The notes under the pieces: model-generated
The model's input: the letters and a program-made list of their open reading frames with translations, nothing else
Databases searched by the model: none
Told to the model about the DNA's origin: nothing
Origin: Xanthobacter flavus
Lineage (GTDB): Bacteria; Pseudomonadota; Alphaproteobacteria; Rhizobiales; Xanthobacteraceae
Assembly: GCF_017875275.1 (NCBI RefSeq)
Contig: NZ_JAGGML010000001.1
Span: forward strand, 1,240,001 to 1,304,000
Direction: 5' to 3'
Length of the DNA stretch: 64,000 nt
Translations under genes and position numbers: made by a program
In this document: in pieces, positions 1 through 64,000 of the stretch
How the letters are laid out: every line of letters begins with the position of its first letter
Numbering within the stretch: position 1 is the first letter of the stretch

Positions 1-679
1 GCTCCACATGGCGGCGCGGGTCGGCGCGGAACTGCGGCTGGGCCATAAAGAACTGCACCGAGACCGTGGAGCACGGATGCTTGGAGGCGGCCGAGAGATA
101 AAGTGGCACCTTCTTGGGCGGCCACCAGAATTTCCCGAAGCGCCGGTCCGCGTGATAGTGCTCGAACAGGCGCGGATAGCCGTGGTGGTTCAGCGCCCGG
201 CCGGTGACGGCATAATTGTTGGTGTAGATCACCCGCTTCAGCGGCCGCAGCTCGATCACAGGCGCGGTCTGCGACGCCTCGTAGGTGGTCAGTTGCGGGC
301 CGACCAGGATCGAGCCCCACCAGATGCCGTTGAGCGGCCGGGGACAGGCCTTCTCCAACTCCTCGAACAGGCCGGGCGAGAGCCAGTCGTCGTCGTCCAC
401 GAAGGCGATGAGGTCGTCGGGAGCGCGCTTCGTCTCGCGCAACACGGCGTGGGGGATCACCTCGGCGCCCCGCACCGCGGCGAAGCTCGCCCGGGAGAGC
501 TTCGCGATCTCGTGGCGGAAGCTGCGATAGTCCACCTTCAGGTGCCGGTCCCACAGCCCCATGAAGTCCACCAGCAGATTCTCGTCGATGCCGTGGCGGC
601 GCAGGAACGTGCGGGTGTCGTCGTCGGTCAGGGCGAGCCAGTCGGGACTGTAGCGCACCGCGACGATGCGTTTGCCCAT
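1..679 (-). CDS. Putative glycosyltransferase-like protein (3' end outside window)
   Basis: An open frame runs from an ATG at 679 leftwards off the window edge, so about 226 residues are visible and the C-terminus is missing. The protein starts MGKRIVAVRYSPDW and contains an acidic stretch FVDDDDWLSPGLFEEL near residue 95, which resembles the metal-binding DxD region of GT-A fold glycosyltransferases. No signal peptide or membrane segment is visible. I cannot name a substrate or family. The glycosyltransferase call rests on that single motif; a conserved hypothetical protein is the alternative. Confidence 0.55.
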   Translation of the reverse strand, partial: MGKRIVAVRYSPDWLALTDDDTRTFLRRHGIDENLLVDFMGLWDRHLKVDYRSFRHEIAKLSRASFAAVRGAEVIPHAVLRETKRAPDDLIAFVDDDDWLSPGLFEELEKACPRPLNGIWWGSILVGPQLTTYEASQTAPVIELRPLKRVIYTNNYAVTGRALNHHGYPRLFEHYHADRRFGKFWWPPKKVPLYLSAASKHPCSTVSVQFFMAQPQFRADPRRHVE

Positions 680-765
680 CGTCAACTCCGGACGGTCTTC
701 CTGGAAACGCCAGCGCCGTTCCCGGCACCGTTACGGCGGGCCGCCAGCCGCCGCGCGTCGTCTTA

Positions 766-2130
766 TCAAGCTGAAGCCAGACGCGCCAGTTCGGCGGCCA
801 TGGCGTTGTGCCGCGCCACCGTAGCGTCAAGGTCGATGGTGAGGAGGCGCCCGTCGCGCACCACCACCTGCCCGTTGATGACGCTGAGCGACACATTCTG
901 CGACTGGCAGAAAATGAGCGCCGCCACCGGATCATGCAGCGCCCCCGCATAGGCGAGGCGCGCCATGTCGAAGGCGATGAAATCCGCCGCCATGCCGGGG
1001 GCGAGCGCGCCGATGTCGTCGCGGCCGAGCACCCGGGCGCCGCCAAGGGTCGCCAGCTCCAGCGCCGTGCGCGCGCTCATGGCGTCGGGGCCATGGGCGA
1101 CGCGCTGCAGCAGCATGGCCTGGCGCGCCTCGTTCAGCATGTGGCCGCTGTCGTTGGAGGCGGAGCCGTCCACCCCGAGCCCCACCCGGATGCCCTCGGC
1201 GAGGAAGCGCTTCACCGGCGCGATGCCGGAGGCGAGGCGCATGTTGGAGCAGGGGCAATGGGCGACGCCGGTGCCGGTCTTCGCGAACAAGGCGATGCCG
1301 TCGTCGTCCAGCTTCACGCAGTGGGCGTGCCACACGTCCGGCCCCACCCAGCCGAGCGAGCGCACATATTCGGTCGGCCCCATGCCGAAGGTTTTCTCCG
1401 AGAAGGCGACGTCGCTGTCGTTTTCGGCGAGGTGGGTGTGGAGCGTCAGGTTGTTGTCGCGGCCGAGCTTCAGCGTCTCCAGCATGAAGTCCCGGCTGAC
1501 CGTGAAGGGCGAGCAGGGCGCGAGCACGATGCGCAGCATGGAGTAGCGGTCGGGGTCGTGATAGGTGCCGATGAGCCGCTCGGCGTCCTGCATCACGAAG
1601 TCCTCGTCCTCCACCACCCGGTCGGGCGGCAGGCCGCCCTTGCTCTCGCCGATGGTCATGGCGCCCCGCGCCGCGTGGAAGCGCATGCCGATCCGCCGCG
1701 CCGCCCGGATGGAATCGTCGAGCCGCGCGCCGTTGGGATAGATGTAGAGGTGGTCCGAGGAGGTGGTGCAGCCGGAGAGGATCAGCTCCGCCATGGCGGT
1801 TTCCGTCGCCGCCTCCACCATCTCGCCGGTCAGGCCCGCCCATAGTGGATAGAGCGATTTCAGCCAGGTGAAGAGTTCGCCATCCTGCGCCCGCGGCACC
1901 GCGCGGGTCAGGCTCTGCACCATGTGGTGGTGGGTGTTGACCATGCCGGGCATCACCACATGGCCGGACAGGTCGATGACCTCGTCGGCGCTCGCCGGCA
2001 AATCCTGCGGCCGGCCCACCGCAACGATGCGGCCCTCCTCCGCATAGAGCCCGCCCCCCGCGATCTCGCGCCGTTCGCCGTCCATGGTCACGAGCACGAG
2101 GGCGTTGCGGGCGAGCAGGGTCGAGGCCAT
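766..2130 (-). CDS. 8-oxoguanine deaminase (amidohydrolase family)
   Basis: A 454-residue cytosolic amidohydrolase predicted to deaminate 8-oxoguanine to urate, a purine salvage and repair function. Visible metal-site motifs are the N-terminal HHH of VNTHHHMVQS, HTHLAE in the middle, HAHCVKL further on, and GVDGSASND near the C-terminus, in the order typical of the TrzN/AtzB/8-oxoguanine deaminase subfamily. The chosen ATG at 2130 follows CGGAG by 5 nt; longer open frames upstream have no such signal. Related hydroxyatrazine-type hydrolases have the same motifs, so the substrate is inferred from overall similarity. It appears to be monocistronic. Confidence 0.85.
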   Translation of the reverse strand: MASTLLARNALVLVTMDGERREIAGGGLYAEEGRIVAVGRPQDLPASADEVIDLSGHVVMPGMVNTHHHMVQSLTRAVPRAQDGELFTWLKSLYPLWAGLTGEMVEAATETAMAELILSGCTTSSDHLYIYPNGARLDDSIRAARRIGMRFHAARGAMTIGESKGGLPPDRVVEDEDFVMQDAERLIGTYHDPDRYSMLRIVLAPCSPFTVSRDFMLETLKLGRDNNLTLHTHLAENDSDVAFSEKTFGMGPTEYVRSLGWVGPDVWHAHCVKLDDDGIALFAKTGTGVAHCPCSNMRLASGIAPVKRFLAEGIRVGLGVDGSASNDSGHMLNEARQAMLLQRVAHGPDAMSARTALELATLGGARVLGRDDIGALAPGMAADFIAFDMARLAYAGALHDPVAALIFCQSQNVSLSVINGQVVVRDGRLLTIDLDATVARHNAMAAELARLASA

Positions 2131-2204
2131 GGGAACTCCGGGATCGGGCGCCGCATGCTGCGGCCATCCGATCCTAGGTTGCTTCGGGAGAAGAAGAAAT
2201 CCGC

Positions 2205-3392
2205 TCAGCGCCCGGCCGGCACTACGCGGAGAATCTCGCCCGTGCTCTCGGCCACGAGCCAGAGCGCGCCGTCCGGCCCCATGCGCACGTCGCGGATGCG
2301 CTTGCCCATGGGCAGGCGCTCCTCGCCGATGACGGCGCCGTCCCGCACCTTCACCATCACCAGCGCCTGACCCGCGAGTGCGCCGACAAAGAGCTGGCCG
2401 CGCCAGCCCGGCAGCGCATCGCCGGAATAGAAGGCGGCACCGGAGGGGGCGATGGACGGGTCCCAGTAGAACAGGGGCTGCTCCATGCCGTCCTTCGCCG
2501 TGCCGACGCCGATCTTGGCGCCGGAATAATGCCGGCCATAGCCGATCACCGGCCAGCCGTAGTTCTTGCCCGCCTCCGGCCGGTTCACCTCGTCGCCGCC
2601 GCGCGGGCCGTGCTCGACGGTCCACAGCCGGCCGGTGCCCGGCTCTATGACGGCGGCCTGCACGTTGCGATGGCCGTAGCTCCAGACCTCGGCGCGCGCG
2701 CCGTCCTTTTCCACGAAGGGATTGTCGGGAGGAATGGCGCCGTCCGGCAGGATGCGGACGACCTTGCCCAGGGTGGTGGTGAGGTCCTGCGCCTTGTCCA
2801 TGTAATTGAACCGATCGCCGAGGGTGACAAACAGCATGCCATCCGGCGCGAACACGAGGCGCGAGCCGAAATGGTTGCCGCCGGACACCGCAGGCTGCTG
2901 GCGGAAGATCACGTCCACATCGGTGAGGCGCGTAAGGTCGTCGGAAAGCTTGCCGCGGGCGACGGCGGTCGCGGCACCTTCCGGGCGCGGCTCGGCATAG
3001 CTCAGATAGATCAGGCGGTTCTGTGCGAACCTCGGGTCCACCGCGACGTCCAGCAAGCCGCCCTGCCCCCGCGCCGCGACCTGCGGCACGCCGGAGATGG
3101 GCGCGCCCACCTTGCCCGTCGCATCGACAGGACGCAGCCGCCCGTCGCGCTCGGCGACGAGGAGGCGGCCATCGGGCAGGAAAGCGATGCTCCAGGGGGT
3201 ATCGAGGCCGCTGGCAAAGGGCACCACGCGCACCTGCTCGCCGCCCAAACGGGCACCCACTGGCTGCGCGAAGGCGTAGGTCGCCGCCGCGAGCAGAATG
3301 AGAAGGATGAGGGCGCCAAGTGCGGCATGACGTGCCGCACCGCGCCGCCGTTTCGTTCGCGGACCGGCGGCGAGCTGGGCGTCCGGCAGCAC
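2205..3392 (-). CDS. PQQ-dependent aldose sugar dehydrogenase (YliI-like)
   Basis: A soluble six-bladed beta-propeller dehydrogenase predicted to oxidise aldose sugars in the periplasm using PQQ. Family signatures are ASGLDTPWSIAFLPDGRLLV near the N-terminus, GGNHFGSRLVFAPDG, EVWSYGHRNVQ, EHGPRGGDEVN and GKNYGWPVI. An Arg/Lys-rich stretch followed by one hydrophobic helix looks like an uncleaved anchor or export signal. The GTG at 3392 is preferred because the ATG at 3527 would overlap the upstream gene by 98 bp, but no strong ribosome site decides it. No PQQ synthesis genes are in the window, so cofactor supply is elsewhere. Confidence 0.8.
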   Translation of the reverse strand: MLPDAQLAAGPRTKRRRGAARHAALGALILLILLAAATYAFAQPVGARLGGEQVRVVPFASGLDTPWSIAFLPDGRLLVAERDGRLRPVDATGKVGAPISGVPQVAARGQGGLLDVAVDPRFAQNRLIYLSYAEPRPEGAATAVARGKLSDDLTRLTDVDVIFRQQPAVSGGNHFGSRLVFAPDGMLFVTLGDRFNYMDKAQDLTTTLGKVVRILPDGAIPPDNPFVEKDGARAEVWSYGHRNVQAAVIEPGTGRLWTVEHGPRGGDEVNRPEAGKNYGWPVIGYGRHYSGAKIGVGTAKDGMEQPLFYWDPSIAPSGAAFYSGDALPGWRGQLFVGALAGQALVMVKVRDGAVIGEERLPMGKRIRDVRMGPDGALWLVAESTGEILRVVPAGR

Positions 3393-3429
3393 GGAATTCA
3401 GCGGCGTGGGCGTGTGCCGCGCCGCCGGA

Positions 3430-3825
3430 TCAACGCCGCGCACGCGTCCGGGCTTCGACGCGGGCGGTTGCGAGACGGGAGGTGGCAACGCGCCGGGCGG
3501 CAAGCGCGGACAGGAAAACCGCGCCACCTACCGCGCCGAGGGACAGCAGGAAGCCGGACGAATCCTTGACGCTTCCCGCGATCAGGTCGCTTGCCATCGC
3601 CGCATGGCCGCCGAGAACCAGCGCCACCGCACCGATTGCCACCATGAGGGCGAAGGTGAGCACCGCCTGCGCAAGAGCGTCACCCTCCTTGTGGGCGCGC
3701 ACGGCACGGGCCAGCAGTTCGGGATCCGCCGGCGACTGGCGCACGGCCCGGCGGGTGAGGGAAAAGTGCCCTGCTTCCATGTAACCGCCGACGTCACAAC
3801 GTCCGGACATGATGGTCTCGCTCAT
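3430..3825 (-). CDS. Hypothetical small membrane protein
   Basis: A 131-residue protein of unknown function. The start ATG at 3825 is well supported by GAGGAGG 7 nt upstream. After a polar N-terminal third (MSETIMSGRCDVGGYMEAG), two hydrophobic segments follow at about residues 53-75 and 85-107. A basic Arg-rich tail ends the protein, suggesting a two-helix inner-membrane protein with cytoplasmic ends. It lies 37 bp upstream of the PQQ dehydrogenase gene and could be co-transcribed with it. No family is recognised. Confidence 0.65.
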   Translation of the reverse strand: MSETIMSGRCDVGGYMEAGHFSLTRRAVRQSPADPELLARAVRAHKEGDALAQAVLTFALMVAIGAVALVLGGHAAMASDLIAGSVKDSSGFLLSLGAVGGAVFLSALAARRVATSRLATARVEARTRARR

Positions 3826-4024
3826 TGGGGCAGCCTCCTCATCCCCTGTTCCGCGCGCACTCTGGCAACGTAAAAAGGGGCGAATCAGTTCCGCCGACAC
3901 AAGGCAGGGTGGAAAAGAATCGTGGCGCCACGGCGGCTTAGCCATCACGGATGATGGCAAGATGATGTCGAACGCTCACGGACGCGCGAGCCATCCCCGC
4001 TGTTCTGCCGCGCCATCGCGCCGC

Positions 4025-4663
4025 TCAGGCGAGGACCGGCTCGGCCCCCCGGATCTCGGGCCGCCACTCGATGTCCACATGGCCCGGCTCCGCCGCGACG
4101 CGCGCCAGCCAGCCGCGCACGGCCGGGAACGCTGCGAGGGAGAAGTCCCCCTCCTCCGCCACATGGGTGTGGGCGAACAAGGCAATGTCGGCGATGGTGA
4201 GCGCATCGCCGACGAAATAGTGGCGCGCGGCGAGGTGGCGCTCCATCACCTTGAGCGCCGCGTAGCCCTCTTCCATCCAGCGATCCACGTCATGGGCGCG
4301 CAATTCGCGCCCGCCGCGCACCTGCCGCAGCCAGAAGCGGGCTGTGGCGATGCCGGGCTCGTGGCTGTTCTGCTCGAAGAACATCCAGCGCAGCACCTCG
4401 GCGCGGGCGAAGGCGTCGGCGGGCAGAAGCGGCGTGCCCTCGGCGAGATGGAACAGGATAGCGTTCGACTCGGCGAGGAAGCGCCCGTCCACATCGAGGA
4501 GCGGCACCCGCCCCTCCAGGTTCATGGCGAGGAATTCGGGCGTGCGGTGCTCGCCGGCGAAGATGTCCACCTCCACGAGGCGGAACGGCCGGCCGAGCTT
4601 CGCCAGCATCAGGCGCACCTTGTAGGAATTGCCCGACGACTGCGTGGAATAGAGCGTCAGCAC
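4025..4663 (-). CDS. Glutathione S-transferase family protein
   Basis: A 212-residue cytosolic GST. The N-terminal thioredoxin-like half carries LYSTQSSGNSYKVRLML, the GRVPLL cis-proline loop and the ESNAI glutathione gamma-glutamyl contact. The C-terminal helical half carries a TIADIALFAHTH motif. The GTG start at 4663 is chosen because GGGAGG lies 9 nt upstream and the protein then begins directly at the first beta strand; a longer frame to 4732 only adds unrelated residues. The role is detoxification by conjugation or reduction with glutathione; the substrate is unknown. Confidence 0.82.
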   Translation of the reverse strand: MLTLYSTQSSGNSYKVRLMLAKLGRPFRLVEVDIFAGEHRTPEFLAMNLEGRVPLLDVDGRFLAESNAILFHLAEGTPLLPADAFARAEVLRWMFFEQNSHEPGIATARFWLRQVRGGRELRAHDVDRWMEEGYAALKVMERHLAARHYFVGDALTIADIALFAHTHVAEEGDFSLAAFPAVRGWLARVAAEPGHVDIEWRPEIRGAEPVLA

Positions 4664-4817
4664 CTCGATCGTCCTCCCAGCCCCGCCGAGCATGTGGCGG
4701 CAGGCCGGGGCGGCCGCAAGCCCCGATTGCACCGGGCCGCACCGCGCGCCGATCCATCAATCCGGCGTGGCGCGACATTCACGATCCTTGCTTGTTCGCG
4801 GCAAGGCTCTGAACTAG

Positions 4818-6122
<1,305 letters not shown>

Positions 6123-6129
6123 GCCCGAC

Positions 6130-6153
6130 GGCGCGCGGCCATCGTCGCGCGCC
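6130..6153 (+). terminator. GC-rich hairpin after aatA
   Basis: GGCGCGCG (6130-6137) and CGCGCGCC (6146-6153) form an 8-bp perfect stem with an 8-nt loop, beginning 7 bp after the aatA stop. There is no T-tract, so intrinsic termination is uncertain. Confidence 0.4.
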
Positions 6154-6338
6154 CGCCTCCCTGCAAAGCCACCTCCTTGCAAAGTGACGTTCCGGCAGGG
6201 TGGGATTTGCCACAGAAACGCGAAAACGGAACCCGGCGCGAACTGGAGCGTTGGCGCAGCGGTGAAGTCTGGGCTAAGGCTGCGCGGTCGTCGGGCGCCG
6301 GATTCGACCCGCCCGCTTCCCACAGGAGGAACGACATC

Positions 6339-6812
6339 ATGAAGACTGTCCTCAAGGCCGGCCTCGCCGCCGCTGCCGTCCTCGTCGCCGGTGCGCTTCC
6401 CGCTTCGGCCCAGTCCCGCGTCCAGGTGGGCACGCTGACCTGCAACATGGCGCCCAACGTGGCGTTCGTGATCGGCTCGGTGCGCGAGATGACCTGCGCG
6501 TTCCGCCCGGCTGTCAGCGGCGCCAAGCGTGGCACCTATCAGGGCACCGTGCGCCGCTTCGGCCTCGACATCGGCGTGAACGGCCGCGGCACCCTGGTGT
6601 GGGGCGTGTTCGCTCCGTCCGCCAAGGTTCCGGCTGGCGCCCTCCGTGGCACCTACGTGGGTGCGGCCGGCTCGGCCTCCATCGGCGTGGGCCTCGGCGC
6701 CAACGTCCTCGTGGGCGGCTCGCAGAACACCTTCGCGCTGCAGCCGCTGTCGCTCGAGGGCCAGACCGGCCTCAACCTCGCCCTCGGCGTTTCGGACCTC
6801 ACCCTGCGCTGA
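6339..6812 (+). CDS. DUF992 domain secreted protein, copy 1
   Basis: A 157-residue exported protein of unknown function. Its signal peptide (MKTVLKAGLAAAAVLVAGA...ASAQ, cleavage near residue 25) is followed by one DUF992 domain with the sequence pattern VGTLTCNMAPNVAFVIGS, GTVRRFGLDIGV and LVWGVFAP, ending VSDLTLR. Two conserved cysteines (LTC, MTC) could form a disulfide in the periplasm. The start is fixed by AGGAGGA 6 nt upstream of the ATG. It is the first of three tandem paralogues, separated from the second by a strong terminator-like hairpin, so the copies may be expressed separately. Confidence 0.85.
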   Translation: MKTVLKAGLAAAAVLVAGALPASAQSRVQVGTLTCNMAPNVAFVIGSVREMTCAFRPAVSGAKRGTYQGTVRRFGLDIGVNGRGTLVWGVFAPSAKVPAGALRGTYVGAAGSASIGVGLGANVLVGGSQNTFALQPLSLEGQTGLNLALGVSDLTLR

Positions 6813-6888
6813 TTCGGCCCCGCTCTGCGGCGTGACGGCTGAACTGCCGCCTGCCGCAGCCGCATCTGCCCCACGCGCAAGACTGCCC

Positions 6889-6915
6889 CGCGCCCCCGGC
6901 CCAACCGGGGGCGCG
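6889..6915 (+). terminator. Intrinsic terminator-like hairpin after DUF992 copy 1
   Basis: CGCGCCCCCGG (6889-6899) and CCGGGGGCGCG (6905-6915) form an 11-bp perfect GC stem with a 5-nt loop, followed shortly by a TTTT run at 6920-6923. It lies 77 bp after the stop of the first DUF992 gene. Confidence 0.7.
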
Positions 6916-7046
6916 AGCATTTTCAGGCCTTCCCCTGTCCCCCGCCCAGCCAGATGATTCCGCTCGCGCCAAGCCGTCAGCGGTGGAGATTGCGCGGGAC
7001 TCCCGGGCAACGTACCTCTTCAGGGTCGCTCTCCGGGGGATCATTC

Positions 7047-7577
7047 ATGCGCGCCACCATCGCCGCCGGCCTTCTTGCTGCCTCGACCCTCTTCGCCGCC
7101 GCGATGCCGGCAGGCGCCCAGACTCTCGCGCCCGTGCCCCTGCCGCCGCCGCCCACCGGACCGATGGTCCAGTCCGGCATGCTGGTCTGCAAGGTGGCGC
7201 CGTCCATCGGCTTCGTCATCGGCTCCATGCGCGAGGCGGCCTGCGAATTCCGCAACACCACCGTCCAGCCCTATGTGGTGCTGTCGCGCTACAAGGGCAC
7301 CATCGCCCGCTTCGGCATTGATCTCGGCGTGCTCGCCGCCGACACCCTGGCCTGGGCGGTGTTCGCCCCCACCGCCACGCCCACCCCGAGCGATATCGCC
7401 GGCAGCTATATCGGCGTCTCCGCCGACGCGGCCTGGACCATCGGTGCAGGTGCCAACGTGCTGCTGGGTGGCTCGAGCAACCAGATCGCCCTGCAGACCG
7501 TCTCGGTGGAAGGCATGGTGGGCGCCGATGTGGCCGCCGGCGTCGCCGACCTCACCCTCGTTCTCCTGCCGAACTGA
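7047..7577 (+). CDS. DUF992 domain secreted protein, copy 2
   Basis: A 176-residue exported paralogue of the preceding protein. The signal peptide (MRATIAAGLLAASTLFAAAM..AGAQ) is followed by a short Pro-rich linker (PVPLPPPPTGP) that copy 1 lacks. The DUF992 domain has MLVCKVAPSIGFVIGS, GTIARFGIDLGV and LAWAVFAP, and ends VADLTLVLLPN. The two cysteines are conserved. GGGGG just upstream of the ATG serves as ribosome site. Divergence from copies 1 and 3 is considerable, so this is an old duplication rather than a recent tandem repeat. Function unknown. Confidence 0.83.
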   Translation: MRATIAAGLLAASTLFAAAMPAGAQTLAPVPLPPPPTGPMVQSGMLVCKVAPSIGFVIGSMREAACEFRNTTVQPYVVLSRYKGTIARFGIDLGVLAADTLAWAVFAPTATPTPSDIAGSYIGVSADAAWTIGAGANVLLGGSSNQIALQTVSVEGMVGADVAAGVADLTLVLLPN

Positions 7578-7586
7578 CGGCTTTTC

Positions 7587-7609
7587 GCGGCCCATCACAA
7601 AAGGGCCGC
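7587..7609 (+). terminator. Hairpin after DUF992 copy 2
   Basis: GCGGCCC (7587-7593) and GGGCCGC (7603-7609) form a 7-bp stem just after the stop codon at 7577. There is no T-run downstream, so this is a weak terminator candidate. Confidence 0.4.
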
Positions 7610-7692
7610 AGCTGTCGTGCCAGAGTGAGCTTCGCCTCGGCCGGAACGGGCGTGTTCCCGCCGAGGCGCCATCCCTGTGCGGAGGGTGCGGC

Positions 7693-8205
7693 GTGTCCAA
7701 CTTCCTGTCCCGTTCCATGGCGATCACGTGCGCCGGCCTCGGTGCCACCCTGGCCCTGCTCCCGGCCTTCGCCGCCGGGCCGGCGATGCCCCAGGTTGCG
7801 GCGGGCCTGCTGGAGTGCCGCGGCGCCTTCGCCACCGGCTACGGCTTCGGCTCGACCCGCACGGTGAAATGCGAGTACCGGCCCTCCCTGGGGGTCAACC
7901 ACTATTACAGCGGCACCATGGAGCGCGTCGGCCTCGATTTCGGCGTCTCCGATCAGGCCAGCATGCTGTGGGCGGTGATCGCGACCTCGCCGGCGGTGGC
8001 GCCCGGCGCGCTGGCGGGGAAATATATCGGCATCTCGACCGGCTTTTCCGTCGGTCCGGGCTTTTCCGCCAACATGCTCGCCTCCGACGACGCCACCAAG
8101 CAGGTGACGCTCCAACCGCTCAGCGTCTCGTCGGACAGCGGGCTCAGCGTCTCCATCGCCGGCGCGACGCTGACGCTCGAACCCTCCGCCGCCGCCCCGC
8201 AGTGA
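7693..8205 (+). CDS. DUF992 domain secreted protein, copy 3
   Basis: A 170-residue exported paralogue. The GTG start at 7693 is preferred over the ATG at 7717 because GGAGG lies 7 nt upstream. The signal peptide ends near PAFAAGPA. The domain shows AAGLLECRGAFATGYGFGS, GTMERVGLDFGV and MLWAVIA, ending GATLTLEPSAAAPQ. The first cysteine sits in LLEC and the second in VKCEY, as in the other copies. It is the most divergent of the three. Function unknown; possibly a cell-envelope protein. Confidence 0.82.
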   Translation: MSNFLSRSMAITCAGLGATLALLPAFAAGPAMPQVAAGLLECRGAFATGYGFGSTRTVKCEYRPSLGVNHYYSGTMERVGLDFGVSDQASMLWAVIATSPAVAPGALAGKYIGISTGFSVGPGFSANMLASDDATKQVTLQPLSVSSDSGLSVSIAGATLTLEPSAAAPQ

Positions 8206-8293
8206 GCGCCTACACGCCCGTGTGAGACACGCCTGTGTGACTTGCTCCGTCATCGCGCGCCCCCGATCTTGGCGCCGCGACGGAGGACATTGA

Positions 8294-9271
8294 ATGCTCA
8301 TCAGATCAAGGCGCGGCTGGGAACTGCCCGAATCGGCGGCGACGCCGGAGAACGTCTATCTCAATCGCCGGCAAGCCATGGGCGCGGGAGCCATGCTCCT
8401 CGCCGGCCTCGGCGTGGGGACAATCGCCAGCCCCGCCGCAGCCCAGCGCGTCGGTGATGTTCCGGACCCGTCGGCCGGCCTATACCCCGCGGCGCGAAAT
8501 CCTCGCTATACCCTTGAGCGGCCCGTGACGCCGGAGGCCAAGTCGAGCCTCGTGAACAATTATTACGAGTTCAGCTACGGCAAGGTGGTCGGCCCCTCCA
8601 TGACGCGCTTCCAGCGCCGGCCGTGGCTCGTGAAGATCGATGGCCTCGTCGAGAAGCCCCAGGAGATGGGCATCGACGATCTGTTCAAGAAGGTGACGTT
8701 CGAGGAGCGCCTCTATCGCCACCGCTGTGTGGAGGCGTGGTCCATGGCGGTGCCGTGGACCGGCTTTCCCATGAAAGACCTGGTGGCGCTGGCCGCCCCC
8801 ACCTCGGGCGCGAAATACATCAAGATGGAGACCTTCCTCGATCCGAAGGTCGCGCCCAACCAGCGGGATTTCCGCTATACGTGGCCCTATGTGGAAGGCC
8901 TGACGCTGGAGGAGGCGACCAACGAACTCGCCTTCCTCGTCACCGGCGTCTACGGCAAGCCCGCCCCCAACCAGTTCGGCGCGCCGCTCAGGCTGGTGCT
9001 GCCGTGGAAATACGGCTTCAAGTCCATCAAGGGCATCGTGCGCTTCACCTTCACCGACAAGCAGCCGGTGAGCTTCTGGGAGCAGTTGCAGGGCTCCGAA
9101 TACGGCTTCTGGGCGAACGTGAACCCCAAGGTGCCGCACCCGCGCTGGAGCCAGGCGACCGAAGAGGACATCGCCACCGGCCAGCGCATCCCCACGGAAC
9201 TCTTCAACGGCTACGGCGAATATGTCGCCGACCTCTACAAGGGCCGGGAGACCCAGAAGATCTGGTTCTAG
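8294..9271 (+). CDS. msrP: MsrP, periplasmic protein-methionine-sulfoxide reductase catalytic subunit
   Basis: A 325-residue molybdopterin (MPT) oxidoreductase of the YedY/MsrP family that repairs oxidised methionines in periplasmic proteins. The N-terminus carries a Tat-type signal (NRRQAMGAGAMLLAGLG...ASPAAAQ). The Mo-ligand cysteine sits in YRHRCVEAWSMAVPW. Other family blocks are NNYYEFSYGK, LRLVLPWKYGFKSIK and the C-terminal LFNGYGEYVADLY. GGAGG lies 7 nt before the ATG. The heme membrane partner MsrQ, normally adjacent, is not next to it; downstream comes only a palindromic repeat, so electrons must come from a partner encoded elsewhere. Confidence 0.92.
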   Translation: MLIRSRRGWELPESAATPENVYLNRRQAMGAGAMLLAGLGVGTIASPAAAQRVGDVPDPSAGLYPAARNPRYTLERPVTPEAKSSLVNNYYEFSYGKVVGPSMTRFQRRPWLVKIDGLVEKPQEMGIDDLFKKVTFEERLYRHRCVEAWSMAVPWTGFPMKDLVALAAPTSGAKYIKMETFLDPKVAPNQRDFRYTWPYVEGLTLEEATNELAFLVTGVYGKPAPNQFGAPLRLVLPWKYGFKSIKGIVRFTFTDKQPVSFWEQLQGSEYGFWANVNPKVPHPRWSQATEEDIATGQRIPTELFNGYGEYVADLYKGRETQKIWF

Positions 9272-9295
9272 GGCAAGCATCGCCATCCCATGCGG

Positions 9296-9406
9296 CCGTC
9301 ATCCCCCGGCTTGTCCGGGGGATCCACTTGGCGGCCAGTGCCGATGATGATTCAGAGATCACGCTGTCGGCACGGTGGATGCCCCGGACAAGCCGGGGCA
9401 TGACGG
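9296..9406. repeat. Dispersed palindromic repeat, copy 1
   Basis: Two long arms, CCGTCATCCCCCGG... at 9296-9327 and its near-complement GTGGATGCCCCGGAC...CATGACGG at 9375-9406, flank a 47-bp centre. Each arm is itself palindromic around CCGG-CTTGT-CCGG. The same structure recurs at 17205-17311. It fills the gap between msrP and the convergent decarboxylase gene and could fold into a transcript-ending hairpin. This is an extragenic repeat family common in alphaproteobacteria. Confidence 0.8.
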
Positions 9407-9418
9407 CTCAGATTGACG

Positions 9419-10732
9419 TCACCGCTCTTCCTGCCCCTCCACCCCGCCCCGCCGTTCCGGCTCGGCGAAGCCGTCCGGCGCTTCGCCGGCGTCGAACGGC
9501 GTCGTCACCTCCACGAAGGTGTCGGGGTAGAAGCCGTTGAACCGGGTGCGCAAAGAGAGGGAATAGGCCCCGATGTGGCCGATCTCGATCCAGTCGCCGG
9601 TGTCCACGCTCTCCGGCAGATAGAAGGGGCGGGTGAGGACGTCCACGCTGTCGCAGGTGGCGCCGTAGATGCGGAACGGGGCGGTCACGTCTGGCCGCCC
9701 CGGCCGGCGGCGGCGGGCGGGATCGGGAATGTGACGCACCGGAAGCAGGATCTTGCCGGTCCACGAATCCGACAAAGACGACCACACGCCGTCATTGATG
9801 TAGAGCCGCTGGCCCTTCTTCAGCAGCACCCGCACGATGACCGAGAAGGCGCGGGCGACGATGACCCGCCCCGGCTCCGCCACCAGCGGGACGCCGGAGA
9901 AGCCATGCCGCTCCACCGCCCCCATCAGCCCGCCGACGATCTCGCTCAGCGGCGGCATGGGCGGGACCGGCCGGCGCGGGTCCACCGCATAGGTCGCCGG
10001 GAACCCGCCGCCCACGTCGAGTACCGAGATGGGCACCTTCGCCGCATCGCGCACTTCGGCCGCGGTGGCGACGGCGCGGGCGTAGGTGTCCACATCCTCC
10101 ACCTGGCTGCCCACGTGGAAGCACAGGCCGCAGCGGATGCCGAGGCCATGGATGCGCTGGAGCAGCTCCGCCGCATGGCCCGGCGCCGCGCCGAACTTGC
10201 GCGACAGCTCATAGGCCGCCTCCCCCTTGGAGGCGATGCGCACGAACAAGGTGAGGTCTTCCGGGTCGAGATCGAGCGCCCGGACGATGCGGAGAATCTT
10301 CGCCACCTCGTCCTCATGGTCGAGGGCGGTGGCGCGGATGCGGTAGTGCTCCAGGGCGAGGCGGATGTCCGACTGCGCCTTCACCGGGTGCATGTAGAAG
10401 AGTTCAGCCCCCGGCGCGGCGGCGCGGGCGGCGGCGAACTCGGCGGGCGACGCCACGTCGAACGCGTTGATGCCCGAGCGCGCCAGCACATCGAGCACCA
10501 TGGACTCGCCGTTGGTCTTCACGGCATAGGCCGTCTTGCCTGGAAAGGCTGAGAGGAAGGACGCGGCATCGGCCGCCAGCACATCCGGCCGGAAGCAATA
10601 GACCGGCTGGTCCGGCCGCATCTCCAGCGCCGCCTCCCGCCCGGTGGCGAATCGCGGCAGGGCCTGGGTTTGGCTGGAGGACTGGCCTGCGGTCCGGTCG
10701 GCGGCCACGAGGTGGGGCGTCGTTTGCGGCAT
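9419..10732 (-). CDS. Ornithine/lysine decarboxylase-like fold-type III PLP enzyme
   Basis: A 437-residue alanine-racemase-fold decarboxylase, most likely making putrescine from ornithine. The PLP lysine is in KTAYAVKTNGE, the phosphate-binding glycine loop is LDVGGGFPATY, followed by AEPGRVIVA. The substrate-contacting cysteine motif of ornithine decarboxylases appears as YGATCDSVDVL near the C-terminus, with DWIEIGHIGAYS after it. The ATG at 10732 has GGGAGGAG 5 nt upstream. Diaminopimelate or lysine decarboxylase activity is possible, but the CDSVD motif favours ornithine. The upstream leader could hold a speF-type RNA, which I could not confirm. Confidence 0.82.
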   Translation of the reverse strand: MPQTTPHLVAADRTAGQSSSQTQALPRFATGREAALEMRPDQPVYCFRPDVLAADAASFLSAFPGKTAYAVKTNGESMVLDVLARSGINAFDVASPAEFAAARAAAPGAELFYMHPVKAQSDIRLALEHYRIRATALDHEDEVAKILRIVRALDLDPEDLTLFVRIASKGEAAYELSRKFGAAPGHAAELLQRIHGLGIRCGLCFHVGSQVEDVDTYARAVATAAEVRDAAKVPISVLDVGGGFPATYAVDPRRPVPPMPPLSEIVGGLMGAVERHGFSGVPLVAEPGRVIVARAFSVIVRVLLKKGQRLYINDGVWSSLSDSWTGKILLPVRHIPDPARRRRPGRPDVTAPFRIYGATCDSVDVLTRPFYLPESVDTGDWIEIGHIGAYSLSLRTRFNGFYPDTFVEVTTPFDAGEAPDGFAEPERRGGVEGQEER

Positions 10733-10924
10733 TGGGGCTCCTCCCGCGAGTCGGACGATGCGAGCTTGCCCGGCTTTTCCGGCGAGAGCACGACACCCGC
10801 CATCGAACCGCTCGTTCATTTTCTCTTAAGGTGTTGCCGCCGCGTCCTTGACCGCGGCCAAAGCCCGCCGCATCGTCCCGCCGAGGTACGCCCGGAAGGG
10901 CAAGAGGCCGAAGTGGAGACGACC

Positions 10925-11467
10925 ATGGGTGAGCGGGCGCTGGGCGCGAAAGCCGTTGGCGAAAAGGCTGCCGGCACTATGAAGCGCATGCGCGCGGCCT
11001 TGGGCGGCGCCGTCGGCCGCATCGCCGCCGCGGCGGCCGTGGCCGCGCTCGCGATTGCCCCCGCCTCGCTCGCCCCGGCCAAGGCGGCGAACCTGCTGGA
11101 GCTGAACTTCTGGCTCTCGGGCCCGAACTATTCCGGCGTCGTGCCGGCCTGCGACAGCCAGGAGGCGCTCGATCTGATCGCCACCCGCTTCGCCGAGACC
11201 GAGCGCCGCTTCTGGGCCTCCAGCCTCTCGATCACCGATTTCGAGAAGGTGCACGAGATCGCCTTCCGCCCGTGGGGGCAGGAATACCAGCCGCGCCGGT
11301 TCTGCCGCGGCACCGTCTTCACCAACGATCTCAAGAAGCGCACCATTTATTACTCCATCATCGAGGATGGCGGATTCATCGGCGCCACCTGGGGCGTGGA
11401 CTGGTGCGTGGTCGGGCTCGACCGCAATTATGCCTACGCCCCGTCCTGCAAGATGGCAGGTCCGTGA
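10925..11467 (+). CDS. Hypothetical secreted Cys-containing protein coupled to RNase T2
   Basis: A 180-residue protein with an extended basic N-region followed by a long hydrophobic Ala-rich signal segment ending near APAKA. The mature part (about 140 residues) holds four cysteines (VPACDS, RRFCRG, VDWCVV, PSCKM), consistent with two periplasmic disulfides. The ATG at 10925 has GGAG 6 nt upstream; a second candidate start is at 10979. Its stop overlaps the start of the RNase T2 gene (GTGA), so the two are translated together. No family recognised. A role with the RNase is inferred from coupling only. Confidence 0.7.
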   Translation: MGERALGAKAVGEKAAGTMKRMRAALGGAVGRIAAAAAVAALAIAPASLAPAKAANLLELNFWLSGPNYSGVVPACDSQEALDLIATRFAETERRFWASSLSITDFEKVHEIAFRPWGQEYQPRRFCRGTVFTNDLKKRTIYYSIIEDGGFIGATWGVDWCVVGLDRNYAYAPSCKMAGP

Positions 11468-12156
11468 CGCGGCCTTTCGGGGAGATTCTGCGGGCTTTCG
11501 CCGGCCAGTGCGCCGTCGGCTTCGCCCTGCTCGTTGCGCTGGCGGCCCATAGCCCGGCGCGGGCGGAGGGCCAGCCCGGCCAGTTCGATTTCTACGTCCT
11601 GTCCCTGTCCTGGTCTCCCACCTATTGCGAGGACCAGGGCAAGCGAGCCGACAGCGAGCCGCAATGCTCGCTCACGCGCCCCTATGCCTTCGTGGTGCAT
11701 GGCCTGTGGCCGCAATATGAGCGCGGATTCCCGGACTATTGCCAGAACCCGCCGCCCTATGTGCCCAACCCGCTGGTCAATTCCATGCTGGACGTGATGC
11801 CGAGCCGTCGGCTCGTCATCTACCAGTGGAAGAAGCACGGAACCTGCTCGGGCCTGTCGCCCCAGGCCTATTTCGATCAGGTGCGTGCGGCGAAGGCGAA
11901 GGTCGTCATCCCCGCCGAATTCAGCCGGCTGGATGATTACAAGATGGTCGCGCCGCAGGAGGTGGAAGATGCCTTCCGCGCGGCCAATCCCGGCCTGGAG
12001 GCTGGCATGATCTCGGTGGATTGCGACCGGCGGCGGCTCAGGGAAGTGCGGGTGTGCCTGAGCCGAGATCTCGCCTTCCAGCCCTGCCCCGAGGTGGACC
12101 GCCGCACCTGCCGGCTCTCGCGCATGGTGCTGCCGCCGGTGCGCGGCGGGCGCTGA
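11464..12156 (+). CDS. Ribonuclease T2 family protein
   Basis: A 230-residue secreted endoribonuclease. The GTG start at 11464 overlaps the upstream stop; a signal peptide ends near SPARAEG. Both catalytic signatures are intact: CAS1 as FVVHGLWPQY and CAS2 as WKKHGTCSGLS, supplying the two catalytic histidines. Cysteines at YCEDQ, DYCQN, GTCSG and near the C-terminus fit the family disulfides. Such enzymes cleave single-stranded RNA via 2',3'-cyclic phosphates, in bacteria usually in the periplasm for nutrient scavenging. Confidence 0.9.
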   Translation: MTRPFGEILRAFAGQCAVGFALLVALAAHSPARAEGQPGQFDFYVLSLSWSPTYCEDQGKRADSEPQCSLTRPYAFVVHGLWPQYERGFPDYCQNPPPYVPNPLVNSMLDVMPSRRLVIYQWKKHGTCSGLSPQAYFDQVRAAKAKVVIPAEFSRLDDYKMVAPQEVEDAFRAANPGLEAGMISVDCDRRRLREVRVCLSRDLAFQPCPEVDRRTCRLSRMVLPPVRGGR

Positions 12157-12180
12157 GGCCCGCCGGCCGATCGGGTTTGG

Positions 12181-12579
12181 TTACGGCTGCTTGGCGAGGC
12201 GGGCGCACAGGGCCAGCGCGTCGTCGTCGTCCACCTCCAGGTAGCAGAGGTCGAACTTTCCGTCGGGCTGCAGCGTGCCGATGTGGAAGCCGTCGTCGCC
12301 CACCACGTAGACGGTCTTGAGATCAGGCGTGATGGTGCCGTGGATGGGTTCGGACTTGGTGCCGCCGGGCACCGGATAGATCACCTTGCCCTTGAAGGAG
12401 CGGCCGCGCTGCTCCTCGATGACGAGGCCGTAATCCGAGTTCACATAGCCCATTTCCATGCCCACGCCGTCGCTCGGCCCCTTCCAGGTACCGACGAGGG
12501 AAGGGGTCTGCTGCGCCGAGGCGGGGGCCGCGGCGGCGAGGGTGGCAACAAGGGACAGCGCGAGAACGAGAGGCTTCAT
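12181..12579 (-). CDS. Hypothetical secreted protein
   Basis: A 132-residue exported protein with signal peptide MKPLVLALSLVATLAAAAPASA. The mature chain has SLVGTWKGPSDGV and beta-rich segments (GKVIYPVPGGTKSEPIHG, VYVVGDDGFHIGTLQ), suggesting a small lipocalin-like or beta-barrel fold. Two C-terminal cysteines (DLCYLE, LCARL) could pair. AGGAGG precedes the ATG by 7 nt. It is convergent with the RNase T2 gene. No function can be assigned. Confidence 0.65.
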   Translation of the reverse strand: MKPLVLALSLVATLAAAAPASAQQTPSLVGTWKGPSDGVGMEMGYVNSDYGLVIEEQRGRSFKGKVIYPVPGGTKSEPIHGTITPDLKTVYVVGDDGFHIGTLQPDGKFDLCYLEVDDDDALALCARLAKQP

Positions 12580-12748
12580 GTTTCCCTCCTGCGGACGCGG
12601 GGCCGCGCGCGGAACACTGCCGCTTGACGCGCCGGCATCCATGCGTCACGCCGGGACGGTCGCACGGCGGCACTAGGGCCACAATACCGTCACGTCACAG
12701 CTGCCCGCGCCATCCACATCCTCCCTTCCGCGCCATCGCCGAGCCGAG

Positions 12749-13621
12749 ATGAATTATCGCCACGCCTTCCACGCCGGAAATCCCGCAGATGTCATGAAGC
12801 ATGCGGCGCTCGCCCGCGTGCTCGCCTATCTCGGCAAGAAGGACTCGCCCTACCGCGTGCTCGACACCCATGCGGGCGCCGGCCTCTACGATCTCGACGG
12901 CATCAATGCGCGCAAGACCGGCGAGGCGGATGCGGGCATCGAGGCGGTGCTCGCCGCGCAGGATTCAGGCACCCTCCCCGCCCCCGCCGCGGCGTTGCTC
13001 GCGCCCTATCTCGATTGCGTGCGATCGCTGCGCGAAGGCGGCCGCAAGCTCTATCCCGGCTCGCCGGCGCTCGCGCTCGCGCTGGCGCGGCCGCAGGACA
13101 AGTTCCTGTTCTGCGAACTGCACAAGGAAGAGCGGGCGAAGCTGGAAAAGCGCGTGGCCGAGGCGCCTGGCGCCGAGGGCCGGGTGAAGATCCTCGCCCA
13201 GGACGGCTGGCAGGCGCTTGCCGCGCACTTGCCCCCCCGCGAGCGCCGCGGCGTGGTGCTGGTGGACCCGCCGTTCGAGGAGCCGGGCGAGTTCCAGCGC
13301 ATGGTGGCGGGGCTGGAGGCGGCGCACCGGCGGTTCGCCACCGGCATCTTCATGCTCTGGTATCCCATCAAGGACCTGCGCGCGGTGGACGCCTTCCGCC
13401 GCGACGTGGCCCACCTGAAGCTGCCGAAGACGCTCCGGGTGGAACTGGACTTCGCGCAGGTGCGCGCGCTGGACACGCTCTCCGGCTCCGGCCTCATCAT
13501 CGTCAATCCGCCCTTCACGCTGGCGGATGAGATGAAAACGGTGCTCAACGCCCTCGCCCCGCTGCTGGCGCGGGACGGCAAAGGTCGGGCACGGGTGTCG
13601 TGGCTCACCGAGGCGGGCTGA
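12749..13621 (+). CDS. rlmJ: 23S rRNA (adenine2030-N6)-methyltransferase RlmJ
   Basis: A 290-residue cytosolic SAM-dependent methyltransferase that modifies A2030 of 23S rRNA. The N-terminus MNYRHAFHAGNPADVMKH is the family hallmark. The SAM loop is RVLDTHAGAGLYDL and the catalytic motif is LVDPPFEEPGEF, a variant of the usual DPPYE. FMLWYPIKD and the C-terminal SGLIIVNPPF complete the signature. Length matches the family. Monocistronic. Confidence 0.93.
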   Translation: MNYRHAFHAGNPADVMKHAALARVLAYLGKKDSPYRVLDTHAGAGLYDLDGINARKTGEADAGIEAVLAAQDSGTLPAPAAALLAPYLDCVRSLREGGRKLYPGSPALALALARPQDKFLFCELHKEERAKLEKRVAEAPGAEGRVKILAQDGWQALAAHLPPRERRGVVLVDPPFEEPGEFQRMVAGLEAAHRRFATGIFMLWYPIKDLRAVDAFRRDVAHLKLPKTLRVELDFAQVRALDTLSGSGLIIVNPPFTLADEMKTVLNALAPLLARDGKGRARVSWLTEAG

Positions 13622-13739
13622 CCCCACCGGAATATCAGGGTAACGACGACAACCCGGCGCGATGCGGCTGATTTTGCGTGGCAGCACGACCGTGGCCGCG
13701 CTATCCAGAGGTCCCCTCCCCGTCCCGACGGACCCCGCC

Positions 13740-14339
13740 ATGCTGCTCCGCCACTCCCCCACCTCTCCCTTCGTGCGCAAGGTACGCGTCGCCGCGGCCA
13801 TTCTCGGTATTCCGCTCGAGCTGGAGCCCGCCGACACGCTCGACCCCAACGACACGCTGCGCCAGCAGAATCCGCTGGGCAAGATCCCCGCGCTGCTGAC
13901 GGACGATGGGCAAGTGCTGTTCGATTCCTCCGTGATCCTCGCCTATCTGGACCATCTGGCGGGAGACGGACGCATCCTGCCCACCGAGCCGGCTGCGCGC
14001 ATCAAGGTTCTGCGCCGGGAAGCCCTCGTGGACGGGATGATGGATGCGGGCATCCTCATTCTCTATGAGGCGCGCTTCCGGCCGCAGGAGAAGCACGAAG
14101 AGCGCTGGCTGGAGCATCAGGCGGGCAAGCGCAATCGTGCGATCGATGCTCTGGAAGCGGAAGTCGAGCCCTATTCCGGCGCACCTAACGCGGGCGATAT
14201 TGCGCTGGCCTGCGCCCTCGGCTGGTTCGACTTCCGCTTCGGCGGAGACTGGCGGGCGGATCACCCCAAGCTCGTCACGTGGTTCGACGCCTTCAGCGCC
14301 GCGCATCCGGCATTCGCGGAGTCGGCGCCGGTCGCCTGA
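13740..14339 (+). CDS. Glutathione S-transferase family protein
   Basis: A 199-residue cytosolic GST starting MLLRHSPTSPFVRKVRVAA, the thioredoxin-like strand and first helix. The cis-proline loop is GKIPAL and the gamma-glutamyl contact is DSSVILAYLD. The C-terminal helical domain includes AGDIALACALGWFDFR. The ATG at 13740 is chosen because an upstream in-frame start at 13662 only adds non-family residues. It is not closely similar to the GST at 4025. Substrate unknown. Confidence 0.85.
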   Translation: MLLRHSPTSPFVRKVRVAAAILGIPLELEPADTLDPNDTLRQQNPLGKIPALLTDDGQVLFDSSVILAYLDHLAGDGRILPTEPAARIKVLRREALVDGMMDAGILILYEARFRPQEKHEERWLEHQAGKRNRAIDALEAEVEPYSGAPNAGDIALACALGWFDFRFGGDWRADHPKLVTWFDAFSAAHPAFAESAPVA

Positions 14340-14346
14340 CACGCGA

Positions 14347-14374
14347 AAGGCGCCACCCGTGGGGGCGGCGCCTT
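14347..14374. terminator. Bidirectional hairpin between convergent genes
   Basis: AAGGCGCC (14347-14354) and GGCGCCTT (14367-14374) form a perfect 8-bp stem with a 12-nt loop between the converging GST and DUF1236 genes. The AA/TT ends are compatible with use in both directions. Confidence 0.6.
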
Positions 14375-14396
14375 CGACGCGGTACCTGTCGGGTGA

Positions 14397-14798
14397 TTAC
14401 TCGACGATATAGACCACCTTGCGGGTCTTCGGCTCGACGATGACGCGGCGGTCGTTCACCACCGTGTATTCATACTCGTTGTTCTGCGGGATATCGTAGA
14501 GCGTCACATTCGGCGGGAGCTGGCGGCCGACCACCACCTCCTGCTCCATACGCACGGACGGGCGGCGCTCCTTCATCACATAGGTGCGCACTTCCTGGGA
14601 CGGCTCGCCGGCAGCGCCGACACCCGCACCCACCACGCCACCAACCACCGCGCCCACGGGGCCGCCGACCACGGCGCCGACAGCCGCGCCGCCCACCGCG
14701 CCCGTAGCGGTGGAGGCCTGCGCGAAGGCCGCGGCGGGAGCGATCACGGGAGCCGCAAGGGCGGCGATCACGGTACTCATCAGCAACGTCTTTCGCAT
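14397..14798 (-). CDS. DUF1236-type secreted protein
   Basis: A 133-residue exported protein. The signal peptide (MRKTLLMSTVIAALAAPVIA..AFA) is followed by a Gly/Val/Ala-rich segment of repeated GAVVGGPVGAVVGG type (about residues 32-65), resembling a glycine-zipper membrane-interaction region. The C-terminal half, with VGRQLPPNVTLYDIP and EYTVVNDRRVIVEPKTRKVVYIVE-like beta strands, fits DUF1236, a family found in Hyphomicrobiales envelopes. AGGAGAGG lies just before the ATG. Function unknown; an outer-envelope role is an inference. Confidence 0.78.
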   Translation of the reverse strand: MRKTLLMSTVIAALAAPVIAPAAAFAQASTATGAVGGAAVGAVVGGPVGAVVGGVVGAGVGAAGEPSQEVRTYVMKERRPSVRMEQEVVVGRQLPPNVTLYDIPQNNEYEYTVVNDRRVIVEPKTRKVVYIVE

Positions 14799-14976
14799 CT
14801 TACCTCTCCTGCTGCATTCAGATCGCAGCAGAAACAGTGGTGGAGGCAAAAACGTTCCCGGCAGCATCCAAGAGCTGCAGATACCTGGGACTGACTTGAG
14901 GAATCCGGGGGCGAAAACCTTGGCCTTCGCCCCACCGCCGCCATCTTTGACTTCGGCTTTGCCGTGCGCGGCGCGC

Positions 14977-16410
14977 TCAGGTGCTCGCCACGGCCTTCGC
15001 AGGCACGCGCGGGACGGGAACCATCATCCCCCGCTTGATCAACTCCGCATGGGTGAGGTCCAGCACCCGCCAGGCGGTGGCGACCAGTTCGTCCGCCTCC
15101 TCGTGCGACAGGGTGAAGGGCGGGGCGAGGATCATGCCGTCGCGCACCGCGCGCATCACCAGCCCCTCCTTGAAGGAGAAATCGCGGCAGATGAGGCCCA
15201 CCGTGCCCTCTTCCGATGCGAAGGCGGCGCGGGTGGCTTTCTGCGGCGTCAGCTCGATGGCGCCAATAAGGCCCACCATGCGTGCCTCGCCAACCAGCGG
15301 ATGCTCGGCGAGCTTCAGCCAGCGTTCCTGCAGGTAAGGGCCGATATCGGTCCGCACCCGGTCCACCAGCTTTTCCTCGTGCATGATCTTCAGGTTGGCC
15401 AGCGCCGCCGCGCAGCCGCCGGGATGGCCGGAATAGGTGTAGCCATGGTTGAAGTCGCCGCCGTGCTCGATGAAGCCTTCCGCGAAATGATCGCCGACGA
15501 TCACCCCGCCCAGCGGGAAGTATCCAGAGGTCACGCCCTTCGCGAAGGTGATGAGGTCCGGCTTCACGCCCATGTATTCGGCGCCGAACCAGCGCCCCGT
15601 GCGCCCGAAGCCGCAGATCACCTCGTCACAGATCAGGAGCACGTCGCGCTCGCGGCAGATCTTCTCCACCTCGGGCCAGTAATTGGCCGGCGGAATGATG
15701 ACGCCGCCGGCGCCCTGGATCGGCTCGCCGATGAAGGCGGCCACATTCTCCGGCCCCGCCTCGTCGATGGCGCGGGCCACCTCGCGGGCGGCGAAAAGCC
15801 CGAAATCCTCGCGGCTCATCTCGCCGCCCTCGGCCCACCAATAGGGCTGGGCGACGTGGATGATGCCGGGAATGGGCAGCCCGCCCTGCGCATGCATGGG
15901 CTTCATGCCGCCGAGGGAGGCGCCGCCCATGGTGGAGCCGTGATAGCCGTTGCGGCGGGAAATGAAGATGTGCTTCTCGGGCTTGCCCAGCGCCGCCCAA
16001 TAGTGCCGCACCATGCGCAGCACCGTATCCACCGCCTCCGAGCCGCCGGAGGTGAAGAACACATGGTTCATGTGGGCCGGCGCCACCTCGGAGATGGCCG
16101 CCGCCAGCTCCGCCGCACCGGGATGGGTGGTCTTGAAGAAGGTGTTGTAATAATCGAGCTGGTAAAGCTGCTGGGCGATGGCATCGACGATCGAATGCCG
16201 CCCGTGCCCCACCTGCGAGCACCACAGGCCCGACATGCCGTCGAGGATCTTGTTGCCGTCGCTATCGAAGACAAAGACCCCCTCGGCCCGCGTGATGACC
16301 CGCACCCCCTCGGCGTTCAGCGCCTTCGTATCGGAAAACGGGTGCAGGTGGTGCGCCGCGTCCAGCGCGCGCCAGTGGGCGGTGGAGTTGGACAGGGGGG
16401 CGGACGTCAC
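14977..16410 (-). CDS. Omega-aminotransferase, class III (putrescine/beta-alanine:pyruvate-like)
   Basis: A 477-residue PLP enzyme of the class III family that moves a terminal amino group to pyruvate or a related acceptor. Visible motifs are LDGMSGLWCSQVGHG, FFTSGGSEAVDT, NGYHGSTMGGASLGG, the LLICDEVICGFGRTG strand and the PLP lysine in ITFAKGVTSGYFPLGG. The pattern is closest to SpuC (putrescine-pyruvate) and omega-amino acid-pyruvate aminotransferases. A PuuC-like aldehyde dehydrogenase lies 0.9 kb away on the same strand, with an opposite-strand gene between, which supports polyamine breakdown. Exact amine donor unproven. Confidence 0.82.
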   Translation of the reverse strand: MTSAPLSNSTAHWRALDAAHHLHPFSDTKALNAEGVRVITRAEGVFVFDSDGNKILDGMSGLWCSQVGHGRHSIVDAIAQQLYQLDYYNTFFKTTHPGAAELAAAISEVAPAHMNHVFFTSGGSEAVDTVLRMVRHYWAALGKPEKHIFISRRNGYHGSTMGGASLGGMKPMHAQGGLPIPGIIHVAQPYWWAEGGEMSREDFGLFAAREVARAIDEAGPENVAAFIGEPIQGAGGVIIPPANYWPEVEKICRERDVLLICDEVICGFGRTGRWFGAEYMGVKPDLITFAKGVTSGYFPLGGVIVGDHFAEGFIEHGGDFNHGYTYSGHPGGCAAALANLKIMHEEKLVDRVRTDIGPYLQERWLKLAEHPLVGEARMVGLIGAIELTPQKATRAAFASEEGTVGLICRDFSFKEGLVMRAVRDGMILAPPFTLSHEEADELVATAWRVLDLTHAELIKRGMMVPVPRVPAKAVAST

Positions 16411-16542
16411 GATGGCGATGCTCCGTGTTGAACCTCTGCGGTTCTAGCGCGAAAGCGGGGCCGTGGGCCACCCCCGCGCTGTCGCCGCCCGCCCGATCTG
16501 CTAAAGCTGCGGCCGGTGGATCGAGCGTGTGGAGGCGAGGGC

Positions 16543-17181
16543 ATGGAACCGGGGTTCTGGCAGGCGCGGTGGGAGACGAAGCAGATCGGCTTTCACGAGG
16601 GAAAGCCCAATGCCCATCTGGTGAAGCACCTGCCGCGCCTCGGCCTTGCGCCCGGCGCGCGCATTTTCCTGCCCCTGTGCGGCAAGACGCGGGACATCGC
16701 CTACCTGCTCGGCCAGGGCTTCGCCGTGGCCGGCGCGGAACTGAGCCGCATCGCGGTGGAGGAATTGTTCGCCGAGCTGGAGGTGGCGCCTGAGATCACC
16801 GAAGCCGGCGAATTGCTACGGTTCAGCGCGCCCGGCCTCGACATCTTCCAGGGCGACATCTTCGCCCTCGAAGCCGAGACGCTCGGGCCGGTGGATGCCG
16901 TCTATGACCGCGCCGCCCTGATCGCTCTGCCGCCCGACATGCGGCCGCGCTACGCTGCCCATGTCGCGGCCATCACCGGTGCGGTTCCGCAGTTGGTGGT
17001 AACGATCGTCTACGACCAGTCCCTCGTCGGCGGCCCGCCCTTCTCGGTGCCAGCGTCAGAGGTCCATGCGCTGCATGATGCCGGCTTTCAGGTGACGCAG
17101 CTTGATGCCGTCACCCGTCCGGACGCCCTCAAGGGGCAGTGGGAAGCGACCGAGGAGACGCATCTGCTGGAGCGGTGGTGA
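16543..17181 (+). CDS. tpm: Thiopurine S-methyltransferase family protein
   Basis: A 212-residue cytosolic SAM-dependent methyltransferase. It starts MEPGFWQARWETKQIGFHEGKPN, followed by the SAM motif IFLPLCGKTRDIAYL and AGAELSRIAVEE, then AVYDRAALIALPPDMR, all standard for bacterial TPMT. In bacteria these enzymes methylate thiol, selenium or tellurium compounds. The ATG at 16543 follows GGAGG by 11 nt; an in-frame ATG at 16516 is less likely. Length is typical. Monocistronic. Confidence 0.9.
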   Translation: MEPGFWQARWETKQIGFHEGKPNAHLVKHLPRLGLAPGARIFLPLCGKTRDIAYLLGQGFAVAGAELSRIAVEELFAELEVAPEITEAGELLRFSAPGLDIFQGDIFALEAETLGPVDAVYDRAALIALPPDMRPRYAAHVAAITGAVPQLVVTIVYDQSLVGGPPFSVPASEVHALHDAGFQVTQLDAVTRPDALKGQWEATEETHLLERW

Positions 17182-17204
17182 GGGATCGTCCCTTCAGCTC
17201 CATG

Positions 17205-17311
17205 CGTCATCCCCGGCCTGTCCGGGGGGATCCACCCCGCCGATTGTCCGCGCTTCGGGATCATCGCACGGGCCGAAAGGTGGATGCCCCGGACAAGCCG
17301 GGGCATGACGG
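17205..17311. repeat. Dispersed palindromic repeat, copy 2
   Basis: The second copy of the element at 9296-9406. Left arm CGTCATCCCCGGCCTG... begins at 17205 and right arm GGTGGATGCCCCGG...ATGACGG ends at 17311, with a different central sequence. Arm sequences are nearly identical to copy 1 while centres differ, so the arms are the conserved unit. It fills the gap between the convergent tpm and puuC-like genes. Confidence 0.8.
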
Positions 17312-17344
17312 CAACGGAAAGTGGAACAGCTGGCTGCGACAAGC

Positions 17345-18826
17345 CTAAAGCCGCGTCCACACCGTCTTTAGGTCGGAATACTTCTCCAGCGCGTGCAGGG
17401 ACTTGTCGCGCCCGAAGCCGGATTGCTTGACGCCGCCGAAGGGGGTGGTGATGTCGTCGGCGTCGAAGCAGTTCACATAGACGATGCCGGCCTTGAAGCG
17501 CCGCGCCACCTTGTGCGCGGCGGCAAGGTCGGCGCTCCACACCGAGGCACCGAGACCGTAGACGGTGCCGTTGGCGATCTCCACCGCCTCGTCCAGCCCA
17601 TCGAAGCCGATCACCGACAGCACCGGCCCGAAGATCTCGTTCTGCGCCAGCGCGGAAGAGGGGGCCACGTCGTCGAACACGGTCGGCGCCACGAAGGCTC
17701 CGCCGGTTTCGGTCCGCACAGCCGTGCCACCCGTCACCAGCCGCGCGCCACTCTCTCCGCCGGCCTGGATCGCGGAGAGGATGCGGCCCTGGTGCTCGCG
17801 GCTCACCACCGCACCCGCTGGCGCATCGGGATCGAGCGGATCGCCGGGCATCCAGCGCGGGGCGAGCGCGGCGACGCGCTCCACCAGTTCGGCGCGGATG
17901 CGGTTGTCCACGAGGAGGCGGGAGGCGGCCGTGCACATCTCGCCCTGATTGAAGAAGATGCCACCGGCCACCGCCTCGGCCACGGCGCCGAGGTCGGCCA
18001 CGTCGTGAGCCACCACGAAGGCGGTCTTGCCGCCCAGCTCAAGGGCGACGCGCTTGATGTTGCTCTCGGCGGAATAACGCAGGAAATAGCGGCCGACCTC
18101 GGTGGACCCGGTGAAGGCGATGGCATCCACATCCATATGGAGCCCCAGCGCCTTGCCGGCCTCGACGCCGAGCCCCGGCACCACGTTGAACACACCGTCC
18201 GGAATGCCGGCCTCGGCGGCCAGCTCGGCGAGGCGGAGCGCGGTGAGCGGACTTTCCTCCGCCGGCTTCAGCACCACGGAATTGCCCATGGCCAGCGCCG
18301 GCGCCACCTTCCAGGCGGCCATGATCATCGGGAAGTTCCACGGCGTGACGCAGCCGACCACGCCGAGGGGCTCGCGCAGCACGAGGGCGAGGTTGTCGTC
18401 GGTGGTGGGCGCGACCTCGCCATAAACCTTGTCGCAGCACTCCCCGTAATAGGCGAAGCAATCGGCCGCCGCGCGCACGTCGATGGCGCGGGCGTCCGAG
18501 ATGGGCTTGCCCATGTTCAGCGTCTCGGTCAGCGCGAGTTCGTCGCGGTGGGCGCGGATGAGGTCGGCGAAGCGCAGCAGGGCGCGCTTGCGCTCCAGCG
18601 GCCGCTGCCCGGCCCAACGGCGATCCTCGAAGGCGCGGCGCGCGGCCTTTACCGCCCGGTCCACATCCTCGGCATCGCAGGCCGCCACCTCGGCGATGGC
18701 ATGGCCGGTGGCCGGATTGACGGCGCTGAAGGTGCGGCCCGAGGCTGCCGGATGGAAGGCCCCGTCGATGAAGGCCTCAGTCCGGAAGGAGGGAATGTCC
18801 GCCGCCGTCCGTTCCGCCGCCGCCAT
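17345..18826 (-). CDS. Gamma-glutamyl-gamma-aminobutyraldehyde dehydrogenase-like ALDH (PuuC-like)
   Basis: A 493-residue NAD(P)-dependent aldehyde dehydrogenase predicted to oxidise aminoaldehydes from polyamine breakdown. Family landmarks are VTPWNFPMIMAAWK, FTGSTEVGR, ALELGGKTAFVV (catalytic Glu), FFNQGEMCTAASR (catalytic Cys) and NEIFGPVLSV. The C-terminal run FGGVKQSGFGRDKSLHALEK is very close to E. coli PuuC. The ATG at 18826 has GGAGG 8 nt upstream; a longer frame to 19006 runs into the neighbouring gene. Substrate assignment is by similarity. Confidence 0.85.
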   Translation of the reverse strand: MAAAERTAADIPSFRTEAFIDGAFHPAASGRTFSAVNPATGHAIAEVAACDAEDVDRAVKAARRAFEDRRWAGQRPLERKRALLRFADLIRAHRDELALTETLNMGKPISDARAIDVRAAADCFAYYGECCDKVYGEVAPTTDDNLALVLREPLGVVGCVTPWNFPMIMAAWKVAPALAMGNSVVLKPAEESPLTALRLAELAAEAGIPDGVFNVVPGLGVEAGKALGLHMDVDAIAFTGSTEVGRYFLRYSAESNIKRVALELGGKTAFVVAHDVADLGAVAEAVAGGIFFNQGEMCTAASRLLVDNRIRAELVERVAALAPRWMPGDPLDPDAPAGAVVSREHQGRILSAIQAGGESGARLVTGGTAVRTETGGAFVAPTVFDDVAPSSALAQNEIFGPVLSVIGFDGLDEAVEIANGTVYGLGASVWSADLAAAHKVARRFKAGIVYVNCFDADDITTPFGGVKQSGFGRDKSLHALEKYSDLKTVWTRL

Positions 18827-18921
18827 GATGCTCGCCTCCGCTGCCGGACCGGCCGCTGCCGGACCTGCCGCACCCTCGCGCGGCGCGGCGGCCGCCGTCA
18901 AGGTGGCGCAGACCGCCGCCC

Positions 18922-19545
18922 TCAGGCGAGGATGACCACGTAGAACAGCCCCGCATTCATGAGCACGAAGGTCGGGAACTGCGGTGTCCAGAAGGCGTCC
19001 AGCCACGAGGTGGGCGGAAACTGCAGCACGCTGCGGATGGTCAGGAGGACCCAGGCCAGAAGGCTGAACACCAGTGCGGTGAGGAAGTCGCCGAACCGGA
19101 GGGGATCAAGGCCCACCGCGAACATCAGGTCGGCCAGCAGCGTCGAGGGCGCCTGGCGCAGCACGAACAGGCCGATGCCATCGATGAGGATGAACAGCAT
19201 GATCGTCAGGATCAGATAGCACATCACGAAGACCGACCCGCGCAGGCTCTGCGATTTCGGATCGGGCTTCGGGTAGAAGATGTAGGCGAGCAGGGACACG
19301 AGGATCACGGCGACGAGGGCGACGCCGGCCAGCATCGCCGGCACCGACAGGGAGATGCCTCCACCGGCGAGGAAGCTGCGCGAGACGAGCACCAGAACCG
19401 TCACCAGAAGGAGCTGCGAGAGCGCGACCGCGTCCTTCTGCGCGCCCGGAGCGTCCTGCCCCAGCGGCGGAACCCGGGTGGAGTAGAAGGAGTCGAAGAA
19501 GATCTGGATGTTGCGCTTGAGGGTGGCGACCAGCTTGCCGGCCAT
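18922..19545 (-). CDS. Hypothetical multi-pass membrane protein
   Basis: A 207-residue protein beginning MAGKLVATLKRNIQIFFDSFYS. Hydrophobic segments lie near residues 41-60, 66-88, 102-125, 142-168 and 185-207, so about five membrane helices with the N-terminus probably cytoplasmic. It starts 2 bp after the stop of the upstream secreted-protein gene, so the two form an operon. It resembles no family I can name. It may act as membrane partner of the upstream exported protein. Confidence 0.65.
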   Translation of the reverse strand: MAGKLVATLKRNIQIFFDSFYSTRVPPLGQDAPGAQKDAVALSQLLLVTVLVLVSRSFLAGGGISLSVPAMLAGVALVAVILVSLLAYIFYPKPDPKSQSLRGSVFVMCYLILTIMLFILIDGIGLFVLRQAPSTLLADLMFAVGLDPLRFGDFLTALVFSLLAWVLLTIRSVLQFPPTSWLDAFWTPQFPTFVLMNAGLFYVVILA

Positions 19546-19547
19546 GC

Positions 19548-20435
19548 CTAACGCTCCGGACGCGCCCAGCGCAGGGTCCAGGTCCTTTGCGGCACCGTGG
19601 ACTGCTGGCCGGTGTCCAGGTCCGCGACCGTCACGTAGGTGGTCGTCACATTGGCCGCGGCATCGAAGCTGAAGGCGACGCAGTTCGGCGCCCCCTGCGG
19701 CACCGGCTGGTAGCGGCGCAGCATGGTGCGCAGATAGACATAGCGCATGCCCGGCGCGCCGCCGGCCTGGGCCTGCGCGGGCTTCAAGCCCGTGATCACG
19801 GCGATGGCATCGCGAACCGGGACGAGGATCAGGGGAATGGCATCGCCGGAAATCTCGGCGACACGAAAGGTGGGCTCCCCGGACTCGCCCGGCTGGGTGA
19901 ACGAATAATGCCTGCGGCCGCCGATGTTGGCGTCGTCGGTCCGGTGGCAATCCGGCCGCTCCGTGGAGCGGTACCGGAAATGGAAGGCGTGCAGCAGCTG
20001 GGATTCCTTGAGGCCCGCCGCGTGGTAGTCGTCATATTCCCGCGCCGCCACCCGGCGATCCATGGGGCCTCTCCTGCCCGCAAAGCAGCTTTCGTTGAGG
20101 GCCGGGCGCTCGATATGGACTTCCTGCACGTCCGCGGTGTCCCGCTCGGTGCGCGGCGCCTCGTTGCGCAGCTTGATCGCGACGACGCCGCCGCGGTCGG
20201 GTTCCAAGGCATAGATGGCGCGCACGCGGTCCGAGGTGGCCATCACGGACTTCACCTCGGGGCCGGTGGCGTCGATCCACCGTCTTCCGTCGGGCGAGCG
20301 GAGATAGAGCTGACCCGGGACCAGTTGCCCCGATGCCACGGGGCATGCGGACTGGGCCCTTGCCCCATCGACCGGGAGCAGAAGACCGGCGGCAAGCGTG
20401 GCCACCGGCAGCCAGGAACAGATCGCCACACGCAT
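19548..20435 (-). CDS. Hypothetical secreted protein
   Basis: A 295-residue exported protein with signal peptide MRVAICSWLPVATLAAGLLLPVDGARAQ. The mature domain includes several cysteines (QSACPVASG, ESCFAGR, RPDCHRTDD, APNCVAF) and strand-rich segments such as LVPGQLYLRSPDGRRWIDATG. GGAGGG lies 6 nt before the ATG, and an AT-rich stretch at 20450-20485 upstream could hold the promoter. It is operonic with the membrane-protein gene at 18922. Function not recognised. Confidence 0.65.
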   Translation of the reverse strand: MRVAICSWLPVATLAAGLLLPVDGARAQSACPVASGQLVPGQLYLRSPDGRRWIDATGPEVKSVMATSDRVRAIYALEPDRGGVVAIKLRNEAPRTERDTADVQEVHIERPALNESCFAGRRGPMDRRVAAREYDDYHAAGLKESQLLHAFHFRYRSTERPDCHRTDDANIGGRRHYSFTQPGESGEPTFRVAEISGDAIPLILVPVRDAIAVITGLKPAQAQAGGAPGMRYVYLRTMLRRYQPVPQGAPNCVAFSFDAAANVTTTYVTVADLDTGQQSTVPQRTWTLRWARPER

Positions 20436-20516
20436 AGGAAGCCCTCCCCCTCACAACTCTATTAAAAGTTGTATTAATTGAGAAGGCTTATTCTTGCGCG
20501 AACGCGAGGTGTCGCT

Positions 20517-20723
20517 TCACCCCCGCTCGGGTGGCCCGCTCTCACCGTCCTCGTCCTCTTCGGGACGACCGGGGATGGCATAGCTGCCGGAGAGCCAACG
20601 GTTGAGGTCCACGTCTGCGCAGCGCTTGGAGCAGAAGGGCTTGTAGCGTTCCACGGGAGGTTTGCCGCAGATGGGGCACGGACGGGCGGCGGGAATGGCC
20701 TTTACGGGAGTATCCGCGCTCAC
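20517..20723 (-). CDS. yacG: DNA gyrase inhibitor YacG (zinc-binding)
   Basis: A 68-residue protein with the family zinc site CPICGKP...[15 protein letters not shown] followed by the typical SGSYAIPG. YacG binds GyrB and inhibits gyrase activity. The GTG start at 20723 overlaps the stop of maf (GTGA), indicating coupled translation. The acidic tail (EEDEDGE) is common in the family. Confidence 0.88.
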
Positions 20724-21340
20724 GCCGCGCGCTCCACCCAGCCGGCGCGCACGTCGTAGCCCTGGCCGGTCAGCAGGCCGAGGGTTTCGGACAGTGGCAG
20801 GCCGACCACATTGGTGTAGGAGCCAACGAGCTTCACCACGAAGCCGCCGGCGATGCCCTGGATGGCGTAGCCGCCCGCCTTGCCGCGCCACTCGCCGCAG
20901 GCGAGGTAATCGTTGATCTCGTCGCGCGACAGGCGCTTGAAGCGCACCCGCGTCTCCACCAGCCGGGTGGCAGTGCGCCCGCGCGGATCGATGAGGCAGA
21001 TGCCGGTATAGACGCGGTGGGTGCGGCCGGAGAGCAGGCGCAGGCACGCCTCCGCCTCGTCCACCAGATCGGGCTTGGGGAGGATGCGCCTTCCCACCGC
21101 CACCACCGTGTCGGCGGCAAGCACCAGCGCGTTCATCCCGGCATCCTTGGCGCGGCCGGCCACCAGCTTCGCCTTCTCCTGCGACAGGCGCTGGGCGAGG
21201 CGGCGGGGCAGCTCGCCGCGCTCGGGCGTCTCGTCCACATCGGCGGGCATGAGGAGGTCCGGATCGATGCCGGCCTGGTTCAGCAGCGCCAGGCGGCGGG
21301 GAGAGCCGGAGGCAAGGACGAGCTTCACCTGATCGTTCAC
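20720..21340 (-). CDS. maf: Maf family nucleoside triphosphate pyrophosphatase
   Basis: A 206-residue cytosolic house-cleaning pyrophosphatase that hydrolyses non-canonical or modified nucleotides. Signatures are [14 protein letters not shown] at the N-terminus, [10 protein letters not shown], and [12 protein letters not shown] with the conserved Asp, then [11 protein letters not shown]. The GTG start at 21340 has GGGAGGA 9 nt upstream. It is coupled to yacG. Confidence 0.9.
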
Positions 21341-21529
21341 GGAGCAAATTCCTCCCGGGCCGACCCGCGCCGGCTCCTGTGTGTTGCGTGGTCTAGCGGA
21401 ATTGGCCGGACCTGTGAACGCCGATCAACTGGCCGTGATCGTGCCGTTCACCTGTAACCGCCGCAGGCCGCCCTCCGAATAGCCCCATGTCGGCCAAGCG
21501 CAGCCGATCCAGGGAAGAAGGACGCCATC

Positions 21530-21937
21530 ATGTTCACCCGCCGTTTCACGCTCGCCCTCGCAGTCGCCCTTCCGCTCGCCGGGCTGGCCTTCGCCGGCGC
21601 GTCGGCTCTCGCCGCGACCGACCATGTCGCCTACACCCCCGCAGCCTTCGCCGACGCGCAGAAGGCGGGCAAGCCCATCCTGGTGGAAATCCACGCCAGC
21701 TGGTGCTCGGTGTGCGCGGCCCAGGCACCCATCCTCGGCGAGCTGCTGGCGACCCCCAAGTTCAAGGACATGGTGGTGTTCCGCGTGGACTTCGACAGCC
21801 AGAAGGATGCGGTGAAGGCGTTCGGCGCCAGATCCCAGAGCACCCTCATCGTCTACAAGGGCAAGACCGAGGAAGGCCGTTCCGTGGGCGACACCGCGAA
21901 GCCGTCCATCGAAGCTTTGCTGGCCAAGGGCGTCTGA
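21530..21937 (+). CDS. Periplasmic thioredoxin-family protein
   Basis: A 135-residue exported thioredoxin-fold protein. The signal peptide MFTRRFTLALAVALPLAGLAFAGASALA is followed by the active-site motif HASWCSVCAAQAP and the cis-Pro-like region RSQSTLIVYKG. It lies 7 bp upstream of ccdA. CcdA passes electrons across the membrane to such thioredoxins, so the pair probably forms a reductive thiol relay in the periplasm. The final target (cytochrome c maturation, thiol-oxidised proteins) is not shown. Confidence 0.85.
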   Translation: MFTRRFTLALAVALPLAGLAFAGASALAATDHVAYTPAAFADAQKAGKPILVEIHASWCSVCAAQAPILGELLATPKFKDMVVFRVDFDSQKDAVKAFGARSQSTLIVYKGKTEEGRSVGDTAKPSIEALLAKGV

Positions 21938-21944
21938 GGCGGCC

Positions 21945-22682
21945 ATGGTTCTCGGTAGCTTGGCCCTCGGCAGCCTCGGCCTCGCCTTCCTCGCGGGCGT
22001 GCTCTCCATCCTGTCGCCCTGCGTGGTGCCGCTGCTGCCTCTGGTGCTCGGCGCGGCAGCGGCCGAGCACCGCCTCGCCCCGCTGGCGCTGGCGGTGGGG
22101 GTGACGCTCTCCTTCACTGTCATCGGTCTGTTCGTCGCCACCGTCGGCTACGCCATCGGGCTGGAGGGCGACGCGTTCCGCATGGTGGGCGCGGTGCTGA
22201 TGATCGGCATCGGCGCGGTGCTCGCCGTGCCGCCGCTGCAGACGCGGCTCGCCACCGCCGGCGGGCCGGTGAGCGACTTCGCCAGCCGGCATTTTTCCGG
22301 CTTCGCGACGGAGGGCGTGGGCGGCCAGTTCGCCGTCGGGCTGCTGCTCGGCGCGGTGTGGAGCCCGTGCGTCGGCCCCACCCTCGGCGCCGCCTCGGTG
22401 CTCGCCGCGCAGGGCCGCAACCTGGGCGAGGTGGCCGCGGTGATGGCCCTGTTCGGCCTCGGCGCCGGACTGCCGCTGGCGCTTGCCGGAACCCTCTCGC
22501 GCCCCACGCTGATGCGCTGGCGAGCGCGCATGATTTCCGGCGGCAAGGGGGCGAAGGCCCTCATGGGTCTGGTGCTGGTGGTGGTCGGCCTCCTCATCGC
22601 CACCGGCGCCGACAAGCGGATCGAAGCGGCTCTGGTCCAGGTCTCTCCGGCCTGGCTGACAACGCTGACAACGCGGTTCTGA
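21945..22682 (+). CDS. CcdA/DsbD-type transmembrane thiol-disulfide transporter
   Basis: A 245-residue inner-membrane protein with six predicted helices. The redox cysteines are in SILSPCVVPLLPLVLG (helix 1) and GAVWSPCVGPTLGAAS (helix 4), as in CcdA. It transfers reducing equivalents from cytoplasmic thioredoxin to periplasmic partners, here most likely the thioredoxin encoded immediately upstream. Length fits the short CcdA form, without the extra DsbD domains. Confidence 0.88.
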   Translation: MVLGSLALGSLGLAFLAGVLSILSPCVVPLLPLVLGAAAAEHRLAPLALAVGVTLSFTVIGLFVATVGYAIGLEGDAFRMVGAVLMIGIGAVLAVPPLQTRLATAGGPVSDFASRHFSGFATEGVGGQFAVGLLLGAVWSPCVGPTLGAASVLAAQGRNLGEVAAVMALFGLGAGLPLALAGTLSRPTLMRWRARMISGGKGAKALMGLVLVVVGLLIATGADKRIEAALVQVSPAWLTTLTTRF

Positions 22683-22800
22683 CCTCCCGCGGGGCGTTTC
22701 CGCTTCGATCCAGAGACGGGCCGAGCCGGCGCCGTCTCCCTCCGGCTGCAAGTAGACCTGCGCGCAGCCAGTTCTGCGTGTCCCGCAGGCTGCGGCCGGC

Positions 22801-22839
22801 GCCCGGTGGCGCACGCCGATCCCACGTGCGCCGCCGGGC
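22801..22839. terminator. Strong bidirectional hairpin between ccdA-like and mgtC-like genes
   Basis: GCCCGGTGGCGCAC (22801-22814) pairs with GTGCGCCGCCGGGC (22826-22839): 14 bp with a single G-U wobble and an 11-nt loop, followed by CTTTCC. It lies between converging genes. Confidence 0.7.
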
Positions 22840-22844
22840 CTTTC

Positions 22845-23330
22845 CTACGGCTGGTCCCTGGCAGCATGGCGCTCCAGCTTCTTCTCCAGGGGGTGGAGCA
22901 CCACCAGCAGGAACAGGGCGAGCACGACCCCGAGCGCGATCAGCTCCCAGGATGCCAGCGCGCATGCGATGCCCACGGCGGCGGTCACCCAGACCAAGGC
23001 GGCAGTCGTCAGCCCCCGGATACGCCCGGCGCTGCGATCGCGCAGCACGACACCGGCCCCGAGAAAACCGATGCCGGTGAGCACGCCCTGGATGACACCC
23101 TGGATCACGCGGCTGGTCGCGTCCGGATCGCTCGCCATCCCGTCCACCTGCAGACCCGCGAGGGCCACCAGAGCCGCCCCAAGCGCCACGAGGCCCAGCG
23201 TGCGCATGCCGGTCGGCTTGTCGCTCAGATCGCGGTTCAGCCCGAGCGCCATGCCGGCGGCCATGGCTGTCACCAGGCGCAGGACGGCATCGATCGCGCT
23301 GGCATCGATGAACAGGGGACCGATCTGCAT
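22845..23330 (-). CDS. MgtC/SapB family membrane protein
   Basis: A 161-residue inner-membrane protein. The MgtC block LRLVTAMAAGMALGLNRD, the KPTGMRTLGLVALGAAL segment and GVLTGIGFLGAGVVLRD are diagnostic, with RGLTTAALVWVTAAVG after them. There are four to five hydrophobic helices and no long C-terminal regulatory domain. The ATG at 23330 follows AGGAGG by 11 nt. The family is linked to growth at low Mg2+ and modulation of ATP synthase; the role here is unknown. Confidence 0.87.
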   Translation of the reverse strand: MQIGPLFIDASAIDAVLRLVTAMAAGMALGLNRDLSDKPTGMRTLGLVALGAALVALAGLQVDGMASDPDATSRVIQGVIQGVLTGIGFLGAGVVLRDRSAGRIRGLTTAALVWVTAAVGIACALASWELIALGVVLALFLLVVLHPLEKKLERHAARDQP

Positions 23331-23439
23331 GGCGGGGCTCGCCTCCTGCCCGCAGCAAGCACCACAGCGCCTGTCTTGTTCCGGCCAAGGCAAGCGGAGC
23401 GGAGGCAGCGCCCGCCGCTACCCCCGGCAGTCGGGAAAA

Positions 23440-23490
23440 CAGCTTGATCGGTGAACAGCCCTCTAACTATAAGAAAGAGAATGCGTATCC
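23440..23490 (-). repeat. Dispersed intergenic repeat, copy 1
   Basis: On the minus strand this 51-bp stretch reads GGATACGCATTCTC...TAGTTAGAGGG...TTCACCGATCAAGCTG. It aligns along its whole length with 38415-38466, differing by scattered substitutions and one base gap. It sits in the gap between the divergent mgtC-like and WYL/TerB-like genes, so it may overlap their promoters. Confidence 0.7.
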
Positions 23491-23541
23491 GGCCTGACTG
23501 CGTCGCATCAGTCCCGCGCGTGCTCAAACGCGAGCGCCTCC

Positions 23542-24357
23542 ATGAACGCCATCACCTCGCTGAAGTCCTTCATCCTTGACCGGGTCGAGATGATCGGCGC
23601 CCCCTTCTATGCCGACGCCCACCGCCTCTCGGTGCCCGAGGACGATCCCCACGATACCCTCGCTGCCGCAGCGGCAGAGGACCATGACCCGGCCGACGGG
23701 CAGTCCTTCGCCATCGATTACGTGGACCACGCCGGCAATATCAGCCACCGCCGCATCTCAGTCTGGGCCGTGCAGCGCAATGTGGAAGGCGTGCCTATCC
23801 TCATCGCCAAGTGCCACGAGCGGCAGGCGGCCCGGGCCTTCCGGGTGGACCGCATTACCGCCGTCACCGACCTCGACGGCGCGAAGCGCGAGCCGCTGTC
23901 ACGCTTCTTCTACGAGACCTTCGGCTTCATCTGGCCGAAGGACGCCGAGGTGGTCGCCCCCGAGGAGCCAGAGGACCAGCGCTGGGACCGTATCCGCATG
24001 GTCATCCGCAAGGCCGGCATCACGCTCCTGGCCGCGCTGGCGCGGGCCGACCGCGAGATCGGCGCCGCCGAGGTGGAGGAGATGGTGTTCTTCTGCGAGC
24101 GTGCCTGCGCCGCCGAGGATATCGACCTCACCGGCGCCGAGCGCGAGCGCCTCGCCGCCTGGGTTGCCCGCCTGCGGCCGACGCCGGAGTCCGTGGAAAG
24201 CTCGCTCGACACCCTGTTCGAGAGCGGCACCGAGGCCATCGCGACCCTGCTCAAGGCCGGCATGCGCGTCATCAGCGCCGACGGCTCCCTGAAGGAAGCC
24301 GAGGCCGAGATGCTCGACGCCTTCTGCTATGCGCTGACAGGCCGGCACGTGAGATAA
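23542..24357 (+). CDS. WYL-like/TerB-like domain protein
   Basis: A 271-residue soluble protein. The N-terminal part has a beta-rich segment (FAIDYVDHAGNISHRRISVW...FRVDRITAVTDLDG, about residues 54-113) that resembles a WYL ligand-sensing domain. The C-terminal half (about 155-265) is helical, with LLAALARADREIGAAEVEEM and ADGSLKEAEAEMLDAF, the acidic repeated pattern of TerB-like proteins. No helix-turn-helix is visible, so it is not an obvious DNA-binding regulator. Function unknown; sensing of stress or metal is only suggested by the domain types. Confidence 0.65.
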   Translation: MNAITSLKSFILDRVEMIGAPFYADAHRLSVPEDDPHDTLAAAAAEDHDPADGQSFAIDYVDHAGNISHRRISVWAVQRNVEGVPILIAKCHERQAARAFRVDRITAVTDLDGAKREPLSRFFYETFGFIWPKDAEVVAPEEPEDQRWDRIRMVIRKAGITLLAALARADREIGAAEVEEMVFFCERACAAEDIDLTGAERERLAAWVARLRPTPESVESSLDTLFESGTEAIATLLKAGMRVISADGSLKEAEAEMLDAFCYALTGRHVR

Positions 24358-24434
24358 GGTTAACCGAAAGCACAGGCGCGGCGGCACCATATGGCCGCGC
24401 CCGCGTTGTCCTCCCAAACCATCCGGAGGACATG

Positions 24435-24989
24435 ATGCCGTCTGCCGACCCGATCCGCTTCGTCCGGCCCGCCCTTGCGGGCATGTTCCTCGCGAGCGCG
24501 CTCCTGAGCGGTGCCGCGCTGGCCCAGCAGGCCGCACCGGCGGACCCCGTCCCGCCGCGCCCCGCGCCCAGCCCGGCCGCACCCGCCGCGCCGGCCACCG
24601 CGCCGGTGGTCTCGCCGAAGGTCGCGCCCCCGCTTGCCGCCCCCAAGCCGGAAGATGCGCTGAAGGCGCGGGCGGAACAGACCGTCACCGAGGAGGCACT
24701 CAAGGACGCCGAAGCCCAGGCGCCCGGGGATGCCGAGCGCGCCGCCGCCTGCAAGGCCCATGCGATGGCACGGCTCAAGGCGAACTCGCCCTCCGTCGAC
24801 GACATCTTCATCGACATGGACGGCCTCACCATCGCCAAGGCCGACCTGGCCGTGGGGCAGGAGAAGATCACCGCCGTGCTGATGGGCGAGGCCTATATCA
24901 AGCGCGATCGCTCGGACAAGGCCCACCGCTTCCTCTGCCTCGTCGGAGAGAAGGACAAGGTGGTGATGACCTTCTTCACCGAAAGGTAG
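24435..24989 (+). CDS. Hypothetical secreted Pro/Ala-rich protein
   Basis: A 184-residue exported protein. An N-region (MPSADPIRFVRP) and hydrophobic segment end near ALAQQ. A Pro/Ala-rich low-complexity linker follows at about residues 30-70, then a globular C-terminal part with two cysteines (AAACKAH, RFLCLVG). Two adjacent ATGs exist (24432, 24435); the second is better spaced from GGAGG. It is 77 bp after the WYL/TerB-like gene. No family is recognised. Confidence 0.65.
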   Translation: MPSADPIRFVRPALAGMFLASALLSGAALAQQAAPADPVPPRPAPSPAAPAAPATAPVVSPKVAPPLAAPKPEDALKARAEQTVTEEALKDAEAQAPGDAERAAACKAHAMARLKANSPSVDDIFIDMDGLTIAKADLAVGQEKITAVLMGEAYIKRDRSDKAHRFLCLVGEKDKVVMTFFTER

Positions 24990-25007
24990 GCGTCCCGGCG
25001 ACAGGCG

Positions 25008-26213
25008 TCACGTTTCGACGAGGCCCGTCGTGTTGCCCGTGGCGGCCGAATCCGAGCGGCCGTGGGGCTTGGCCAGATATTCGCTCGATCGCATCTCGTG
25101 CAGGCGCGAGATGGTGCGGGCGAACTCGAACGCCTCCGCGCCGTCGGTGCCGAGATAGAGCTGCTCCGGCTCGGCGGCGGCCGAGGCGATGAGTTTGACG
25201 TTGGCGTCGTAGAGCGTGTCGATCAGCGAGATGAAGCGCTTCGCCTCGTTGCGCTGGTCCGGCCCCAGAATGGGGATGTGCTCCAGCACGATGGTGTGGA
25301 AGAGGCGGGCGAGGCTGAGATAATCCGGGTTCGGCCCGAGCGCCGCCTCGCAGAGATCGGCGAACGAGAAGCGCGCCGCGCCCTGCCCCATGGCGGGAAT
25401 GACGAGCTTGCGGCCCTTCAGCAACATCTCGCCCGGCCTGCCTCTGCTGGCTCCGGCGAGCCGCCGCCACGCGGCCTCCACCGCCGCATCGGCGGCGGGC
25501 CCGAGCGGCGTGTGCCAAGTGCTCACGCCCTCCAGCTTCTCCATGCGGTAGTCGGTGCGCGAATCGAGGGACATGACCCGCATGCGTTGCTCGATCTCGC
25601 CGATGAAGGGCAGGAACAACGCCCGGTTGAGGCCGCCAGCATAGAGATCCTGCGGCGCAACGTTGGAGGTGGCGACCACCACCACGCCGTCGGCAAACAG
25701 CTTCTCGAACAGCCGGCCGAGGATCATGGCGTCGGCGATGTCGGTCACGTGGAATTCGTCGAAGCACAGCACCTTGGCCTCGTCGGCCAGGGCCTGCGCC
25801 ACCGGCGCGATGGGATCGGCGCTCTTGCGTTCGCCCTTTTTCTGCGCCTGCCGCTCGCGGAAGATGCGCTCGTGCACGTCGCCCATGAATTCGTGAAAGT
25901 GCGCCCGGCGCTTGCCCTTGGCCGGCAGCGCGTCGAAGAACAGGTCCATGAGCATGGTCTTGCCGCGGCCGACCTTGCCGTAGACGTACATGCCCTTGGG
26001 CTGCACCGGGGCGCGACGCTGGAACAGCCAGCCGAGCGCGGAGGATTTTTGCGCCAGCGCCCGCTGCCGCAATTCCAGCTCCAGCCGGGCAAACTCTCCC
26101 ACAACTTCCGCCTGGGCCGGATCCTCCGAAATGTCGCCCGCGGCGAGCCTTGCCGCATAGAGCTCCTGGACCCGCGCCGTCGTCTCGCCCGCCATGAACG
26201 TGTTCCCGTTCAC
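25008..26213 (-). CDS. zapE: Cell division protein ZapE (AFG1-like ATPase)
   Basis: A 401-residue AAA-type ATPase. Walker A is YGKVGRGKTMLMD, Walker B is VLCFDEFHVTDIADAMIL, sensor region VVVATSNVAPQDLY. HFHEFMGDVH and DYRMEKLEG are typical of ZapE/AFG1. In bacteria ZapE associates with the Z-ring during division; mitochondrial AFG1 acts in respiratory-complex turnover. A second in-frame ATG lies at 26195. Length is a little above the usual 375. Confidence 0.9.
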   Translation of the reverse strand: MNGNTFMAGETTARVQELYAARLAAGDISEDPAQAEVVGEFARLELELRQRALAQKSSALGWLFQRRAPVQPKGMYVYGKVGRGKTMLMDLFFDALPAKGKRRAHFHEFMGDVHERIFRERQAQKKGERKSADPIAPVAQALADEAKVLCFDEFHVTDIADAMILGRLFEKLFADGVVVVATSNVAPQDLYAGGLNRALFLPFIGEIEQRMRVMSLDSRTDYRMEKLEGVSTWHTPLGPAADAAVEAAWRRLAGASRGRPGEMLLKGRKLVIPAMGQGAARFSFADLCEAALGPNPDYLSLARLFHTIVLEHIPILGPDQRNEAKRFISLIDTLYDANVKLIASAAAEPEQLYLGTDGAEAFEFARTISRLHEMRSSEYLAKPHGRSDSAATGNTTGLVET

Positions 26214-26456
26214 CCGCCGTCGCCGGCGCCTTCATCTGCCGCGCCGCGTGTCGGCGCTTGTGCACTGCCGCATCCGCTTAGAGCAGATTGGCCCAAAGTT
26301 GAAGCGCAAGCCGGCGAACCAGTGACTTGGGGAGGCCATTGCCCCGTGGAGCGAAGCAGTAGAGGTTGGGGCACAGACCCGCGCGTGTGACCGCGCTAAG
26401 GCCAAAATCCGCGTTCATCCACCGTCCCGCCCGACAGGAACAGCCGAGCCCGCACG
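26214..26456. other. Intergenic region between divergent zapE and FUSC genes
   Basis: A gap of about 240 bp that must hold both promoters. I see no convincing operator, repeat, small gene or structured RNA in it. Confidence 0.4.
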
Positions 26457-28697
26457 ATGGAGTCCCCCGCCCCGCAGTCAGCAAGCCTCGTCCACACGCG
26501 CGAGCCGTTCGCCCGCAGCGTGAAGCGCTGGCTGGCCGACCATGATCCCGGCGGCATCGACACCACGCGGGCGCTGGCGCTGGGCATCTCCTTCGTCATC
26601 GTCATCGTCTCCGGCTATGCCACGTCGGTGGGATTCCGGCTGGGCATGGATACCACCTTCCCGATGATGGCCGGCTGCGCCGCGCTGGTGATGATCTCCT
26701 TCACCCCCGGCGCCAGCGTCGCCGCCGAAGGGCGCAACATGCTGCGCCTGTTCGCCCTTTCCGTGTCGTTCCTTGCGCTCCTCACCGCCATCGGCCCGGG
26801 CAACGGGCCGGCCAACGACATGGTGCAGAAGCTGCTGCTGGTTCCCCTGTCCTTCATCGCGCTGGCGCTCAGGCGCACCGGCATGGACGGCCAGCGCCTC
26901 GGCCTCGCTCTGATCGTGGTGGCGACGGTGGGCACCATCATCCGCCCGACACGCATGGAGGCAGCCCTGCTGCTGCTCGCCTTCTGCCAGGGGGCGCTGG
27001 TGGCGGCGGCGGTGCGCCTGTCGCCGTGGCGGCCGTCAGCGGTGAACGCCTTCGTCGATACCACCCTCGACATGCAGGGCGCGGTCGCCGCCTATCTCCG
27101 CGAGCTGTCGGCGGCGGTGCGCGACAATCATCCCTTCCCTCCGGATGCCTCCGAGGTGCTGGAAAACCTGCGCGGGCGGGTGTGGAACGCGCTCGCCAAC
27201 GCCATTGCGGAGGACCCCGGCGCCCAGCCCGATTTCGAGCAGTTGCGTGTGCGCTTCTATCGCCTGCGCGTGGCGGTGCAGCTTCTCGCCGGCTGCGTGC
27301 CAAAGAACACGCCGGATTCCGTACCCTGGCGCCACCCCTTCGCCGCCGCCGCCGACCACATCGCGCGCCGGCTGGAGGCGGTGGATGTCTCCGATATCCA
27401 CGCCGAGGAGCGATTCGAGCGGGCAGTGGCGCAATTGCGCCATGTCGCCTTCTCGCCCGAACTGCCTGGCGAGGCGCGCTTCGCGCTGCTGCGGGCGCTG
27501 ACCGCCTTCGACCGCCTGTCCATGGTCGTCACCGGCATCGCGGCGGCCGAGATGGCGCCCTTCCCGCCGCCCCATCCGGATGCGGAAGACGATACCCTGC
27601 CCCCGCGGCAACGGGCGACCCCGCTCTTCGTGAAAGGGCCGGACGGCCGGCAGATCCTCTCCGCGCCCTATCGCGTCGCCTGCCAGGGCGCGGTGGCGAC
27701 GGCCATCACCACCGCCTTCGATCTCCTGGTCCACCTCGATCACGCCTATTGGGCGACGATGACGGTCATGTTCGTTATCGGCAACAGCGTGGGCGAAACC
27801 TACATGCGGGTGCGCTACCGCACGGTGGGCACCCTCATCGGCGTGGCACTAGGTTTCGCCGTGTTCCTCGCGCTGGAGGGGCAGATCTGGCTCATGGCGG
27901 CGTTCTGCATGCTGGCGCAGATGATCGCTGTCATCACGCAGAAGGACCGCTATGACATCGCCTCCGCCGCGGTCGGCCTGTCGGTTGTGCTGGGTCTGCA
28001 CATCATCTCCGGGCTCGGGCCGGAGGGCATGATCGCCCGCGTCTACGAGACGGCCATCGGCGCGGCGGTGGCGCTGGCGGTGTCCTTCATCGTGCTGCCG
28101 GTCTACCTCACCGATCAGGTGCGGCCGGAGGTGCGGGCGCTGCTCAGGCGCTGCCGCTCGGCCTTCGCCTCCTGGTGGCCGCATCCCGGAGAGGCCACCA
28201 GCGTCGCCGCCCTGGTGCAGGACGTGCGCGGCCTCGGCCTGCGCCTGCCCCATCTCGGTGCCGAGCAGGTGTTCGGCCATTCCGCCGGAGACGTGGCGAA
28301 CATCGTCTCCACCCTCGACGTACTCATCACCTATCTCGCCCTCATGGAAGACGTGGCCCACCGCCTTGCCGCCGCCAATCCGTCCGAGGAGCTGGTGACG
28401 GTGGTGGAGGCCGCCCGCTCGCGCACGCTCACCGCCTTCGAGGTGGTGCTGGGGGAGGCCGGCTCCGGCAGCGCCGATGCGGCCAATCCGGCCGTCGCGG
28501 CCGCCGTTTCCACCGTGCTCGGCCTCGCCGACGATGCGAAGCTCAGGGAAACCCTCCCGCTAGTGGCGGACTATCTCGCCTATTCGGACGCGCTGCTGCG
28601 GCCGCTGCGTGAACTGAATGCCGCACTGCGTGACAAGCCCTGGCGCAAGGAAGACATGATCGCCGCCGGCGCCGCCCCGGCGACGCCCGCGCCTTAG
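26457..28697 (+). CDS. FUSC family (fusaric acid/aromatic acid) efflux protein
   Basis: A 746-residue inner-membrane protein. There are two hydrophobic blocks, about residues 40-195 and 415-560, each with five or six helices, separated by a soluble cytoplasmic region. The C-terminal block contains LVHLDHAYWATMTVMFVIGNSVGETYMRVRYRTVGTLIGVALGF, read here as its usual motif WATMT...RTVGTLIG typical of FUSC/AaeB proteins. These export weak aromatic acids. No HlyD-type partner is adjacent, so it may act alone or with an adaptor elsewhere. Confidence 0.83.
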   Translation: MESPAPQSASLVHTREPFARSVKRWLADHDPGGIDTTRALALGISFVIVIVSGYATSVGFRLGMDTTFPMMAGCAALVMISFTPGASVAAEGRNMLRLFALSVSFLALLTAIGPGNGPANDMVQKLLLVPLSFIALALRRTGMDGQRLGLALIVVATVGTIIRPTRMEAALLLLAFCQGALVAAAVRLSPWRPSAVNAFVDTTLDMQGAVAAYLRELSAAVRDNHPFPPDASEVLENLRGRVWNALANAIAEDPGAQPDFEQLRVRFYRLRVAVQLLAGCVPKNTPDSVPWRHPFAAAADHIARRLEAVDVSDIHAEERFERAVAQLRHVAFSPELPGEARFALLRALTAFDRLSMVVTGIAAAEMAPFPPPHPDAEDDTLPPRQRATPLFVKGPDGRQILSAPYRVACQGAVATAITTAFDLLVHLDHAYWATMTVMFVIGNSVGETYMRVRYRTVGTLIGVALGFAVFLALEGQIWLMAAFCMLAQMIAVITQKDRYDIASAAVGLSVVLGLHIISGLGPEGMIARVYETAIGAAVALAVSFIVLPVYLTDQVRPEVRALLRRCRSAFASWWPHPGEATSVAALVQDVRGLGLRLPHLGAEQVFGHSAGDVANIVSTLDVLITYLALMEDVAHRLAAANPSEELVTVVEAARSRTLTAFEVVLGEAGSGSADAANPAVAAAVSTVLGLADDAKLRETLPLVADYLAYSDALLRPLRELNAALRDKPWRKEDMIAAGAAPATPAP

Positions 28698-28796
28698 ATC
28701 CAGCCTTGATCGCAGTGGACGTGGCTGTAGAAAAGAAATCGAGGTGACGGCCGAGCAGAATTGGATCGTGACGACCATCACCCATGCGGGGGGACG

Positions 28797-29183
28797 ATGA
28801 AGAGGGCTGGCTTTTTCAATTTGGTCGCCGTGATGGCGCTTACGACCGCGGGAACGCATCTGGCCAACGCCCAGACGCCCATCGATCTCGGCACAATCTG
28901 GAACGAGCAGGAAGCCGGATGGCAGGGCGTGTGGACGCGCGTCGGCCGGTCGAACACATTTCAGGCCGTCTGGACCAAAGACAATCGCGTTGTCCGCGCC
29001 ACTCTTCAGATGGTGGTCAGTGGAAATGTCGTTTCGATCACGCGGGATGACACGTCCGGGCCTGGTGTCGGCAAGGCCGGCTGCGAATATACCGGAACCG
29101 TAAAGGGCAACACGGTCGCTGGCGATTACAATTGCGCCTGGTCGAAAGCTGCTGGAAAGTGGAAGGCGACCATTTCGCGCTGA
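28797..29183 (+). CDS. Hypothetical secreted protein
   Basis: A 128-residue exported protein with signal peptide MKRAGFFNLVAVMALTTAGTHLANA. The mature part begins TPIDLGTIWNEQEAGW and is rich in Trp and Val strands (GVWTRVGRSNTFQAVWTK), ending YNCAWSKAAGKWKATISR, with two cysteines (AGCEYTG, YNCAW). GGGGGAC just upstream of the ATG is the likely ribosome site. Base composition is less GC-rich than its neighbours. The fold looks like a small beta-sandwich. Function unknown. Confidence 0.65.
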   Translation: MKRAGFFNLVAVMALTTAGTHLANAQTPIDLGTIWNEQEAGWQGVWTRVGRSNTFQAVWTKDNRVVRATLQMVVSGNVVSITRDDTSGPGVGKAGCEYTGTVKGNTVAGDYNCAWSKAAGKWKATISR

Positions 29184-29231
29184 CCAAGCGAGCCGTGTCT
29201 GGCGCCCGGTGCGGCTTTCTTGAACGATGGC

Positions 29232-29259
29232 CCGAGCGGTTTGATTTCAATCCGCTCGG
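29232..29259. terminator. Bidirectional hairpin between convergent genes
   Basis: CCGAGCGG (29232-29239) pairs with CCGCTCGG (29252-29259), and an inner TTGA/TCAA pair extends the stem. It lies 48 bp after the stop at 29183 and just before the convergent dcd stop. Confidence 0.65.
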
Positions 29260-29268
29260 ATCGGGGCG

Positions 29269-30396
29269 CTACAGCGCCATCGGCTTGAAGTGCTTCGACA
29301 GCTTCAGCCCCTGCCCTTGGTAATGGGAGCGCATATCCGCGCCGTAAAGCGTGTGAGGACGTGCGGCCATGCGCTCGTAAACGAGGCGGCCCACGGTCTG
29401 CCCGTGCTCCAGGATGAACGGCACCTCGCGCGAGCGCACCTCCAGCACCGCCCGGGCGCCGCGCCCGCCGGCCGCCGGATTGCCGAAGCCGGGATCGAAG
29501 AAGCCGGCGTAATGCACCCGGAACTCGCCCACCAGCGGATCGAACGGCACCATCTCCGCCGCATAGTCCGGCGGCACATGCACCGCCTCGCGGGAGGCGA
29601 GGATGTAGAAGGCGTCCGGATCGAGCACGAGACTGGCCGGCCGGTCGGCGCGCACGTGGATGGGCTCCCAGAAGTCCGCCACGTCCAGCACGCCGGCCTG
29701 ATCCACGTCGATCACGCCCGTATGCTTCTTGGCGCGGAAGCCCATGAGACCGCCCAAGGCGTCGCCGGCGAGATCCACGCCCAGCGCGATGCCGCCCGCC
29801 GCCACGTCCGGGCTCGCTGCATCCACGAGGCATTCGGCGGACTGGAGGTTCAGAAGCTCAAGGTCCGACAGGCGCGACACGCCGCGCCGGAACCGCACCT
29901 GCGACAGGCGCGAGCCGGTGCGCACCAGGATGGGGAAGGTGCGCGGGGAGATTTCCAGATAGAGCGGGCCGTTATAGCCAGCCGGGATGGTGTCGAAGGC
30001 ACGGGCGCCGTCGGTGATGACGCGCACGAACACATCGAGCCGCCCGGTGGAGCTTTTCGGATTGGCAGCGGCGGCAAGGTCCGCCGGCAGCTTCAGCCGC
30101 TCGAACAGTTCCACGAGATAGACGCAGCCCGTCTCCAGCACCGCGCCTCTGGTGAGGTCGAAATCGTGCAAAGCGAGGTCGCTGAGCCGTTCCTTCACCG
30201 AGACGCCGGCGCCCGGAAGAAAGCTCGCGCGCACGCGCCACGCGGTGCGGCCGAGGCGCAGGTCCAGGCTCGCCGGCTGGATCTGGTCGTCGTCCAGCGC
30301 CTTGCGGCAGGCGATGGCGCCGGATGCCTTCAACAGACCGATCGCCTCGGCGGGCAGGATGCCGGGCTTCAGATGCTCCGTGGCACGCATCGTCAT
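29269..30396 (-). CDS. dcd: 2'-deoxycytidine 5'-triphosphate deaminase (two-domain form)
   Basis: A 375-residue enzyme converting dCTP to dUTP for thymidylate synthesis. This alphaproteobacterial form is about twice as long as E. coli Dcd because the dUTPase-like fold is duplicated. The N-terminal unit has QIQPASLDLRLGRTAW and PKSSTGRLDVFVRVI, the latter the catalytic Arg/Ser region; the C-terminal unit has DQAGVLDVADFWEPI and YAGFFDPGFGN. The start may be ATG 30396 or 30390. It is divergent from metZ. Confidence 0.87.
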   Translation of the reverse strand: MTMRATEHLKPGILPAEAIGLLKASGAIACRKALDDDQIQPASLDLRLGRTAWRVRASFLPGAGVSVKERLSDLALHDFDLTRGAVLETGCVYLVELFERLKLPADLAAAANPKSSTGRLDVFVRVITDGARAFDTIPAGYNGPLYLEISPRTFPILVRTGSRLSQVRFRRGVSRLSDLELLNLQSAECLVDAASPDVAAGGIALGVDLAGDALGGLMGFRAKKHTGVIDVDQAGVLDVADFWEPIHVRADRPASLVLDPDAFYILASREAVHVPPDYAAEMVPFDPLVGEFRVHYAGFFDPGFGNPAAGGRGARAVLEVRSREVPFILEHGQTVGRLVYERMAARPHTLYGADMRSHYQGQGLKLSKHFKPMAL

Positions 30397-30469
30397 ATCC
30401 GCTTTCCCGTCCTTTTTGTTCGATTTACCGGACGGAGCCCTTGACGCCAAGGGGGCCCCGCTCTTTAGT

Positions 30470-30534
30470 GCGGCGGTGGAGAATTTGAGCCGGCCGGCTT
30501 GCAGCCACGTTAAACAACCATGCTAAAAGGCCGG
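30470..30534 (+). ncRNA. SAM-II riboswitch upstream of metZ
   Basis: The sequence GCGGTGGAGAATTTGAGCC, then GGCTTGCAGCCACGTTAAA, then CAACCATGCTAAAAGGCCGG reproduces the SAM-II consensus: P1 strand GGTGG, the conserved ATTTGA, CTTGC, GCCACGTTAAACAA, and the downstream GCTAAA that forms the H-type pseudoknot. GGTGG pairs with GCCAC. It lies about 95 bp upstream of the metZ ATG on the same strand. SAM-II riboswitches repress methionine biosynthesis genes in alphaproteobacteria when S-adenosylmethionine is bound. Confidence 0.92.
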
Positions 30535-30629
30535 GGAGACGACAAGGCACATCGTCCGTGCTGCAGGTCCATCTGCGCATCTGGCGAACGCCCGGTCCGA
30601 TCCCCTCGGCCTCCCCCTCGGAGACCGTC

Positions 30630-31850
30630 ATGTCCGTGGCGCCAAAGCCCACCCCCCGGTTCGTCCCCCGCGATCCCCTTACACTCCACCCGGAAACACG
30701 GCTAGTCCATGGCGGGACGACGCGCTCGCCCTTCGGCGAAACCTCCGAGGCGCTCTTCCTGACGCAGGGCTTCGTCTATGACGATGCCGAAAGCTGCGAG
30801 GCCCGCTTCAAGGGCGAAGATCCCGGCTTCGTCTATTCGCGCTATTCCAACCCCACCACCGCCATGTTCGAGGAGCGCATGGCGCTGCTGGAAGGCGCGG
30901 AAGCGGCGCGTGCCACCGCATCCGGCATGGCGGCTGTGAATGCCGCGCTGCTGTGCCAGCTCTCGGCCGGCGACCATGTGCTCGCCGCCCGCGCCCTGTT
31001 CGGCTCGTGCCGCTGGATCCTGGAGGACTTCCTCCCCCGCTTCGGCGTCGAGACCACGCTGATCGACGGCGGCGACCTCGACGCCTGGAAGGCGGGCGTG
31101 AAGCCCAACACCAAGATCTTCTTCCTGGAGAGCCCCACCAACCCGACGCTGGACCTCATCGACATCGCCGCGGTGGCGGAGATCGCCCACGCGGCGGGGG
31201 CGAAGCTGGTGGTGGACAATGTGTTCGCCACCCCCCTCCTCCAGCATCCGTTCGAGTTGGGTGCCGACGTGGTGGTCTATTCCACGACCAAGCATGTGGA
31301 TGGTCAGGGCCGCTGCCTCGGCGGGGTGATCCTCTCCTCGAAGCAGTTCGTCACCGACCACCTCCAGACCTACCTGCGCCAGACTGGCCCCTCCATCTCC
31401 CCCTTCAATGCCTGGATCATGCTGAAGGGGCTGGAGACGCTGGCCCTGCGCGTGGAGCGCATGCAGGCAAGCGCCGGCAAGGTCGCCGATGCCCTCGCCA
31501 GCCTTCCCGGCGTGGAGAAGGTGATCTATCCCGGCCGTGCCGATCATCCCCAGGCGGAGCTGGCGAAGCGGCAGATGAAGGGCGGCGGCACCCTCGTGAC
31601 CTTCGTGGTGAAGGATGGCAAGGAGGGCGCCTTCCGCTTCGCCAACGCCCTGCGGCTCATCCGCATCTCCAACAATCTCGGCGATGCCAAGAGCCTCATC
31701 ACCCACCCCGCCACCACCACCCACCAGCGATTCACGCCGGAGACGCGGGCGGAGATGGGCATTTCCGACGGTCTGCTACGCCTTTCGGTGGGTCTCGAGC
31801 ATGCCGACGATCTCATCGCCGACCTGGCCGGTGCCGCCGAAGCCTTGTGA
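30630..31850 (+). CDS. metZ: O-succinylhomoserine sulfhydrylase
   Basis: A 406-residue PLP enzyme of the Cys/Met metabolism family that joins O-succinylhomoserine with sulfide to make homocysteine. Landmarks are LHPETRLVHGGTTRSPFGE, YSRYSNPTTAMFEERMA, FLESPTNPTLDLIDI, VDNVFATPLLQHP and the PLP lysine in VYSTTKHVDGQGRCLGG. The ATG at 30630 has GGAG 6 nt upstream. The upstream SAM-II riboswitch places it under SAM feedback control. Confidence 0.93.
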   Translation: MSVAPKPTPRFVPRDPLTLHPETRLVHGGTTRSPFGETSEALFLTQGFVYDDAESCEARFKGEDPGFVYSRYSNPTTAMFEERMALLEGAEAARATASGMAAVNAALLCQLSAGDHVLAARALFGSCRWILEDFLPRFGVETTLIDGGDLDAWKAGVKPNTKIFFLESPTNPTLDLIDIAAVAEIAHAAGAKLVVDNVFATPLLQHPFELGADVVVYSTTKHVDGQGRCLGGVILSSKQFVTDHLQTYLRQTGPSISPFNAWIMLKGLETLALRVERMQASAGKVADALASLPGVEKVIYPGRADHPQAELAKRQMKGGGTLVTFVVKDGKEGAFRFANALRLIRISNNLGDAKSLITHPATTTHQRFTPETRAEMGISDGLLRLSVGLEHADDLIADLAGAAEAL

Positions 31851-31975
31851 TTGCTAAGGTTGCGGCGCGCACCTTGCCGCGCTGCACCACGCCCTGTTGC
31901 GTGCCGGCGACAACGCAGGTTCACTATGCGCCCGCGGGGGCATTTTCTCCCGCGGTGTGGGGAGGTCGAGCGGGT

Positions 31976-32368
31976 ATGTACCGCGCCATCACTCGGAATA
32001 TTCAGGTGACCGCGACGCCGCGTTATGTGGCGGAGCGGTCGGAGCCCGACCAGGGCCGTCATTTTTGGGCCTATACGATCGAAGTGGCCAATTTGGGCCA
32101 GGAGACGGTGCAGCTCAAGGCGCGCCACTGGATCATCACCGATGCCAACGGCCGCACCGAGGAGGTGCACGGCGCCGGCGTCGTCGGCGAGGAGCCGACC
32201 CTGCCGCCCGGCGGCCGGTTCGAGTACACAAGCGGCGTGCCGCTCACCACGACCACCGGCATCATCCGCGGACGCTACGAGATGGTCACCGACACGGGGG
32301 AGGCCTTCTCCATCGAGATCCCGGCCTTCTCGCTGGACGTGCCGGACGTGCGCCGCGTGCTCAACTGA
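31976..32368 (+). CDS. apaG: ApaG protein (Co2+/Mg2+ efflux-associated)
   Basis: A 130-residue protein, the usual family length. It begins MYRAITRNIQVTATPRYVAE and carries FWAYTIEVANLG, the ARHWIITDANG block, and GRFEYTSGVPLTTTTGIIRG. The fold is a fibronectin type III-like sandwich; the family is linked to Co2+ resistance and Mg2+ efflux, mechanism unclear. GGAGG lies 10 nt upstream of the ATG. It is 125 bp after metZ and may share its transcript. Confidence 0.92.
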   Translation: MYRAITRNIQVTATPRYVAERSEPDQGRHFWAYTIEVANLGQETVQLKARHWIITDANGRTEEVHGAGVVGEEPTLPPGGRFEYTSGVPLTTTTGIIRGRYEMVTDTGEAFSIEIPAFSLDVPDVRRVLN

Positions 32369-32378
32369 CCTCATCCAT

Positions 32379-32400
32379 CCGCCCGGCGAAGGCCGGGCGG
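32379..32400 (+). terminator. Hairpin terminator after apaG
   Basis: CCGCCCGGC (32379-32387), loop GAAG, GCCGGGCGG (32392-32400): a 9-bp perfect stem 10 bp after the apaG stop, followed by GACAATTT. Confidence 0.65.
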
Positions 32401-32490
32401 GACAATTTCAGCTTCAGCCTTTCCGCTTTAGCCATTTCATAGCCCCTGTCCTTTATTGACGTTGCAGCGAACCGGGCGAGAGGGGAGATC

Positions 32491-33999
32491 ATGCACGCGG
32501 GCATTCCCACGGTGGAGGCCGAGGCCGTATCCGTCCTCAGCCTGCGCCCGGTCGCGGCCACGCTCGGCATCCTGCTCGCCATCCTCGGCGCCGCCATGCT
32601 GGCACCGGCCGTTGCCGATTTCGCCGCCCGCGCCAACAGCCGGGAGACTTTCGCGGGCGCCGCCTTCGTCGGCTCCGCCGCCGTCACCATCTTTGTCGGC
32701 GTACTCTTGTGGATGACCGGGCGCGGCCAGCTCACCCGCAAGCTCGACCTCCGCCAGGCCTTCGTTCTCACCACCTCGGTCTGGGTGGTGCTCTCGGTGT
32801 TCGCGGCCCTGCCGCTGATGTGGGGGCCGTCTCGCCTCTCCTTCACCAAGGCGGTGTTCGAGAGCATGTCCGGCCTCACCACCACCGGCGCCAGCGTCAT
32901 GTCGGGACTCGATGCCATGTCGCCGGGCATCCTCCTGTGGCGGGCGCTGCTGCACTGGTTCGGCGGCATCGGCATCATCGCCATCGCCATCGCCGTGCTG
33001 CCGGTGCTGTCCATCGGCGGGATGCAGCTGTTCCGCACCGAATCCTCGGACAAGTCCGAGAAGTTCCTGCCGCGCGCCGGCAGCATCGCCAAGCGCCTGC
33101 TCCAGGCCTATGTGCTGCTCACCATCATCTGCGCCGGATGCTATCTGGCGGCCGGCCTGAAGCCGTTCGATGCGGTGACGCTCGCCATGTCCACCCTGTC
33201 GAGCGGCGGCTTCGCCAATTCGGATTCCTCAATCTCGGTATTCGCGAACCCGGCCGTGGACTATGTCGCCATCGTCTTCATGCTGGCCGCGGCCATGCCC
33301 TTCCCGCTCTACGTGCGGGCGCTGTCGGGGGATGCGAGCCGCCTGTTCACCAATCCCGAGGTGCGGGTCTTCCTCGCCATCGTCGCTCTGTTCACGCTTC
33401 TGTCCTTCGCCCAGCAGAGTCTCCAGGGCATCGCCAGCGGCGAGACCGCGCTGCGGGGCGCGCTGTTCACGGTCAGCTCGCTCATCTCCACCACCGGATT
33501 CATGTCAGTGGACTACACGAACTGGGGGCCGTTCTCGGATTCCCTCTTATTCGTGCTGATGTTCCTGGGCGGCTGCACCGGCTCCACCTCGGGCGGGCTC
33601 AAGGCGCTGCGCATCTCGATCACCGCCAAGGCCATCCGCCAGCACCTGAAGCGCATCTCCTTCCGCGCCGGCATCTTCCCCATCCGCTATGGCGGGGCGC
33701 CGGTGGCGGACGACGTGGTCGGCTCGGTGCTGTCCTTCGTCTTCCTCTATCTGCTCACCTTCTTCCTCATCGGCGTGGCGCTGAACCTGATGGGGCTCGA
33801 TCTGCGCACCGCCTTCTCGGCGGCCATCGCCTGCCTCGCCAATGTGGGGCCGGGTCTCGGGCCGGTGGTGGGGCCGGCCTCCAATTTCGGCAGCCTGTCC
33901 GATCCCGCCCTGTGGCTGCTCACGGCGGCCATGATGCTGGGGCGGCTCGAAATCCTCACCGTTCTGGTGCTGTTCATGCCGCGCTTCTGGCTGCGCTGA
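32491..33999 (+). CDS. trkH: TrkH family potassium uptake protein
   Basis: A 502-residue K+ translocating membrane subunit. Four pore-loop repeats are visible, including [38 protein letters not shown] and [11 protein letters not shown], with the conserved selectivity-filter glycines. [22 protein letters not shown] is a signature stretch. GGGGAG precedes the ATG. The regulatory TrkA subunit is not adjacent. Confidence 0.92.
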
Positions 34000-34013
34000 T
34001 CACGCCGCTCCCG

Positions 34014-34769
34014 TCAGAAGTGGGCCATATAGCCGCCGTCCACCGCCAGGATCTGGCCGGTGATGTAGGACGCCGCCGGGGAGGCGAGGAACACCGCCGC
34101 CCCCGCCACCTCTTCCGGATGCCCCCAGCGGCCGAGCGAGGTGCGGCGGGAGAGCCATTCCCGCAGCGTCTGGTCGCGCGACTGCGCCTCGTTGGCAGCG
34201 GTCAGCATGTAGCCGGGCGCGATGGCGTTCACCGTGATTCCGTGCGGGCCGAGATCGGCGGCGAGCGCGCGGGTCAGCGCCTCCAGCCCACCCTTCGCCG
34301 TTGTGTAGGCGGCATCCCCGGCGCGGGAAAGCGGACCGGCGATGGAGGTGATGTTGATGATGCGCCCGCCCGACTTGCGCGCCACCATGCCCCGCGCCAC
34401 CTGCCGGGTGAGATGGGCGGGCGCGAGGAGGTCCACCTCCACCAGCCGGCGGAAATCGGCATCCTCCATGTCCAGGAAGGCGCGGCGGTCGCGGGCGCCG
34501 GCATTGTTGACCAGGATGTGGATGGGCGGCGCCTTGGCCATGGCCGCATCCACCGCTGCCGCGTCGAACACGTCGAGCAGGAAGGGCTCGGCCTTGCCGC
34601 CCTTGCGGATGATGGCGGTGACGGCCGCGCCGAGCCGGTCGGCATGACGCCCGTTCACCAGCACATGGGCGCCGGCCTGCGCCAGCGCCATCGCCATCTC
34701 GAAGCCGAGGCCCGAGGCCGAGCCGGTGACGAGGGCGGTCTGTCCGTCGAGGGCGAAGGGGTGGGTCAC
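34014..34769 (-). CDS. SDR family oxidoreductase (gluconate 5-dehydrogenase-like)
   Basis: A 251-residue classical short-chain dehydrogenase. The cofactor loop is TALVTGSASGLGFEMA, then ILVNNAGARDRRAF, the catalytic Ser in IINITSIAGPLSR and YxxxK as AAYTTAKGGLEAL. NAIAPGYMLT and VDGGYMAHF close it. An Arg after the first strand (NGRHADRLG) suggests NADP use. It starts with GTG at 34769. Substrate unknown; similarity is to gluconate/3-oxoacyl reductases. Confidence 0.83.
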   Translation of the reverse strand: MTHPFALDGQTALVTGSASGLGFEMAMALAQAGAHVLVNGRHADRLGAAVTAIIRKGGKAEPFLLDVFDAAAVDAAMAKAPPIHILVNNAGARDRRAFLDMEDADFRRLVEVDLLAPAHLTRQVARGMVARKSGGRIINITSIAGPLSRAGDAAYTTAKGGLEALTRALAADLGPHGITVNAIAPGYMLTAANEAQSRDQTLREWLSRRTSLGRWGHPEEVAGAAVFLASPAASYITGQILAVDGGYMAHF

Positions 34770-34816
34770 GGCGGGGCTCCGGGGTTGTTCTCCCCTGCCT
34801 ACCGCTCCGGGTTGAT

Positions 34817-35941
34817 TCAGGCCAGCAGATAGCCGGTGAGCGCGCCGCAGATGGCGAGGGCGAACAGGCCCCCGTCATGCAGCGCCAGCGCGAGGCGGCT
34901 CGGCTGGCCGGACTGGTAGATCCACGCGGTCGCCCCCACCGTCGCGACCGACCAGCCCGCGCCGACGCAGATCAGCGCCGCTGTGATGCTCTCCGGCGTC
35001 CCGAGCCGCTGGAGCGGCACGCCGATGGCAACGAGCACGACGCCCGTCAGCGCTATGGCCAGCGGCGGCAGGCGGTCCCCAGCGAGGGCCAGCGGCACGG
35101 CTGGCGCATACATGGCCGCCACGTGCAAGGCGATGAAGCCGAACACCGCCGCCCCGCCGATGCCGCAGCCTACCAGCGCCAATGGCGCTCCGGACATGAC
35201 GGCGTTCATGCCGAACCAGGCGATACCGGCCACAACGGTCGGCCAGACGATGGCCGAGAGCGGCGCGGTCACCTTGGGGCGGAAGGTGGAATTGGGATCG
35301 TCCGCCAGCATCACCGCGACGCCGAGCGAGCAGGTGTGCGCCAGAGCCGCCAGCGCAGCGGCGCCGACGAGGAAGAAGGGCGCCGCGAGGCTTTCCGCGA
35401 AGCCCGCCAGCGTCGGCCCGGCCACGGCAGCGAGGAGGCCGCCGGCCAGCACGCCGGCGGTGGCGGCGGCTGGGCGCCCGCTCGCGGCCGCGGCCTCGTG
35501 CCGGTAGAAGAAGGAGAAACCCTGCGCCATGCCGAGCCAGAGGGCGCCGAGGCAGGCCCAGGCGAACTGGCGCTGGATCAGCGCCGCCACCAGCAGCGCG
35601 CCGCCGGCGATGCCGAGGGAGGCGCCGAGCGCAAAGCCCGTGCGCCGGCCGAAGGCATCGCGCAGGAAGGACGCCGGGAAGGAGGCGAGCGCCGCGCCCA
35701 GCAGCAGGGCCGCGAACGGCCACGTGACCAGTTCCGGCCGGGGCGCCAGTTGCGCGCCGGCCAGTGGCAAGGCGGCGGAGGCCACCGTCTGCGCCAGCAC
35801 GGCGAAGGCGAAGCCCAAGGCGAGGCCGAAGGTGGAGACGGCGCGCGGGCCGTTGTCATTGGCCGGGGCGTCGAGCTGCGGGTCGCAGACGCAGACCAGC
35901 ATCCCCGCCCGGGGCTCGGGAGCGGGCGCGGCGCGCCTCAC
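34817..35941 (-). CDS. ccoA: CcoA-like MFS copper importer for cbb3 oxidase assembly
   Basis: A 374-residue MFS-type membrane protein with ten to twelve predicted helices. It carries M245xxxM249 (GMNAVMSGAP) and H273xxxM277 (LHVAAMYAP). These match the copper-binding motifs M233xxxM237 and H261xxxM265 known for Rhodobacter capsulatus CcoA, with the identical 28-residue spacing. A CVC pair near residue 17 may also bind metal. The GTG start overlaps the ccoS stop (GTGA), putting it in the ccoIS operon. CcoA supplies Cu for the cbb3 catalytic subunit. Assigned from motif and context. Confidence 0.75.
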   Translation of the reverse strand: MRRAAPAPEPRAGMLVCVCDPQLDAPANDNGPRAVSTFGLALGFAFAVLAQTVASAALPLAGAQLAPRPELVTWPFAALLLGAALASFPASFLRDAFGRRTGFALGASLGIAGGALLVAALIQRQFAWACLGALWLGMAQGFSFFYRHEAAAASGRPAAATAGVLAGGLLAAVAGPTLAGFAESLAAPFFLVGAAALAALAHTCSLGVAVMLADDPNSTFRPKVTAPLSAIVWPTVVAGIAWFGMNAVMSGAPLALVGCGIGGAAVFGFIALHVAAMYAPAVPLALAGDRLPPLAIALTGVVLVAIGVPLQRLGTPESITAALICVGAGWSVATVGATAWIYQSGQPSRLALALHDGGLFALAICGALTGYLLA

Positions 35942-36114
35942 GGCCGGCGCCTTTCGGTTTGCTTGCTATCCGGCAAATCGTCATCGGAGAGCATGCGGAC
36001 GGCCGCGCCGTCGAGGTCGTCATACTGCCCGCTCTTCAGGCTCCACAGGAAGGCGAACAGGCCGCCAAGGCCGAGCAGCAGGGCGAGGGGCACGAGATAG
36101 ACGAGGACGTTCAC
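35938..36114 (-). CDS. ccoS: Cbb3-type cytochrome oxidase assembly protein CcoS (FixS)
   Basis: A 58-residue single-helix membrane protein: VNVLVYLVPLALLLGLGGLFAFLWSLKSGQYDDLDG, here noted by its motifs FLWSLKSGQYDDL and a hydrophobic N-terminus. FLW-SxxSGQYDD is the CcoS hallmark. CcoS is needed for insertion of heme b and CuB into the oxidase. The GTG start overlaps the ccoI stop by 4 bp. Confidence 0.93.
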   Translation of the reverse strand: MNVLVYLVPLALLLGLGGLFAFLWSLKSGQYDDLDGAAVRMLSDDDLPDSKQTERRRP

Positions 36115-38339
36115 GCCGCCACCTCCGTGAGCGCGACGGTTTCGCCCGCCGCGCCGTCGTCCCCCACCGCCTCTTCCTTGCGCCCCGGACGGGCCGCGCG
36201 CAAGGCGTTCACGGTCACAAGGATGGAAGAGCCGGACATGGCGAGCGCCGCGACCAGCGGCGTCACGAAACCGGCGATGGCCAGCGGCACCGCGATGATG
36301 TTGTAGCCCACCGCAATGGCGAGGTTCTGGCGCATCAGCCGCGCCGCCGTGCGGGCGCCGTCCACCGCCGCGAGCACCGGCCACAGGCGGCGGCCGAGGA
36401 ACACCGCATCGGCATGGGCCTGCGTGACCGCCGCGCCGCTTGCCGGCGAGAGGGAGACGGCTGCTGCCGCAAGGGCAGGCGCGTCGTTGAGGCCATCGCC
36501 GACCATGAGCACGCGGCGGCCCGCACCCTTGAGGGCGTCCAGCGCGGCGATCTTGTCGGCGGGCTTCAGGCCGGCCTCGGCCGCGACGATGCCGAGGGCC
36601 TCGGCCACCGGTACCACCGCCGCCGGCCGGTCGCCGGAGAGGATGCGCACATCGAGGCCGCGGGCCTTCAGCTCGGCGACCACCTCACGCGCATCCGGCC
36701 GCAGCGCCTGCGCGACGCCCATGACGAGCACCTTCTCGCCGTGGCGGAAGGCGATGAGGGAGGCGTCGGCGGGCAGGTCGGCGGGAGCCGTGGCCTCGCA
36801 GAAGGAGAGGCTGCCGAGGCGGGCGCGGCGGCCGTCGATGATCGCCTCGATGCCCTGCCCGCTCACCTCGGTGACGTGCTCCAGCGCCGGCCCCCTGGCC
36901 CGGGCGGCGATGACGCCGGCGAGCGGATGACGGCTCGACAAAGCCAGCCGGCCGGCGAGCGCCACCAGTTCCGGATCGGCGCCGCGCGGCAGAGCGAGGG
37001 CCGGCTCCGGCAGGGTCAGGGTGCCGGTCTTGTCGAAGACGACCGTATCCACCGCAGCGAGGCGCTCCAGCATGTCGCCGGCATTGATGAGGAGGCCCGC
37101 GCGGAACAGCCGGCCCGTCGCCGTCACCTGCACCGCCGGGACAGCCAGCGCCAGCGCGCAGGGGCAGGTGATGATGAGCACGGCGACCGCAATCATCACC
37201 GCATCGTGCAGCCCGGCGCCGGCCAGCAGCCAGCCGATGGCCGAGACGAGGGCGGTGAGGTGCACCATGGGCGCATAGAGCCGGGCGACGCGGTCGGCGA
37301 GGCGCACATAGGCGCCCTTTTCGGCCAGCGCGCCGTCGAGCAGGCGCTGTACGTCGTCAACCAGGGTGTTCTCGCCGCCGGCGGTGACGGTGAGGTGCAG
37401 CGCGCCCTCCCCGTTCAGGCTGCCGGCATAGACATGGTCTCCGGCCTTCAGCGCGCGCGGCAGCGTCTCTCCGGTGACGAGGCTTTCGTCCACCGCCGAA
37501 CGGCCGGAAGCGACCACGCCGTCCGCCGCGACCCGCTCGCCGGGATGGACGAGGATGGTGTCGCCGGGCTGGAGCGCCTGCACCGGCACTCGGATGGGCA
37601 CGCCGTCCGCTCCGATGCGATGGGCCATCTCGCCCCGGAGCGCCGCGATGTTGCCGGCCGTGGCGCGGGTGCGCCGGCGCGCCTCGTGGTCGAGGTAGCG
37701 GCCGGCGAGAAGGAAGAACAGCAGCATGATGGCGCTGTCGAAATAAGCGTGCGGCTGGCTCATGGCCGTTTCGAGCACGCTCATGCCCAGCGCCAGCGTG
37801 ACGCCGATGGTGATGGGCACGTCCATGTTCAGCCGGCCGGAGCGGATGGCTCGCACCGCGCTCTGGAAGAAGGGCTGGCCGGCATAGGCCGCCGCGGGCA
37901 GCGCGATGAGCGCGGAGATCCAGTGGAAGAAGTCGCGCGTCTCGGGGGTGATGTCGGTGACGTTGCCCGACCACACCGAGACCGACAGCAGCATGATGTT
38001 CATGGCCGCGAAGCCGGCGACGCCGAGGCAGCGCAGCAGCCAGCGGGCGTGCCGCGCCTCGCTCTCCTCCGCCCGGCCGGCGAAGGGATGGGCGCGGTAG
38101 CCGAGCGCTTCCAGCTGCCCCACCACCCGGTCCGGCGCGGCGCCGTCCGACCAGGCGACGGTGAGGCGGTGGGTCGAGTAGTTGAGGCGGGCGCGCACCA
38201 CGCCGGGCAGCGCCTTCACCCCGTTCTCGATCTCGCCGATGCAGGCGGCGCAGTCGATGCCGTCGATGGCGAGGCTCATCTGCGCCAGGCCGTCCTCGGA
38301 CGTGCCGACGAAGATGGAATAATCGATCGCCTCGGACAT
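36111..38339 (-). CDS. ccoI: CcoI/FixI copper-transporting P1B-type ATPase
   Basis: A 742-residue membrane ATPase that delivers Cu to the cbb3 oxidase. An N-terminal heavy-metal domain has CAACIGEIE, a CxxC-type metal site. The membrane metal motif is TCPCALALAVPAVQ (CPC), the phosphorylation site is DKTGTLTLPEP, and the hinge is VGDGLNDAPALAAA. In the usual arrangement it directly follows ccoH; here a 330-bp gap with a repeat and a hairpin intervenes. It overlaps ccoS. Confidence 0.94.
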   Translation of the reverse strand: MSEAIDYSIFVGTSEDGLAQMSLAIDGIDCAACIGEIENGVKALPGVVRARLNYSTHRLTVAWSDGAAPDRVVGQLEALGYRAHPFAGRAEESEARHARWLLRCLGVAGFAAMNIMLLSVSVWSGNVTDITPETRDFFHWISALIALPAAAYAGQPFFQSAVRAIRSGRLNMDVPITIGVTLALGMSVLETAMSQPHAYFDSAIMLLFFLLAGRYLDHEARRRTRATAGNIAALRGEMAHRIGADGVPIRVPVQALQPGDTILVHPGERVAADGVVASGRSAVDESLVTGETLPRALKAGDHVYAGSLNGEGALHLTVTAGGENTLVDDVQRLLDGALAEKGAYVRLADRVARLYAPMVHLTALVSAIGWLLAGAGLHDAVMIAVAVLIITCPCALALAVPAVQVTATGRLFRAGLLINAGDMLERLAAVDTVVFDKTGTLTLPEPALALPRGADPELVALAGRLALSSRHPLAGVIAARARGPALEHVTEVSGQGIEAIIDGRRARLGSLSFCEATAPADLPADASLIAFRHGEKVLVMGVAQALRPDAREVVAELKARGLDVRILSGDRPAAVVPVAEALGIVAAEAGLKPADKIAALDALKGAGRRVLMVGDGLNDAPALAAAAVSLSPASGAAVTQAHADAVFLGRRLWPVLAAVDGARTAARLMRQNLAIAVGYNIIAVPLAIAGFVTPLVAALAMSGSSILVTVNALRAARPGRKEEAVGDDGAAGETVALTEVAA

Positions 38340-38414
38340 CTTCAGGTCCCCGGGGGCTGCAGGGAGGGTGCGGGCTCAGAGCACGCGCCGATCTGATTGC
38401 ATCGCAATCCGATC

Positions 38415-38492
38415 GGATAACGCGTTCTCCTTCTTCGAGTTAGAGGGCGATTCACCGATCAAGTTGTTTCAACTTGATCGGATCGCGCTCTA
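38415..38492 (+). repeat. Dispersed intergenic repeat, copy 2, with palindromic end
   Basis: The first 52 bp (GGATAACGCGTTCTCC...TTCACCGATCAAGTTG) match the copy at 23440-23490. The element then ends in a palindrome ATCAAGTTG-TTT-CAACTTGAT followed by CGGATCGCGCTCTAG, a short palindromic type widespread in Hyphomicrobiales intergenic DNA. Confidence 0.7.
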
Positions 38493-38531
38493 GCCCGCGG
38501 CACGGGTCAGCACCGTGCCATGAAATAAAGT

Positions 38532-38579
38532 GAGTACGACAGGCCGGCGGCGCGACGAACCGCCCAGCCTCTCGTACTC
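38532..38579. repeat. Long imperfect hairpin between ccoH and ccoI
   Basis: Nested stems GAGTACGA/TCGTACTC (38532-38539 with 38572-38579), then AGGC/GCCT, then GGCGG/CCGCC close a 9-nt loop, with only one- or two-base bulges. The stem totals 17 bp. It could act as an attenuator, a stabiliser of the ccoGH transcript end, or a mobile-element end. Confidence 0.65.
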
Positions 38580-38669
38580 AAGGCACGGACGGCACTGGAC
38601 GGTAGCCGCCCGGCAGTCTCGATGCCGCCTCGGGAGGCCCGGAGGAGGCCTGATGCCCGTTCAAGCGGC

Positions 38670-39188
38670 TTACGGAAGCTGCACACGATTCTTGGACCGG
38701 AAGACCCGCTCGCCGCCTTGCGCAAAATCAATCACCAGATCCCACTGCCCGGCCCCGGCCTGGGTGCGGGCCCGGTAGCGGCCTTCGCCCTGGGGTTCGA
38801 GATCGAGCACCACATCGCGGCGGGCGTCGGTGGGATGGGCGAGCTCGCCATCGGCGACGAGGTTGGTCAGCGGCTTTCCGGCCGCGTCGCGCACGACGAC
38901 ATCGATCTCGCGGGCGCCGCCGCCGGGAGAGGCGAACGCCACGTCCACCTTCCAGTGCAGGGCCGCCTGCCGCTCGGCCGCCTGATGCTCGGCGGTGAAG
39001 GCGAGTCCCGCCTTGTAGGAGCTATCCGTCTCCACCCCCGCGAAAGTGGTGACGGCGAAGCGCGCCATGACGACGTTGACGCCGATGACCACGCCGAAGA
39101 AGGCGAGGAGCATCAGGAGCACAGCGCGGCCGGTCAGCTCACGCGAGGGCTTCGGGGCATTGGCGGCCGGGGCAGAGGCTCGAGCCAT
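38670..39188 (-). CDS. ccoH: CcoH/FixH cbb3 oxidase assembly protein
   Basis: A 172-residue protein with a polar N-terminus, one membrane helix (residues about 20-43, VLLMLLAFFGVVIGVNVVM), and a periplasmic domain with YKAGLAFTAEHQAAERQ and WDLVIDFAQGG, typical of FixH. It interacts with the maturing oxidase. It starts 25 bp after ccoG on the same strand. Confidence 0.9.
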   Translation of the reverse strand: MARASAPAANAPKPSRELTGRAVLLMLLAFFGVVIGVNVVMARFAVTTFAGVETDSSYKAGLAFTAEHQAAERQAALHWKVDVAFASPGGGAREIDVVVRDAAGKPLTNLVADGELAHPTDARRDVVLDLEPQGEGRYRARTQAGAGQWDLVIDFAQGGERVFRSKNRVQLP

Positions 39189-39213
39189 GGACTTATCCTT
39201 CCGTGCGGCCCGC

Positions 39214-40680
39214 TCAGGGGCCGATGAAATGATCGGTGACGGAGGCCGACAGGCCGGAGGCCTTGTCGCGGATGCGGAACGTCACCGGCAGAGAGGCCGA
39301 GGGCGGCAGCTTGTCGCCGGTGGTGACGAGCACCCGCACCTCGCGCGTCTGGTCCGGGCCGATGGTCAGGCCGTCCGCATTGTCGCCGACCACCTCGAGG
39401 CTGGCATCGGGAACGCCCTCGACGGAGAGGATGAAGGTCCGCTCTTCCAGCTTCTTGTTGATGAGGCGGATGGTGTAGGCGTTGCGGATGGCGCCGCTGG
39501 AGAGCCGCACGAACAGCGGGTTGCGGTCATGGATGGCGGCAACGCCCTCCGTGGAGCGCCCGATCAGGGCGGTCAGCATGAGGCCCGAGACGAAGGCGAT
39601 CAGCACGCCGTAGAGGATCGTGCGCGGGCGCAGGATGCGCTGCACGAAGGGCTTGCCCGCGGCACGCGCCTCGAGGTTCGCCTCGCTCTCATAGGTGATG
39701 AGGTTCCCGGGCCGGCCGATCTTGTGCATCACGGTGTTGCAGGCATCGATGCACAGGCCGCACTGGATGCAGGGAAGCTGCATGCCCTGCCGGATATCGA
39801 CGCCCGTGGGACACACGGCGACGCACTGGCCGCAATCCACGCAATCGCCCGCGGGCAGGCCCTTCTCGCGGAGCGCCGCCGCCTTCTTCACCGAGCCGCG
39901 GGGCTCGCCGCGGTCGTAGAGATAGGTGACATTGAGGGCGTATTCGTCCGTCAGCGCCGCCTGGATGCGCGGCCACGGGCACATGTAGGTGCAGACCTGC
40001 TCGCGCATGTGGCCAGCGAGGGCATAGGTGGTGAAGGTCAAAACCGCGATGGACATGTAGGCCACGGCGGGTGCCTGGAAGGTGGCAAGCTCCACCACCA
40101 GGGTCGGCGCATCGGCGAAGTAGAGCACCCAGGCGCCGCCGGTCCACCACGCGATGAGCAGCCAGACGGAATGCTTCAGCGTCTTGTGGGCGACTTTCTC
40201 CATGGTCCATGGCCCGGCGTCGGCGATCATCCGCTCGCGGCGGTCGCCCTCAATCAGGCGCTCCACCGCCATGAACAGGTCAGTCCACACCGTCTGCGGA
40301 CAGAGGTAGCCGCACCAGACGCGGCCGGCGACCGCGTTCATCAGGAACAGGACGAGTGCCGCGAGGATGAGAAGGCCGGCAACGTAATAGAATTCCTGCG
40401 GCCAGATCTCGAGGAAGAAGAAGTAGAAGCGGCGGGCCGGGAAATCGATGAGCACGGCCTGATTCGGCGCGTCCGGCCCGCGATCCCAGCGCACGAAGGG
40501 CAGGAGGTAATAGATGCCGAGCGTGATGCCGAGCAGCACCCACTTGATGGTGCGGAAGCGGCCATGGACGCTCTGGGGATAGATCTGGCGCCGGGCCTCG
40601 TAGAGCGGGATGTCCTCATCGCCGCTCACGACCACGGGGGCCTTCTTGTCCTCGGACTTGGTGGACAGGGCAGTCATCAT
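39214..40680 (-). CDS. ccoG: CcoG/FixG cytochrome c oxidase accessory protein
   Basis: A 488-residue membrane iron-sulfur protein, a cupric reductase in cbb3 assembly. Two ferredoxin-type clusters are visible: CVDCGQCVAVCP and CIQCGLCIDACN. Four to five membrane helices precede them, with CGYLCPQTVWTDLFM and CTYMCPWPRIQ as further Cys motifs, and a C-terminal Ig-like domain. The exact start is uncertain (GTG 40686, ATG 40680 or 40677). ccoH follows directly. Confidence 0.93.
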   Translation of the reverse strand: MMTALSTKSEDKKAPVVVSGDEDIPLYEARRQIYPQSVHGRFRTIKWVLLGITLGIYYLLPFVRWDRGPDAPNQAVLIDFPARRFYFFFLEIWPQEFYYVAGLLILAALVLFLMNAVAGRVWCGYLCPQTVWTDLFMAVERLIEGDRRERMIADAGPWTMEKVAHKTLKHSVWLLIAWWTGGAWVLYFADAPTLVVELATFQAPAVAYMSIAVLTFTTYALAGHMREQVCTYMCPWPRIQAALTDEYALNVTYLYDRGEPRGSVKKAAALREKGLPAGDCVDCGQCVAVCPTGVDIRQGMQLPCIQCGLCIDACNTVMHKIGRPGNLITYESEANLEARAAGKPFVQRILRPRTILYGVLIAFVSGLMLTALIGRSTEGVAAIHDRNPLFVRLSSGAIRNAYTIRLINKKLEERTFILSVEGVPDASLEVVGDNADGLTIGPDQTREVRVLVTTGDKLPPSASLPVTFRIRDKASGLSASVTDHFIGP

Positions 40681-40747
40681 CTTCACCGCGATTTGCCGGT
40701 CATGACGGACCAGCCATACGTCGGGGCCTTGCCCCTCGGGTGCACAT

Positions 40748-40767
40748 CCGGAGACCCCCGTCTCCGG
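40748..40767 (-). repeat. Inverted repeat upstream of ccoG
   Basis: CCGGAGAC and GTCTCCGG flank CCCC, giving an 8-bp perfect stem in the ccoG leader region. It could be a leader hairpin or a regulator site. Confidence 0.4.
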
Positions 40768-40776
40768 CCTGCATCG

Positions 40777-40800
40777 CTACATTCATATCTTAGAATGTAG
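40777..40800. promoter_or_regulatory. Palindromic candidate operator upstream of ccoG
   Basis: CTACATTC (40777-40784) and GAATGTAG (40793-40800) are perfect 8-bp arms with an AT-rich 8-bp centre (ATATCTTA), about 97 bp upstream of ccoG. It does not fit the FNR/FixK consensus. TACA/TGTA ends resemble BlaI/CopY-type operators, which is only a suggestion. Confidence 0.4.
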
Positions 40801-40816
40801 CTAGTATCCCCAAAGC

Positions 40817-40852
40817 AAAAGGTCGCGCCGACGTTTGGTCGCGCGACCTTTT
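40817..40852. terminator. Strong terminator separating ccoNOQP from ccoG
   Basis: AAAAGGTCGCGC (40817-40828) and GCGCGACCTTTT (40841-40852) form a perfect 12-bp stem with a 12-nt loop. Read on the minus strand it ends the ccoP transcript in TTTT, so ccoGHIS should have its own promoter in 40687-40816. Confidence 0.85.
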
Positions 40853-40872
40853 GGCATTTCCCTGCGGCCTGA

Positions 40873-40899
40873 TCCGGACGGTGCGCGTGTCCGTCCGGA
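40873..40899 (-). terminator. Hairpin after ccoP
   Basis: TCCGGACGG (40873-40881) and CCGTCCGGA (40891-40899) form a perfect 9-bp stem with a 9-nt loop, 48 bp downstream of the ccoP stop on the minus strand and just before the stronger terminator. Confidence 0.6.
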
Positions 40900-40946
40900 A
40901 GGATGGCCGGTGGGCGTGTCCGGGGCGGATGTCCCGGACCTCCGGC

Positions 40947-41828
40947 TCAGCGTCCGCCGCCCAGCGAATGGACGTAGACGGCGAGCGCCTTGATCGTCGT
41001 CGGGTCGAGACGCGCATGCCAGGCCGGCATCACGTTGCCGCGTCCGTTGACGATACCGTACTCGATGGTGGCCTTGTCGGAGCCGAAGAGCCAGATGCCG
41101 TCGGTAAGGTTCGGGGCGCCCAGTTCCAGGTTGCCCTTGCCGTCCTCGCCATGGCAGGCGGCGCAGTTGGCGGCGAATACTTCCTTGCCCTTGTCGAAGT
41201 CCGCACCGGGCTTGGCGATACCGGAGAGGGTGCGCACATAGTCCGCCACCGCCGAGATTTCCGGCTTCTGCAGGATGCCGTCCTTGCCGAAGGCCGGCAT
41301 GTTGCCCTGGCGGGTGTCGGGATCGGTGGAGCGGATGCCGTGCTCGATGGTGGTCTGGATCTGCTCCAGCGAACCGCCCCACAGCCAGTCGTCGTCATTG
41401 AGGTTGGGGAAGCCGGTGGCACCGCCGCCGCCTGCCCCGTGGCAGGGCGCGCAATTGTCGGCGAAGGCCACGCGACCCTGCGCCCGGGCGAGGGAGAGCA
41501 GCGCCGGCGTCTGCTCGATCTGTTCGAGCGACGCGTTGGTGAGCTTCGCCGCGCTCTCGGCGCGGATGGCATTGAGGTCGGCGATCTGCACGGCCACCGC
41601 CGAGCGCGAATGCCAGCCGAGGATGCCCGGCGTCGCCGAGGAGACCAGGGGCCAGGCCGGATACAGGATCCAGTAGCCGATGGCCCACACGATGCAGGCG
41701 TACCACACCCACAGCCACCAGCGCGGCAGCGGGTTGTTCAGTTCCGAGATGCCATCCCATTCATGGCCGGTGGTCGAGACGCCGGTTGCCTGGTCGACCT
41801 TGCCGTGGGTGTCGTGGGTCGTGCTCAC
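40947..41828 (-). CDS. ccoP: Cytochrome c oxidase cbb3-type subunit III (diheme cytochrome c)
   Basis: A 293-residue membrane-anchored diheme cytochrome c. One helix (WVWYACIVWAIGYWILYP) is followed by two heme sites, CAPCH and CAACH, with axial methionines in QGNMPAFG and GNVMPAWHA. It passes electrons toward the catalytic subunit. It starts with GTG at 41828, 4 bp after ccoQ. Confidence 0.95.
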   Translation of the reverse strand: MSTTHDTHGKVDQATGVSTTGHEWDGISELNNPLPRWWLWVWYACIVWAIGYWILYPAWPLVSSATPGILGWHSRSAVAVQIADLNAIRAESAAKLTNASLEQIEQTPALLSLARAQGRVAFADNCAPCHGAGGGGATGFPNLNDDDWLWGGSLEQIQTTIEHGIRSTDPDTRQGNMPAFGKDGILQKPEISAVADYVRTLSGIAKPGADFDKGKEVFAANCAACHGEDGKGNLELGAPNLTDGIWLFGSDKATIEYGIVNGRGNVMPAWHARLDPTTIKALAVYVHSLGGGR

Positions 41829-41832
41829 GGGA

Positions 41833-41994
41833 TCAATCCTCTTTGAGCGGAATATTGGCGGCGTCGTCGAAATCCTTCTTCCTCTTCTTGGAAGGCCAGA
41901 AGGCGTAGGCGACCACCAGCAGGAAGGCGACGACGAAGAGGATCAGGCCCCCCGTCTGGGCGAAGGCCGCGAGGCCGAGATAGGTGTCGTGCAT
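41833..41994 (-). CDS. ccoQ: Cbb3-type cytochrome oxidase subunit CcoQ (FixQ)
   Basis: A 53-residue single-helix protein: MHDTYLGLAAFAQTGGL at the start, a hydrophobic helix through AYAFWPSKKRKKDFD, and an acidic tail ending PLKED. The FWPSKK-x-DFD pattern is typical of CcoQ. It stabilises the CcoP association. It lies between ccoO and ccoP with gaps of 4 bp on each side. Confidence 0.93.
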   Translation of the reverse strand: MHDTYLGLAAFAQTGGLILFVVAFLLVVAYAFWPSKKRKKDFDDAANIPLKED

Positions 41995-41998
41995 CCCA

Positions 41999-42748
41999 TC
42001 ACCTCACATTCGCCTGGTTGTCGTAGAGCTTGAAATCGACCAGCGTGCCGAGCATCTGGAGGTAGGCGATGAGCGCGTCCGCCTCGGTCAGCTCCCCCGG
42101 ATTGCCGTCGAAATCGCGGCCCTGCGCCTTGGGATAGCGCTTCAGGAGCCCGTCCGAGTCGGCGGCGTCGATGGTCGACTGGGTCTTCAGGTCGTCCTGC
42201 GCCTTGGCGATCATCTCGTCCGTGTAGGGAACGCCGAGGATCTGCTGAACCCGCATCTCCTCGCCGACGTGCTTGGCGTTGAGTCTGGTCTTCGCCAGCC
42301 AGGGGTAGCTCGGCATGATGGAGGCCGGGACCACGGAGCGCGGGTTGTTCAGATGCTCCAGCTGCCACAGGTCCGAATACTTGCCGCCGACGCGGGCAAG
42401 GTCCGGTCCGGTGCGCTTGGAACCCCACTGGAACGGGCGGTCGTACATGCTCTCGGCCGCCAGCGAGTAGTGGCCATAGCGCTCCACCTCGTCGCGCAGC
42501 GGGCGGATCATCTGCGAGTGGCAGTTGTAGCAGCCCTCGCGGACGTAGATGTTGCGCCCCGCCAGTTCCAGCGGCGAGTAGGGGCGCATGCCCTCCACCT
42601 TCTCGATGGTGCTCTTCAGGTAGAAGAGCGGGGCGATCTCCACGAGACCGCCGATGGCGATCATCACCAGGATGCCGAGCATCAGCCAGTAGGAGTGCTT
42701 CTCGAAGATCTGGTGCTTGGACCAGATGGAGGTGCCTTGGTTTGCCAT
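41999..42748 (-). CDS. ccoO: Cytochrome c oxidase cbb3-type subunit II (monoheme cytochrome c)
   Basis: A 249-residue protein with an N-terminal anchor helix ([20 protein letters not shown]) and one heme site in [14 protein letters not shown]. The axial methionine region is [30 protein letters not shown] is characteristic of CcoO. The ATG at 42748 follows GAGGAGG. It is required for stability of CcoN. Confidence 0.95.
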
Positions 42749-42758
42749 GCTCGCCTCC

Positions 42759-44423
42759 TCACTCGGCCGCCTGCAGGGCGAGCTCGCGCTCGGCTGCGGT
42801 CTGGGGCGTGGTGATGGTCTTCCAGATGTTCCAGGCCATGATGAGAGCGCCCGTGAGGAAGAGGATGCCGCCCAGGGCACGGATCACGTACAGCGGATGC
42901 ATCGCCTCGACCGTCTCGATGAACGAGTATTCGAGGAAGCCGAGCTGCGTGTAGGCGCGCCACATGAGGCCCTGCAGGATGCCCGCGACCCACATCGAGG
43001 AGATGTAGAGCACGATGCCGAGGGTCGAGACCCAGAAGTGCCAGTTGATGGCCTTGACCGAATACATTTCGCGCTTGTTCCAGAGCCAGGGCACCAGGCA
43101 GTAGATGGCGCCGAAGGAGATGTACGCGACCCAGCCGAGCGCGCCGGAATGCACGTGGCCGATGGTCCATTCGGTGTAGTGGCTGAGCGAGTTCACCGCC
43201 TTCACCGACATCATCGGGCCTTCGAAGGTGGACATGCCGTAGAAGGCCACGGCCACCACCATCATGCGGATGACGGGATCGGTGCGCAGCTTGTCCCAGG
43301 CGCCCGAGAGCGTCATGAGGCCGTTGATCATGCCACCCCAGGAGGGCATCCACAGGATCACCGAGAAGGTCATACCCAGCGTCTGCGCCCAGTCCGGCAG
43401 AGCCGTGTAGTGCAGGTGATGCGGGCCGGCCCAGATGTAGATGAAGATCAGCGCCCAGAAGTGCACGATGGACAGGCGGTAGGAATAGACCGGCCGCTCA
43501 GCGCGCTTGGGGATGAAGTAATACATCAGGGCGAGGAAGCCGGCGGTCAGGAAGAAGCCCACCGCGTTGTGGCCGTACCACCACTGGAACATGGCGTCCT
43601 GCACGCCGGACCACAGGATGTAGGACTTCGGCGAGAAGACCGACACCGGGATCGTCGCGTTGTTGCCGAGATGCAGGACCGCGATGGTGATGATGAAGGC
43701 GAAATAGAACCAGTTCGCCACATAGATGTGCGGCTCGGTCCGCTTCAGCACCGTCACCAGGAACACCAGCAGGTAGGTGACCCAGACCACCGTCAGGAAC
43801 AGGTCCGAATACCACTCGGGCTCGGCGTATTCCTTGCCCTGGGTGATGCCGAGCAAATAGCCCGTACCGGCGATGACGATGAAGAAATTGTAGCCGAGGA
43901 TCACGAACCAGGGCGCGAGGTCGCCGGCGAGGCGGGCGCGCGAGGTGCGCTGCACCACGTAGAAGGAGGTCGCGATCAGCACGTTGCCGCCGAAGGCGAA
44001 GATCACCGCCGAGGTGTGCAGCGGGCGCAGCCGGCCGAACGAAATCCAGGGCAGGTCCAAATTCACCATCGGGAAGGCCAGCTGCAACGCGGCGATCACC
44101 CCGACGAGGAAGCCGGCGATGCCCCAGACCACCGCGAAGATCGTGCCGACCTTCACCACGTCCATATTGTAATTGGGCTTGCCGTCGATGAATTGCGGCG
44201 TCGCACCGGCCGGACGCGCCATGTAGCGGTTGCCGATGGCGAACACCGAGGCGATGCTCGCCGCGGCGAAAAGATAGGCGTGGAAAGCATATTCGGAGGT
44301 GTAGGCCTTCGCCGCCACGACAATCGAGAACAGGGCGAAGAGGGAGAACACCCCGATGAGAGCGCCCTCACCCCACCTCATCGACTTCGCCGGGGGCTGG
44401 ATTGGAGCTTGCAATGTTGTCAT
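42759..44423 (-). CDS. ccoN: Cytochrome c oxidase cbb3-type subunit I (catalytic)
   Basis: A 554-residue heme-copper oxidase subunit with about twelve helices that reduces O2 at high affinity and pumps protons. Histidine-containing helices include [43 protein letters not shown] and [13 protein letters not shown]. The ATG at 44423 is preferred to the GTG at 44438. A perfect FNR/FixK box lies 82 bp upstream. Confidence 0.95.
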
Positions 44424-44504
44424 CTGTGGACCCTTCACGCCGGAGCGCAGAACGACACCCGGGGGACTAGGACGCAGATCAACGCCCTAGGACCGTTTTT
44501 CACC

Positions 44505-44518
44505 TTGACGCATGTCAA
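44505..44518. promoter_or_regulatory. FNR/FixK box upstream of ccoN
   Basis: TTGACGCATGTCAA is a perfect palindrome fitting TTGA(T/C)-N4-(A/G)TCAA. It is centred about 88 bp upstream of the ccoN start, a distance compatible with activation at -41.5 and a roughly 45-nt leader. It explains microaerobic induction of ccoNOQP. Confidence 0.88.
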
Positions 44519-44637
44519 AGGCTATGCCCGGCGAAATACGGATGTGCGCTGTGGCGGGCCGTCGCAAGTTGCCAAGCCAAATGCCGCAGCGCAGCGGACA
44601 TCAGGTCGCATAGCCTTCGTGCAAACGCTGGACGCGC

Positions 44638-44660
44638 GAGCCTGGAACGCCTCCAGGCTC
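44638..44660 (-). terminator. Hairpin after the ABC efflux operon
   Basis: GAGCCTGGA (44638-44646) and TCCAGGCTC (44652-44660) form a perfect 9-bp stem with a 5-nt loop, about 80 bp beyond the permease stop on the minus strand. There is no T-run. Confidence 0.5.
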
Positions 44661-44737
44661 CACCACATCGCGCACTATTTTCCACAGGACGATTTCGGGC
44701 AAGCGCCAAAGCTTCGCGGCCACATGCCGCACGGCTT

Positions 44738-45874
44738 TTAGTCCAGAGTTTGCCGGAATCTCGCCACGGCGATCGCCATCGCCACCAGCATCAGCACCAC
44801 GAGCGCGCCCGCGTCGGTGGTGAGGTCGGAGATGCCCGAGCCCTTCAGGAGAATGCCGCGTACCATCCGCAAATAGTGGGTGAGCGGCAGCCCCTCGCCG
44901 ATCCACTGCGCCCACAGCGGCATGCCCGAGAAGGGAAACATGAAGCCGGACAAGAGGATGGAGGGCAGGAAGAACATGAACGACATCTGCACCGCCTGGA
45001 GCTGGTTCTGCGCCAGGGTGGAGAAGGTGTAGCCGATGGAGAGGTTGACGACGATGAACAGCAGCGTCGCCACCGCCAAGAGGATCGCGCTGCCCTCCAG
45101 CGGCACGCCGAAGAGAATCATCCCCGCGCCCATGATGAGCAGCGCCTGAAGGATGCCCACCAGCACATAGGGCGTGATCTTGCCCAGCATGATCTCCACC
45201 GGGTGGATGGGCATGGAGAGCAGGCTCTCCATGGTCCCGCGCTCGATCTCCCGCGTCACCGACAAAGCGGTGAAGATGAGCATGGTCATGGTGAGGATGG
45301 TGCCCAGGAGGCCCGGCACGATGTTGAGCTGGCTGGTGCCGGCGGGGTTGTAGCGCCGGTGCTGCACGATCTCGAAGGCCGCGCTGCCCGGCGCATCCAC
45401 GAACCGCTCGCGCGCGAGCGCGGAATTCACGACCCCGGCAAGCGCGGCCAGCGCATTGGCCGACCCGACCGGATCGGTGGCATCGGCCGCGACCAGCAAC
45501 TGGGGCGCATCCCCCCGCCGCAGCGCGCGCTCGAAGCCGGCCGGGATCTCCACGAAGAACAGCACATCGCCCGAGCGGATCATGTGCTCGGCATCCTCTG
45601 CGCTCTTCACCTCGCGCACGAAGGCGAAGAAGGCGGTGTTGCGCAGCGCGGCGAGGATGGCGCGGCTGACGTCGTTGTTCTCGTGGGTGAAGACGGCGGT
45701 GGGCAGGTGGCGCGGCGTGGTGTTGATGGCGTAGCCGAACAGGATCAGCTGCAACAGCGGGATCATGATCATGGTCGCGAACGTCACCCGGTCGCGGCGG
45801 AGCTGGATGAACTCCTTCACGATCATGGCGCCGACGCGCGTGAAGAAGCCGCCCCGCGCGGCGCGCGCGCTCAT
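44738..45874 (-). CDS. ABC-2 type transporter permease
   Basis: A 378-residue inner-membrane permease of the YhhJ/DrrB type. One N-terminal helix (MIMIPLLQLILFGYAINT), a large periplasmic domain (about residues 55-180) and five further C-terminal helices are visible, with SVTREIERGTMESLL and PSILLSGFMFPFSGMP as the ABC-2 family signature. The ATG overlaps the ATPase stop by 4 bp. It acts with the ATPase and HlyD adaptor to export a hydrophobic compound or drug. Confidence 0.88.
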   Translation of the reverse strand: MSARAARGGFFTRVGAMIVKEFIQLRRDRVTFATMIMIPLLQLILFGYAINTTPRHLPTAVFTHENNDVSRAILAALRNTAFFAFVREVKSAEDAEHMIRSGDVLFFVEIPAGFERALRRGDAPQLLVAADATDPVGSANALAALAGVVNSALARERFVDAPGSAAFEIVQHRRYNPAGTSQLNIVPGLLGTILTMTMLIFTALSVTREIERGTMESLLSMPIHPVEIMLGKITPYVLVGILQALLIMGAGMILFGVPLEGSAILLAVATLLFIVVNLSIGYTFSTLAQNQLQAVQMSFMFFLPSILLSGFMFPFSGMPLWAQWIGEGLPLTHYLRMVRGILLKGSGISDLTTDAGALVVLMLVAMAIAVARFRQTLD

Positions 45875-46854
45875 CGCAGCTCGTCCTTGGAGCGGCGCAT
45901 CAGGTCGATGAACACGTCCTCCAGCGTCGGCGCATCGGCGCGGAAGACCAGGCGCTCATCGGCCCGGAAGGGGGCGAGGGCCGCCTCCAGCGCCCCTGCG
46001 TCGCGGCCGGAGATGTGCAGGGCGGTACCGAAGGGCGCCACCATGTCCACGCCCGCCCGCTGGGCCAGATCGCGGGCGAGGTCGCGGGCGATGCGGCCGG
46101 CCTCCTGCCCCGCCTCGCCCTTCACCTCCACCGTCACGGTGGTGAGGCCGGCGGCGGCGATCACGCTCTGCACCGTGCCCTGGGCGAGCAGCTTGCCGTA
46201 GGCGATGTAAGCGATCTCGTGACAGCGCTCCGCCTCGTCCATGTAGTGGGTGGAGACGAGGACGGTCAGCCCTTCGGCGGCGAGATCGTGGATCTGCTCC
46301 CAGAACTCGCGCCGCGCCTGCGGATCGACGCCGGCGGTGGGCTCGTCCAGAAGCAGGAGGTCGGGACCGGGCAGGATGCAGGCGCCGAGCGCCAGCCGCT
46401 GCTTCCAGCCGCCGGACAGCGCGCCGGCCAACTGCTTGCCGCGCCCCTCCAGCCCCAGCCGCTTCAGCGCCTCGGCGGCGGCCGCCTCCGGCTTGTCGAC
46501 GCCGTAGAGGCGGGCGACGAACTCGAGATTCTCCCGCACGGAGAGATCCTGGTAGAGCGAGAAGCGCTGGGTCATGTAGCCCACATGCTCGCGGATCGCC
46601 CGGGACTCGGTGAGGATGTCCATGCCGAGGCAGGTGCCCCGGCCCGCGTCAGGCGTCAGCAGTCCGCACAGCATGCGGATGGTGGTGGTCTTGCCCGAGC
46701 CGTTGGGGCCGAGGAAGCCGTAGATCTGCCCCCGCCGCACCCGCATGGTGAGGTTGTCCACCACGCGGTGCCCGCCGAAGCTCTTGGAGAGGCCTTCCAC
46801 CTCGATCACCACCTCCGGATCGGGCGCTGAGGCCGCCTGCGCCGTTGTGCTCAC
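45871..46854 (-). CDS. ABC transporter ATP-binding protein
   Basis: A 327-residue cytosolic nucleotide-binding subunit. Walker A is GFLGPNGSGKTTTIRML, the signature motif is GALSGGWKQRL and Walker B is LLLLDEPTAGVDPQ, with the switch His in LVSTHYMDEA. A C-terminal extension of about 90 residues is usual for DrrA-type proteins. It starts with GTG overlapping the HlyD stop. Confidence 0.93.
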   Translation of the reverse strand: MSTTAQAASAPDPEVVIEVEGLSKSFGGHRVVDNLTMRVRRGQIYGFLGPNGSGKTTTIRMLCGLLTPDAGRGTCLGMDILTESRAIREHVGYMTQRFSLYQDLSVRENLEFVARLYGVDKPEAAAAEALKRLGLEGRGKQLAGALSGGWKQRLALGACILPGPDLLLLDEPTAGVDPQARREFWEQIHDLAAEGLTVLVSTHYMDEAERCHEIAYIAYGKLLAQGTVQSVIAAAGLTTVTVEVKGEAGQEAGRIARDLARDLAQRAGVDMVAPFGTALHISGRDAGALEAALAPFRADERLVFRADAPTLEDVFIDLMRRSKDELR

Positions 46855-47813
46855 GGGGCGGCTCCGAGGATGACGTTCACCGGCTGCCCGGGCTTTGCCC
46901 TGGCCGGATCGTCGGGCCGCGCCTCCACCATATAGACGAGCTTGGAGCGCTCCTCGCGGCTGTAGATGACTGGCGGGGTGTATTCGGCCTGCGCCGCGAT
47001 GAAGGACACCTTGGCGGTGAAGGGGGCGCAGCCGTCGCAGGTGACGGTGACGGGCGCGCCAGCCGCGACCTTCGGCAATTGCGCCTCGGGCACGAAGAAG
47101 CGCACCTTCACCAGCCCCGGCGGCAGAACGGAGACGATGGGCCGCCCCTCCGGCACCATCTCACCGGGCCGGTAATAGACGGTCTGCACGGGGCCGTCCG
47201 CCGGGGTCTTCACGGAGCGTCGATCCAGCCGGATCTGCGCGGCGGAGAGATTCGCCTTCGCCGTCTGGACGGCCTGTTCGGCGGCCTCGATGTCCTGTGT
47301 GCGCGAGGCGATACGGGCGGCGGCGATGCGGCGCTTGGCCTCGTCAAGGGCGGCCTGGTTCTGGTCGTACTGGTGCTGGGCGGAATCGAGATTGGCCTGA
47401 GAGGAGGCGCCCTTGGGCACTAGCGTCTTCTGGCGGTCCAGCTCGATACGGGAGAGATCGAGCGCGGCGGCGGCGCGGCGCTCGGAGGCTTCCAGCACCG
47501 CCACCTCCTCCGGCCGCTGGAGCGGCGAGCGGGCATTGGCGAGGCGCGCCTCGGCTTCCCGAAGCTGCGCGGCGGCGGCATCGCGGTCGGCGATCTGGAG
47601 ATCGTCCTCCACCTTCGCCAGCACCTGCCCGACCTTCACCTGCGCCCCTTCTTCCACCAGGAGCGCGGTGACACGCCCCGGCTCAGTGGGGCCGATGAAG
47701 ACGAGATCGCCCTCCACATAGCCGGAGAAGCCGCCTCCCTTGTCCCCGTCGCAGCCGGCAAGGCCGAGCGCGGCGAGGGCAAGCATGGCGCACAAAGCGG
47801 GAGCGCGTGTCAC
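46851..47813 (-). CDS. HlyD family periplasmic adaptor lipoprotein
   Basis: A 320-residue membrane-fusion protein with a lipobox LAALGLAGC near the N-terminus. A biotinyl-lipoyl half follows (VTALLVEEGAQVKVGQVLAKVE), then a long alpha-helical hairpin (about residues 75-190), then the beta-barrel. It bridges the inner-membrane ABC pump to an outer-membrane channel encoded elsewhere. GTG 47813 overlaps the TetR stop (GTGA) and has GGAG 4 nt upstream; ATG 47825 is an alternative. Confidence 0.87.
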   Translation of the reverse strand: MTRAPALCAMLALAALGLAGCDGDKGGGFSGYVEGDLVFIGPTEPGRVTALLVEEGAQVKVGQVLAKVEDDLQIADRDAAAAQLREAEARLANARSPLQRPEEVAVLEASERRAAAALDLSRIELDRQKTLVPKGASSQANLDSAQHQYDQNQAALDEAKRRIAAARIASRTQDIEAAEQAVQTAKANLSAAQIRLDRRSVKTPADGPVQTVYYRPGEMVPEGRPIVSVLPPGLVKVRFFVPEAQLPKVAAGAPVTVTCDGCAPFTAKVSFIAAQAEYTPPVIYSREERSKLVYMVEARPDDPARAKPGQPVNVILGAAP

Positions 47814-48481
47814 GTCTCTCTCCATCCAAGGCCGCGCAGGATCAGGTCGCGATGGGCGGCAAGAAACCGGCGCACGTCCAGGGGGTCGAATGTGCCGAAC
47901 ATGCTGTTCCACACCACCGCCACGATGGCCGGGGCAATGACGAGCTGGGGGAATTGGGCGGGAATGTCGCTGTCGATCTCGCCGCGGGCGATGCCCCGCG
48001 CGACGATGGCGCGGATGAGCGCAAGGCCGCGCACCACGACTTCCCGGTGATAATAGGCGGCGAGTTCGGGAAAACGCGGCCCCTCGGCAATCATGAGGCG
48101 CACAAGAGCCTGAGCCGGCGCTTCCAGCACGCGCTGGGCGAGAAGCTCGATAAGTAGGTCCAGCAATTCCCGCGTCGTACCCGGGAACAGGGCGACCATG
48201 CCGCCGGCATCCACGATAACCGGCGAGAGGTTCTCTTCCACCAGTCCCCGGAACAGCGCCTCCTTGTCGGAGAAGTAGAGATAGAGCGTGCCCTTGGCGA
48301 CGCCCGCCCGCCGGGCCACGTCCTCCAGCCGCGCGCCGGCGAAGCCGTGGGCCGCGAACTCGGCCAGGGCCGCGTCGAGGATGGACCGCCGCCGCTCGCC
48401 CCTGTCCATGGCCGGCGCGCGCCGACGCCGGGCCTGCGGCGACGAGGGGCTCTCCTGCGAGTCTTTGGGCATCTCCGGCAT
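47810..48481 (-). CDS. TetR/AcrR family transcriptional regulator
   Basis: A 223-residue repressor. The helix-turn-helix is in FAGARLEDVARRAGVAKGTLYLYFSDKEALF, shown here by GVAKGTLYLYFSDKE, with a ligand-binding C-terminal domain. It heads the efflux operon it presumably controls. The palindrome TGACTGA-CCCG-TCAGTCA lies 12 bp upstream of the chosen ATG at 48481 (an in-frame TTG is at 48493), the usual position for autoregulation. Confidence 0.9.
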   Translation of the reverse strand: MPEMPKDSQESPSSPQARRRRAPAMDRGERRRSILDAALAEFAAHGFAGARLEDVARRAGVAKGTLYLYFSDKEALFRGLVEENLSPVIVDAGGMVALFPGTTRELLDLLIELLAQRVLEAPAQALVRLMIAEGPRFPELAAYYHREVVVRGLALIRAIVARGIARGEIDSDIPAQFPQLVIAPAIVAVVWNSMFGTFDPLDVRRFLAAHRDLILRGLGWRET

Positions 48482-48493
48482 GGCAACTCGCAA

Positions 48494-48511
48494 TGACTGA
48501 CCCGTCAGTCA
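48494..48511. promoter_or_regulatory. TetR-type operator
   Basis: TGACTGA-CCCG-TCAGTCA is a perfect palindrome with 7-bp arms directly upstream of the TetR gene, of the TGACxGxCxGTCA class bound by many AcrR-type repressors. It likely controls the whole TetR-HlyD-ABC operon. Confidence 0.82.
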
Positions 48512-48712
48512 CTAGCATGGTCAATGGCGCGATCCAACTGCTGGCCTAGGGTCAAGCCGGCAAACAGGGTTGCGGCGAAGCAACAGCGGCGAAAGATCGC
48601 AAAAGGCGGAGGTAACTAAAAACCGGGCAGTTAAGGTTAACAGAAGGTTGACGGAGCCAAGCCCGGCGGCTTGAGGCATTATCTTTTTGTTAACTCCGCT
48701 CGGACCCCGGCA

Positions 48713-49384
48713 ATGTCGAAGCGCGTCTCGCTCCTCAGCCTTCTTCTGGCGCTGGCCGCATGGGTCGCGCTTCTGGGCGCAAGCGTCCCCGCCGCCGCGC
48801 AGCAGGACACGCGCGGGCAGTTGCGCCTTGCCAATCTGGCCGCCACCTTCGCGCCGCGCCATCTTGCCGACGGGCGCTATACCTCCGCCCCGTCCGGCTA
48901 CGTCCGCTTCTGCGCCGACAACGGCGGCGACTGCCGCGCCGCCGGGGCCCTCATGCCGGCTATCCGTCTCGACGCCGAACACAAGGCCGAGCTTGAGCGC
49001 GTCAATCGTACCGTCAACGAAGTGGTTCAGCCCGAGACCGATCTCGATCATTACGGCGAGACGGAGCGCTGGGCCTATCCCGACGACCGCCGCGGCGATT
49101 GCGAGGATTATGTTCTCGAAAAGCGCCGCCGCCTCATCAACGCCGGCTGGCCCACTTCGGTTCTGCTCATCACGGTGGTGCGCGATCACGAGGGCGATGG
49201 TCACGCCGTCCTCACCGTCGTCACCGACAAGGGCGACCTCATCCTCGACAACCAGGAAGCCGAGATCCTCACCTGGACCGACACCGGCTATCGCTTCGTC
49301 AAGCGCCAGTCCAAGGAGGATCCCTCCCAGTGGGTTTCGCTCGGCGAAGCCCGGGTGCCGCCGGTGGTGGGCACCGGGCGCTGA
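48713..49384 (+). CDS. Transglutaminase-like cysteine peptidase (BTLCP family)
   Basis: A 223-residue exported protein. Signal peptide MSKRVSLLSLLLALAAWVALLGASVPAAAQ is followed by FCADNGGDCRA, then the active site with Cys in RRGDCEDYVLEKRR, His in GDGHAVLTVVTD and Asp in DLILDNQ. These form the Cys-His-Asp triad of bacterial transglutaminase-like proteases, probably periplasmic. A likely promoter (TTGAGG...TTAACT) lies just upstream. Confidence 0.88.
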   Translation: MSKRVSLLSLLLALAAWVALLGASVPAAAQQDTRGQLRLANLAATFAPRHLADGRYTSAPSGYVRFCADNGGDCRAAGALMPAIRLDAEHKAELERVNRTVNEVVQPETDLDHYGETERWAYPDDRRGDCEDYVLEKRRRLINAGWPTSVLLITVVRDHEGDGHAVLTVVTDKGDLILDNQEAEILTWTDTGYRFVKRQSKEDPSQWVSLGEARVPPVVGTGR

Positions 49385-49434
49385 CAGCTTGACCGTCAAA
49401 GGGTCGCCTCGCCGGCTCCTGCCTCAGCGAGACG

Positions 49435-49474
49435 AAAACGGGCCGGAACCGACGCCGCGGTTCCGGCCCGTTTT
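49435..49474. terminator. Strong bidirectional intrinsic terminator
   Basis: AAAACGGGCCGGAACC (49435-49450) and GGTTCCGGCCCGTTTT (49459-49474) form a perfect 16-bp stem with an 8-nt loop and A/T tracts on both sides, between converging genes. Confidence 0.9.
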
Positions 49475-49501
49475 GCGTTGTATCGGGCCCGATCGGCCCC
49501 C

Positions 49502-50032
49502 TCAGTCGATGCGCTTGAGGCCGGCGGCGTATTGGGGCCAGCGGTGCTGGTAGCCGGCCGCCGTCGCGATCAGCCGCTCCGCCGCCGCCTCGTCCAGGGT
49601 GCGCGCGACCTTGGCCGGGGCTCCGACAATCAGCGAATAGGGCTCGAAGGTCTTGCCCTCGGTCACCAGTGCCATGGAGCCGACGAGGCAGTGATCGCCG
49701 ATGACGGCGCCATTCAGCACGGTCGCGCCCATCCCCACCAGCGCCCCCTCCCCCACCGTGCAGCCATGCAGCGTCACGCTGTGGCCGATGGTGGCCTTGG
49801 GGCCGAGCGTCATGGGATAGCCGGGATCGGTGTGCAGGACGCAGTTTTCCTGAATGTTCGTGCCCTCGCCCACCACGATCGGCTCGTTGTCGCCGCGCAG
49901 CACCGCGCCGAACCAGATGCTCGCGCCCTCCTTCACGATCACCCGGCCGATGAGGACGGCCGTGGGGGCGATCCAGAAATTGCCGGAGGCGGGCAGCTCC
50001 GGGGCGATGCCGTCGAGGGCATAAAGCGGCAT
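49502..50032 (-). CDS. Gamma carbonic anhydrase family protein
   Basis: A 176-residue left-handed beta-helix protein with hexapeptide repeats (GASIWFGAVLRGD, GTNIQENCVLHTD, GHSVTLHGCTVGEGALVGMGATVLNGAVIG). Zn ligands are HTD, GHS, HGC. The ATG is preceded by GGAGG 5 nt upstream. Such YrdA/CaiE-like proteins may hydrate CO2, though many show weak activity. Confidence 0.9.
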   Translation of the reverse strand: MPLYALDGIAPELPASGNFWIAPTAVLIGRVIVKEGASIWFGAVLRGDNEPIVVGEGTNIQENCVLHTDPGYPMTLGPKATIGHSVTLHGCTVGEGALVGMGATVLNGAVIGDHCLVGSMALVTEGKTFEPYSLIVGAPAKVARTLDEAAAERLIATAAGYQHRWPQYAAGLKRID

Positions 50033-50199
50033 GGGGTTCCTCCAGAAGGTCGATCGGCGGGCCGGCGTGGCGGCCGGGCGCGCCTGTCCCTGCCTATCGC
50101 CATCGGCGCCCGCATGCTAGAGGCGCGCCACGCCTTGCCGTCGAGCAGCCATGTCCAGCCGGCCGTCGCGGCCTCCGCCGAACCCAGCCCGTCGAGACC

Positions 50200-51897
50200 A
50201 TGTCCCAGCCTCCTGCGCTCCCCCCGCCCCTCGCGAAGCTGCTCTATGACGGCTACCAGCAACAGCTGCGCGGGCAGTATGAGGAGGCGGCCCGGGCCTA
50301 TCGCAAGATCCTGAAGAGCGCGCCGGACCATGCCGACGTCATCCAGCTCCTCGGCATCTGCCGCGCCCGCCAGGGACGCGAGATCGAGGCCATCGAGCTT
50401 TATCGCAAGGCGCTGGCGCGGCGACCGGACGATGCCAAGTGCCTGTACAATCTCGCTCTCGCCTATGGGGCGCTGAAGCGCGAGGCGGAGGAAGTGGCCG
50501 CCATGGGCGAGGCCTTCGCGCGCGACCCCTCGCTTCCGCTTGCGGCCAACGTGCTGTTTCCCGCCCGCCGCGCCACCTGCGACTGGCGCGGCCACGACCG
50601 GCTTCTGGAGAACCTGAGGCTCGGCGCCACCGGCCAGAGCGCGCCCTCCATTCCCTTCCTGACGCTTTACATCGACGACCCCGCCCTGCACCTCGCCGCG
50701 GGCCGGCGCTGGGTGGAGGCGGAGAGGCAGCCCGCCCGGCCCCTCACCTTCGACCATTCGGCCCGGCGCGCGGCCACCGGACCGATCCGCGTGGCCTATG
50801 TCTCGGCCGATTTCCGCATCCATCCCACGACGCACCTCATCGCCGGCCTGCTGGAGCGGCACGACCGCAGCCGCTTCGAGATCACCGCCGTCTCCATCGG
50901 CCCGGACGATGGCTCGCCCGAGCGGGCGCGGGTGAAGGCGGCGGTGGACCGCTTCGTCGATGTGGAGCAGGCGAGCGTCGAGGACATTGCCCGCCAGATC
51001 GCCGGCCTCGGCATCGACATCGCCGTGGACCTCATGACGCACACCAAGGGCGAGCGCATGAGCCTGTTCGCCCATCGCCCGGCGCCGGTGCAGGTGAGCT
51101 TCCTGGGTTATCCTGGCACCAGCGGCGCGCCGTTCTTCGATTACGTGATCGGCGACCCGGTGGTGCTGCCGTTCGCGGACGCGCCTTTCTACAGCGAGAA
51201 GATCGTCCAGCTGCCCCACTGCTACCAGCCGAACGACCCAGACCTGCCAGTCGGCGAGCCGCCCGGCCGCGCCGCCTGCGGCCTTCCGGAAGATGCCTTC
51301 GTGTTCGGCGCCTTCAATGCGGCCTCGAAGCTCGATCCGCAGACCCTGTCCAGCTTCGTCCGCATTCTCGAAGCGGTGCCGGGCTCGGTGCTGTGGCTGC
51401 TGGAGGGCCGGCCCGGCACCGCCGACAATCTGCGTCGGGAGGCCAAGCTCAGGGGCCTCGACCCTGCGCGTCTCGTGTTCGCGCCCCGGGCGGAGCTGAA
51501 GGAACATTTGGCCCGCATCGGCCATGCGGACCTCTTCCTCGATACCTTCCCTTATACCGCCCACACCACCGCCAGCGATGCGCTGCGCCGCGGGTTGCCT
51601 ATCGTGACCCGCACCGGACGCTCCTTCGCCTCGCGGGTGGCGGAAAGCCTCATGCGTCAGGTGAACCTCGGCGATCTCGCGGTGACGACGCCCGCGGCGT
51701 TCGAAGACCGCGCCATCGCCCTCGCCCGCGATCCGGCCGCGCTGGCCGAGGTGCGCGCCCGCCTTCAGGCCGCCTTGCCCGGCTCGCCGCTGTTCGCGGT
51801 GGACCGCTACGCCCGGCACATCGAAAGCGCCTTCGAGACCATGGCCGCGCGCATGCGGTCGGGCGCGCCGCCGGAGGCATTTGCCGTCCCGGCCTGA
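50200..51897 (+). CDS. TPR-repeat SPINDLY-type O-linked GlcNAc transferase family protein (GT41)
   Basis: A 565-residue cytosolic glycosyltransferase. Tetratricopeptide repeats occupy about residues 20-130 (AYRKILKSAPDHADVIQLLG, AIELYRKALARRPDDAKCLYN). The catalytic part has VAYVSADFRIHPTTHLI, the LFAHRPAPVQVSFLGYPGTSGA block and HCYQPND, FGAFNAASKLDP and DLFLDTFPYTAHTTASDAL, which match OGT/SPY enzymes. It probably adds a sugar to proteins. Donor sugar (GlcNAc or fucose) unknown. Confidence 0.88.
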   Translation: MSQPPALPPPLAKLLYDGYQQQLRGQYEEAARAYRKILKSAPDHADVIQLLGICRARQGREIEAIELYRKALARRPDDAKCLYNLALAYGALKREAEEVAAMGEAFARDPSLPLAANVLFPARRATCDWRGHDRLLENLRLGATGQSAPSIPFLTLYIDDPALHLAAGRRWVEAERQPARPLTFDHSARRAATGPIRVAYVSADFRIHPTTHLIAGLLERHDRSRFEITAVSIGPDDGSPERARVKAAVDRFVDVEQASVEDIARQIAGLGIDIAVDLMTHTKGERMSLFAHRPAPVQVSFLGYPGTSGAPFFDYVIGDPVVLPFADAPFYSEKIVQLPHCYQPNDPDLPVGEPPGRAACGLPEDAFVFGAFNAASKLDPQTLSSFVRILEAVPGSVLWLLEGRPGTADNLRREAKLRGLDPARLVFAPRAELKEHLARIGHADLFLDTFPYTAHTTASDALRRGLPIVTRTGRSFASRVAESLMRQVNLGDLAVTTPAAFEDRAIALARDPAALAEVRARLQAALPGSPLFAVDRYARHIESAFETMAARMRSGAPPEAFAVPA

Positions 51898-51906
51898 GAC
51901 AAAAGC

Positions 51907-52416
<510 letters not shown>

Positions 52417-52575
52417 CTGTGATGCCTCCGACGGCCCGCGAGGCCGGGGACCGCGCACCGGATGCGTTCATCCCTGAAAGAACGCAGCGAGGGAACGAAC
52501 GGCCGCTCCAGCGGTTCCGGTCATGGCAGCGCTGGCGCTTTATGGCATGCGCGGCCGCCCGCCCCGGAGGCTTTG

Positions 52576-52929
52576 ATGACCGTTCAGATGATCCTGCTGC
52601 CGCTTTTCGTTCACGTCGCTCTGGTGCTCGCCGTGCTGCTGCGGGCCGTGCGCTCCACCGAGGTGACGGCGGACGGATTGCGCGCCGGCCTCGCCGCCGT
52701 GCTCTTCTACACGCTCACCTGCCTCGCCTTGTTCACCCGCAAGGCGGACGTGGCCTTCGTGGTGCTGGCCTGGCTGTTCGTGATCCTGCGCATCGCAGCC
52801 GCCTTTCCCCAGCTGTTCTCTGCGCGGGCGCGGGGCGGCATCGGCGGTGTCAGCCTCGATCTCGCCAGCCTTGCCGTGCTGGCCCTGATGTGGGTGTTGT
52901 TCGCGCTCGCCGTCCTTCTGGCCGTCTGA
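52576..52929 (+). CDS. MAPEG family membrane protein
   Basis: A 117-residue protein with four predicted helices, starting MTVQMILLPLFVHVALVLAV and containing LFYTLTCLALFTRKAD and VVLAWLFVILRIAAAF, the typical MAPEG pattern. MAPEG proteins act on glutathione or lipid peroxides. The ATG has GGAGG 5 nt upstream. Confidence 0.78.
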   Translation: MTVQMILLPLFVHVALVLAVLLRAVRSTEVTADGLRAGLAAVLFYTLTCLALFTRKADVAFVVLAWLFVILRIAAAFPQLFSARARGGIGGVSLDLASLAVLALMWVLFALAVLLAV

Positions 52930-53006
52930 GGCGCCGCGGTTGACAGGCGCGGCGTGGCGGTTGAGGAGTCTGCTCATTGCGCAGGGTGCCCATCCGGGGG
53001 CGCCCG

Positions 53007-53681
53007 ATGGGATTTGCGATGACCGACCCCGCCCGCCACGTCCTCGCCTTTGGCGGCCACGACGTCCTCTTCGTCATGGCGACCAGCCAGGAGTACGGAG
53101 AGCACCTGAAGGCCCGCATCGATCCGCTCATCACCGGCGTCGGGCCTGTGGAGGCGGCGGTGGAGACGGCGCGGGCGCTCGCCATCCTGCACCATCAGGG
53201 CCGCCATCCGGATCTGGTGGTGACGCTGGGTTCGGCCGGCTCTCGCCGGCTCGACCATGCGGAAGTCTATCAGGTGGCGCGCGTCGCCTATCGCGACATG
53301 GACGCCTCGGCGCTCGGCTTCGAGCGTGGCAAGACGCCCTTTCTCGACGAGCCGGTGGTGGTGGAGCTGCCGCACCGCATCGCCGGCGTGCCCGAAGCCT
53401 CCCTCTCCACCGGCGGGGCCATCATCTCCGGCGCGGCCTATGATGCCATCGCCGAGGACATGGTGGACATGGAAACCTTCGCCGTGCTGCGCGCTGCCCG
53501 GCGTCACGGCGTACCCCTCCTCGGCCTGCGCGGCATCAGCGACGGCAAGGCCGAACTGACCGGCTATGCCGACTGGACCGAATATCTGCATATCATCGAC
53601 GAGAAGCTGGCCCGCGCGCTGGACCTTTTCGCCCGCCAGCTGACCGCGGAGGGGCTCGCCCCCGTCGCGCCGCAGGCCTGA
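53007..53681 (+). CDS. mtnN: 5'-methylthioadenosine/S-adenosylhomocysteine nucleosidase-like protein
   Basis: A 224-residue phosphorylase-fold protein predicted to release adenine from MTA or SAH. LITGVGPVEAAVETARAL, VTLGSAGSRRLDHAEVY and the catalytic-region motif DMVDMETFAVLRAARRHG followed by GLRGISDG match the family. An in-frame ATG at 53019 is an alternative start. It links to methionine salvage, as does metZ elsewhere in the window. Confidence 0.85.
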   Translation: MGFAMTDPARHVLAFGGHDVLFVMATSQEYGEHLKARIDPLITGVGPVEAAVETARALAILHHQGRHPDLVVTLGSAGSRRLDHAEVYQVARVAYRDMDASALGFERGKTPFLDEPVVVELPHRIAGVPEASLSTGGAIISGAAYDAIAEDMVDMETFAVLRAARRHGVPLLGLRGISDGKAELTGYADWTEYLHIIDEKLARALDLFARQLTAEGLAPVAPQA

Positions 53682-53702
53682 CCCGACAACAGAAGAGCCG
53701 CC

Positions 53703-55004
53703 GTGACCCCTGCCGCCCGCCTTTCCGCCGCCATCGAGATCCTCGCCGACCTCGCCGCGCGCCGCCGCCCCGCTCCCGACGCGCTGAAGGACTGGGGCCT
53801 CTCCCACCGCTTCGCCGGATCGGGCGACCGCGCGGCCATCGCCGGCATCCTCTACGACACCCTGCGCCGGCGCGCCTCGGCCGCCCACGTGATGGGATCG
53901 GAAGAGCCGCGCGCCCTCGTGCTCGGCATGCTCGCGCTCATGCGCGGCCTTTCGGTGGACGCCATCGCGGAGCTGGCCGACGGCGGCCGCTTCGCCCCCG
54001 CGCCGCTCTCCGAGGCCGAGCGCGCCCGGCTCGCCGACCCGAGCCTTCAGGGCGCGCCGCCCTTTGTGCGCGGCGACTATCCCCAGTGGCTGCATGCCTC
54101 GCTGAGGCATGTGTTCGGCGAGAGCGTGGTCGAGGAAGGCGCGGCGCTGGCCGCCCGCGCGCCGCTGGATCTGCGGATCAACACGCTGAAGGGCGAGCCC
54201 GAGGCCGTTAAGGCGGAACTCTCCCATCTTCACCCAGAGCCCTGCCGCTTCTCTCCGCTGGCCCTGCGCATCAAGCTCGATTCCGAGGGCAAGGCGCCGC
54301 CGGTTTCCGCCGAGCCAGCCTTCCTGCGCGGCGAGGTGGAGGTGCAGGACGAGGGCTCCCAGCTCGCCGCCATCCTCGCCCGCCCCGTGCCCGGCGGTCA
54401 GGTGCTGGACCTGTGCGCCGGCGCCGGCGGCAAGACGCTGGAATTCGCCGCGCTGATGGACAACAAGGGCCAGATCTACGCCCATGACAGCGACATCCGC
54501 CGCCTGAAGCCCATGCACGAGCGCCTCGCCCGCGCCGGCGTGCGCAATGTGCAGGTGCGCAGCCCGCGTGGCGCCGAGGACGTGCTGCACGACCTCGAAG
54601 GCAAGATGGACCTCGTCCTCGTGGACGCCCCCTGCACCGGCACCGGCACCTGGCGGCGCAACCCCGACGCCAAGTGGCGCGTGCGCCCCGGCGCCCTCGC
54701 CCAGCGCACCGCCGAGCAGGCCAAGATCCTGGAGGAAGCCGCCCATTATGTCCGCCCCGGCGGCCGGCTCGCCTACGTCACCTGCTCGCTCCTGGACGAG
54801 GAGAACGGCGCCCAGGTGCGCGCCCTCCTCAACAAGCGCGAGGACTTCCACGTGGTGCCGCCCAACGAGACGGTGCTGTCCCTCGGCACGCACGGGCAGG
54901 CCCTCGCGGACGCCGCCCTCACCAGCCGCGAGGGCATCCTTATGACTCCCCGCCGGACGGGGACGGACGGCTTCTTCGTCAGCGTGATGAAGCGGGCGGG
55001 GTGA
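53703..55004 (+). CDS. RsmB/NOP-family rRNA cytosine-5 methyltransferase
   Basis: A 433-residue SAM-dependent RNA m5C methyltransferase. SAM loop VLDLCAGAGGKTLEFA, then AHDSDIRRLKPM, catalytic motif IV DAPCTGTGTWRRNPD and motif VI YVTCSLLDEENG, the two catalytic cysteines. An N-terminal NusB-like region is present. It begins with GTG 21 bp after the nucleosidase gene, probably co-transcribed. Confidence 0.9.
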   Translation: MTPAARLSAAIEILADLAARRRPAPDALKDWGLSHRFAGSGDRAAIAGILYDTLRRRASAAHVMGSEEPRALVLGMLALMRGLSVDAIAELADGGRFAPAPLSEAERARLADPSLQGAPPFVRGDYPQWLHASLRHVFGESVVEEGAALAARAPLDLRINTLKGEPEAVKAELSHLHPEPCRFSPLALRIKLDSEGKAPPVSAEPAFLRGEVEVQDEGSQLAAILARPVPGGQVLDLCAGAGGKTLEFAALMDNKGQIYAHDSDIRRLKPMHERLARAGVRNVQVRSPRGAEDVLHDLEGKMDLVLVDAPCTGTGTWRRNPDAKWRVRPGALAQRTAEQAKILEEAAHYVRPGGRLAYVTCSLLDEENGAQVRALLNKREDFHVVPPNETVLSLGTHGQALADAALTSREGILMTPRRTGTDGFFVSVMKRAG

Positions 55005-55035
55005 GGCGGGTTCAGATCTCCGGCGGAGGCGCGAC

Positions 55036-55530
55036 ATGCCGAGCTACAGCGAAGACTGGAACCCGTTTCCCGGTCTGACGCCGAAATTCCAGATGAAGGT
55101 GACGCGGCTGGCGGCTCTGGGATGCCTCCTGATCCTCGGCACCGAGATCAGCATACTGACTTGGGTCGATTCCAGCCGGACCTATTGCCCTGGGTGGGCA
55201 ATCGACACAAACAACACCATCGGGTTGGCGGTGTTTGGCTTCGGCCTGCCTCCCACGGCCTTCTGGTGCTGGCGCGCCGCAGTCATGACTGAGAGGAAGT
55301 TCCTGAAGGAAGTGCAGGCCAAATACCAAAAGGGGCCGCCCTACCCCATGGGGGAGGATGTCGTTCTCACGACGCCGGAGGAGTTCCGGACCTCGGCGTT
55401 TGATCAAGCCATCTGCGTGGGCGCGATAGCCTGGACCTTGGTCTGCGCCATCCCGCTCTTCCTCATGCTCGCCTTCTGCTCCCCTCTCGCCCCCTCTGGC
55501 GCTCCCCTCCCACCCAGCGGCCGGGCGTGA
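55036..55530 (+). CDS. Hypothetical membrane protein
   Basis: A 164-residue protein starting MPSYSEDWNPFPGLTPKFQ, with hydrophobic helices at about residues 23-44, 58-82 and 123-152. A soluble loop with KFLKEVQAKYQKGPPYP lies between. GGAGG precedes the ATG by 6 nt. Base composition is lower in GC than neighbours. It lies between two conserved genes. Function not recognised. Confidence 0.6.
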   Translation: MPSYSEDWNPFPGLTPKFQMKVTRLAALGCLLILGTEISILTWVDSSRTYCPGWAIDTNNTIGLAVFGFGLPPTAFWCWRAAVMTERKFLKEVQAKYQKGPPYPMGEDVVLTTPEEFRTSAFDQAICVGAIAWTLVCAIPLFLMLAFCSPLAPSGAPLPPSGRA

Positions 55531-55600
55531 ACCTTCACCGCAGCTCCGGCGTTCCCGCCTTGCCCGTGACGCGCACGGGTGAAGGAGAAGGTGCCGCGCC

Positions 55601-55825
55601 ATGGGTCTCATCCGCCTGCTGCTCCTCGTGGTCGTCCTCATCGGCGGCTACTGGGCTTATTATGTCTATGCCTCCGGCGAGCCCTATGACGAGATCGGCA
55701 GCGCCATCAATTCCCGCCTCCCGGAGAAAGCTCGCGAATTCGGCTGCAACGAGCTGAAGCGCCGCCACGGCACCGCCGCCGTCAATGCCCCGGCCGGCTG
55801 CGAGCCGTACTGGGCGCGCATCTAG
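55601..55825 (+). CDS. Hypothetical small membrane-anchored protein
   Basis: A 74-residue protein with an N-terminal hydrophobic helix (LLLLVVVLIGGYWAYYVY) and a short soluble tail with two cysteines (FGCNELKRR, AGCEPYW). The tail could lie in the periplasm. AAGGAGAAGG is close upstream. No family is recognised. It precedes guaA. Confidence 0.55.
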   Translation: MGLIRLLLLVVVLIGGYWAYYVYASGEPYDEIGSAINSRLPEKAREFGCNELKRRHGTAAVNAPAGCEPYWARI

Positions 55826-55934
55826 AACCGCTCCCGAGGGACGCAGAGGAGCCCTGCGCGGCGCTTGACTTTTGGAATCGTCGCTTTGCGGCTAAAGGAA
55901 GGGCCGAAACCGCCCTCTCGCCCAAGGCTTGCCC

Positions 55935-57503
55935 ATGACCGCCGCGCCCGCCGCCTCCCAGGACACCGTCCTCATCATCGATTTCGGCAGCCAGGTGACG
56001 CAGCTTATCGCGCGCCGGGTGCGTGAGGACGGGGTCTATTCCGAGGTGGTGCCGTTCCAGAAGGCGGAGGAGGCCATCGCTCGCCTCAAGCCCAAGGCCA
56101 TCATCCTCTCCGGCGGTCCCGCCTCGGTGATCGAGGGGCAGAGCCCCAAGGCGCCGGACGCGGCGTTCGGGGCGGGCGTGCCTGTGCTGGGCATCTGCTA
56201 TGGCGAGCAGTGCATGGCCGCGCAGCTGGGCGGCGCGGTGGAGGCGGGCCACCACCGCGAGTTCGGCCGCGCCGAGGTGACCGTCCAGAAGTCCGTGCCG
56301 CTGTTCGACGGCGTCTGGCGCCCCGGCGAGCGCCACACCGTGTGGATGAGCCACGGCGACCGCGTGACCCGCCTGCCCGAGGGCTTCGAGGTGGTGGCCA
56401 CCTCCGACAACGCCCCCTTCGCCGCCATCGCCGACGTGTCGCGCAACTATTACGGCGTGCAGTTCCACCCCGAGGTGGTGCATACGCCGGACGGCGCGCG
56501 GCTCCTCTCCAATTTCGTGCGCAAGGTGGCGGGCCTCGAAGGCAACTGGACCATGGGCGCCTTCCGCGAGCGCGCCATCGCCCGTATCCGCGAGCAGGTG
56601 GGTACCGGACGGGTCATCTGCGGCCTCTCCGGCGGGGTGGATTCCTCCGTCGCCGCCGTGCTGATCCACGAGGCCATCGGCGATCAGCTCACCTGCGTGT
56701 TCGTGGACCACGGTCTGATGCGCCATGCCGAGGCGGACGAGGTGGTCTCCCTCTTCCGCGGCCACTACAACATCCCCCTCGTCCATGTGGACGCCGCCGA
56801 CCTGTTCCTGAAGGAGCTGGAGGGCGTCGAGGATCCGGAGGTGAAGCGCAAGACTATCGGCCGGCTCTTCATCGACGTGTTCGAGGCCGAGGCCAAGAAG
56901 GTCGGCGGCGCCGATTTCCTCGCGCAGGGTACGCTCTATCCGGACGTGATCGAGAGCGTTTCCTTCGCCGGCGGCCCCTCCGTCACCATCAAGAGCCACC
57001 ACAATGTGGGCGGCCTGCCCGACCGCATGAACATGAAGCTGGTGGAGCCCCTGCGCGACCTGTTCAAGGACGAGGTGCGCGCGCTCGGCCGCGAGCTTGG
57101 CCTGCCGGAAAGCTTCGTCGGCCGCCACCCCTTCCCCGGCCCCGGCCTCGCCATCCGCTGCCCCGGCGCGGTGACGCAGGAGAAGCTCGACATCCTGCGC
57201 AAGGCAGACGCCATCTATCTGGAAGAAATCCGCTACGCTGGCCTCTATGACGTGATCTGGCAGGCCTTCGCCGTGCTCCTGCCCGTGCGCACCGTGGGCG
57301 TGATGGGCGACGGCCGCACCTACGACCACGTCCTGGCCCTGCGCGCCGTGACCTCCGTGGATGGCATGACCGCCGACTTCTACCCCTTCGACATGAGCTT
57401 CCTCGGCCGCACCGCCACCCGCATCATCAACGAGGTGAAGGGCGTCAACCGCGTGGTCTACGACGTGACGAGCAAGCCGCCGGGGACCATCGAGTGGGAG
57501 TGA
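55935..57503 (+). CDS. guaA: GMP synthase (glutamine-hydrolyzing)
   Basis: A 522-residue cytosolic enzyme converting XMP to GMP with glutamine and ATP. The glutaminase half has the nucleophile C88 in LGICYGEQ and His/Glu in QFHPEVVHT. The ATP-PPase half has the P-loop [16 protein letters not shown], and the dimerisation end has [18 protein letters not shown]. The ATG at 55935 is preferred to the TTG two codons before. The 3' end is a known insertion site for mobile elements, and two IS elements lie right after it. Confidence 0.96.
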
Positions 57504-57506
57504 AAT

Positions 57507-57544
57507 GATGTGGTTCGCGACGTTTCGCGAACTATCGCCACATC
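57507..57544. repeat. Nested inverted repeat after guaA
   Basis: GATGTGG (57507-57513) pairs with CCACATC (57538-57544), enclosing TTCGCGA-CGTT-TCGCGAA (57514-57531). It could be a terminator or the core of a recombination site. It lies 6 bp left of the IS3 terminal repeat. Confidence 0.5.
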
Positions 57545-57613
57545 GTCATTGACGTTGCCCCTCCTGGCTAATCCAGTTTGAAGTTCGTTCTGGCCCAATG
57601 AGAGGACCAGAAC

Positions 57614-57640
57614 ATGAGGCGCAGCCGCTTCACCGAGGAG
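57614..57640 (+). pseudogene. IS3 orfA, 5' fragment
   Basis: ATG at 57614 encodes MRRSRFTEE, the conserved start of this OrfA type, which normally continues QIIGILKEHEAG. The continuation appears only at 58976, so orfA is split between codons 9 and 10 by the IS110-family insertion. Confidence 0.85.
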
Positions 57641-57732
57641 ATGGGGTATTCGGTCCTGATCTCTTGAGCCGTTTGCGGCGTTCGGCGGCGAAGAGGACGA
57701 TCGGGGCCTGAACCCAGCGCCGGGAGGTCCCC

Positions 57733-58755
57733 ATGGTGTACGTCGGCCTTGATGTCTCTTTGAACTCCGTAGCCGTCTGTGTCATCGACCGGGAAGGTCA
57801 AATCCTGAAGGAGGCGAGCGTGGCGTCGGAGGCGTCCGCCATCTCGCAGTGTCTCCAGCCTTGGCGGGATCGGATTGCGAAGATTGGGCTTGAGGCTGGG
57901 CCGATGTCGGAATGGCTGACTGCGGGTTTGGCGGAGCTTGGTTTTCCCGCCATCAGCCTGGAGGCGCGGCAGGTGAAGGCGGCGTTGTCGGCAATGCCCG
58001 TCAAGACCGATCGGAACGACGCGCGCGGCATTGCCCAGGTGGTCAGGGCTGGTTGGTACAAGGTCGTGCACGTGAAGAGCATCGGCAGCCAGCACGCGCG
58101 AACGTTGGTGGCGGCGCGCAAGCACCTGATCCGCTCCATTGCCGCGTCGGAGCAGACACTTCGCGGATTGCTCCGTCCCTTCGGCTTGAAGGTCGGCATC
58201 GTGTCGCGGGCCGGATTTGCCTCTCGTGTCCGAGATCTGGTTGGCAACAACGCCATCCTGGCTGAGGTGATGGCTCCCCTATTGGCAGCCCGGGACGCAC
58301 TGATGCAGGAGTACCAGCGCCTTCATCGCCTGGTCGTCCAGGCTGTCCGGAATGATCCGGTCTGCCGCCTGTTGACGACCATGCCCGGAATCGGGCCGGT
58401 TTCCGCTCTGACGTTCAGAGCAACGATCGATGCGCCCGAGCGTTTCGCCCGCTCCCGGTCCGTCGGGGCTTATCTCGGGCTCACACCTCGGCGGTATCAA
58501 TCGGGCGAGATCGATCGGACCGGACGGATCACCAAAGTGGGCGACGGGGAGACGCGAACTGCGCTGTTCGAGGCCGCCAACGTCATCCTGCGACCGAGCA
58601 CACGCTGGTCACCGATGAAGGCCTGGGCGGTGCGCATTGCTCAGCGTCAGGGAAGTAAGCGGGCGAAGGTCGCTCTGGCTCGCAAGATGGCGGTCGTTCT
58701 TCACAGCATGTGGCGGAACGGCACGGAATTCCGATGGACTGCGGCCGCGGCGTGA
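57733..58755 (+). CDS. IS110-family transposase
   Basis: A 340-residue DEDD transposase/recombinase. The RuvC-like N-terminus has YVGLDVSLNSVAVCV (Asp), IGLEAGPMSEWL (Glu) and KTDRNDARGIAQV (Asp). The C-terminal Tnp domain has LTTMPGIGPVSALTF and YQSGEIDRTGRITKVGDG, with the candidate catalytic Ser in QSGE. It appears intact. IS110 enzymes work with a guide RNA from a noncoding end of the element. Confidence 0.92.
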   Translation: MVYVGLDVSLNSVAVCVIDREGQILKEASVASEASAISQCLQPWRDRIAKIGLEAGPMSEWLTAGLAELGFPAISLEARQVKAALSAMPVKTDRNDARGIAQVVRAGWYKVVHVKSIGSQHARTLVAARKHLIRSIAASEQTLRGLLRPFGLKVGIVSRAGFASRVRDLVGNNAILAEVMAPLLAARDALMQEYQRLHRLVVQAVRNDPVCRLLTTMPGIGPVSALTFRATIDAPERFARSRSVGAYLGLTPRRYQSGEIDRTGRITKVGDGETRTALFEAANVILRPSTRWSPMKAWAVRIAQRQGSKRAKVALARKMAVVLHSMWRNGTEFRWTAAAA

Positions 58756-58959
58756 TCGACCCGGCTGTGGTTCCCTGAACGCCCGTCGCGGGGCGCGGGA
58801 TGATTGAGTTCGCATGATCTGTCGTCGCAGCCGCTGACGCGGCCGAGCACGCCGAAGAGCTTGAACCGGTCATTCCATCGAACACCATCATGTGGCGATC
58901 CTCGACCACGGACAGAAGCAAAGAACCCGCGACGTGCCATCATCGGGGTTGACGACACC
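58756..58959 (+). ncRNA. Candidate IS1111-type guide (seek/bridge) RNA region
   Basis: The noncoding stretch between the transposase stop and the right subterminal repeat is where IS1111-group elements encode their guide RNA. Within it, 58939-58947 (ATCATCGGG) is identical to the right target flank 58979-58987. Also, 58899-58904 (TCCTCG) is complementary to CGAGGA in the left target flank (57634-57639). The RNA's boundaries and fold cannot be defined by eye. Confidence 0.45.
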
Positions 58960-58975
58960 GGACCGAATACAGAAG

Positions 58976-59215
58976 CAGATCATCGGGATCCTGAAGGAGC
59001 ACGAGGCCGGGGTGCCGGTCTCGGACCTGTGTCGCAAGCACGGGGTCAGCGACGCCAGCATCTACAAGCGGAAGGCGCGTTTCGGCGGGATGGACGTATC
59101 GGAGGCCAAGCGGCTGCGGGCGCTCGAGGATGAGAGCGCCAAGCTCAAGCGCATGCTCGCCGACGCCATGCTGGACAACGTCGCGCTGAAGGATCTCCTG
59201 GGAAAGAAGTGGTGA
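58976..59215 (+). pseudogene. IS3 orfA, 3' fragment (disrupted)
   Basis: This encodes QIIGILKEHEAGVPVSDLC and onward to LLGKKW, with the helix-turn-helix GVSDASIYKRKARFGG and a C-terminal leucine-rich helix. An open frame extends left to 58892 inside the IS110 element's right end, but those residues are foreign. With the first 9 codons the intact OrfA would be 88 residues, the normal size. It overlaps orfB by 7 nt in the -1 frame. Confidence 0.85.
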
Positions 59216-60135
59216 CGTCCGCTGCCGAGCGCAGGGCTGTCGCCCACCTCATGGAAGCCCATGGGATGAGCGAACGGCGGGCGTGTAAAGCCACCGGCTT
59301 CTGCCGCATGACCATGAGATACAGAGCCACGCGCGGGAATGACGCCTCGCGTGAGCGCATGAAGGCCATCGCCCGGGAGCGACGGCGGTTTGGCTACCGC
59401 CGTCTCCACGTCCTGCTCAGGCGGGAGGGCTTCCGGGTCAACCACAAGCGGCTGTTCCGGCTCTATCGTGAGGAACGGCTGATGGTCCGCCAGCGCGGCG
59501 GTCGCAAGCGGGCCATCGGAACGCGGGCGCCGATGATGATCCCGCTGCGACCGAACGAGCGCTGGTCACTCGACTTCGTCGCCGACCAGATGACCGATGG
59601 CCGGCGCTTCCGGATGCTGGCCATCGTGGACGACTGCACTCGCGAGTGCCTGGCGCTCGTGGCGGACACGTCGCTGTCCGGGGTCAGGGTCGCTCGCGAA
59701 CTCGACAGGCTTCTGGCAGAGCGCGGCCGGCCCAAGATGATCGTCAGCGATAATGGCAGCGAGTTCACCTCCAATGCCATTCTGGCCTGGACCGACGCGG
59801 CCCGGGTCGAATGGCACTACATCGCGCCCGGCAAGCCGATGCAGAATGGCTTCATCGAGAGCTTCAACGGCCGCCTGCGGGACGAGCTGTTGAACGAGAC
59901 GCTGTTCTCCAGCCTGTCTCAGGCCAGAGCCGCTCTCGGCCGGTGGCAGCTCGACTACAACACCGCCCGGCCGCACTCGAAGCTCGGATGGCAGACGCCA
60001 AGCGCCTTCGCCTCAACGTTCCACCCGCGGCGGGATCAGACGCTCCGCAACATGAACGGCTCCGCGTCTGCTCCCGCCGCTCCACACGCCCGACAGGGCA
60101 AATCCAACCGCCAGAACGAACTCACAGCTGGATAG
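59209..60135 (+). CDS. IS3-family transposase OrfB (DDE integrase domain)
   Basis: A 308-residue open frame with the rve integrase core: [16 protein letters not shown] (first Asp), [15 protein letters not shown] (second Asp) and [20 protein letters not shown] (Glu), the DD(35)E triad. The N-terminal HTH_21 region is [13 protein letters not shown]. It lies in the -1 frame of orfA, and GGGAAAGAAG at the overlap could serve frameshifting. OrfB is intact, but the functional OrfAB fusion is lost because orfA is split. Confidence 0.9.
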
Positions 60136-60189
60136 AAGTTGGGGGCAACGTCACAGTCCACGCAATTGGAGGAGACTGGTGAGCGTTTT

Positions 60190-61383
60190 TTAGCCCATAA
60201 GATGTGAAATCTCACCCGCGATATCTGAGGCGGTCTGCCTGAGAAGCTTCAACGTCTGCACGGTTCTCCTCGCACCACTCTCTCCAAGGAAGAACATGTG
60301 GTTGCCCGGCAGCGTCGCGCTCAGTCGCTGGGCGGCGTGCCCGACATACTCGACCAACGACGCCCATTTTTCAGGGGGCAGCGCAGCGAGCTTGTCCGTT
60401 TGCGAGAAAACGAGACCTTCGCAAAGCTGCTGGGTGATGTAGACGCCCCATGTGGAGCGGTCCGTGAGAGCGTGTCGGGCATCGATCGCAGAGGCGTGCG
60501 TCATCAAAGCGAGCGGCGGAAAGGCGCGATAGTTCGCGGTGCCAACCTCGAGCGCGTCTCCGGCCGGGTCGGGAACGAAAGATCCGTCTCTGTAGCGCAT
60601 GGCCGATGCTGCCAGCCCAACCGGAAAATCGCCGGTCATCTCGCGTGTGAATTCGTCGGTATCAAGCACCACGTGGCCGGCAGCCGCGTTCTGATCCGCA
60701 AGGCAATGGAGCAGCCAGTCAAGATAGGCCCCCTTGACGCCGGCGAGGCCGCTTGCGGCCGGCTTCAGGTGGTTGAGGCCAGGCAGGGTATTGGGAAGTG
60801 CCGATGCAGCCGCCATCGCGACGAAGAGTTCGATGCCCTTTCCCTTTCGGCGCAGCGCGGCATGAAGAGGCTCAGCAATGCGCCCCGCCATGCTCCAGCC
60901 GAGCACGATGGCGTTCGCCGGCAGGTCATCGCGATCCATGTAGCGCGTGATGATCTCCGCGCTCTGTTCCGCCCAATCGGTGATCGAAAATTGCGGGAAT
61001 GCGCCGTTGAACACGCCCCTGTTGTCCATCGGATAGGACAGGACAAGCGAGGGAAATCCGTCCTCGTGCAGCCAGTGGCACAGGAAATCGGCGGCCCTTC
61101 CTCGGGGCGGTCCATAGGCGACGCGACCGAGCACCCCGCCTCCTGTGACAAACACTACGAGGGGAAGGCCCTCGCGCCCCGGTTCGAACCGCACCAGAGC
61201 CGGATAGCCGGCCGCCTCGGTCAACTCCTCGCCCGGATAGAGCATTGGGGATCTCGTCTGTGCTTCCGCCTGAGTGCGCCATGCCGCGCCCAAGGCTATA
61301 CCGAGCATCGCGACTTGACGACGATTGAGGTCCAATACCGCCATGGTCGAACGCTCCATGTCCCGCCAATCGCCGGAGGCCAT
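60190..61383 (-). CDS. Exported alpha/beta hydrolase-like protein
   Basis: A protein of about 397 residues with a Tat-like signal (NRRQVAMLGIALGAAWRTQAEAQ). The nucleophile elbow is VLGWSMAGRIAEP (GxSxxG). FVTGGGVLGRVAYGPPRG is a probable oxyanion region, and a C-terminal His is in LPGNHMFFLGE. The ATG at 61383 overlaps the padC stop (ATGA); later starts at 61359 and 61344 are possible. It may release hydroxycinnamates from esters, but this is inferred from its operon. Confidence 0.7.
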   Translation of the reverse strand: MASGDWRDMERSTMAVLDLNRRQVAMLGIALGAAWRTQAEAQTRSPMLYPGEELTEAAGYPALVRFEPGREGLPLVVFVTGGGVLGRVAYGPPRGRAADFLCHWLHEDGFPSLVLSYPMDNRGVFNGAFPQFSITDWAEQSAEIITRYMDRDDLPANAIVLGWSMAGRIAEPLHAALRRKGKGIELFVAMAAASALPNTLPGLNHLKPAASGLAGVKGAYLDWLLHCLADQNAAAGHVVLDTDEFTREMTGDFPVGLAASAMRYRDGSFVPDPAGDALEVGTANYRAFPPLALMTHASAIDARHALTDRSTWGVYITQQLCEGLVFSQTDKLAALPPEKWASLVEYVGHAAQRLSATLPGNHMFFLGESGARRTVQTLKLLRQTASDIAGEISHLMG

Positions 61384-61907
61384 CAGCCTACGTTGCGGCG
61401 CGTCGCATAGCCCGTGGGCAGGTCCTCGGGGGCGCAGGCGATGACGCTTTCGTCGTCGCGGCCGCACTCCTCCACGAAGGTGATGTCGGCGAACTCGTCG
61501 ACGAGCATGGTCGGATAGGTCGGCCCCGCGTCGCGATACTGGCGCATCAGGTCGATCTTTTCGTTCTGGAAGCCGATGATCTTCTTCGGTTCCTCCTCGA
61601 TCCAGCGCGGGAAGAAGGTGGCGCCGTGGGCACGGTTCTCATTGAGATTGTAAGCGACGCTCACGCAGGTGCCGGTCGGCTCGTGCCAGGAGACCTTGTA
61701 CACGCCGTCGGCGAGGCGGACGATGTGGACCTCCTGGCCCTTGACCCAGCGCCCGCCCACCATGCCGCCATGGACGCGGTAGTCGATGGTGCGCTCGTTC
61801 TTGAAGTACATCTCGTACTGCCAGCCATTGGCATAGGTGTAGATGATGTGCTTTCCGACGAAGGGGGCGATCTCGGCCGGACGGGTGGATTCAAATGGGT
61901 CGGTCAT
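61383..61907 (-). CDS. padC: Phenolic acid decarboxylase (cofactor-free PAD)
   Basis: A 174-residue lipocalin-fold enzyme that decarboxylates p-coumarate, ferulate or caffeate to 4-vinylphenols. Catalytic residues align with the Bacillus enzyme at a constant offset of 12: Y23 and Y25 (IIYTYANGW), R53 (VGGRWV) and E76 (WHEPTGT). GGGAGAGAGG precedes the ATG. It lies in the same operon as ubiD and ubiX, an unusual pairing. Confidence 0.93.
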   Translation of the reverse strand: MTDPFESTRPAEIAPFVGKHIIYTYANGWQYEMYFKNERTIDYRVHGGMVGGRWVKGQEVHIVRLADGVYKVSWHEPTGTCVSVAYNLNENRAHGATFFPRWIEEEPKKIIGFQNEKIDLMRQYRDAGPTYPTMLVDEFADITFVEECGRDDESVIACAPEDLPTGYATRRNVG

Positions 61908-61977
61908 GATTTCCTCTCTCCCGGCGGCCAAGGGATGTTCCCCTGTCCGGGTCCGTGGGCGGGGTGGTTGGCGACGC

Positions 61978-63462
61978 TCAGCTGAAGCCGTATTCGCTCC
62001 AGCGCCGACGCACGCGGTCGACGATTTCCGCCGGATAGCCGTGGCGGAACGATGCCCGCATCGGCAGGGCTTCGCCCCATTCGTCCGGGGCAAGGCAGTT
62101 GTAAACGATCTTGCCGGTATGGCCGGAAACCTTCTCGCTCTTGCGCAGGTAGGCGAGAAGCGGCGCGGCCTCGATGTCGTCGAACACGGCATGGCCCAGC
62201 AACGGGTGGCAACGGGTCGCGAAGGCCCAGACCAGTTCCTTCAGGTCGGTCGGATCGACGTCGTCATTGAGCACGATCACCTTGGGGATCACCGCCCCCG
62301 CCTTGCTCGCGAAGACTATCTGCCCGATGCGTCGGCAGAGTGCCTCGCTCTCGCCGACGCCGCTCCGGCGGCGCCAGTCGCGCGGAACGGTGACCACCAG
62401 CCAGTGCAGAGCCGACTGCAGCGGAATCCAGGCCGTAGTGGCCGGGATGCCGGACTGGCGCAGCTCATGCAGGAGTTGCGCCGAGCTCGGCAGGCCCCAG
62501 GCGGTATGGTTCTCCTCCGCCGGTTCGCCGGCAACGACAACCGGCAGAATGGCGTTGTCACGATGGCTGATGGCGGAAACCCGGTAGGTGGGCCGGCGCG
62601 CCGGCGTATCGAGAGGGATGTAGCCGGCGAACTCGCCCATGGGGCCTTCCACGACCAACTCGTCGAGATGAAGGTGCCCTTCGATCAGGACCTCTGCGCT
62701 GGCGGGAGCTTCAAGATCGACGGTCCGGCACGGCACAGTCCTGATGGCGCGTCCCAGCAACGCGCCGAGGCGCCCGCCCTCGTCGACGTGGGCCGGCAGA
62801 GGCATGCCGCAGATGAAGGGAATCGCAGGCTCCACCCCGAGCGCCAAGGCGAACGGCATCGGCTTGCCTAAATCTGCCCAAGCCTTCGCCACCATCCCGA
62901 GGTGCTGCTCCGGCGCCACGATACCGGAGAGGCGTTGGCCGTCGATCACCATCATCCGAGCGATGGACCAGTTGGTCCAGGTTTCGTCCGGCATGCGCGC
63001 GACGATGCATCCGAAGGTGTTTAGGTATCGTCCGCCGTCCCCATAGTGCAGGAGTGGCACGGGAAGCGCGGTGAGGTCCACCGCGGCGCCGGTGACGGTG
63101 TTTTCGAAGACCGGCGCATCGTCCACGACCACCGGGTCGATGGCCGGCTTGTCGAGGCTCGCGGTGATGGCCTCCACTATGGCGAGGCCGCCCGTTGTCG
63201 GCGGCAGCTCCAGCGCGACGGCAACGCGAACGAGCTCCATGCCGGGCTGCGCGCTGGTGCCGCCCGGAGCACCAAGGATGCGGAAGCGACCGGGATGGTC
63301 GGAGAAGGTGTTGAACAGGGGCGCCGGCGCACCGGTCTCGATGCAGCGCCGGATGATGGCGCCAAGCTCCAAATCCAGCGAGACCGGCGCGCCGATCTCC
63401 TGGATTTCTCCAAGGCCGCGCAGGGCCTCGATGAAAAGGCGCAGGTCGGTGAGCGGCATCAT
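61978..63462 (-). CDS. UbiD family prenylated-FMN-dependent decarboxylase (Fdc-like)
   Basis: A 494-residue decarboxylase using prFMN. Residues line up with fungal Fdc1: N164, H187 and E228 as the Mn/K-prFMN ligands, and R169, E272 and E277 as the catalytic triad (VEGPMGEFAGYIP). UbiD-type enzymes act on aromatic or acrylic acids. The ATG overlaps the ubiX stop (ATGATG). Likely substrate is a hydroxybenzoate or cinnamate; not proven. Confidence 0.87.
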   Translation of the reverse strand: MMPLTDLRLFIEALRGLGEIQEIGAPVSLDLELGAIIRRCIETGAPAPLFNTFSDHPGRFRILGAPGGTSAQPGMELVRVAVALELPPTTGGLAIVEAITASLDKPAIDPVVVDDAPVFENTVTGAAVDLTALPVPLLHYGDGGRYLNTFGCIVARMPDETWTNWSIARMMVIDGQRLSGIVAPEQHLGMVAKAWADLGKPMPFALALGVEPAIPFICGMPLPAHVDEGGRLGALLGRAIRTVPCRTVDLEAPASAEVLIEGHLHLDELVVEGPMGEFAGYIPLDTPARRPTYRVSAISHRDNAILPVVVAGEPAEENHTAWGLPSSAQLLHELRQSGIPATTAWIPLQSALHWLVVTVPRDWRRRSGVGESEALCRRIGQIVFASKAGAVIPKVIVLNDDVDPTDLKELVWAFATRCHPLLGHAVFDDIEAAPLLAYLRKSEKVSGHTGKIVYNCLAPDEWGEALPMRASFRHGYPAEIVDRVRRRWSEYGFS

Positions 63463-64000
63463 GCATCTCCCCCGGGGCGGGCCGCGGCGGCCTTCGACCC
63501 GCCGTTCCATCGGTCGAACAAGCCGGCGTCGAGGTCGTAGAGGTCGAGCACACGGCCGACCGTATGGTTCACGATCTCGTCGAGCGAGGTCGGTCGGTCG
63601 TAGAAGGCGGGGACAGGCGGAAACACGATCGCGCCGTTTTCTGTGGCCTGCGCCATGGACCGGATGTGGCCCGCATGCAGGGGCGTCTCCCGGAACATGA
63701 GGACCACCTGGCGGCGCTCCTTCAGGCAGACGTCGGCCGCGCGGGTGAGCAGACCGTCGGTGTTACCGGTGGCGATCGCGGACAGACTCCTCACCGAACA
63801 GGGGGCGACGATCATGCCCATGGTGCGAAACGAGCCGGAGGCGATCGCGGCGCCGATGTCGGCGTCTCCATAGCTGAAATCAGCCATGGCGCGGACGTCG
63901 CGCACCTTCAGCATGGTTTCGTGAGCGAGGGTGCGTTCGCCCGGCTTCGACATGACGAGATGGGTCTCGATGTCGAGACTCCGCAGCACCTGCAGGATGC
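63459..64000 (-). CDS. UbiX/Pad1-type flavin prenyltransferase (N-terminus outside window)
   Basis: About 180 residues of a flavin prenyltransferase that makes prFMN for the downstream UbiD. Visible blocks include ILQVLRSLDIETHLVMSKPGE, read as VLRSLDIETHLVMSK, then IASGSFRTMGMIVAPCSVRSLSAIATG, RQVVLMFRETPLHAGHIR and PPVPAFYDRPTSLDEIVNH. The N-terminal GITGASG motif lies beyond the right edge, and the frame runs off it. Confidence 0.9.
   Translation of the reverse strand, partial: ILQVLRSLDIETHLVMSKPGERTLAHETMLKVRDVRAMADFSYGDADIGAAIASGSFRTMGMIVAPCSVRSLSAIATGNTDGLLTRAADVCLKERRQVVLMFRETPLHAGHIRSMAQATENGAIVFPPVPAFYDRPTSLDEIVNHTVGRVLDLYDLDAGLFDRWNGGSKAAAARPGGDA

Follow-up and report, generated by a model that had tools for sequence, protein, structure and literature searches.

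A predicted seekRNA-guided IS1111-group element inserted at conserved orfA codons of IS3-family elements in Xanthobacter flavus

Guidance of insertion by a seekRNA has been demonstrated for the IS1111 elements ISEc11, ISKpn4, ISPa11 and ISPst6 (PMC11187229). As described in that source, these elements consist of a transposase gene followed by a long noncoding region, they carry subterminal repeats with 7-bp and 3-bp extensions, they insert without target duplication, and the guide that matches the top strand precedes the guide that matches the bottom strand. For these elements the reported target is an attC site, a REP sequence or a further short site. The same source describes elements directed at other transposons: IS4321 and IS5075, of the IS1111 family, target the ends of Tn21-family elements (cited in PMC11187229), and ISEc21, of the IS110 group, targets certain IS3-family transposases at the codons that surround the second D of DDE (PMC11187229). 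In IS621, which also belongs to the IS110 group, a bridge RNA that lies within the left end guides on both DNA strands (PMC11208160).

We analysed a stretch of 64,000 nucleotides (the window, positions 1240001-1304000) from the X. flavus genome, which is assembled as a single 5.35-Mb contig, and which contains an insertion sequence nested in an IS3-family element. The insert shares with ISEc11, ISKpn4, ISPa11 and ISPst6 the gene arrangement, the repeats and extensions, the lack of target duplication and the order of the guides, and differs from them in that its seekRNA is predicted and its target is the start of IS3 orfA (compare PMC11187229). As with ISEc21, the target consists of conserved codons within IS3-family transposase genes, although ISEc21 uses other codons, belongs to the IS110 group, has its noncoding region upstream and carries its guides in the opposite order; as with IS4321 and IS5075, an IS1111 element is aimed at other transposons (PMC11187229). 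RNA guiding on both strands, predicted here, is a likeness to the IS621 bridge RNA, whereas group and RNA location differ (PMC11208160). The kind of element is already known, with ISEc21 as precedent, and no report of an IS1111 element that targets IS3 orfA was met in the literature searched, which comprises few subscription papers. Sequence comparison leads us to read the insert, with a probability of roughly 0.88, as a seekRNA-guided IS1111 element specialised on conserved IS3 orfA codons.

The terminal inverted repeats of IS3 elements begin with TG and end with CA. The host element has perfect repeats of this form and starts 46 bases past the stop codon of guaA. Its products include an OrfA with a helix-turn-helix and an OrfB with an integrase core (PF01527, PF00665 and PF13683), and OrfB, in frame -1 with respect to OrfA, begins at 59209. 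IS3 insertion produces a short target duplication of 3-5 bp at the element edges. Adjacent flanks, compared by eye, match in none of the five two-ended IS3 copies of this genome (57546-57549 and 60154-60157 in the window; L070, L079, L084 and L088), and such a duplication can vanish through mutation or recombination. An empty IS3 locus beside guaA was not recovered in congeners, where the region is rearranged, and a tRNA search of the window found none.

The preliminary description held that an IS1111-group element had split orfA of this IS3 element, and our analysis agrees with that account. Reading of orfA breaks off after MRRSRFTEE and resumes with the CAG at 58976, which encodes the Q of QIIGILKEHEAG; the 79 codons past the insert and the 9 before it restore, as had been proposed, a product of 88 residues, and uninterrupted genes of 88 codons occur in congeners. 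The dinucleotide AG at 57639-57640 and 58974-58975 is common to the insert end and the target, so that the boundary first proposed is correct within 1-2 bases. Hosts with a GAGGAACAG site (L090 and L071) narrow this further: there the element's AG stands at the left junction and the target's AA is retained at the right, which makes the assigned cut correct within one base.

The perfect 11-bp subterminal repeats and the IS110-type transposase reported earlier were both recovered, and the repeats follow the IS1111 rule of a 7-bp left and a 3-bp right extension. The transposase matches PF01548 and PF02371 above their cut-offs and NCBIfam NF033542 with 250.7 bits (cut-off 140), its GLTPRRYQSG agrees with the motif GL-P----S(t)G, and its C-terminal part is related to IS621 (PDB 8wt6, E 3.8e-14) and ISCro4 (PDB 9t56, E 3.1e-15). 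As expected of IS1111 elements, the transposase gene is followed by a long noncoding region (218 nt), and all eight copies in this genome use one target in one orientation with no target duplication. The assignment of an intact DEDD-type transposase is based on domains and motif, and the repeats, the noncoding region and the use of one target place the insert in the IS1111 group. The features are listed in Table 1.

Table 1. Features of the interrupted IS3 element and of its insert, in window coordinates.
Feature	Position	Strand	Evidence or remark
Host IS3-family element, interrupted	57550-60153	+	12-bp perfect inverted ends; OrfA part and OrfB match IS3 families
IS3 terminal inverted repeats, TGACGTTGCCCC / GGGGCAACGTCA	57550-57561 / 60142-60153		Form TG...CA
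orfA codons 1-9 (MRRSRFTEE), ahead of insert	57614-57640	+	Read directly; start matches uninterrupted L122 and L150
IS1111-group insertion sequence, 1335 bp	57639-58973	+	Identical in the 7 full copies of this genome (0 of 1335 differences)
Left subterminal inverted repeat, GTATTCGGTCC	57646-57656	+	7-bp extension 57639-57645 (AGATGGG)
Transposase, 340 aa, IS110 family	57733-58755	+	DEDD_Tnp_IS110 and Transposase_20, Pfam E 4e-16 and 9.7e-23
Right-end noncoding region with predicted seekRNA, 218 nt	58756-58973	+	Conserved (mean column identity of 81% over 11 sequences)
Predicted target-recognising seekRNA hairpin, 78 nt	58798-58875	+	RNAalifold and pair counts
Predicted right guide, ATGATCTG	58814-58821	+	Complement of target +3..+10 (CAGATCAT, top strand)
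Predicted left guide, CCGAAGAGC	58852-58860	+	Same sense as left half of target plus insertion point; pairing would be with bottom strand
Possible donor guide, ACAGAAG	58912-58918	+	Equals element right end plus AG; seen by eye
Right subterminal inverted repeat, GGACCGAATAC	58960-58970	+	3-bp extension 58971-58973 (AGA)
orfA remainder (QIIGIL... to stop)	58974-59215	+	In frame with insert codons from 58892; HTH_Tnp_1 E 1.1e-16
IS3 orfB, 308 aa, integrase core	59209-60135	+	rve and rve_3; transpos_IS3 238.8 bits (cut-off 160)

A DNA search of the genome returned seven full copies of the insert, all identical, and one right-hand part. All eight lie at the same point of orfA and in the same orientation relative to it, with right ends that lead into the orfA codons Q-I-I; eight copies at one point rule out a chance inverted repeat or chance nesting. 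Six of the eight hosts are of the window's IS3 type, a majority that would be expected if an IS3::IS1111 composite had arisen once and been copied as a unit, by the IS3 transposase or by segmental duplication, so that the shared insertion point reflects inheritance. However, pairwise comparison of the right arms of these six hosts gives 17-39 differences over 934-1180 bases (1.4-3.3%), whereas the full-length inserts do not differ at all, and the insert (0 of 1335) contrasts significantly even with the two hosts that diverge least (17 of 1177; Fisher p 2.4e-6). Furthermore, the other two hosts belong to different IS3 types, which share 65-73% identity with the rest and 73% with each other, and other genera hold additional distinct IS3 hosts. 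Every host differs from every other in its right arm, and thus nothing indicates that a composite moved after it had formed. Copying of a composite is barely credible on this evidence; identical inserts in diverged hosts indicate separate, recent and site-specific insertions.

The same codons are occupied in other genomes. The closest named relatives of the insert lie on Xanthobacter autotrophicus contigs, with flanks the same as those in two same-genus genomes (G005 and G003), and the named hosts of relatives comprise Xanthobacter, Bradyrhizobium (chromosomes and plasmids), Chthonobacter, Limibaculum and an Aquamicrobium MAG. Elements that share this left end have 21 distinct left flanks, each of which encodes an OrfA N-terminus with RF-[TSG]-[ED] as its last residues. 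Three of the flanks are irregular: the usual start is missing from L095, L058 has SLF, and the copy at 3.99 Mb in the X. flavus genome (L087) has ATT in place of the ATG start codon of its host orfA. The L087 IS3 copy may already be decaying, or the rare start may be in use. On the right, 14 of the 20 distinct strings go on with Q-I-I or Q-I-L, and the other six correspond to a contig end (L030), duplicated inner ends (L029 and L160) or deviant or rearranged flanks (L037/L102, L057 and L095). At the junction of L160, which comes from a plasmid of Bradyrhizobium elkanii, the right end has its final 17 bases in tandem repeat (2820-2864). Eight insertions here and many in related genomes at the same orfA codons argue for an insertion process that is site-specific and probably RNA-guided.

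In a tree of 49 transposases, from which relatives with tblastn matches spanning less than about 290 query residues were excluded, the ten guide-carrying rows fall into one clade (100/99 support) together with L096, a copy without a right end whose left flank is likewise orfA. A single guide-bearing clade makes one ancestral retargeting the simplest history for these sequences. An element on a contig labelled as a Mycobacterium sp. MAG (L041) is nested among alphaproteobacterial ones in the tree, a placement that perhaps reflects a binning error.

The order of nesting given in the preliminary description holds, and its further statement that the inner transposase looks intact agrees with the 340-aa reading frame. 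An uninterrupted homologue was to be sought, and one is present in this genome as a remnant (L122) that retains MRRSRFTEEQIIGILKEHEAG and has a stop codon further along, and a second remnant (L135) has the uninterrupted site MRRSRFTKKQIIG. Congeners carry uninterrupted 88-codon orfA genes (L140, L141, L148 and L150), and an MRASRF-type orfA is likewise uninterrupted (L147). The idea that 58892-58975 encodes the native OrfA N-terminus is rejected: uninterrupted copies start MRRSRFTEEQIIG or similarly, and none of the OrfA translations examined has an N-terminus resembling that stretch.

An HTH_Tnp_1 profile search of the genome yielded 18 OrfA-like matches, of which eight are the interrupted genes and two are the remnants with uninterrupted sites; among the remaining eight, none of the five inspected (L123, L132, L133, L134 and L136) has an uninterrupted site, and L137-L139 were left out. 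By this search, eight of the ten targeted-type orfA genes in the genome are split and two are decayed remnants. The genome contains no exact free match to the site pattern. Exact matches to this pattern occur in 51 of 292 genomes of the family, with none for the reversed control among the genomes listed. Occupation of every matching site does not hold as a rule beyond this genome: in congener G007, two copies of the element coexist with at least seven exact free sites, and so occupation is not automatic, or is incomplete, there. Mismatches to the guides likewise offer a weak account of why the two free sites in X. flavus were spared. At one of them (L025) pairing with the right guide is complete, and the left half differs from occupied sites by two wobble pairs only; the other (L024) has one mismatch with the right guide. 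Both sites are in decayed remnants.

The noncoding region at the right end of the insert contains a segment, AUGAUCUG at 58814-58821, that is the exact complement of target positions +3..+10, and all eight of its columns are invariant in the 11 aligned sequences, the window included. A second segment, the left guide, has one mismatch to its own site in the window copy and several at other occupied sites. Top-strand match then bottom-strand match is the order found for IS1111 seekRNAs in PMC11187229. RNAalifold predicts a single hairpin, 58798-58875, with one segment on either side; 97.6% of cells in this structure are paired, and slid versions of it collapse. Six pairs changed on both sides, compared with a shuffled mean of 2.6 (3 of 500 shuffles as high), and the covariation score is 0.180 versus 0.090 for shuffles (0 of 500 as high), values that are not strict probabilities because the sequences are related. 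The single-sequence folding energy of the window hairpin is ordinary (z -0.43), and an Rfam search of the right-end noncoding region gave no match at E up to 1. Beyond the candidate donor guide, inspection by eye also located a CCATC at 58885-58889 that is complementary to the element left end (GATGG).

To compare guides with targets, ends were assigned for 31 elements, the window element and 30 relatives chosen because their ends are visible; the ends of relatives were set by repeats with up to two mismatches, without comparison to free sites. After L030 (no right flank) and L100 (no left flank) had been dropped, the resulting 29 elements were reduced, ahead of the permutation, to 18 whose right targets differ. 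Ends of this kind are shared by relatives with about 45-52% protein identity, which sit at other targets. For the right half, the longest stretch of the right end that matches the complement of the element's own target averages 7.06 bases, compared with 5.13 for permuted targets (n=18; 0 of 100,000 permutations as high, p about 1e-5). For the left half, in the same sense, the mean is 5.72 versus 5.05 (n=18; p 4.8e-4), and the wrong-strand controls are null (n=18; p 0.23 and 0.34). Three relatives at other targets (L104, L108 and L111) have strong guide matches or a similar hairpin context.

A transposase that itself reads the site, or some structure there, with the match in the right end being incidental, would also explain a single target. 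The RNA is only predicted here, and in 7 of the 18 relatives the right end matches its own target over just 5 bases, which is no better than chance, as such an account would allow; these poor matches may reflect misplaced ends or interrupted pairing. However, among relatives a change of target goes with a change of guide, and does so for the correct strands only, the hairpin is conserved, and the noncoding region is required by the IS1111 elements studied in PMC11187229. Recognition by protein is very unlikely in view of these observations, and recognition by RNA is the reading that we prefer. Eleven of the 15 distinct two-junction site strings have intact right flanks. The right guide pairs fully at ten of these, in L161 by a wobble at a changed third codon position, and the remaining one (the L027 type) has a single mismatch at +9. 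Mismatches are tolerated more by the left guide than by the right.

Identical inserts at one point of diverged hosts, uninterrupted sites, a conserved hairpin and guides that follow their targets can be read from the sequences, and they are consistent with the following model. A recently active IS1111-family element would use a right-end noncoding RNA (seekRNA or bridge RNA) to steer its DEDD transposase to a sole target, the F-T-E-E-Q-I-I codons at the orfA start of IS3-family elements. The loop segment 58814-58821 would pair with the top strand to the right of the insertion point and the loop segment 58852-58860 with the bottom strand to the left of and across it, and insertion proceeds in one orientation without target duplication. 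Because the site encodes a conserved protein motif, many different IS3 elements would carry it, and one guide could reach the whole transposon class and break orfA. By analogy with the characterized elements, the transposase would be bound to a seekRNA of roughly 70-100 nt, a circular intermediate would form and the RNA would pair with both target strands. RNA expression, RNA-guided catalysis and loss of IS3 transposition are steps that we infer.

The preliminary description also took the IS3 transposase to be disabled. With the start and first nine codons of orfA cut off, inactivation is likely, but what is left of orfA stays in frame with 37 open insert codons that run into QIIGIL in all eight X. 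flavus copies and include a GTG at 58892; some expression of an altered OrfA is therefore possible, and inactivation, for which the loss of codons argues, is not proven. In an extended version of this argument, the IS3 element survives: insert codons from 58892 would replace the OrfA start, the composite would be mobile and the IS1111 element would ride along. Besides the open frame, a TTGAC motif at 58949-58954, near the right end and present in 10 of the 11 aligned sequences, could act as an outward -35 box in such a composite. This motif may instead serve a circle-junction promoter as its -35 box, as in ISEc11 (PMC11187229). Moreover, the open stretch varies from 10 to 54 codons in the 11 sequences and is 10 in two of them, and the absence of identical host arms leaves no sign of composite movement. 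Survival of the IS3 element in this form is unlikely, and its disruption by a seekRNA-guided insertion remains the reading that we favour.

We tentatively suggest, at slightly less than even odds, that this IS1111 lineage is specialised as an RNA-guided hyperparasite of IS3 elements, with a guide tuned to the protein-constrained FTEEQII codons of orfA. If this is true, then a single RNA serves against many diverged IS3 elements throughout the alphaproteobacteria, in convergence with ISEc21, which hit upon other IS3 codons from within the IS110 group. The whole targeted IS3 class may then be silenced in this genome, and the element would constitute a natural brake on other transposons. The occupied and free sites, many and slightly different for one guide, amount to a natural replicated experiment on seekRNA or bridge RNA from which tolerance of mismatches and wobbles can be read. 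IS1111-group RNA-guided elements, like ISEc21, may thus be able to specialise on transposons by way of conserved coding motifs, which would bear on how mobile elements limit one another.
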